DNA from: Acidiferrobacter sp.
GTDB taxonomy: Bacteria > Pseudomonadota > Gammaproteobacteria > Acidiferrobacterales > Acidiferrobacteraceae
Assembly: GCA_027449165.1 (NCBI GenBank)
Contig: DAIDMD010000134.1
Coordinates: 1-36,492 of the forward strand
DNA: 36,492 bases
Direction of reading: 5' to 3'
In this document: positions 1 through 36,492 of the stretch, one piece after another
Position numbering within the stretch: position 1 is the first letter of the stretch
How the letters are laid out: each line of letters starts with the position of its first letter
Translations under genes and position numbers: made by a program
The notes under the pieces: model-generated
Seen by the model: the letters and a program-made list of their open reading frames with translations, nothing else
The model's database searches: none
What the model was told of the DNA's origin: nothing

Positions 1-44
1 TCCTCAGTGAGCACCAGCGCGGCGCGTCCCGTCTTTCTCCCCAT
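1..44 (-). mobile_element. 5' end of an IS630-family-like transposase gene, truncated by window edge
   Basis: Reverse complement of 1-44 reads ATG GGG AGA AAG ACG GGA CGC GCC GCG CTG GTG CTC ACT GAG = MGRKTGRAALVLTE, preceded by a GGGAGGGGAGG Shine-Dalgarno. The short N-terminus resembles IS630-type transposases (xxVLTxEER...). Only 14 codons are visible. Confidence 0.5.
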
Positions 45-467
45 GCCTCCCCTCCCGCGAAAACCGATTCCCGGGGAAGAAGTGTAAACCACTGCAGGGT
101 CTGTTTGTATACGATTTATTGAAACTGACTACTAGAAGGAGGCTGGTGGCGCAGGCAACCTGCGAAGATCATGTCGTGCCGTGGTCGCGACGGCGGTCGG
201 CACCGCCGCCTCAAGGACTCAGGCGGGTCCAGGTGCGAGGCTCGGCCCATGCGGGTGACCGGACTCGGGCGGGTCGGGTCTCGGTGCCGGCGATCAGCCG
301 GCGGCGACTGGGGTACCCCCCCATGGCGGAGATTTCGGGCGGGGCGGCCCGCCTTGGCAGGGCCGCACACCGCCTAGAGGCATCGTATGGTAAAATCTCC
401 GCGTGCCGATCCCCCACCTCCATCGTGAAGGGCGCGCAGGCCTCAGGGCGCGCCGACCGGGCCTGTC

Positions 468-1268
468 GTGAGCCGCGACCGGCCCATAGGGGTATTCGAT
501 TCGGGCATCGGCGGCTTGACCGTCGTCCACGCCCTGATGTCGGCCCTTCCCAACGAGCGCATCGTGTATTTCGGGGACACCGCCCGGCTTCCCTATGGGA
601 CGAAGTCCCCGGCCACCGTGGCTGGGTACGCCGCGCAGATCACCGATTTCCTTTTAAAGCGCGACGTCAAGATGCTGGTCGTCGCGTGCAATACCATGGC
701 CGCGGTCGCCCTTCCGGTCGTGACGGGCCTGTCCCCGGTGCCGGTCGTCGACGTGCTGGACGCGGGGGCGCGGGCTGCCGCGAGATCGAGCCGGTCGGGG
801 CGCGTCGGCGTGCTCGCCACCCTGACGACCGTGAGCTCAGGGGCCTATGAGCGCGCGATCCATGCACATGCCCCCGATCTGCGGGTGGTGGCGCAGGCCT
901 GTCCTTTGTTCGCGCCGCTCGTGGAGGAGGGTTGGCTGGATCATCCGGTGACCGAACTTACTGCCCGTGAATATCTGCGGCCGGTGCTCGCCGAGGGGGT
1001 CGACACCCTGGTGCTCGGTTGTACCCACTATCCCTTGCTAAAGCCTCTGCTCGCGCGGCTGGCGGGACCGGCAACCGCCCTGGTCGATTCCGCGGAGACC
1101 ACGGCGGCCCGGGTCGCGGAGGTCCTCGCCGCGCAGGACTTGAGGCGCGCGGCCGCAGACGAGCCCGTGCACGAATACTATGTGACGGACCTCCCCCAGC
1201 GGTTCCGGGCGGTGGGCGCCCTATGTCTGGGGCGTCCGCTTCCGGAGGTCCATCTGGTGCACTGGTAG
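468..1268 (+). CDS. murI: Glutamate racemase
   Basis: GTG start; IGVFDSGIGGLTV, VACNTMAAVALP and LGCTHYPLL motifs with both catalytic Cys. Confidence 0.96.
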   Translation: MSRDRPIGVFDSGIGGLTVVHALMSALPNERIVYFGDTARLPYGTKSPATVAGYAAQITDFLLKRDVKMLVVACNTMAAVALPVVTGLSPVPVVDVLDAGARAAARSSRSGRVGVLATLTTVSSGAYERAIHAHAPDLRVVAQACPLFAPLVEEGWLDHPVTELTAREYLRPVLAEGVDTLVLGCTHYPLLKPLLARLAGPATALVDSAETTAARVAEVLAAQDLRRAAADEPVHEYYVTDLPQRFRAVGALCLGRPLPEVHLVHW

Positions 1269-1274
1269 GCCGCC

Positions 1275-2357
1275 GTGGACACACCCTTGTTGCGGTTCGC
1301 GCAATGGTATTGGCCCGGTCGGCCGCCGCTTGCGGATGCCTGTTGGGTCGTCGCCACCACCGCCTCCGCGCAGGCGGCCCACGGGCTGCTTGCTGCGCTC
1401 CGAGACGCCCGTCGGGGGCCCTTGGCGCTCCTATTTCTGGATGAAGGCGTCTACGAGGGCCCGCTGCCCTGGGTGCGCCTGCCGGCGCTCGGCGCCCGGC
1501 GCATCCTCGCCCGCACCGGTCCGCATTCTCTGCTCTGTCTCGACGACGACCCGCGATCGCGGGCCCTGGCGGCCTCGGCCTCCTGTCCGGTCGCATGGGT
1601 CAATGGCCGCTCGCCGGATCTGCTCTCATTGGGGACCGTGGCCGTGGCGAGTGAGCAGGTGGCATCACGCATCGGCGGGGGCGTGGTGACCGGCGACCCG
1701 TGCGTCGCGTGGCCCGCCGAACCGATACTGTCCCCCGACCCGCATTTTTGCGAACGCTTTCGGGCGGTGCGCGCGGCCGGCCGGTGGCTCGTCTATTTCG
1801 CGGGCACGCATGCCGGCGAGGAGGCGCTCGCCTACACGACCTTTCTCGCCTTATCCGCCGGCAGCGGCGGCCTCTTGGCGCTCGCCCCCCACGACCCGGC
1901 GCGCCACGAGGAGGTCTATCGGGATGCCATCAAATATCACCTTTCGACCGTGCGCCAGTTGCGGCTCATGACCTCCGAGGTGCCGCCCAAGACCCGCGTG
2001 TACTATATCGAAAGCCCCGAGGCGCGCCGCGCCATGTCCGCATGTGCCGACCTGGTGGTGGCCGGGGGGACGCTGGTCGCGGGCCCGGAGTCGCCGACCG
2101 ACCTCCTCGGTGCCGGGGCGCCGATTCTGGTCGGCCCGCATCGCCGGGACCCTCTCCTTGCGGCCGCCGCGGACGCGGAGGTCGTCATACCCTGTCCGGT
2201 GGTGTCGGATCTGGCGCGTGTGGCCGCGACGTGGCTGGCGGATGCGCCCGGGCGCGCGCGGATGGCGCAGGCCCTGACGCGCTTTGTCGCATCGCAGCCC
2301 GGCGCCCGGGCGCGATTTGTTGCCTGGTTTGTCGAGGTCTCGGGCGCGTCGCCCTAA
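1275..2357 (+). CDS. WaaA/KdtA (GT30)-like protein with degenerate motifs; function unknown
   Basis: Collinear with Kdo transferase C-terminal half: THAGEEA, LALAPHDPARHEEV, ADLVVAGGTLV, LGAGAPILVGPH, RARMAQAL..FV....GA. The GGHNPLEP and ETELWPN motifs are not conserved. Confidence 0.6.
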   Translation: MDTPLLRFAQWYWPGRPPLADACWVVATTASAQAAHGLLAALRDARRGPLALLFLDEGVYEGPLPWVRLPALGARRILARTGPHSLLCLDDDPRSRALAASASCPVAWVNGRSPDLLSLGTVAVASEQVASRIGGGVVTGDPCVAWPAEPILSPDPHFCERFRAVRAAGRWLVYFAGTHAGEEALAYTTFLALSAGSGGLLALAPHDPARHEEVYRDAIKYHLSTVRQLRLMTSEVPPKTRVYYIESPEARRAMSACADLVVAGGTLVAGPESPTDLLGAGAPILVGPHRRDPLLAAAADAEVVIPCPVVSDLARVAATWLADAPGRARMAQALTRFVASQPGARARFVAWFVEVSGASP

Positions 2358-2404
2358 ACTGTCCCTAGCGCGCGCTACGCGGCATGTCGTGGCCCGGTCG
2401 GGGC

Positions 2405-3367
2405 TTAGGTTGGCGAATACGGCCCGAGGAAGCGGGTGCCGTCAAAATGGATGAGGTGGCTGGGGTGGTCGGCGATCCATACCTCGGATTCCCATGCAAT
2501 CATTTCCTGATATTTGTTGAATGTGCGGCGGTCTGGGAACGCCGATACGAATACGAGGCCTGCGCCACACCCCTTGAAGAGGGCGCTGAGTTCGTGGTGG
2601 CGTTTGGCATCCACAGGGCCGTGCGAGGTCACGGCCTCGGCCAGGATCAGCCAGCGCCGGTCTGGATCGAAGATCATGACGTCCGGCATCTTGCCGTGGG
2701 AACCTGCTGCCACACCGAAGGTCGCCAGTAAGGACTCGTTGCAGTACCCCCATTTCTTGCCAGTGTCGCCGGCGTAGACGAGTTGGCCATCCGGGACGAA
2801 GCGCGGTCCGAATTCCTCGCATAAGGCCTTGATAAGCGAGCTGTGCTTCCCGGGCGAGAGCAGGACCTCGGTCCCCGAGGCTACCCGCAAGGGCACCATC
2901 CGAAGCTGCCGTGGCATCGCATGCCGAGTGGCCAATGTCCCGCGGATCGCCAGAAAGTGGGCAAGCCGCTCAGAGTAATGGTCCGTTCCGAAGGTTCGCA
3001 GGGTGTCAAGACACGCCGGCTCGATCTGGTAGACGGCGTGGGGGCTATTCACCGCCCGGTCGGGTTGATCCGGATTGTACGCGGCGATTCCGGCCTGGAC
3101 GAACTGGTGCATCGTTTGGCGCCGGAAGGTCTCGCGGGTATTGGGGGCGTAGGATTTTCCGTAGTGGCGACGCACCCAATCCATGATCGGCGTGATGCCT
3201 ATCAAGGGATCGGTCGCTGTGCCCCAGGGCTTGTCGGGAGTGAGATCCAGCAGCGCCAACAGACAGAGGGCGGACCGCTCGTTGCGCTGCGCCCGCGGCA
3301 TCCCCAAATCGTCCAGTACGCCGAGGGTCTCCTCGATGCGCCGAGCGATAGACGCGTCATCGGTCAT
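2405..3367 (-). CDS. Type II restriction endonuclease, BsuBI/PstI family
   Basis: LVYAGDTGKKWGY...HGKMPDVMIFDPDRRWLILAEAVTSHGPVDAKRHHEL matches the BsuBI/PstI C-terminal domain (PD...EAVTSHGPV). ORF overlaps the upstream methyltransferase stop. Confidence 0.85.
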   Translation of the reverse strand: MTDDASIARRIEETLGVLDDLGMPRAQRNERSALCLLALLDLTPDKPWGTATDPLIGITPIMDWVRRHYGKSYAPNTRETFRRQTMHQFVQAGIAAYNPDQPDRAVNSPHAVYQIEPACLDTLRTFGTDHYSERLAHFLAIRGTLATRHAMPRQLRMVPLRVASGTEVLLSPGKHSSLIKALCEEFGPRFVPDGQLVYAGDTGKKWGYCNESLLATFGVAAGSHGKMPDVMIFDPDRRWLILAEAVTSHGPVDAKRHHELSALFKGCGAGLVFVSAFPDRRTFNKYQEMIAWESEVWIADHPSHLIHFDGTRFLGPYSPT

Positions 3368-4871
3368 AGGGCCGCTCTACGCGAGCATCGATCATGTCTT
3401 GCGTCAGGCGGCCCGCTGACCTTTTGGCCCATTGCCCATAGGTCATCAACGTTGCGTAATCCGGGTAGCGGAGCGCCCGCAGATCGCCGGCATTCACCTG
3501 GGTGTGGCCGCTGAAGGCGCGAAAGGCCCGGTCTGCGGTGCTCGAATTGAGATACACCGCGAGCCCGCGGGCCAGATCTTCGGGCAGTCCGGCCTTGTCC
3601 GCATGGAAGACGTTGAGGTGGTTCTCGAATCCATAGAGGGGGTGGGGCAAGTCCGCGGGGTCGACGACGAAGGCCACCAGGCGTCGGCGTTCCTCCTTGG
3701 CGGAAAAGCGCCGGGTGAGAGTATAGAAGCCGCGGGGCAGGAGTGCCTTGCGGATCCCCGGACTGGGCACGAGGGCGTTGGGTTTTTTGTGCGCAACGGG
3801 CCACACGAGGCGTCCTTCCCGGAAGTGGTGGGCATAGAGGAGCGGGACCGAGTCTCGGGCTGGGTACGGCAGGGCATGATCGCGTACGCGAAAATCCACG
3901 ACCGGTCCGGTGGAAACGGTCAGACCCAATTCCGCCAGGGTGTGCCGGAACGGACCGCTGCCCGGTTCCTCGGAGGGGGCGATCGGGATCCGGATGAACT
4001 GCTCGGGATCGTCGGGGTGGACGATCTCCGTAAACGCCGCCTCCCGGCTCACGAGATCGCGAAGGCCGGCATCTTCCGAAATCGACAGCGTGACTGGGCC
4101 CGGGTGTGCGCCTCGCACCAGATGCACGATGATGTTTTCCTGCAACACGGCATCGTCGCGAAAGGCGCTCGCGCGGCTCTCGAAGACATGGATATGGCGA
4201 ATGGCCGCCCGCTCCAGAAGAAAGCGGCGGAACGGCCGGAAATAGGTCCCATTACAGAAGCTGCGCGGGATGATCGCGACCACCTCGCCACCATCGGCCA
4301 TGAGCGCTATGGCGAGCCCCAGGAAGGCGCTATAGAGGTTGACGGTCTCGAGGCCTGCATCGCGCGCAAGCCGCCGGTGCGCGGAAGCAGTCGCGATCTT
4401 CTTGTAGGGGGGGTTTAGGATTGCATGGGTAAAGCGTGCGGCACTCATGCCTGCCAGAAACGACGCCTCGGCAATGAAGTCCCGGTCATGCGCTACACCC
4501 TCGAACCGCTGGCCACCACTCTCGAGCCGCGCGTCGATGTCGCCCAGGTGTTGGCGCAGATACCCGAGTAAAATTGGGTCGATCTCATAGCCATGGGCCT
4601 CAAGGACCGCCCCTCTGGGGGCTTGATGCCGGAACCGTTCGGCGAAGGCCTCGGTGAGTGATCCGATGCCGGCACCGGGGTCGAGGAGCACGACATGCGC
4701 GGGCCAGCGTGTGAAAAGCGCGGCCATGAAGTCCGCGATCGGGGTCGGCGTCATGAATTGGCCGAGTCGCGCCCGCTCGCTGGGGTCGAGGCAGGATGCG
4801 ACGGCAATGCGCCGCGCATCGATCCCTCGATCGGCGAGGGTTTGCGTATCGCAGGCCAATCCGTCGTCCAT
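3357..4871 (-). CDS. N6-adenine DNA methyltransferase of the BsuBI/PstI-type R-M system
   Basis: LGQFMTPTPIADFMAALF, DPGAGIGSLTEAF (SAM motif), ILNPPYKK (NPPY). ATG at 4871 with GGGAGG Shine-Dalgarno; the ORF-track start at 4928 is probably too long. Confidence 0.88.
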   Translation of the reverse strand: MDDGLACDTQTLADRGIDARRIAVASCLDPSERARLGQFMTPTPIADFMAALFTRWPAHVVLLDPGAGIGSLTEAFAERFRHQAPRGAVLEAHGYEIDPILLGYLRQHLGDIDARLESGGQRFEGVAHDRDFIAEASFLAGMSAARFTHAILNPPYKKIATASAHRRLARDAGLETVNLYSAFLGLAIALMADGGEVVAIIPRSFCNGTYFRPFRRFLLERAAIRHIHVFESRASAFRDDAVLQENIIVHLVRGAHPGPVTLSISEDAGLRDLVSREAAFTEIVHPDDPEQFIRIPIAPSEEPGSGPFRHTLAELGLTVSTGPVVDFRVRDHALPYPARDSVPLLYAHHFREGRLVWPVAHKKPNALVPSPGIRKALLPRGFYTLTRRFSAKEERRRLVAFVVDPADLPHPLYGFENHLNVFHADKAGLPEDLARGLAVYLNSSTADRAFRAFSGHTQVNAGDLRALRYPDYATLMTYGQWAKRSAGRLTQDMIDARVERPYDR

Positions 4872-4892
4872 CCGCCATCCCTCCCGAAGCTG

Positions 4893-4905
4893 CGGTAGTC
4901 TACCG
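4893..4905. repeat. 13-bp odd palindrome CGGTAG-T-CTACCG upstream of the R-M methyltransferase
   Basis: Read directly: 6-bp arms around one centre base, 22 nt upstream of the proposed methyltransferase ATG. Confidence 0.6.
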
Positions 4906-5012
4906 GAAAGCAGGCGGCCGCGCCGCACACCCCCGCCCCGGCCTTCGGCGTGCGCAGGCGGCCAGTCTGGGACCCGCCGGACCCCCTCAAGGCCGCCCGT
5001 GGGATCTTGCTC

Positions 5013-6299
5013 CTAAGGGGCGGTAGGGCGCTCGTAGGCGATGCGGCCGCCTTGGATCGTGGCCACGACCTGGCCCCGCATCGTGGTCCCGAAGAACGGA
5101 CTGTTGCGCCCGCGGGTGCGGACCGAGGCGGGGGTGGGGATCCATTCGACATGGGGATCGTAGATACAGATATCCGCGCGCCAGCCGGTCTCCAGCCTCC
5201 CCGCGGCTATCCCGAGGAGCGCGGCCGGGCGGCTTGTGACAGCGCCGAGGACCTCCGTGAGCGTGAGGATCCCCAGGTCTGCCAGCCGCAGGGTCAACGG
5301 CAGCAGGGTCTCGAGCCCCGCGATACCCGGCTCGGCATCGCCGAACGGCCGCTCCTTGGCATCCTCCTCATGCGGCTGATGATCCGAACAGAGCGCGTCG
5401 ATCACGCCTGTGGCGAGTGCCTCCCGCAGGGCGTCGCGATCGGCGGCGGTACGCGCCGGCGGCCGCAGGCGATAGTTGGTATCGAAGATGCCGACGTCGT
5501 CTTCCGTAATATACAACTGGTGGACGGGCGTGTCGGCGGTGACCGCGAGCCCGCGGCCTTTGGCCTCGGCGATCAAGGCCGCCCCCCGGGCCGAGGAGAT
5601 CCCACAAAAATGCGCCCGTACGCCGGTCTCCTCGATCAACATGAGGGCCCGCGAGATCTCTATCGTCTCGGCGCTTTCGGGTATCCCCGCAAGCCCCAGA
5701 CGGGTCGCCACCCGACCCTCGTGCATGACGCCCTGTGCGGAGAGCCAGGGGTCCTCGGGGGTCAGAAAGACGAGCAGGCCCAGTCCCGAGGCGTACTCCA
5801 GGGCATGGCGCAGGACTGCCGTGTCCTTGATGGGCAGGGCGGCGTTGCCGACCCCCACGCAGCCGGCCTTGTGCAAGGCGTGCATGTCGGCAAGGTGGGT
5901 CCCCCCCAGGCCACGCGTCAGCGCGCCGATCGGCCAGACCTCCGCGCCCCCGAAGTGCCGGGCTCGGTCTATCAGCCATTGCGCGGTGACCGGGGTATCG
6001 ATGACCGGATCGGTGTCGGGCGGGCAACAGAGCTGCGTGATCCCGCCCGCAAGTGCCGCGCGCGTTTCGCTTTCCACCGTGCCTTTGTGTTCGAGTCCGG
6101 GCTCGCGCAGCCGGGCGCGCAGGTCGACGAGACCAGGGCAAACGATGAGTCCCCGGGCGTCTATCGTGCGTTCGGCCTCGAATCCCGCCGGCGGCTCGCC
6201 GAGACTCGCGAGTCTGCCGTCTTGTATGAAGAGCGAGGCGGTGGTATCGAGGTCGCGCGCGGGATCGATCACCCGTCCGCCGATTATGGCGATGTTCAT
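5013..6299 (-). CDS. pyrC': Dihydroorotase-like non-catalytic homologue (PyrC'/PyrX)
   Basis: DHOase/amidohydrolase fold motifs (PGLVDxxxxLREPG, [11 protein letters not shown]), but the metal-binding DxHxH reads DLRAR and HVCHVS reads HFCGIS. Overlaps pyrB by 4 nt. Confidence 0.88.
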
Positions 6300-7267
6300 G
6301 GTGTTCTTCCCTCTCCGGCGGAGGCGCCGGCCAGACGGGCGAGGATGGCCATGCGCACGGCGATACCGTTGGTGACCTGCGGCAGGATGACCGCCTGCGG
6401 GCCGTCGGCGACGTCCGAGGCGATCTCGAGGCCCCGGTTCATGGGCCCCGGATGCATCACGATGGCGTTTTTCCCGGCCAGCGCCAGACGTTCTTGCGTA
6501 AGGCCGTACAGGTCAAAGTATTCGCGGGCGCTCGGGATCAGGGCGCCGCTCATGCGCTCGAACTGAAGCCGCAACATGATGATGACGTCGGCGCCCCTCA
6601 GGCCCTCGGCCATATCGGTGTAGGCGGTGACGCCGAGGCTCTCGACCGCCACGGGCAGCAGCGACCGGGGGCCGACGACCCGCACCTCCTTCGTGCCGAG
6701 GGCGGTGAGGGCGTGGATTTGCGAACGGGCAACCCGCGAGTGCAGTACGTCGCCCACGATCGCCACCACAAGATGCCGGAAGTCGCCCTTGTAGCGCCGG
6801 ATCGTGAACATGTCGAGCAGGCCCTGGGTGGGGTGCGCATGGCGCCCGTCCCCGGCGTTTACGACATGCACGTGGCTGGGAACGGATCGGGCGATGAGGT
6901 CGGCGGCTCCGCTCATGGGGTGGCGGACCACGAAAAGGTCGGTGTGCATGGCCTCGAGATTGCGCACGGTGTCGAGCAGGCTCTCGCCCTTTTGGGTGGC
7001 GGATACGCTGGTGTTGATGTTGATGATGTCGGCCGACAGTCGTTTGCCCGCGATCTCGAAGGTGGTGCGCGTGCGGGTGCTGGACTCGAAAAACAGGTTG
7101 ACGATCGTTTTGCCGCGCAAGAGCGGCACCTTCTTGATTTCGCGTTCGCCGACACTGATGAAGGATTCGGCGGTGTCCAGAATCTCGGTGATCGCGCGGC
7201 CGCCCAGGTCCTCGGTCGTGAGGAAGTGTCTGCGCCTATGGACGCCGCCGGGTTGCGCGCCGATCAT
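6296..7267 (-). CDS. pyrB: Aspartate carbamoyltransferase catalytic subunit
   Basis: [39 protein letters not shown] motifs. Confidence 0.96.
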
Positions 7268-7752
7268 TCGGTCCTCTCCATGATCCGGATGCCAAGCGGA
7301 TCCGGTCCCGTCAGCTTGATGTGTTGCCGCGGCCTTAGCGATATCGAAACCCCGACGATGTCGGGTTGTATCGGGAGCTCCCGTCCATCGCGCACGATCA
7401 AGACCGCGAGCGCGATGGACGCGGGGCGCGCAAAGTCGAAGAGCTCGTTCATGGCGGCCCTTATGGTGCGCCCGGTGTGGAGGACATCGTCAACGAGAAT
7501 GATGTGGCGTCCGTCAAGCGGGATCGGGAGATGCGAGGTCTTGACCTGCGGGTGTATGCCGACTCGGCTGAAGTCATCCCGGTAAAACGAAATGTCGAGC
7601 GTTCCGAGGGGTTCCTTGAACCCAAGCCTCTCATGGAGACGCTCGGCGATCCATACCCCGCCCGTATGGATCCCGATCAGCACCGGCCTGCGTTCGATGA
7701 AGGCCCGGGCGCTGTCGGTCATGTGCCCAAGCGCCGTTTCCACGTCGATCAC
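7264..7752 (-). CDS. pyrR: Bifunctional pyr operon regulator / uracil phosphoribosyltransferase
   Basis: PRPP motif [20 protein letters not shown]; located directly before pyrB. Confidence 0.92.
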
Positions 7753-8213
7753 AAATGTCCTATTCCTTTGCCCTGTTCCTGCGGCCGCACGCGGTATTGC
7801 GGTTCGTCGAAGAACGCCTGAAGTATGGCGACGGCGGCCAGGGTGTCGAGCATCGCCTTGCGCCGGGTCTTTCGTGCCCCGGTATCCTTGACGTGTTCGC
7901 GCGCCGCGACCGTGGTCAGCCGTTCGTCGACCCAGTATACCGGGAGATGGTAGCGGCCGTCCAAACGCCGCCCGAAACGCAGACTTAAGGCGGTCATGGC
8001 ATTATCGGTGCCATCCATATTGCGGGGTAGTCCGACGACCAGGCCCTGGGGCTGCCATAACCGTACGAGGCGCGTGATGGCGTCCCAATCCGGCCCGCCC
8101 TTCAGGCCGGCGACGCACCCCGCCCCCTCGGCGCGCGCCGTCGGAAGGCGCCCGACCGCAACCCCGATGCTCCTCGTTCCGTAGTCGAACCCCAGGTAGG
8201 TCTCCGTGCTCAC
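7749..8213 (-). CDS. ruvX: Putative Holliday junction resolvase (YqgF family)
   Basis: LGFDYGTRSIGVAVG, VGLPRNMDGTDN, VDERLTT motifs; probable GTG start at 8213 overlapping the algH stop. Confidence 0.93.
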   Translation of the reverse strand: MSTETYLGFDYGTRSIGVAVGRLPTARAEGAGCVAGLKGGPDWDAITRLVRLWQPQGLVVGLPRNMDGTDNAMTALSLRFGRRLDGRYHLPVYWVDERLTTVAAREHVKDTGARKTRRKAMLDTLAAVAILQAFFDEPQYRVRPQEQGKGIGHL

Positions 8214-8773
8214 GCGTGACCCGCGTCCCCGGAGAGTTGGGCCATGTCGACCCCGAGCAGGTGGGCGGCGGCCGACCAGCGCGCCTCGGCGGGCGTGTCG
8301 AAGAGGATCTCGGAACTCGCCGGCACGCTGAGCCAGGCGTTGTCGGCGAGCTCTTGTTCGAGTTGCCCGGGGCCCCATCCGGCGTAACCGAGCGCCAGCA
8401 GGAAGTGTGTCGGGCCCTTGCTGTTGGCGATCGCGGTCAGGATGTCGCGCGACGTCGACACACCGAGCGTCTCGCTCACAGCCAGCGTCGATTCATAGGC
8501 GCCGAGGGGTTCGTGGAGGACGAAACCGCGGTTGTTTTGGACGGGACCACCTAGATATACGACTTGTCCGGTCGCGGGTCCGCCGGGGTCGGCGATGTCG
8601 AGTTGCTGGAAGACATCGCCCAGCGTGAGATCGACGGGCCGGTTGATGATAATGCCCATGGCCCCTTCCGCGCTATGTTCGCAGACCAAGGTCACCGTGC
8701 GAAAGAAGTTCGGGTCGCCAAGTCCCGGCATGGCGATGAGGAATTGATTGGCGAGCGGTGTGGTCGTATTCAT
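8210..8773 (-). CDS. algH: YqgE/AlgH family protein
   Basis: NQFLIAMPGLGDPNFFRTVTLVCEHSAEGAMGIIINRP, VYLGGPVQ..RGFVLH, GYAGWGPGQLEQEL. Confidence 0.93.
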   Translation of the reverse strand: MNTTTPLANQFLIAMPGLGDPNFFRTVTLVCEHSAEGAMGIIINRPVDLTLGDVFQQLDIADPGGPATGQVVYLGGPVQNNRGFVLHEPLGAYESTLAVSETLGVSTSRDILTAIANSKGPTHFLLALGYAGWGPGQLEQELADNAWLSVPASSEILFDTPAEARWSAAAHLLGVDMAQLSGDAGHA

Positions 8774-8954
8774 GCGGCCCTCGCGGCGACGTGGTAGGCG
8801 TTCGGGCTCGCAAGGCGGACGGCCCTGCAGCCCTTGCATTTCCGGGCGGGGTGGCCGACGGCGGCCCCCACGCGCATGTCCTGCCACCGAAACGCTTTGT
8901 ATGAGACGAGCCTAGTATCCGGCATGCCCGCGGGTCTTTCAAGGGAACGGCGGG

Positions 8955-9824
8955 TTAGGGAGATGGGTTTGTCGAGGGTGTCGACCCTGTCATATGCCCG
9001 CCGCGAAAACGCCATGTCTCGATGATCGGCAGGATCCGCAGCTGCGGCCCTTGCACCGCCGGAAGGGGCGCGAACGGGGCGGCGTGCCGCACCATGATGA
9101 TGGCGGCGCGATCCAGCGCCGGCGAGGGCGATGGGCGAACGATTCTCACATCCTTCAAGCCGCCGTTGCTCAGGATCTTGACTTCGAGGACAAGCGACCC
9201 GGTGGGGCCATGCCCTGCAAACATGCGGCGGTACTGTCGACTTCCCATACGTTCCATGTGCCGGACCCAGCGGACGATGTATTCGGCGTAGGCGAAGCGG
9301 CGCGCCGAGATCCCGCCCCGGCCGCGGCCGGTGATGCGGTCGGCGCGCCAGTCGCGGCGAATCTCGGCCCTGAGACGGGCCTCGTCGCCGGCCAGTCGTT
9401 TCGCGATGCCCAATTCCTCGGCGATCGCCGCGTGCAGTTGCCATGCGGGTTTGGCGAACGCAAGGTGCAGCGGACCTTGCCGGGCGCGCATCAGGCGGAG
9501 GCGGTCGGTCGGCGCTTTTTGCCTGCGCCGCCGGATCTGCGGCCGGGGTGTCCCGCCGTCCTTGGGCGTTGCGGCGAAGGGTGTATGGGCGCTGTGGCGT
9601 TTGTGTAGGCCGCCCCCGCCCCGGACATTGATCTGCGCGAACCGCTGGGTATGGCGCGGCGGCGCGGCGTCGGCGGCCTGGACGAGCGTCACGTCGAGCG
9701 CATGTCCGCGTGATCCGTGAGGCATGCCGAAGCGTACGCCCAGGATGAGCACGAGATGCAATAGTCCGGCCAGAAAGAGCGCAATGCCGAGCCGGTCGGC
9801 GGCCTTGAGCCGGCCGGTGGTCAT
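8955..9824 (-). CDS. tonB: TonB-family energy transducer
   Basis: N-terminal TM helix (LGIALFLAGLLHLVLILGV), Pro/Arg-rich linker, TonB C-terminal domain (GSLVLEVKILSNGGLKDVRIVRPSPSPALDRAAIIMVRHAAPFAPLP). ATGA overlap with gshB. Confidence 0.8.
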   Translation of the reverse strand: MTTGRLKAADRLGIALFLAGLLHLVLILGVRFGMPHGSRGHALDVTLVQAADAAPPRHTQRFAQINVRGGGGLHKRHSAHTPFAATPKDGGTPRPQIRRRRQKAPTDRLRLMRARQGPLHLAFAKPAWQLHAAIAEELGIAKRLAGDEARLRAEIRRDWRADRITGRGRGGISARRFAYAEYIVRWVRHMERMGSRQYRRMFAGHGPTGSLVLEVKILSNGGLKDVRIVRPSPSPALDRAAIIMVRHAAPFAPLPAVQGPQLRILPIIETWRFRGGHMTGSTPSTNPSP

Positions 9825-10786
9825 GGGGCGTTCGCGTGCCTGGTGATTGTGCGCTCCAGGACGTCGAAGAGATCGCCGGCGATGTTGAGGCCGAAGGCGC
9901 GGTCCAGTTCGCGCAGACCGGTGGGGCTCGTCACGTTGATCTCGGTCAGCGATTCGCCTATGACGTCGAGCCCGACGAAGAGGAGGCCCCGGTCGCGCAA
10001 TACCGGGCCCACCCGTTCGCAGATTTTCCGGTCCGATGGGCTGAGCGGTTGACCGACCCCGGTCCCTCCGGCCGCGAGGTTGCCGCGCGTCTCGCCCGGG
10101 GCGGGTATGCGCGCCAGGGCAAACGGGACCGGCTCGCCGTCGATCATGAGGATGCGTTTGTCGCCCTGGGCGATTCCCGGCAGGTAGCGTTGCGCCATTG
10201 TGTGCCGCTCCCCGTTGCCGGTCATGGTCTCGAAGATCACGTTGACGTTGGGATCGCCCAGGGCAACCCGGAAGACCGAGCTGCCGCCCATGCCGTCCAG
10301 GGGTTTTACGACGATGTCCCCGTGTTCCTTCAGGAAGGCGTGCAGGGCGTCCTTCCGGCTGGTGACGAGGGTGGGCGGCATGCAGTCCGGGAACCAGGTG
10401 GCAAACAGTTTCTCGTTCGCGTTGCGCAGGCTCGCCGGGTCGTTGACCACGAGCGAGCCGGCGTTTTGCGCATGCTCGAGCAGGTAGGTGGCGTAAATGT
10501 AATCCATATTGAAGGGCGGGTCCTTGCGCATCAATATGATGTCGGCGTCCGACAAGGCGATCTCGCGCGCCTCTTCGAGCTGGCACCAGTCCTTGTCGGA
10601 ATCGTGCACCGTCATGCCCCGGACGCGGGCCGTCGCGCGACCCTCGGAGAGCGCGAGGTCGCGGGCCTCGAGGTAGTCTATGCGGTAGCCGCGCCGGGAG
10701 GCCTCGCGCAGCAGGCCCACGGTCGTGTCCTTATAGGCCTTGATATGGTCGACCGGGTCCATCACCACCGCCAGATGCCGTGTCAC
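9821..10786 (-). CDS. gshB: Glutathione synthetase
   Basis: MDPVDHIKAYKDTT, MRKDPPFNMDYIYATYLLE, VVKPLDGMGGSSVFR, INVTSPTGLRELDRAFG; GTG start overlapping the gshA stop. Confidence 0.96.
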   Translation of the reverse strand: MTRHLAVVMDPVDHIKAYKDTTVGLLREASRRGYRIDYLEARDLALSEGRATARVRGMTVHDSDKDWCQLEEAREIALSDADIILMRKDPPFNMDYIYATYLLEHAQNAGSLVVNDPASLRNANEKLFATWFPDCMPPTLVTSRKDALHAFLKEHGDIVVKPLDGMGGSSVFRVALGDPNVNVIFETMTGNGERHTMAQRYLPGIAQGDKRILMIDGEPVPFALARIPAPGETRGNLAAGGTGVGQPLSPSDRKICERVGPVLRDRGLLFVGLDVIGESLTEINVTSPTGLRELDRAFGLNIAGDLFDVLERTITRHANAP

Positions 10787-12090
10787 GCCTGGCCCCCCGG
10801 CGTCCCCTGGAGTTCGCGGGCGGCTGCGAGCAGCGCGAGCCGGGCGATGACCCCGTAGGCGTAGAAGCGGTTGGGCCCGGCGTCCGGCGACTGCGTGCCG
10901 TCGGGATTCGCGCAGCACTCGGCGAATGCCAGCGACTGGAATTCCATGCCCGGTGCGTTCAGGTTCTCGTCCCGTCCGCGGCCGCCATGGACGCGGTAAA
11001 AGCCGCCGACCACGAAGCGGTCTATCATGTAGACGACGGGTTCGGCGACCGCCTGTCCGGGTCCGAGCGTCTCGAAGGTGTAGACGCCCTCCTGGACCAT
11101 CACCTCCTGGACCGTCTGGCCTTCCTTGATCACCGCCATTTTATTGCGCTGTCGGCGGTTCAATTGGCGCACCTCGTCTGCGTGGCGCACGGTCATGATC
11201 CCCATGCCGTAGGTTCCGGCGTCCGCCTTGACGATCACGAAGGGTTCCTCGGTGATCCCGTATTCCCGGTACTTCTCGCCGACCAGCCGCAAGACCTCGT
11301 CCACGTTGTGGGCAAGGCAATCTTCCCCCTCGCGCTTCTGGAAATCGATCCGGCCGCAGCGCCGAAAGACCGGGTCTATGAGCCAGGGGTCGATGTCGTT
11401 CACCTCGCCGAACTCCACCGCGAGCCGCCGGTATTGGGTAAAGTGGTCGGATTTTAGGCGATTCCACCACCCGAGCGACAGTGGGGGCATGACCGGTTGG
11501 CCGAGGTCCTTCAGGATCTCGGGAGGGCCCGTGGACAGGTCGTTGTTCAACAATACGAGACACGGATTGAAGTCCGGGAGGCCGACGCGGTTCCCGTTGC
11601 GAACGATGGGCGTCACGGGGATCACCCGCCCGTTCGCCAGGGTCCAGGATAGCGGCGCCTCGCCGGTCAGCAGCGACCCGACGCGAACCTTATAGCCGGC
11701 GCGCTCGAGCAACATGACGAGGGCGCCGATATTCTCCCAGTAAAAGGTGTTGCGGGTGTGGTTTTCGGGCACGAGCAGGATGCGCGCGGCCTGCGGGCAC
11801 AGCCGTTCGACCGCCGCCTGGAGGGCCTGCACGCACAGCGGGTGGAAGGCCGGGTTCAGGTTGTTGAAGCCGGCCGGGAACAGGTTGGTGTCCACGGGGG
11901 CCAGCTTGAACCCGGCGTTTCGCAGGTCGACGGAGGCGTAGAACGGCGCCGGCGTGCTGAGCCATCGTTCATGGAACCACTGCTCGATCCGGGTCTCTCG
12001 CTCCAAAAACCGCTTCTCGAGGGCGAGCAAGGGGCCGGTCAGGGCGGTCGTGAGGTGGGGGACGGCCTGCTGTGTGGGCCCATAGGCCAT
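10783..12090 (-). CDS. gshA: Glutamate-cysteine ligase, Acidithiobacillus ferrooxidans-type family
   Basis: LVPENHTRNTFYWENI, VKADAGTYGMGIMTV, VQEGVYTFE; position directly before gshB. Confidence 0.9.
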   Translation of the reverse strand: MAYGPTQQAVPHLTTALTGPLLALEKRFLERETRIEQWFHERWLSTPAPFYASVDLRNAGFKLAPVDTNLFPAGFNNLNPAFHPLCVQALQAAVERLCPQAARILLVPENHTRNTFYWENIGALVMLLERAGYKVRVGSLLTGEAPLSWTLANGRVIPVTPIVRNGNRVGLPDFNPCLVLLNNDLSTGPPEILKDLGQPVMPPLSLGWWNRLKSDHFTQYRRLAVEFGEVNDIDPWLIDPVFRRCGRIDFQKREGEDCLAHNVDEVLRLVGEKYREYGITEEPFVIVKADAGTYGMGIMTVRHADEVRQLNRRQRNKMAVIKEGQTVQEVMVQEGVYTFETLGPGQAVAEPVVYMIDRFVVGGFYRVHGGRGRDENLNAPGMEFQSLAFAECCANPDGTQSPDAGPNRFYAYGVIARLALLAAARELQGTPGGQA

Positions 12091-12373
12091 GAGCGAACCT
12101 CGTGTCGTGTCAAGAAGGCCAATAGTGACATCATGCGTAGACCAAAGGAAAGCCGCGGCCCGGCCGCCCCCGGCCCCCGGCGGCCCCTCCCGGCCCCCCC
12201 GAGACGGGCTTTGGCGGCCGCGATGGCGGTTGGGACGGTAAAGGCCTAGAATTTTTTATCCGTGCGCCAAATGGATTTTGTCCACGGCTTATGCTAGTAA
12301 ATCAGTTGGGTGCAGAAAGAAACGCAGGAGCGGCCGCAAGGCGGCCGCCCGCGGCATAGCGGCGAGGACTCCC

Positions 12374-12739
12374 GTGAGTATCAAGGTTATGATAATCGAC
12401 GACAGCAACACGATACGGCGAACGGCGGAGGCCCTTTTGAAGAAGGCGGGCTACGACGTCTACACCGCGGGCGACGGTTTCGAGGCCATGTCGGTCATTA
12501 CCGACCGCCGGCCGGACATCATCTTCGTGGACATCATGATGCCCAGGCTCGATGGTTACCAGACTTGCCTTTTAATAAAGAACAATAAGGACTTCAAGCA
12601 CATACCGGTCATCATGCTCTCCAGCAAGGATGGCTTGTTCGACAAGGCGCGCGGACGGATCGCGGGCTCCGAGGAGCATGTGAACAAGCCCTTCACCCAG
12701 GAAGAGCTGGTGGAGGTCATCGCCCGGCATGTGCACTAG
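12374..12739 (+). CDS. pilG: Type IV pilus response regulator PilG (CheY-like)
   Basis: VMIIDDSNTIRRTAEALLKKAGYDVYTA, DIIFVDIMMPRLDGYQTC, NKPF; GTG start at 12374 with GAGGA Shine-Dalgarno. Confidence 0.9.
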   Translation: MSIKVMIIDDSNTIRRTAEALLKKAGYDVYTAGDGFEAMSVITDRRPDIIFVDIMMPRLDGYQTCLLIKNNKDFKHIPVIMLSSKDGLFDKARGRIAGSEEHVNKPFTQEELVEVIARHVH

Positions 12740-12806
12740 CCGGTTTGTCGCCGCAACGTCCTGCGGGTTGTGGGTATTTGAGATTTGAGAGAGGAGAGAA
12801 GCAATA

Positions 12807-13169
12807 ATGGCGATTAAGAGCATTTTAGTGGTGGACGATTCGCCAACCGAACTGCACCTCTTGCAGGAGATGCTGGGCCGCAATGGGTTCACCATCACCA
12901 CGGCGCGGAGCGGCGAGGAGAGCCTGGAAAAACTGAAGACCATGCGCCCGGACTTGATCCTCATGGATGTCGTCATGCCCGGGATGAGCGGATTCGAGGC
13001 GACCCGGACGATATCGAAGAGCCCGGCTACCGCCGGTATCCCGATCATCATCTGCACGACCAAGGGGCAGGAGACCGACAAGGCGTGGGGCTTGCGGCAA
13101 GGAGCGAAGGACTACATCGTCAAGCCCGTGGTCGAAAGCGTGTTACTCGATAAAATCCGGGCGCTGTGA
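12807..13169 (+). CDS. pilH: Type IV pilus response regulator PilH (CheY-like)
   Basis: ILVVDDSPTELHLLQEML, LILMDVVMPGMSGFEATR, KDYIVKPV. Confidence 0.9.
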   Translation: MAIKSILVVDDSPTELHLLQEMLGRNGFTITTARSGEESLEKLKTMRPDLILMDVVMPGMSGFEATRTISKSPATAGIPIIICTTKGQETDKAWGLRQGAKDYIVKPVVESVLLDKIRAL

Positions 13170-13711
13170 GCGACATCGCCCAGGATAGCGCTTTCGCGCT
13201 CCTGCTCAGGATGCAGGCCGAGGCGCGCGCCCAGGCCCCGGGGCTGCCGGAACAGACCGAGGCGGCGCCTTTGTGGAGCGGGCTGGGGTTCCGGCTTGCC
13301 GGGCTGTCGCTTCTGGTGTCGCTCGACCAGATAGCCGAAGTGCTGGTGCGGCCGGAGGTCACGCGGGTTCCGGGCACAAAGCGGTGGGTAAAGGGCGTCG
13401 CCAACGTGCGCGGCTCGCTTTTGACCATCATCGATCTTGCCGAATACTTCGGGAAGGCGCCGGTGCCGATGGACGACAAGGCGCGCCTGCTCGTGATGAA
13501 TATCGGGGATTTCAGCACGGCGCTCGTGGTCAACGAGGTTTTGGGGTTGAAACATTTCGATGCCGAGCGGGATCGGCGCGACATCGCGGGGCTCGAGAAC
13601 GCCGTCCTCATGCATGTGCAGACCGCATATGCGCAGGACGATACGTTATGGGGCGTTTTTGATCTGCGTTCGCTGACGGAAAGCCTGACTTTTAAACACG
13701 TCGCGGCCTGA
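13166..13711 (+). CDS. pilI: CheW-like adaptor PilI
   Basis: [33 protein letters not shown]; between pilH and pilJ. Confidence 0.88.
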
Positions 13712-13767
13712 CGACGGTACGGCGAACCGGTACACGCACGCAGGAACGTTTACGAGGAATATTCGAT

Positions 13768-15897
13768 ATGGTGGCGAGACTGTCCAAAAAGAAGGGGGTC
13801 GTTTTGGATCAGCCGACCGAGGAGCTGGCATCCATAGGGGGCGGACAGGGCGAACGGTTCGTCGAGGTGCAGCCTGCGCCCAAGAAGCGCGCCAAGGCCG
13901 AACGCGGCAAGAAGGGGCCGCGGGCCGGCCGCGCCATGACCGGCGTCTCCGTGCTGCTCCTGCTCATGGTGGCGTCGCTCATCGGGGTCGCCATACTCTT
14001 CGGTTCGGAGGCCCAACAGGCTAATGAGGATGCGAAATACATCGAGCAGTCCGGCCAGCTGCTCACCTTGTCGCAGCGCATCGCCAAGGACGCAGCGGCG
14101 GCGACCCTCGGCGAGGAAAGCGCGTTCCGCGACTTGAAGCGTTCCCGGGCCGATTATCAGAACATCATCGACACCCTGAAGAACGGCAACGTGAGCCTTG
14201 GCCTGCCGCCGAGCCCGACGGCGGTCCGGCCGGCGCTCATGACGCTCAACGCCACGTGGCTTGGCGTGCGCCACCGCGTCGACGCGATCGTAAAGCAGGA
14301 AGAGCCGGCGCTCATGATGCACGATTATGTGGCGACCGTGAACCAGACCGCGCCCATGCTGCTGGCGTTGTGGGACGAGATCGTGACGCGTGGAATTCGC
14401 GCCCACATGTCGCGCCGGCTCATTTATCTCGCCGCCCGCCAGGGCATGTTGAGCCAGCGTATCACGATGGAGGTGAACCTGTTCAGCGAGGGCGGCAGCT
14501 CGGCGGCGGTGGCCGCCGCCGAATTCGGCGAGGACACCAAACTGTTCAAGCAGACCCAGACGCAATTGGGGCCGCAGCTCCCGGCGGATACGCGCGCCAA
14601 GTTCGCGAGCGCCGTCCAGACCTTCACGGCGATGGACCAGAGCGTGCAAGGCATTCTGGCGAACGCTGCCCCGCTGTTCGTGGCGCAGCAGTCGGGCGCC
14701 GTGGTCCTCCATAAGAGTAACAGGATGCTGGCGCAAGGCCGGGCGCTCGTGAACGATTATATCGCGCTCTCGCACGGACGCCAGTTCAAGAAGTACGCGG
14801 GCTACGCCATGGCCGGCCTGTCGCTCGTGTTCCTTCTGCTCCTGGGACGCAAGCTCGTCGGCGACGAGCGGGCGCGCGCGCGGGAGAGCGCCAACCAGAA
14901 CCGTGAGACGCAAGACGCGATCTTGAAGCTGCTCGACGAGATGGGCGATCTCGCCGACGGGGATTTGACCATCCAGCCGCAGGTCACGGAGCAGATCACG
15001 GGCGCCATCGCCGACTCCATCAACTACGCCGTGAAGGAGATGCGCAACGTCGTGTATCGAATCAATTCCACGGCGCAGGAGGTGGCGAGCGCCTCGAACC
15101 GCAGCCGCCGGACCGCCGCCGAATTGAACGAGGCCGCGACCCGGCAGGCCGCGCAGATTCTCGCGACGACCGAGCGCATACGGACCATGGCCAAATCGAT
15201 GGACGAGATGTCGCAGAGCGCCGGTAAATCGGCGGAGGTGGCGCAGAGCTCGGTGTTGACGGCGAAACGCGGCGCCGAGGCCGTGCAGAACACCATCAAG
15301 GGCATGGACGAGATGCGCGAGCAGATCCAGGAAACCGCCAAGCGCATCAAGCGCCTGGGCGAGAGCTCGCAACAGATCGGTGAAATCGTGGAGCTCATCA
15401 ACGACATCGCCGAGCAGACCAACATTCTGTCGCTGAACGCCGCCATCCAGGCGGCCATGGCCGGCGACGCGGGCCGCGGCTTTGCGGTGGTCGCCGACGA
15501 AGTGCAGAGGCTTGCCGAGCGCTCCGGAGCGGCTACCAAGCAGATCGCGGACCTCGTGAAGACCATTCAGGCCGACACGAACGAGGCCGTGAGCTCCATG
15601 GAGAAGGCGACCAACGGCGTGGTCGAGGGCACGCGCCTGGCGGACGCTGCCGGCCAGGCGCTCGGCCAGATCGAATCGGTGTCGGAGCAGCTGTCCGCGC
15701 TCATCGTGCGTATCGCCAAGGATGCCCACACGCAGTCGGAGGCGGCGACGACCGTGTCGACCAGCATGACCGAGATTCAGGAGGCGACGGCGACCACGTC
15801 CGCGGGGACCCAACAGACCGCCGAGTCCATCGCCAAGCTGTCCGATCTCGTCGGCGAACTGCAGGCGTCGGTTGCGGGCTTCAAGCTGCCGGCCTAA
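13768..15897 (+). CDS. pilJ: Type IV pilus methyl-accepting chemotaxis protein PilJ
   Basis: Two TM segments, NarX-type N-terminal repeat ([11 protein letters not shown] / [10 protein letters not shown]), MCP signalling hairpin [50 protein letters not shown]. Confidence 0.93.
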
Positions 15898-15923
15898 GGG
15901 TCGGCGTGCCGGCCGGGGGTAAG

Positions 15924-18900
15924 ATGGTCACCGAAAGCAGTATAGATCTCGGGACGCTGGGGTGGGTTAAAGACGAAATCGACGAGACCTTGAAGCAGGC
16001 GCGGCTCGCGCTTGAGGCCTTCGTCGAGCACCGTGCCGACGAGACGAAGCTTAGGCTCTGCGCAACCTACCTTCATCAGGTGGGCGGCACGCTCCGGATG
16101 GTCGAGATCGATGCGCTCGCGGATCTGGTGGACGAGGCGGAGGCATCGGTGCAGGCCCTTTTGGCGACCACCGAGGCCCCGCGCGAGGAGGCGCTGGAGC
16201 CGCTTGCGCGCACCCTGCTCCTGCTCCCCGACATCCTCGACCGGATGCAGGCGCGCGGCCTGGGCAATGGCCTCGATCTGCTCGGGCTCGCCAACGAGCT
16301 GCGCGCGGGCCGGGGTGCGAACCCGCTGCCGCCGCAGGCCTTTTTCCGGGTGGACCTTGCGCCGCGGCCGCCCGGGCCCCTGGCCGCGGACGATAGGGGG
16401 TTCGTCGAGGCCTTTCGCCGGCAACGCCCGCTGTTTCAGTCGGCGCTGTTGAAGTGGCTGAAAGGCGCGGCGGACGGCGGGCAAGGGCAGGCGATGCCCG
16501 ATCTCGTGCGCGATTGGCGTCCGCGGGTCGCGTTTGCGCCGCTTGCCCAGTGCCTGTGGGTGGCGGAGGCGTTCCTGCGTTTTCTGATCGGCGAGCGCGA
16601 TCCGCGCGTCGACGACAAGAAGCTCATCTCGCGGCTCGACCAGCTCCTCAAGCGTTTCGCCGACGGCCAGGATAAGGGCGGCCACCGCGGCGGCTGCGAG
16701 CGGCTGACGCGCGACATGTTGTTCGTTCTCCGCGAGAGTGTCTCGTCCGACCCCGTGGTCGTCGGAGTGCGGGAGGCCTTTGGTCTCGCCGATCGGCCCG
16801 ACGACCAGCCCGCGGAGGCCTCGATAGCCGCGTTGCGGTCGATCGCGAGCGCCCTCAGTCAGGAGATTGCGCAGGCCCAAGCCCTGCTTTCGCGCTGCTT
16901 CGACCCTCAGGAGACGGATAGCGGCGCCGGCGCCGAACTCGTCCTCCTGCTCGACAAGATGGCCAAGACCTTCACGACCCTCGAGGTCGCGCCTCTGGGC
17001 GCGCTCGCCTCCGCCGAGGCCGCCGCTTGCCGCGCGCTGACCGACGGGCGCCTGCAAAAGTCCGGAGCGGTGGCCATGGCCATGGCCCAGGGGCTTTTGC
17101 AGATCGAGAGCGCGGCCCGCGAAATCCCCTACGGGTCCTCCACTTGGCGGCTCGGTGTAGACGAGCAGTGCCGGGCGCTGGCGAATCTCTCGTCGATGCC
17201 GGATACGAGCGGCATGGAGGTATCCGAGGTGCCGCTCTCGGCACAGGATCGCAGGCAGCTCGTGGGCGCGGTAGCGGCGGAGATCCGCGTCAATCTGGCG
17301 CGGATCGAGGAGGCGGTCCTGGCCTTCATCGCCGCGCCGCGGGATCGCGACGCCTTGGCGGGCATACCGGGGCTCGCGGCCCAGGCGGAAGCGGCCTTTC
17401 GTGTACTGGAGGAGGGGCCGGCCGCCGAGCTGGCGCATGGTCTGTATGGCGTGCTGAATGCGTTCGCGCAAGGCGCCCTCGCGCCCGAGGGGGTGGTCGT
17501 CGAGGCCTTGGCGGCGGCGGTCGCCGGGCTCGAGGCGCATGTCAATGGGCTCGAGCGCGGCCGGGCCCTGCGCCCCATTGAGCTCGCCGATCTGGCGCGG
17601 CCGCTGGACGAGGCCCTGGCCGGATCCCCAGCCCCGGGTATGGCCCCCGGGGCGGTAAACCCGGAGGAGGCCCTGGTGGCGAGGGCCGTGCGGTCCGCGA
17701 CCCCCCTGGCCATAGACCCGGAGATCCTCCCGGTGTTTTTGGAGGACGCGCATCAGGCCGTGACGCAGCTCGAGGAGGCGCTCCCGGCCTGGCGGGCCGA
17801 CATGTCGGACGAAAACGCGGTGGCGACCGCGCGGCGCGCATTCCACACCCTGAAGGGCAGTGGACGCATGGTGGAGGCCGGGGAGATCGCCGAGCTTTCG
17901 TATGACGCCGAGACCCTCCTCAACAAGATCCGGGCGCGCGAGCGCGCGCCCGACGCCGCGGCGCTGGCCTGGATCACCCATGCCTACGAGGCGGTGCGGG
18001 ATTGGGTCGCGGCCGTGGAGCAGGGTCGCGGGCTGCCGGAGATGAGTCCGATCCGCAACGCGCTCCAGGCCTTGGTGGCAGGACGCGAGCCGCCCGAGGA
18101 GCGCCTTGTGCACGCCGAGGCCGAAGACGCGGTCATCGTCATGTCGTCGGAGAGTCACGAGGCCTTGGCGCCGTCGGACAACGCGTCCGAGCCGGGCACC
18201 GGCATCCCGCCCGCCGATGCCGAACGCGCCCAGGGATCCGGGGCCCCGGCGGCGGATACGCCGCCCGATCGGTCGGAGCGTGTTTCTCCGCTATCTGCCG
18301 ACCCCTTGCTTCGTGACATCTTTGTCGCCGAGACGCGCGATCATCTGCGCGTCCTGGAGGCCGCCATCGCCAAGGGTCCCGACCACCCGGTGTCGGCGAA
18401 TCTGCTGAGGGCCGCGCATACCATGCAGGGGAGCGCGCGTTCGGTGGCGCTCGTGGCGATGGCCGAATCGTGTGCCGGCGTCGAGCGCTACCTGCAGGCG
18501 CGTGAGGTCGACCAAAAGTCCCTGGGGGGCGAGGGCATCGATCTGCTTGGGAGTCTCGCCGCCGCCATAGAGGCCCTGCTCGCGGCCCTGGGGGGCGGGG
18601 CCGATCCGGATGCCCCGTTTGCGGCCTTGGCCGCGCGCCTGGGCGATCTCGCCAGGGAGGGCCTGCCGGCCCCCGGCCTCACCTGGTGGCAAAAGAACCT
18701 GACGCTGCAGGAGGGAGCCCGCGAGACTCCGGCCGAGACCGGCGGCCCGGAGGGCCCTGTCGTGGCGGCGGTGCCCGAGAACCGAACCGCCGATGTGCCC
18801 GGAACCTTTGCGTCGCCGATCGCGGCCGCGGGCCCTGAGGGGGCCGGAGGGGCCGCGGCAGTTGACCCCGAGTTGCGCGCGATTTTCCGGGACGAGGCGC

Positions 18901-21179
18901 GCGATCTCCTGGAGACCTTCGAAGGGGCGCTCGCCCGGTGGCAGGAGAGCCGGGAGAGCGCTGACCTGCTCGACTCCCTGAAGCGGGTTCTGCACACCCT
19001 GAAGGGCGGCGCGCGCATGTGCGGGGCGACACGCATGGGCGATTTCGCCCATGCCACGGAAGATCTCTTGCGGCGCGTCGAGGACGGCAGCATCGCGCGC
19101 GACGATGACCTGTTTGGCCTCATGGATTCGGTAGCCGAGCATCTGGGTGTCCTGTATAAGGCCTTTGTGTCGGGCCGCGAGGCGCCTCACGGCGAGGCGG
19201 AACGGATATTGATGGCCAGGCTCTTGGGCGAGGCGCCTCCGGAAGAGCGGCGCGCCGCCCCGCCGACGACCTCGCCGGCCCCGTCATCCGCCGCCACGCC
19301 GACCGCCGGGGCGATCGCCGACGCGACGGCGATGAACGACCCCGCCGAGGATCTTTTCAAGGCCGAGGCGGCAAGTCAGGTGCGCGTCCGCACCGCGCTT
19401 CTGGACCGGCTGGTGGCCTATGCGGGAGAGGTCAGCATTGCCCGTTCGCGCATGGAACAGCAGATCTTCAGCCTGAAAGAACATCTGGGAGAGTTGAACG
19501 GCAACGTCAAGCGTTTCCGGGATCAGGTGCGCGAGCTCGAGATCCAGGCCGAGTCCCAGATCGTATCGCGGGCGCGGGTCGACGAGGGTGGTGCGGCCCA
19601 GGACTTCGATCCCCTGGAGTTCGATCGCTACTCGAGGCTCCAGCAGCTTTCGCGCGGCCTGACCGAGAATTTGCACGATTTGATCACCCTGCACGGCACG
19701 CTCGACGCGGTGGCAAGCCAGGCGGAGACCGTTCTCCAGCAGCAGGCGCGCGTCAATACCGAGCTTCAAGAAGGCCTCATGCGCACGCGCATGGTGAGCT
19801 TCGCCACCCAGGCCCATAGGCTGCGGCAGATCGTCCGGCAGACGGCGCGTGAGCTCAATAAGCGCGCCGAGCTGGTCCTCGCCGCGGCCGATGTCGAGCT
19901 CGACCGCCACCTGCTGGAGCGCATGATCGGCCCGTTCGAGCACATGATCCGCAACGCCATCGACCACGGACTGGAGCCGGCGGCCGAGCGCGAGCGCCTC
20001 GGAAAGCGTGCGGTCGGCACCATCACCATACAGGCGGCGCAGGAGAGCGGCGAGATCGTGATTCGGGTGTCGGATGATGGCGCCGGGCTCAATATCGAGC
20101 GGATCCGCGCCAAGGCCATAGAGCGCAGGCTCGTGCCGACGGCCGCACTCGTGAGCGACGAACAGGTCATGCAGTTCATCCTGCTGCCCGGTTTCTCGAC
20201 CGCCGCGAAGGTCACGCACCTGTCGGGCCGCGGCGTGGGCATGGATGTCGTGCACAGCGAGGTGAAGAAGCTTGGGGGCGCCATCAGCGTCGACACCCGG
20301 GCCGGGCGCGGGACCACATTCGTCATCCGGCTGCCGCTCACACTGTCGATCACCCAGGCCCTGATGGTGGGGTGCGGCGACCAGATGTTCGCGGTCCCGC
20401 TCGCCGCGATCATCAATATCGTGGAGGCGCCCGCCGGGGCGGTGATGGAGGCGCTGCATGCCCCCCGCCCGAGCCTGCGCTATGGGGGCCGGGACTATCC
20501 GTTCATGGATCTCGGCGCCCGTCTCGGGATCCCGCGTACGGCCGAATGGCCGCCTCGCAAGCTGCCGGTCCTCCTCCTGAGGCTCGATGCCCGCGATGTC
20601 GCGGTCGCCGTTGACAGCCTTTCGGGCACCCGCGAGATCGTGGTCAAGTCGCTCGGGCCGCAGCTAGGCGAGATTCGCGGGTTGTTCGGGGCGACGATCT
20701 TAGGCGACGGGCGCGTCCTGCTGATTCTCGATGTTCCGGCCCTTTGGAGCGAAGAGGAGGGACTGCGCATCGCGCCGGCGCCGGTCGAGACCCAGACGCC
20801 GGCCCGGCCTTACGTCCTCGTCGTCGACGACTCGCTTACCGTGCGCAAGGTGACGGGCCGCTTCCTGCAAAAGCAGGGTTACGACGCGGCCACGGCCAAG
20901 GACGGGATCGAGGCCCTGGAGCAACTGCGCGAACGTGTCCCGGACGTCATGCTCGTGGATATCGAGATGCCGCGCATGGACGGCTACGAACTCACCGCGC
21001 GGGTGCGTGACGACGTCCACCTCCGTCACATACCCATCATCATGATCACGTCCCGGTCGGGGCATAAGCACCGGGAGCGCGCCATGGCGCTCGGGGTCGA
21101 CGTGTATCTCGGGAAGCCGTACCAGGAGGAGGACTTGCGCAAGGAGATCGAGGTTCTGTTGCGGCGAGGCCATTCATGA
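15924..21179 (+). CDS. chpA: ChpA/PilL-type hybrid CheA sensor kinase with several Hpt-like domains, CheA core, CheW-like domain and C-terminal REC
   Basis: HTLKGSGRMVEA, HTMQGSARSVAL, HTLKGGARMCGA plus degenerate HQVGGTLRMVE; NAIDHGLEPAAER, DDGAGLN, GRGVGMDVV (HATPase); REC VVDDSLTVRKVT...LVDIEMPRMDGYEL. Start may be GTG 15906 or ATG 15924. Confidence 0.92.
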   Translation: MVTESSIDLGTLGWVKDEIDETLKQARLALEAFVEHRADETKLRLCATYLHQVGGTLRMVEIDALADLVDEAEASVQALLATTEAPREEALEPLARTLLLLPDILDRMQARGLGNGLDLLGLANELRAGRGANPLPPQAFFRVDLAPRPPGPLAADDRGFVEAFRRQRPLFQSALLKWLKGAADGGQGQAMPDLVRDWRPRVAFAPLAQCLWVAEAFLRFLIGERDPRVDDKKLISRLDQLLKRFADGQDKGGHRGGCERLTRDMLFVLRESVSSDPVVVGVREAFGLADRPDDQPAEASIAALRSIASALSQEIAQAQALLSRCFDPQETDSGAGAELVLLLDKMAKTFTTLEVAPLGALASAEAAACRALTDGRLQKSGAVAMAMAQGLLQIESAAREIPYGSSTWRLGVDEQCRALANLSSMPDTSGMEVSEVPLSAQDRRQLVGAVAAEIRVNLARIEEAVLAFIAAPRDRDALAGIPGLAAQAEAAFRVLEEGPAAELAHGLYGVLNAFAQGALAPEGVVVEALAAAVAGLEAHVNGLERGRALRPIELADLARPLDEALAGSPAPGMAPGAVNPEEALVARAVRSATPLAIDPEILPVFLEDAHQAVTQLEEALPAWRADMSDENAVATARRAFHTLKGSGRMVEAGEIAELSYDAETLLNKIRARERAPDAAALAWITHAYEAVRDWVAAVEQGRGLPEMSPIRNALQALVAGREPPEERLVHAEAEDAVIVMSSESHEALAPSDNASEPGTGIPPADAERAQGSGAPAADTPPDRSERVSPLSADPLLRDIFVAETRDHLRVLEAAIAKGPDHPVSANLLRAAHTMQGSARSVALVAMAESCAGVERYLQAREVDQKSLGGEGIDLLGSLAAAIEALLAALGGGADPDAPFAALAARLGDLAREGLPAPGLTWWQKNLTLQEGARETPAETGGPEGPVVAAVPENRTADVPGTFASPIAAAGPEGAGGAAAVDPELRAIFRDEARDLLETFEGALARWQESRESADLLDSLKRVLHTLKGGARMCGATRMGDFAHATEDLLRRVEDGSIARDDDLFGLMDSVAEHLGVLYKAFVSGREAPHGEAERILMARLLGEAPPEERRAAPPTTSPAPSSAATPTAGAIADATAMNDPAEDLFKAEAASQVRVRTALLDRLVAYAGEVSIARSRMEQQIFSLKEHLGELNGNVKRFRDQVRELEIQAESQIVSRARVDEGGAAQDFDPLEFDRYSRLQQLSRGLTENLHDLITLHGTLDAVASQAETVLQQQARVNTELQEGLMRTRMVSFATQAHRLRQIVRQTARELNKRAELVLAAADVELDRHLLERMIGPFEHMIRNAIDHGLEPAAERERLGKRAVGTITIQAAQESGEIVIRVSDDGAGLNIERIRAKAIERRLVPTAALVSDEQVMQFILLPGFSTAAKVTHLSGRGVGMDVVHSEVKKLGGAISVDTRAGRGTTFVIRLPLTLSITQALMVGCGDQMFAVPLAAIINIVEAPAGAVMEALHAPRPSLRYGGRDYPFMDLGARLGIPRTAEWPPRKLPVLLLRLDARDVAVAVDSLSGTREIVVKSLGPQLGEIRGLFGATILGDGRVLLILDVPALWSEEEGLRIAPAPVETQTPARPYVLVVDDSLTVRKVTGRFLQKQGYDAATAKDGIEALEQLRERVPDVMLVDIEMPRMDGYELTARVRDDVHLRHIPIIMITSRSGHKHRERAMALGVDVYLGKPYQEEDLRKEIEVLLRRGHS

Positions 21180-21631
21180 CGATCCTGCGGCATTACCTGG
21201 AACTGCGGTTCGCGGGGCAGAAGTTCCTTATGCCCAACGGTCCGGATATCGTGGTCGAGCCGCGGGAGAATATGCAGGTCGAGCGCGCGGGCCGCGCGGC
21301 CGCCATGCGCAATGTGCAAGACGTCTCGTGGTTTGCCTACGCCCTGGGGCCGGATTGGGCGCCGGTCCCCGAAAGCGGCTGGACCCGGGCGGTGTTCCTG
21401 ACGGTCGGTCCGGGCCGGCCGGTCGGTCTCCTGGTGGATGATTTGAAGCTTCTGCCCGCCGACAGTCTGCGGATCGAGGCCTTCACGCCGCTTGGACCCG
21501 CACCGGTGCCGGGCCGGCACCTCTTCGTCGCCGCGGCGATGAGCCTGAGCGCCGTGACCCTGGTATTGGCGGCCGGCGCGGTCGCCTCTTATCTGCGCGC
21601 ACTGGAGAGTGACCATGGCCTTGGCGAGTGA
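21176..21631 (+). CDS. Divergent CheW-like protein
   Basis: RAVFLTVGPGRPVGLLVDDLKLLPADSL and terminal VTLVLAAGAVASYL resemble CheW beta-barrel strands; overlaps chpA and the next CheW gene. Confidence 0.5.
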   Translation: MTILRHYLELRFAGQKFLMPNGPDIVVEPRENMQVERAGRAAAMRNVQDVSWFAYALGPDWAPVPESGWTRAVFLTVGPGRPVGLLVDDLKLLPADSLRIEAFTPLGPAPVPGRHLFVAAAMSLSAVTLVLAAGAVASYLRALESDHGLGE

Positions 21632-22085
21632 CCGCATTCATGCATTGTTATTGCCGGTGTGCGATCGCTACCTGCTGGTGCCGAGCGCCCTGGTCGCCGA
21701 GATCGGGATCGCAGAGGCGTTGACGCCCGTGCCGTTGAGCCCGCCCTGGGTTCTCGGCGTCATGAACTGGCGGTCGCGGCCGGTGCCGGTGTGCGATTTG
21801 GGACGATTTTGGGGCCCGCCGGCGACTATAGGACCCAAGTCCCGCGCGGTCGTCTTCTATCCGCTCCCGGGCCGCTCGGAAAGGGAATTCTTCGCGATCC
21901 TGACGAATGCCGAGCCGCAGTCGCGCACGATAGAGACCCCGTCTGTGTTGCTCACCGACGAGGATGCGGTGCACCCCTACCTTGCGGTGTCGCTCGACAT
22001 AGACGGCAAGCGCGCCGGCATCCCGGATCTCGCCGGGCTCACGGAGCTCTTCTACGACCCGGCCGCGGCCCCGCCGGCCCGCTGA
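21615..22085 (+). CDS. CheW-like protein, ChpC-like
   Basis: YLLVPSALVAEIGIAEALTPVPLSPPWVLGVMNWRSRPVPVCDLGRFWG is typical of CheW/ChpC. Start ATG 21615 or GTG 21609. Confidence 0.75.
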   Translation: MALASDRIHALLLPVCDRYLLVPSALVAEIGIAEALTPVPLSPPWVLGVMNWRSRPVPVCDLGRFWGPPATIGPKSRAVVFYPLPGRSEREFFAILTNAEPQSRTIETPSVLLTDEDAVHPYLAVSLDIDGKRAGIPDLAGLTELFYDPAAAPPAR

Positions 22086-22524
22086 GCGTATCCGTGGGCC
22101 GTAGCGCACGGGGACCCCATCGGGGCGTAGCCCGCAAGGTGGTGGGTAACCGCGTCGACGGATTGCCGGCGGGCCGCATCCAAGGCCCGATTCCGCGGCC
22201 ATCTCAGGTCGCGAGGGCATGAGGGTATTTTAGTGGCCCCAATGGATCATGAGGTTCCCCGCCGCTCACCCCCAATCGGGTTTGTCGCGGGGGTCTCCTG
22301 GTTCAACGACCAGGGCGCATGGGTATCGCCGCCCTGGCGCCTTACCTTGGTCTCCCCGGGCGGTGATGGCGTTGCCGCCATCGGTTCGGGGCCTTCCGCG
22401 GTGTAGGCATGGCGCGCCCCCGGATGGTCGCCCTCCGGCCCATGTCTCCTTTCCAGTATAGACAGCGGCCGATCCAGGTGTGCCATAATGCTCGCCCCGC
22501 GGCATGCCAGCTTGATGAGGCGCT

Positions 22525-23079
<555 letters not shown>

Positions 23080-23083
23080 GCCC

Positions 23084-23905
23084 TTGACCATCGGCCAGGG
23101 CCTCGATCCTTGTACCTATGCCGCTCTCGAGGTCCTAGAGGAGCTCGTTCGGACGGTCGCGCACCGCGAGATCATGCCGCGGTTCGGGGCGAGCGGATCG
23201 CGACTCAAGGCGGACGGGAGCCTCGTGACCGCGGCCGACACCGCGGTCCAGGCGTGGCTTGCCGAGGAACTTCGGATCCGCTGGCCGCAATTTGGCATGA
23301 TGGGCGAGGAGATGCCGGAGACCGAGCAGCACGCCTCGCTGCGGTCGGCGCGGGGCCTGTGGTGTCTCGATCCGCTCGACGGGACGACGAATTTCGTAAA
23401 CGGCTTGCCGTTTTTCGCCGTGTCCCTGGCCCTGCTGCAAGACGGGGAACCGGTCCTGGGCCTGATCTACGACCCGGTGCGCGAGGAATGCTTCAAGGCG
23501 CTGCGCGGCCAGGGCGCATGGCTCAATACCCGGCGGCTAAACGGGCCCGAACGGTCGCCGGCGCTGCGCCGGTGCGTGGCTCTGGTGGATTTGAAGCGCC
23601 TGAAGCCCCGGCTCGCCGGTCAGCTGGGCGTCGATCCACCCTACCGGTCGCAGCGCAGTTTCGGGTCATGCGCACTGGACTGGTGTTGGCTGGCCGCGGG
23701 CCGCGCCCAACTCTATGTGCACGGGGGCCAGAAATTATGGGATTACGCGGCCGGCAGCCTGATCCTGCGGGAGACCGGCGGGGTGGCGATGACGCTCGAA
23801 GGCGCCCCTCTGCCTTACGGGCAGCTCGCGCCGTCCTCGGCGCTTGCGGCCTGTTCCGGGGATTTGTACGAGGCTTGGCGGGCCTGGATTACCCACAACG
23901 CCTGA
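23084..23905 (+). CDS. Inositol monophosphatase family protein (SuhB-like)
   Basis: GEEMPET, LDPLDGTTNFVNGLPFFAVSLAL, WDYAAGSLILRETGG; TTG start at 23084. Confidence 0.9.
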   Translation: MTIGQGLDPCTYAALEVLEELVRTVAHREIMPRFGASGSRLKADGSLVTAADTAVQAWLAEELRIRWPQFGMMGEEMPETEQHASLRSARGLWCLDPLDGTTNFVNGLPFFAVSLALLQDGEPVLGLIYDPVREECFKALRGQGAWLNTRRLNGPERSPALRRCVALVDLKRLKPRLAGQLGVDPPYRSQRSFGSCALDWCWLAAGRAQLYVHGGQKLWDYAAGSLILRETGGVAMTLEGAPLPYGQLAPSSALAACSGDLYEAWRAWITHNA

Positions 23906-24166
23906 GGACCTTTGACGGGCGACTATTGCCGAATAGGGGCAAGGTGAGGGAAAATACCCGGCTCTTGACTGCAGTTGGGTGCGTTGAGCCGACCCAGGTG
24001 ACGGCAGATCGCGTCCCTTTGGCGGGAGATTGGACCCCCAAGGGGATTTTTGTTGCCGGCGGGCTGAAAGTTCGGGTGGCGTGACTAAAGGCATGTTTAA
24101 TCATGGGTGGGGCAGGCGGTAGGGCAGATCTGCCGAGGCCGTCTCGCCTGATCGAGGAGCAGTGAG

Positions 24167-25093
24167 ATGCAAAAGAGACCGATCCTGCTGGGGATCGTTG
24201 GTGATTCGGCGGCCGGAAAGACGACTATTACGAGCGGCATCGCGAAGGTGATCGGGCAGGATAGATGCACCATCATCTGCACGGACGATTATCACAAGTA
24301 CAACCGCAAGCAGCGCGCCGAGAAGGGGCTGACCGCCCTGAATCCGGACTGCAACTACATGGACATCATCGAGCAGCACCTGCATCTGCTCAAGGAAGGC
24401 AAGGCGATCCTAAAGCCCCATTATAACCACGCTACCGGCGATTTCGATCCGCCGTCCTATGTGGAGGCCAAGGAATTCATCATAGTCGAGGGCCTGCTCG
24501 GGTTCTCGACCAGGGCGATGCGGGACGCGTATGATGTCAAGCTCTATCTGGCCCCGCCCGAGGACCTCCGTTTCCGCTGGAAGATGCGGCGCGATACCCA
24601 AAAGCGCGGGCATACGGCCGAGGCGGTGGCCAAGGAGATGAAATTGCGCGAGCCGGATTCCGAGGCGTTCATCCGGCCTCAGCGGAAATGGGCGGACATG
24701 GTTGTGTGCTTTTGGCCGCCGGAATCCGACAAGGAGGAGACCGGCAGCCACCTGAATGCCTCCCTGATTCTGCGCCCCACCTTGCCGCATCCGGACCTTT
24801 CCGACGTCTTGGAGCATGGCGGCGGCAACGGGATCCACATGGAGCTTGACCGCGACATGGGTCTGCCGGTGGACCGTCTCGAGATCGACGGCAACATTTC
24901 CGATGCCAAGGCGAAACGCCTGGAGGATCTCCTGTGGCGGCATATCCCGGGTGAACACCACCACCTGCGGCAGGATGGCATCGGCGACATCACCGGGACG
25001 ACCGGCGAGAAATTGAAGTCGCATCCGCTCGCGCTGACGCAGCTGTTGGTTGCCTACCACCTGTTGAAGGCCGCATCCGGCCACTATCAGTAA
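24167..25093 (+). CDS. Phosphoribulokinase, plant/cyanobacterial (class II)-like
   Basis: LLGIVGDSAAGKTT P-loop, TIICTDDYHKYNRKQR, KPHYNHATGDFDPPSYVEAKEFIIVEGLLGF, WKMRRDTQKRGHT; resembles the cyanobacterial PRK rather than the proteobacterial CbbP. Confidence 0.9.
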   Translation: MQKRPILLGIVGDSAAGKTTITSGIAKVIGQDRCTIICTDDYHKYNRKQRAEKGLTALNPDCNYMDIIEQHLHLLKEGKAILKPHYNHATGDFDPPSYVEAKEFIIVEGLLGFSTRAMRDAYDVKLYLAPPEDLRFRWKMRRDTQKRGHTAEAVAKEMKLREPDSEAFIRPQRKWADMVVCFWPPESDKEETGSHLNASLILRPTLPHPDLSDVLEHGGGNGIHMELDRDMGLPVDRLEIDGNISDAKAKRLEDLLWRHIPGEHHHLRQDGIGDITGTTGEKLKSHPLALTQLLVAYHLLKAASGHYQ

Positions 25094-25121
25094 GGATCGC
25101 TGTTCTTTTTGAGGATTGATC

Positions 25122-27167
25122 ATGTCTGTGAAGCCCGAAAGCCGCTCGAGAGCGGCGGGTCGAGTCGACCCCCGACGCCGCGAACTCGCCAATGCCGTAC
25201 GCGCACTCAGCATGGATGCCGTGCAGAAGGCCAATTCCGGCCATCCGGGCGCGCCCATGGGCATGGCCGACATCGCCGAGGTCCTTTGGAACGACTACCT
25301 GAAGCATAATCCGGCCAACCCGGCCTGGGTGGATCGCGACCGGTTCGTGTTGTCGAACGGCCACGGGTCCATGTTGCTCTACAGCCTGCTGCACCTCACG
25401 GGTTATGCCCTGCCCATGGAACAGCTGAAGCGGTTCCGGCAGATGGGGTCCATGACGCCCGGGCATCCGGAGTATGGCCATACGCCGGGCGTCGAGACCA
25501 CGACCGGCCCCCTGGGCCAGGGGCTGGCCAACGCCGTGGGCATGGCTATCGCCGAGCGGGCGCTGGCGGCCCAGTTCAATAAGCCCGGACACGACATCGT
25601 CGACCACCACACCTACGTATTCCTGGGCGATGGTTGCCTGATGGAAGGCATCTCGCACGAGGCCTGCTCGCTTGCCGGGCATCTCGGCCTCGGCAAATTG
25701 ATCGGCTTCTATGACGACAACGGGATATCCATCGACGGCGAGGTCCAGGGGTGGTTCACCGACGATACCCCCAAGCGCTTCGAGGCCTACGGATGGCATG
25801 TGATCCCGCAGGTCGACGGCCATGACGCCCAGGCGGTGAAGGCCGCGATCGAGGCGTCGCGCAAGGTCACCGACAAGCCCTCGCTCATCTGCTGCCAGAC
25901 CGTGATCGGCTTTGGATCGCCGAACAAGGAAGGCAAGGAGGAGTGCCACGGCGCGGCCCTGGGAGAAAAGGAGGTGGCGGCCACGCGCGAGCGCCTGGGT
26001 TGGACGTACCCGCCATTCGAGATCCCCGCTGCCATCTACCAGGGGTGGGACGCCAAGGCCCGCGGCGCGCAGGCCGAGGCCGACTGGAAGCGGCGCTTCG
26101 AGGCGTACCGCGCGGCGTATCCCGCGCTCGCCGCCGAGTACACGCGTCGGATGCAGGGCGATCTGCCCGAGGACTTCCGCGCGCACGCCGATGCCTTCAT
26201 CGCCGAGACCAATGCCAAGGGGGCAAGCATCGCCTCGCGCAGCGCCTCCCAAAACACCTTGAACGCCTTCGGCCCGAAGCTGCCGGAACTCCTGGGCGGG
26301 TCGGCGGATCTCGCGGGTTCCAATCTCACCCTGTGGTCCGGGTGCCGAGGCGTGTCGGCTGAGAATCCGGGCGGCAACTACGTCTATTACGGGGTGCGCG
26401 AGTTCGGGATGTCGGCCATCATGAACGGTATCGCGCTCCACAAGGGCTTCGTGCCCTACGGCGCCACCTTCCTGATATTCTCGGAATATGCCCGCAATGC
26501 CCTGCGCATGGCGGCGCTCATGAAGCAGCGTGTCGTTTTCGTCTATACCCACGACTCGATCGGTCTGGGCGAGGATGGCCCGACGCATCAACCGATCGAG
26601 CAGCTGGCCACGTTGCGCATGATCCCGAACATGGCGGTCTGGCGCCCGTCCGACGCCGTCGAATCGGCGGTGGCCTGGAAGGAGGCGCTGTATCGGACCG
26701 AGGGCCCGAGCTGTCTCGTGTTTTCCCGGCAAAAGCTCGCCCATCAGCCGCGCTCGCCGGAGGCCCTGAAGCAGATAAGCCGCGGGGCCTATGTCTTGGC
26801 CGAGGCCCAGGGCGGCGCGCCGGAGGCGATCGTGATCGCCACCGGCTCCGAGGTCGGTATCGCGATGGACGCCTATAAGAGGCTCGCGGAGATGGGCCGG
26901 CGCGTGCGTCTGGTGTCGATGCCGAGCGCCGAGGTGTTCGATGCCCAGGACGCCGCCTACCGGGATTCGGTCCTGCCCAAGTCCGTGACCAGACGGGTCG
27001 CGGTCGAGGCCGGTGTCACCGGTTTTTGGCGCAAGTATGTGGGGCTCGATGGCGTGGTGGTGGGCATCGACCGGTTCGGCGAGTCCGCGCCCGCGGAGGC
27101 CTTGTTCGAACATTTCGGCTTTACCGCGGCCCATGTCACCGAGGCCGTCTTGTCGCTGCTGAAATAG
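25122..27167 (+). CDS. tkt: Transketolase
   Basis: [61 protein letters not shown]. Confidence 0.97.
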
Positions 27168-27254
27168 TTTTTTGCGGGCGCTGGGCGCGGGCGGCCTGAG
27201 AGCCGCGCGCGCCGCGCCCCCTTTCCGGATATTCATTCAATGGGAGATGGCAGT

Positions 27255-28268
27255 ATGGCAATCAGAGTCGCGATCAACGGCTACGGGCGTATCGGGCGGA
27301 ACATCCTGCGCGCCTTGTACGAGTCGGGGCGGAACAAGGAGATCGAGATCGTCGCGATCAACGATCTCGGGAACGCCGAGACCAATGCGCATCTCACGCG
27401 GTATGACACCGTCCACGGCCGTTTCCGCGGTGAGGTGCTGGTGGACGGCGACAATATGATCGTGAACGGCGATAAGATCCGGGTCGTGTCGAACCGCGAT
27501 CCGTCGCAGCTGCCCTGGGCCGAGCTCGGGGTCGATGTCGTCCACGAATGCACCGGTTTTTTCACTAGCAAGGAGAAGGCCTCGGCGCACCTCAAGGCGG
27601 GCGCGAAGAAGGTCATCATCTCCGCCCCCGGCGGCAAGGACGTCGATGCCACCATCGTGTTCGGGGTAAACGAAGGCGTGCTCAAGGCCTCGGACACCGT
27701 GATCTCGAACGCCTCTTGCACCACCAACTGTCTGGCGCCGCTCGTCAAGCCCCTGCACGAGAAGATCGGCATCAAATACGGTCTCATGACGACCGTGCAT
27801 TCCTATACCAACGACCAGGTCCTGACCGACGTCTATCATAGCGACCTGCGCCGCGCGCGCTCGGCCACGCAGTCGATGATCCCGACCAAGACCGGCGCCG
27901 CCGCGGCCGTGGGCCTGGTGTTGCCGGATCTGAACGGCAAGCTCGACGGTTTTGCGGTGCGAGTCCCGACCATCAACGTCTCGCTCGTCGACCTTACGTT
28001 CACCGCCGCGCGCAACACGACCAAAGACGAGATCCACGCGATCATGAGAGCCGCCGCCGACGGCGAGTTGAAGGGGATCTTGAACTACAACGACAAGCCG
28101 CTCGTGTCGGTGGATTTCAACCATGATCCGGCCTCGTCCACCTATGAGTCGAGCCTCACGAAGGTCATGGAGGGCAATCTGGTCAAGGTCCTGGCCTGGT
28201 ACGACAACGAGTGGGGCTTCTCGAACCGCATGTTGGACACGACCATCGCCTTGATGAAGGCGCGCTAG
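27255..28268 (+). CDS. gap: Glyceraldehyde-3-phosphate dehydrogenase, type I
   Basis: [42 protein letters not shown]. Confidence 0.97.
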
Positions 28269-28287
28269 GCGGCCCTGGGGAATCGAT

Positions 28288-29472
28288 ATGACGATACGCA
28301 AGATGGCCGATCTCGACCTTGCGGGCAAGCGGGTCCTGATTCGCGAGGACTTGAACGTCCCATTGAAGGACGGGAAGGTGGCGGACGATACCCGGATCCG
28401 CGCGAGCCTTCCCACGATCACCGAGGCAAGCCGGAAGGGCGGGCGCGTCATGCTGATGTCGCACCTCGGCCGCCCGGAAGAAGGGGTACCGGACGAGAAG
28501 TACTCGCTTGCGCCGGTGGCCGAACACCTGGGCCGGTTGCTCGGCAAGCCGGTGCGGCTGGTCGCCAACTGGCTGGACGGGGTCCCCGAACTTCGGGACG
28601 GGGACGTGGTGTTGTGCGAAAACGTCCGGTTCAACAAGGGCGAGAAGAAGAACAACGACGACCTGGCGCGTAAGATGGCGGCCTTGTGCGACGTGTTCGT
28701 GATGGACGCCTTCGGGACCGCGCATCGCGCCCAGGCCTCGACCCACGGCGTCGCCAAGTACGCCCCCATCGCGTGCGCCGGCCCCCTGCTCGCGGCCGAG
28801 CTCGATGCCCTTGGGCGGGCCCTGCACAACCCCAAGCGGCCCATGGTCGCGATCGTCGGAGGTTCCAAGGTCTCGACCAAGCTCATCGTCCTGGAGAGCC
28901 TGGCCAAGCGCGTTGACCAGCTGATCGTGGGCGGCGGCATCGCCAATACCTTCATGGCGGCCGCCGGCTATCCGATCGGCAAGTCCCTGTCCGAGCCCGA
29001 TCTGATTGACACGGCCAAACGGCTGATTCAGGAGACCAGCGCCCGCGGGGCGTCGATCCCGGTGCCGGTGGACGCCGTGTGCGGCAAGGAATTCGCACCC
29101 GACGCCAAGGCGACCTTGAAGGACGCCAAGGACGTCGGCCCCGACGACATGATCTTCGATGTGGGCCCGAAAACGATCGCGCTCTTTACCGAGATCCTGA
29201 AGAAGGCCGGCACCATCGTTTGGAACGGCCCGGTTGGGGTTTTCGAGTTCGATCAATTCGGGGACGGGACGCGCGCGTTGGCGCGCGCCATAGCCCAGAG
29301 CGACGCGTTTTCGATCGCAGGCGGCGGGGATACCCTGGCTGCGGTCGCGAAGTACGGCGTAGCCGACAAGATCAGCTACATATCGACCGGCGGCGGCGCC
29401 TTCCTCGAGTTTCTCGAGGGCAAGGTCCTTCCGGCCGTTGCGATACTCGAAGAGCGGGGCGCCGGTTCTTGA
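28288..29472 (+). CDS. pgk: Phosphoglycerate kinase
   Basis: [58 protein letters not shown]. Confidence 0.97.
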
Positions 29473-29531
29473 GGCGGATCCCGGGGCAAGACATGGCGTG
29501 CGGCAGGCAGCGGGTTCGGGTAGGAGAGATT

Positions 29532-29582
29532 ATGGGCAAGTGTTGCGGAGTGGTTACGGCTGACGCCGTCGCCACGGGCTGA
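29532..29582 (+). CDS. Candidate 16-aa leader microORF (MGKCCGVVTADAVATG) upstream of pyk
   Basis: ATG at 29532 with AGGAGAG Shine-Dalgarno; stop TGA at 29580-29582, 3 nt before the pyk ATG. Confidence 0.4.
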   Translation: MGKCCGVVTADAVATG

Positions 29583-29585
29583 ATC

Positions 29586-31028
29586 ATGCAGCGTAGAACG
29601 AAGATCGTGGCGACTCTGGGTCCCGCCACTGACGACCCTAAGGTGCTCGATAAGCTGATCGAGGCCGGGGTAGACGTCGTGCGCCTCAATTTTTCCCACG
29701 ACCTCCCCGAGGTCCACAAGCAGCGCGCGGATTTCGTCCGTGACCGGGCCCAGGCCCATGGGCGGCAGATCGGCGTCATCGCCGACATGCAGGGCCCCAA
29801 GATCCGCATCGGGCGCTTCAAAGGCAAGCGGGTGCGGCTCGAGGAAGGCCAACGGTTCGTGATCGACGCCGACTTGCCGTTGGACGCCGGCGACGCGACG
29901 CGCGTGGGGCTCACCTACAAGGCGCTCCCCAAGGATGTCGCGCGCGGGGCGACCCTCTTGCTAGACGACGGACGTATCGTCCTATGGGTCGACGAGGTGA
30001 GCGGCGCCGAGATCGCGTGCCGAGTGGTGGTCGGCGGCGAGCTGTCCGACAACAAGGGCGTCAACCGTCAGGGCGGCGGCCTGTCGGCGCACGCGCTGAC
30101 CGACAAGGATCGGGAGGATATCAAATGGGCGGCCAAGATTCAGGCCGACTATGTCGCGATCTCCTTCCCGCGCAACGCCAAGGACATCGAAGAGGCCCGC
30201 GCGCTGTTGCGCGCGGCCGGCGGCACGGGTGGTATCGTCGCCAAGATCGAGCGGGCCGAGGCCGTGGAGGCGATCGAGGAGATCATCCGGGTGTCGGACG
30301 CCATCATGCTCGCGCGCGGCGACCTGGGCGTCGAGATCGGCGATGCCGCGCTGCCGCCCGTCCAGAAGCGCATCATCCGCCTGGCGCGCAGGATGAACCG
30401 GGTCGTCATCACCGCGACCCAGATGATGGAATCGATGATCGAGAACGCGATTCCGACGCGCGCCGAGGTCTCGGATGTGGCGAACGCGGTGCTGGACGGG
30501 ACGGATGCGGTCATGCTGTCGGCCGAGACCGCGACCGGCAAGCATCCGGTGGCCGCAGTCGCGGCCATGGACCGGGTCTGCCGCGAGGCCGAGAAAGAGG
30601 ATGAGGCGGTGTTTTCCATGCACCACATGACGAATCATTTCGAGCGCGTCGACGAGGCGATTGCGATGGCGGTGATGTATAGCGCCAACCACCTCCCGGT
30701 GCGCGCCATCGCCTCGCTGACGGAGTCCGGATCCACGCCTCTTTGGATGTCGCGCATGAGCTCGGCGGTGCCCATCTACGCCTTGAAGCCGCACGTGGAA
30801 ACCCGTAGAAAGGTGACTCTCTACCGAGGCGTTTATCCGGTCGGATTTTCGCTTACCTCCGCCGATCCCGCGCGTATCATGGCCGAAGCGATCGATGAAC
30901 TCCGCAGGCGCGGCGCGGTTCGGGATGGCGACCTCGTCATCCTGAGCATCGGGGAGCCGCTGGCCAAGCCCGGCGGCACGAATACCATGAAGATCGTGCG
31001 CGCCGGCGACTTCGCGGACATCGCTTGA
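29586..31028 (+). CDS. pyk: Pyruvate kinase
   Basis: RRTKIVATLGPATDDPKVLDKLIEAGVDVVRLNFSHD, IMLARGDLGVEIG, TATQMMESMI, PTRAEVSDVANAVLDGTDAVMLSAETATGKHPV. Confidence 0.97.
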   Translation: MQRRTKIVATLGPATDDPKVLDKLIEAGVDVVRLNFSHDLPEVHKQRADFVRDRAQAHGRQIGVIADMQGPKIRIGRFKGKRVRLEEGQRFVIDADLPLDAGDATRVGLTYKALPKDVARGATLLLDDGRIVLWVDEVSGAEIACRVVVGGELSDNKGVNRQGGGLSAHALTDKDREDIKWAAKIQADYVAISFPRNAKDIEEARALLRAAGGTGGIVAKIERAEAVEAIEEIIRVSDAIMLARGDLGVEIGDAALPPVQKRIIRLARRMNRVVITATQMMESMIENAIPTRAEVSDVANAVLDGTDAVMLSAETATGKHPVAAVAAMDRVCREAEKEDEAVFSMHHMTNHFERVDEAIAMAVMYSANHLPVRAIASLTESGSTPLWMSRMSSAVPIYALKPHVETRRKVTLYRGVYPVGFSLTSADPARIMAEAIDELRRRGAVRDGDLVILSIGEPLAKPGGTNTMKIVRAGDFADIA

Positions 31029-31061
31029 ATTCGTTTTACTGGGAATTTTAAGGAGAAGACA

Positions 31062-32126
31062 ATGCCCTTGGTATCCTTGCGCCAACTACTGGATCACGCG
31101 GCGGAGCATGGCTACGGCGTCCCCGCCTTCAACGTCAACAACATGGAGCAGATACAGTCGATCATGCAGGCCGCGTACGAGGTCGACAGCCCGGTGATCG
31201 TCCAGGCCTCGGCCGGGGCGCGCAGCTATGCGGGCGAGCCCTTCCTGCGGCATCTCATTCTGGCGGCCATCGAGCAATATCCCCATATCCCCATCGTGAT
31301 GCACCAGGATCATGGCGCGAGCCCGGCGGTGTGCCAGCGGTCGATACGCTCGGGCTTCAGTTCGGTCATGATGGACGGCTCCCTGAAGGAGGACATGAAG
31401 ACGCCCTCGAGCTACGAGTACAACGTCGATGTCACGAGCCGGGTGGTGGACATGGCGCATGCCGTCGGCGTGTCGGTCGAAGGGGAACTCGGGTGCCTGG
31501 GTTCGCTCGAGTCCGGCATGGCGGGCGAGGAGGACGGCTCGGGGGCCGAGGGCAAATTGTCGCATGACCAGCTGCTGACCGATCCCGAGCAGGCCGCGGA
31601 CTTCGTGAAGAAGACCAAGGTGGACGCGCTTGCGATCGCCATCGGGACGAGCCATGGGGCCTATAAGTTCTCGCGGCCGCCGACCGGCGACATACTTGCG
31701 ATCGAGCGCATCAAGGAGATCCACAAGCGCATCCCCGACACCCATCTGGTCATGCACGGCTCGTCGTCGGTTCCCCAGGAATGGCTCAAGATCATCCACG
31801 AGTTCGGCGGAGACATCGGCGAGACCTACGGCGTGCCCGTCGAGGAGATCCAGGAAGGGATCAAGAACGGCGTCCGCAAGGTGAATATCGACACCGATCT
31901 GCGTCTTGCGATCACCGGTGCGATCCGCCGCAGCCTGGCCAAGAACCCGAAGAACTTCGATCCCCGCAAGTTCATGAAGGATTCGGTCCAGGCGGGCAAG
32001 GACATCTGCAAGGCACGTTACGAGGCCTTCGGTTCGGCCGGGAAGGCCGCCAAGATCCGGGTCATCGACCTCGAGGACATGACCAAGCGTTACGCCAAGG
32101 GCGAGCTGAACCCGCGCGTCAATTGA
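31062..32126 (+). CDS. fba: Class II fructose-bisphosphate aldolase, Calvin-cycle subtype
   Basis: [73 protein letters not shown] Shine-Dalgarno. Confidence 0.97.
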
Positions 32127-32154
32127 GCGAGCGGGCATAGAAAGCCCCTCGTAA

Positions 32155-32193
32155 GGGCCCCGTCAGGCACGGCAGCCGGCGGGGTCTTTTTTT
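32155..32193 (+). terminator. Rho-independent terminator downstream of fba
   Basis: GGCCCCG(32156-32162)...CGGGGTC(32180-32186) stem with inner GGC/GCC pairing, followed directly by a run of seven T. Confidence 0.85.
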
Positions 32194-32273
32194 GCGCCCT
32201 GCGGTGCCCCTGTCACCCGGGCGCCGGATCGTGGCATACTCGTCTCCTGTGCAGACAGCCAGTTGGGGGCGCC

Positions 32274-32699
32274 GTGGCCTTTGATCCCCGAACTTCGGTC
32301 CCGATTCGCACGTTGCCCAAGATGATCGATGCGGCGTGTTACAACCGCGTGTCCCTGGCGCTGGCGCGCCTGGGCGAGCCCTTGGATGTGGAGATCCCGG
32401 CGCTGCGCATGACCGTTCGGGTGGAGCGCAGGCTGTGGACGGCGCGCTCTCTGGTCAACGACATCCTGTTGATGGTTTGGGCCGATTTCCAGGTGGGGGA
32501 ACGCGGCCTGCACGAGCCCGTGCCGTGCCGGATGCACCTCTATCATTTTCATGCCGGCCTTTTGATGGGGCATGCCCCCCCGATGCTGGCGAAGGTGCTC
32601 GACGAATGGCTTGGGCGGGACCGCAGGGGCCATCGGCCGCCGCGGGCGGTGACGGTTCTCGCGCGCCCCAATGGCGCGGACCCACGCCGGGGGGCGTGA
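32274..32699 (+). CDS. Conserved-looking hypothetical protein
   Basis: 141 codons, GTG start, protein-like composition; family not recognised. Confidence 0.5.
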   Translation: MAFDPRTSVPIRTLPKMIDAACYNRVSLALARLGEPLDVEIPALRMTVRVERRLWTARSLVNDILLMVWADFQVGERGLHEPVPCRMHLYHFHAGLLMGHAPPMLAKVLDEWLGRDRRGHRPPRAVTVLARPNGADPRRGA

Positions 32700-32740
32700 A
32701 ACGGCGGCGACGGACACACGTGACGACAGGAGGCAGCTTC

Positions 32741-33157
32741 ATGATAGAGGAAGGGCAAGTGGCTTACGGCTTCGATGTCGAGGTGACGGGGGCGTTCGAG
32801 GACGTGCGCAGCCGAGTGGTCGAGGCGCTCAAGGGGCAGGGCTTCGGCGTCCTGACCGAAATCGACGTCAGCGCGACCATGAAGGCCAAGCTCGGCAAGG
32901 ACATGCCGCGCTATAACATCCTCGGCGCCTGTAACCCGGTGCTCGCGGAGAAGGCGATTTCCGCCGAGCCGGACATCGGCCTGCTGCTCCCCTGCAATGT
33001 GGTGGTGAGCGAGACCGCCAGCGGCAAGGTCAAGGTGGCCTTCATGGACCCGGTTTCGGTCCTGGCGCTTGTCAATAACGCGCGCGTGACGGAGCTTGGC
33101 TGGCAGGTTCGGGCCAAGCTCGAGGCGGTACGCGACGCCCTGGCGGCATCTTCGTAG
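32741..33157 (+). CDS. DUF302 domain protein
   Basis: GFDVEVTGAFEDVRSRVVEALKGQGFGVLTEIDVSATMKAKLG...YNILGACNPVLAEKAISAEPDIGLLLPCNVVV; AGGAGG Shine-Dalgarno. Confidence 0.88.
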   Translation: MIEEGQVAYGFDVEVTGAFEDVRSRVVEALKGQGFGVLTEIDVSATMKAKLGKDMPRYNILGACNPVLAEKAISAEPDIGLLLPCNVVVSETASGKVKVAFMDPVSVLALVNNARVTELGWQVRAKLEAVRDALAASS

Positions 33158-33196
33158 CGGTTTTGGGATGGCCGACTGCGGGCGGAGGCTTAAGTG

Positions 33197-34549
33197 TCAG
33201 GCGATGACCTGCGGGCCTCGGATCAAGGCCGGAACGAGTCGTCCGGAGAGATCATGGGCGTCCGCCGAAACGATCTCGCAGTCTACGAAGTCCCCGGGCC
33301 GGGCGTCGCCCGCGACGCGCACCACGCCGTCGATTTCCGGGGCCTCGGCATAGCTGCGGCCGACGAGGCCGTCGTCGGTCCGCGCATCGATCAGAACCCG
33401 GTAGGTCCGACCGATGCGTTCCCTGAGGCGCTGGGCGCTCAGGATCGCCTGGTGCGCCATGAGTCGCTCGAGGCGTTCCTGTTTGACGTCCTCGGGGACC
33501 GGGTTTGGCAACGCGTTGGCTGCGGCCCCCTCCACGGGGGAGTAGGCGAATGCCCCGAGGCGATCGATCCCGGCGTCCTCGACGAACCGGAGCAGGGTCT
33601 CGAATTCGGCATCGGTCTCGCCCGGGAAACCCACGATGAACGTGCTTCTCAAGACGAGATCGGGCCGCGCGCGGCGCCACGCCTTCACGCAGGCGCTCGG
33701 GTGCGCCCGCCCGGCCGGCCGGCGCATGGCCGCGAGGATGCGCGGGTCCGCGTGTTGAAACGGGACGTCGAGATAAGGTAATACCCCTTCGATGTCGAGG
33801 AGCGGAAGGACGTCCTCGACGCCCTTATACGGGTAGACGTAGTGAAGTCGTACCCAAACGCCCAGCTTTCCGAGCTCCGAGACGAGGCCGGGAAACGACA
33901 TCTTGACCGGCCGCCCCCCCACGAACGCCATGCGATACCTTTGATCGGCACCGAAGGCGCTGGTGTCCTGGGAGACGATGAGGATCTCCTTGACCCCGGC
34001 GCGCACCAGCCGCTCGGCCTCGGCCATCACGTCTCCGAGCGGCCGGCTGACCAATCCGCCGCGCAGGGACGGGATGATGCAGAATCGGCAGCTGTGATTG
34101 CAGCCCTCCGATATCTTCAGGTAGGCGTAGTGGCGCGGCGTGAGCTTTATGCCCTGCGGCGGAACGAGGTCGAGAAAGGGGTCATGAGGCTTGGGAAGGT
34201 GTGCATGCACGGCGTCCACGACCGCCGCCTCGTCGTGGGGGCCGGTGACCGCCAGGACCTCCGGGTGGCGTTCCCGGACAAGATCGGCCTTCGCGCCCAG
34301 ACAGCCGGTGACAATCACCCGTCCATTGTCGGCCAGGGCCTCGCCTATGGCCTCGAGCGACTCCTCGACGGCGGCGTCGATGAAGCCGCAGGTGTTGATG
34401 ATCACGAGGTCGGCGTCCTGGTAGGATGGCGCCGTGTCGTAGCCTTCGCTGCGCAGCCGGGTCAGGATCTGTTCCGAGTCGACCAGGGCCTTGGGGCAGC
34501 CGAGGCTCACGAAGCCGATTCGGGGGGGCGCGGATGGCGGATGGGGCAT
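33197..34549 (-). CDS. rimO: Ribosomal protein S12 methylthiotransferase
   Basis: [16 protein letters not shown], radical SAM motif [18 protein letters not shown]-terminal TRAM domain. Confidence 0.96.
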
Positions 34550-34579
34550 GGCAAGGGATCCCGGCGGAAACCGGCTATT

Positions 34580-35050
34580 CTAGCAGAGGTTGCCGCCCGC
34601 GCAGTTCGCGCCGACCAGGGCGACGAATATGGTGATGAGCCCGATCACCATGTTGACCGCCACCAACTGGCGGATTTGCCCGAGCGCATGGCCGGCCTTC
34701 ACGAAATCGCCGCTTTCGACTCCCCCCCGCAGGCGGCGGTAGGGGGCGAAAAAGATGTGAAGGTACAGCAATATCATGACGATCCCGAGCCCCTGCATGA
34801 CATTGACGTAGAGGGGCAGGGCTGCCAAGCTCCCGAAACGCGCCGCCGCCACGTAATAGCCGCTCGCCGGCAAGACGATGACCGCAGCCCATACCCAGGG
34901 AAAGAAGCGACCGAAGGTGCGTGCCCACAGCGACAGCCGTTGGGCCGCCTCGAGGGGCTGGGCGGCGGGCCGCAGGATCATATAGGCAAAGAACATACCT
35001 CCGACCCAGACGACTGCGAGCAACCCGTGGACCGCGATCAGATAAGACAT
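34580..35050 (-). CDS. CopD-like integral membrane protein
   Basis: Four hydrophobic segments; HGLLAVVWVGGMFFAYMILRP resembles the CopD family. Confidence 0.7.
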   Translation of the reverse strand: MSYLIAVHGLLAVVWVGGMFFAYMILRPAAQPLEAAQRLSLWARTFGRFFPWVWAAVIVLPASGYYVAAARFGSLAALPLYVNVMQGLGIVMILLYLHIFFAPYRRLRGGVESGDFVKAGHALGQIRQLVAVNMVIGLITIFVALVGANCAGGNLC

Positions 35051-35135
35051 AAGCCGGCACTCTCCCGTTAAACCTCGTTCTCATACGCAAGTCGGCCGCA
35101 GCTGTCAATTGCCGGCACCCGGCCGGCCGGCGATT

Positions 35136-35157
35136 CTGTCACCATTCTGTCATCAGC
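35136..35157 (+). promoter_or_regulatory. Putative Pho box (PhoB-type site) upstream of exbB-exbD-tonB
   Basis: CTGTCAC-CATT-CTGTCAT-CAGC: two heptamers at exactly 11-bp period, close to the enterobacterial Pho box CTGTCAT-N4-CTGTCAY. Confidence 0.55.
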
Positions 35158-35214
35158 GCGCCAAACGCAGGTCATACAAAGGCCTCAAGGTGTCGGCTTT
35201 ACGGAGGATTGCCG

Positions 35215-35904
35215 ATGACTATTCACTACCTTATCCATCTCGCGAACTACTCGGACGGCGTGCTCTACCTCATGGTCGTGATCCTCACGATCGCGCTGGC
35301 CGTCATCATCGATCGCTCATGGTATCTGCGGCGTACGTTGCTTGAGGGCAATAGCCTAGTTGAAAAGCTGGGCGCCTATAAGGAGGCAACGCGTGCGCAG
35401 CTCTCGGGTCTTGCGGCGAGCGCGCCGGGTCTTCCCGAGGCGACCCTTCTGGACGTCGCGGTGCGCCATATGGGGGTCACGACCGGCGAGCAGCTCGCCA
35501 ACCGGCTGGACGAGGCCACCTTGCGCCTGGCCCCGGCCCTGGATAAGCGGCTCTGGATGCTGGACACCATCGTGACGCTGGCCCCGCTTCTGGGACTTTT
35601 TGGCACGATCGTGGGGATGTTCCATGCCTTTTCGGTCCTGTCGGCGCCGGGCCACGCCCCGTCGGCCGTGACCGGCGGCATTGCCGACGCCCTCGTGGCC
35701 ACCGCCTCCGGGCTGTTCGTCGCCATGACCGGGCTGCTGGCCTTCAACGGCCTAAACAACAAGGTCCGGGTGGTCTTGCACCAGCTCGATATCGTCAAGA
35801 CCATGCTTCTGAACCGCCTGGATGGCGCCCCGGTCCTGCTCACCTCCGACGGGGAGGCCGCCGATCACGGCGCGCTGCGCGCCCGCATGGCGAAGTCGTC
35901 ATGA
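35215..35904 (+). CDS. exbB: ExbB/TolQ/MotA-type proton channel protein
   Basis: LDTIVTLAPLLGLFGTIVGMFHAF, GGIADALVATASGLFVAMTGLLAFN; ATG at 35215 with GGAGG Shine-Dalgarno. Confidence 0.92.
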   Translation: MTIHYLIHLANYSDGVLYLMVVILTIALAVIIDRSWYLRRTLLEGNSLVEKLGAYKEATRAQLSGLAASAPGLPEATLLDVAVRHMGVTTGEQLANRLDEATLRLAPALDKRLWMLDTIVTLAPLLGLFGTIVGMFHAFSVLSAPGHAPSAVTGGIADALVATASGLFVAMTGLLAFNGLNNKVRVVLHQLDIVKTMLLNRLDGAPVLLTSDGEAADHGALRARMAKSS

Positions 35905-36299
35905 AGATGCGGTACTTCGAGACCAAAAAGGGCCGCATCGAGCTCATTCCCATGATCGATGTGATGTTCTTTCTGCTGGTCTTCTTCATGATCCTGACCT
36001 TGCGCATGATCCCGGACCAAGGTCTGGGATTGGCCTTGCCGCAGGCGAGCACGGCCAAGGTCATGCCGCGCCCGCAGATCCTGATCAGTCTGACGCCCGA
36101 TGGGGCGATCCATGTCCGCGGCCATGTGATCGGCCGCGCGGCGCTGGTGCGCCTCTTGTCGCGCCGTGTGGGCGGCCGGCGTCCCGATGTCACCATTGCC
36201 GCTTCCAAGAGCCTGCCGTTTCAGGACTTCGTGGCGGTCATGAGCGCCGCCCGCAAGGCCGGGGTCGCGAGCATCGGCCTCGCCGCGCATCGGTCCTGA
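35901..36299 (+). CDS. exbD: ExbD/TolR-type biopolymer transport protein
   Basis: RIELIPMIDVMFFLLVFFMI plus ExbD periplasmic domain; overlaps the exbB stop. Confidence 0.92.
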   Translation: MKMRYFETKKGRIELIPMIDVMFFLLVFFMILTLRMIPDQGLGLALPQASTAKVMPRPQILISLTPDGAIHVRGHVIGRAALVRLLSRRVGGRRPDVTIAASKSLPFQDFVAVMSAARKAGVASIGLAAHRS

Positions 36300-36319
36300 C
36301 CGGAACGAGGACGATCCTT

Positions 36320-36492
36320 ATGAGCACCCCCGCGTTGCCTGTTGCGCCGCCCAGCCCTGAGGGACGGTCGTCGTTCGGGCGGGCGCTGTTGTTTGCGATC
36401 GCCCTCGAGGGGCTCGTGGTCGCGGGCCTGGCGGTTTTCACGCATCCAAGGCCCGTGACCGTGGGTCTGCGGCGTAAGCCCATGGCCGTGCA
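36320..36492 (+). CDS. TonB-like protein, N-terminal part (runs off right edge)
   Basis: MSTPALPVAPPSPEGRSSFGRALLFAIALEGLVVAGLAVFTHPRPVTVGLRRKPMAV: single N-terminal TM, position after exbB-exbD. Confidence 0.65.
   Translation, partial: MSTPALPVAPPSPEGRSSFGRALLFAIALEGLVVAGLAVFTHPRPVTVGLRRKPMAV

Follow-up and report, generated by a model that had tools for sequence, protein, structure and literature searches.

The DNA analyzed here, a 36,492-nt stretch of Acidiferrobacter sp. hereafter termed the window (GCA_027449165.1, contig DAIDMD010000134.1, positions 1-36,492, forward strand), belongs to a draft genome (G000) of 2.08 Mb in 171 contigs that is 77% complete. Its last part carries exbB, exbD, and the beginning of tonB, with a divergently transcribed copD-like gene as neighbor; these genes and the regulatory elements predicted between copD and exbB are collected in Table 1.

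Table 1. Genes and predicted regulatory elements of the exbB-exbD-tonB locus, in window coordinates
Feature	Positions	Strand	Remarks
copD-like gene	34580..35050	-	156 aa; PF05425, E=5.5e-13; divergent neighbor, outside the TonB operon
copD promoter (predicted)	35080..35108	-	-35 TTGACA 35108-35103, 17-bp spacer, -10 TATGAG 35085-35080
PhoB box 1 (predicted)	35136..35153	+	CTGTCAC + CTGTCAT; core TGTCA kept in 17 orthologous promoters
PhoB box 2, degenerate (predicted)	35158..35175	+	GCGCCAA 35158-35164 + AGGTCAT 35169-35175; in 11-bp phase with box 1
Candidate -10 CAAGGT, weak	35186..35191	+	Starts 10 bp past box 2; CATccT consensus in relatives
exbB Shine-Dalgarno GGAGG	35203..35207	+	Sequence; kept among the exbB orthologues displayed
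exbB	35215..35904	+	229 aa; MotA/TolQ/ExbB proton channel, PF01618, E=1.2e-26; ATG at 35215
exbD	35901..36299	+	132 aa; PF02472 (ExbD/TolR), E=7.6e-26; overlaps the exbB stop
tonB	36320..36492	+	Reading frame, N-terminal part only; cut by the contig end

The ExbB/TolQ and ExbD/TolR domains (PF01618 and PF02472) occur together in one operon. Both proteins score below the NCBIfam equivalog cut-offs, which are curated naming thresholds and no strict definition of ExbB or ExbD: ExbB reaches 45 bits with the ExbB model (cut-off 206) and 69 with TolQ (221), and ExbD reaches 46 bits with the ExbD model (153) and 61 with TolR (127). Judged by these scores, the pair is therefore a divergent branch of the ExbB/TolQ-ExbD/TolR superfamily. 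A TolQR-TolA identity is not favored, because the complete third gene at the same position in congener G010 encodes a TonB C-terminal domain (PF03544, TonB_C), and because the window's genome holds a separate ExbB/TolQ-type gene, with a weaker match, at C19:3254. Elsewhere in the window, two short receiver-domain proteins (12380-12724 and 12816-13169) and a very long ORF with a receiver domain at its end (15906-21179, 1757 aa) hint at a chemosensory cluster of the pil-chp type spanning 12380-21179.

The preliminary description of this DNA had placed a near-consensus Pho box on the exbB strand, consisting of CTGTCAC (35136-35142) and CTGTCAT (35147-35153) with an 11-bp period, and an exbB Shine-Dalgarno sequence ahead of the start codon. 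Every one of these coordinates agrees with the sequence. The first half-site starts 79 bp upstream of the exbB ATG, and the array comprises four half-sites in 11-bp phase, starting at 35136, 35147, 35158, and 35169. Searches with CTGTCAY-N4-CTGTCAY returned a single exact match, the one in the window (~0.0006 expected there from base composition), across all 2.08 Mb of the draft genome (~0.03 expected); the only one-mismatch match lies directly before a pstS-like gene on another contig. When the 150-bp region ahead of exbB was dinucleotide-shuffled 1000 times, the observed score was never reached. Similarity of the exbB promoter to a Fur box was no higher than in shuffles, and Fur control was rejected on this basis. 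A paralogous exbB-exbD of the same genome (G000:C106:4145-4810, L196), 52% identical to the window copy, has a promoter without a Pho box and is a useful internal control. In congeners, the wider region of this C106 type encodes receptors D/E and large PF04185 propeller-phosphoesterases, which are likewise unboxed.

Two other elements of the preliminary description were reassigned. CATACA (35173-35178), proposed there as the -10, overlaps half-site 4 of the array (35169-35175) and was rejected as unlikely for that reason. A tCATccTG block is conserved at a fixed distance from the array in the exbB promoters of relatives, and the window hexamer at the CATccT position would be a better -10 candidate than CATACA, though a weak one. 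In PhoB-activated sigma-70 promoters such as that of E. coli phoA, the box occupies the -35 place and the -10 lies ~10 bp downstream. The array seems to take the place of a -35 and is followed, after 10 bp, by the conserved block, an arrangement like that of promoters which PhoB activates directly. This makes it improbable that an ECF sigma factor is needed besides PhoB and the array is only a helper, despite the precedent of sigma-VreI at P. aeruginosa exbB2-exbD2-tonB4 (PMC4971064). As for CTGTCAA (35102-35108), listed previously as a third heptamer, the letters are present, but their role as a Pho half-site was not borne out. The element CTCATA-N17-TGTCAA keeps its 17-bp spacing in 12/12 genus genomes where it was found, while its distance to the exbB start ranges from 126 to 407 bp and that to the Pho array varies widely between genomes. 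Because the former is fixed and the latter is not, CTGTCAA most plausibly represents, on the opposite strand, the -35 hexamer TTGACA of a conserved copD promoter.

We then turned to the conservation of the array. This exbB was found in fourteen genomes of the genus and in further family members, with the box 78-83 bp upstream of the start codon once all promoters were turned to the exbB strand. Ungapped alignment of 17 of these promoters, from genus and family, on the first half-site revealed four half-sites at exact 11-bp phase in all 17. Half-sites 1, 2, and 4 share a nearly invariant GTCA core; half-site 4 retains TCA in every promoter and GTCA in 16. Half-site 3 is GCGCCAA-like in most promoters and reads TGTCAC in G011 and G001b, which hints at the origin of its degenerate form. 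By its phasing, the four-repeat array is thus predicted to be two tandem PhoB boxes. In the shuffle test on 21 promoters of the genus, the family, and the nearest MAGs, p was ~0.001 in 17 and never exceeded 0.013, and no box signal emerged in 21 of the 22 distant homologues. Loss of the heptamers in close relatives, named in the preliminary description as an argument against the box, was not encountered, since every congener and all further family members that we examined retain the array. Coding sequence often contains one-mismatch matches, as would suit a functionless chance repeat; given an exact match of first rank genome-wide, conserved and phased in 17 promoters, the probability of such a coincidence is next to negligible. 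A good box (CCGTCACGCGCCTGTCAC, shuffle p=0.002) also lies 108 bp upstream of an exbB from another family in the order (L103, G040), possibly as an independent case.

To rank sites genome-wide, we performed pattern searches in six congeners with a relaxed pattern and a reversed-pattern control; most one-mismatch matches outside promoters fall in coding sequence and were ignored. The relaxed pattern yielded 16-32 matches per genome versus 1-11 for the control. The preliminary description had proposed a weight-matrix ranking of the exbB site against pstS/phoU/phoB sites; by pattern search instead, exbB is preceded by a zero-mismatch site in five of the six congeners, and in G002 and G005, perfect sites occur only at pstS and exbB. 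Promoter-positioned boxes in the genus mark pstS of pstSCA and an operon of an OprD-family porin with pstB and phoU. They also lie before genes for a Pi:H+ symporter-like protein and a cytochrome c', and before TonB-dependent receptors of two families (A and B). The box-like repeat of the cytochrome c' gene (L182:9329 in G005) has equivalents in G009, G010, and G013; this gene sits between nuo genes and boxed receptor A. A perfect Pho-box-like repeat also precedes a hydrogenase maturation protease gene of the HycI family (L220:2423, G009).

The same pattern recurs in Acidithiobacillus sp. YTS05, which contains 13 perfect sites. These stand before pstS and pstB, before genes for a phosphate-selective OprP-like porin and a porin of the OprD family, before Pi:H+ symporter-like and olsB-like genes, and before TonB-dependent receptors and an exbB; one-mismatch sites lie before an sqdB-like gene and a further receptor. 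The YTS05 exbB that is 60% identical over its full length to that of the window has a four-half-site array upstream and is clustered with tonB and a Tat acid-phosphatase-like enzyme. In a second cluster, receptor-exbB-exbD-tonB-PhoD phosphatase, a four-half-site array is located 85 bp before the receptor. Another boxed receptor shows 32% identity to family B over its length; downstream of it lie a propeller-phosphoesterase and a phosphocholine-specific phospholipase C that scores above its curated cut-off. At the sequence level, YTS05 is an independent replication of the pattern, in which pstS, the OprP-like porin, and the olsB- and sqdB-like genes are positive controls.

The cognate regulator is evident in the genus: 13 of 13 congeners encode a PhoB that scores above the curated cut-off, and phoB adjoins phoR in G010. 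Neither phoB nor phoR was found in the 77%-complete draft genome of the window, which we counted against the explanation. However, ubiE, the neighbor of phoB, scores >500 bits in each of the three congeners checked for it, against only 30 bits in the window's genome. Because adjacent ubiE is likewise missing from the draft, an assembly gap appears as the simplest reading, and a loss of phoB from this species, which the preliminary description had considered as an objection, is not supported, the missing stretch including ubiE. With PhoB itself not assembled, attention falls on an OmpR-type regulator of the draft genome (G000:C19:13419) that scores ~190 bits with the PhoB model; it, or another OmpR-family protein recognizing a similar 11-bp repeat, could bind the site in response to a different signal. 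We regard this as highly improbable, given that a true PhoB is encoded in all 13 congeners and that the same motif occurs at pstS, pstB-phoU, the Pi symporter, the OprP-like porin, and the olsB- and sqdB-like genes, that is, the classic phosphate set.

What the TonB system might import was approached through the receptors and their neighbors. Boxes are clear in receptor family A and variable in family B, being weak in G002 and G010, and are missing from all genes of families C-G that were examined. At three congener loci, exbBD-tonB has a divergently oriented receptor beside it, with box-like repeats on the minus strand. A further boxed receptor lies downstream of exbBD-tonB in G011, followed by a Tat-signal-like PF04185 enzyme that resembles acid phosphatase and phospholipase C and has 2d1g among its solved relatives. 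Similarly, the TonB operon is flanked by boxed receptors in L070 and L071, exbBD-tonB is followed by a PF04185 propeller-phosphoesterase fusion in L069, and a boxed TonB-dependent receptor is linked to a phosphoesterase in relatives L066, L081, and L270. The earlier guess of a linked receptor or phosphatase thus holds for relatives, with their boxed receptors and PF04185 enzymes, but such partners were not identified in the window's genome. Its assembly has no orthologue of family A, and its divergent receptor C93, most like family B, has no clear box; both facts were counted against the explanation. So were the pgl- and zwf-like genes that follow exbBD-tonB in several congeners, with no receptor or phosphatase there, the occurrence of large PF04185 proteins also near unboxed receptors, and the homologous clusters of Paraburkholderia and Pandoraea, which lie beside phosphodiesterases but are devoid of a box.

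The best NCBIfam matches of the receptors are siderophore and haem receptor models, all weak, and TonB systems classically import iron chelates. The operon could therefore be PhoB-controlled and its TonB system nonetheless serve iron or another metal, taken up as a ferric complex (e.g., ferric phosphate or ferric phytate) or as a phosphatase cofactor. We consider this unlikely in view of the lack of Fur-box similarity, of linkage and co-regulation with phosphoesterases, porins, and Pi transporters and no siderophore genes, and of a habitat that is probably iron-rich, as acid mine type MAGs suggest. A phmmer search with a family-B receptor against solved structures found no match and so gave no clue to the substrate.

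Together, the array, its conservation, PhoB in congeners, and the co-boxed genes bear out the earlier reading of exbB-exbD-tonB as a Pho-type regulated operon, and this regulation is well supported from sequence. The sequences likewise show the set of putatively co-regulated genes and, for relatives, that exbBD-tonB is linked to boxed receptors and phosphoesterases. Very probably, exbB-exbD-tonB is a direct PhoB target whose motor would energize boxed receptors for organic phosphate compounds, and the TonB pump probably helps the cell to scavenge phosphorus. When phosphate runs out, PhoR would phosphorylate PhoB, which would bind the four 11-bp-spaced half-sites (35136-35175) in the -35 place and recruit RNA polymerase. 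The ExbB-ExbD-TonB motor would then energize TonB-dependent receptors bearing the same PhoB boxes. Their most likely cargo is organic phosphate in the form of phosphate esters or diesters; once in the periplasm, it would be cleaved by Tat-exported enzymes resembling acid phosphatase and phospholipase C, which would release phosphate for PstSCAB or a Pi:H+ symporter. PhoB binding, the response to phosphate, the pairing of receptor and motor in this species, and the substrate are what we infer from the findings above.

Several elements of this proposal have counterparts elsewhere. The classical Pho regulon (pstS, phoA, OprP, olsB, and sqdB) is marked by 11-bp direct-repeat Pho boxes, and in the genomes studied here, genes of this kind have it upstream as well; to our knowledge, exbBD-tonB is no standard member of it. 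A close likeness is the P. aeruginosa PUMA3 regulon, in which exbB2-exbD2-tonB4 (PA0693-0695), a complete TonB energizer operon, is induced by phosphate starvation via PhoB and sigma-VreI, with a Pho box in the promoter that PhoB bound in vitro (PMC4971064). Both are TonB energizer operons with a Pho box in the promoter, predicted here from sequence. Unlike PUMA3, which needs the ECF sigma factor VreI, the Acidiferrobacter array appears to act directly. Furthermore, the P. aeruginosa genes, described as an uncharacterized TonB system, form an operon with a two-partner secretion gene (PMC7035377), whereas the partners predicted here are receptors and phosphoesterases. In Caulobacter crescentus, PhoB controls TonB-dependent receptors, phytase, phosphatases, and a phosphodiesterase, in a report that does not mention exbB (PMC11208175); in the present case, the energy motor itself is boxed. 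Flavobacterium PusCD are low-phosphate-induced TonB-type transporters co-localized with phosphomono- and diesterases (PMC8115612). They are of the SusCD type of Bacteroidetes, linked to esterases and transporters as described, with no dedicated exbBD-tonB operon; the Acidiferrobacter system, if our reading is true, would be their proteobacterial counterpart, but with its own energy motor. The Acidiferrobacter case unites these known elements with a PhoB array that seems to act directly on the genes of the energy motor, and does so in acidophiles, whose TonB systems are as a rule ascribed to iron.

We lean slightly toward a broader generalization, namely that acidophilic Gammaproteobacteria and Acidithiobacillia of iron-rich settings actively import organic phosphate across the outer membrane by means of a dedicated TonB motor that is switched by PhoB and works with receptors of its own and with phospholipase C or acid phosphatases exported through Tat. 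The TonB systems of Acidithiobacillus ferrooxidans have been called surprisingly numerous and were assigned to iron uptake (PMC2621215). Acidophiles live amid abundant iron, and part of their TonB systems may be phosphorus-scavenging. From our analysis, particular receptor families and one TonB branch also emerge as candidate importers of organophosphates; we know of few characterized examples of this transport step.

At one further YTS05 locus (L268:2597-12505), genes for an sqdB-like protein, an MFS transporter, a glycosyltransferase, and a metallophosphoesterase adjoin the boxed exbB-tonB cluster and the Tat acid-phosphatase-like gene, which suggests an apparent Pho island bringing lipid remodeling and phosphate-ester use together.
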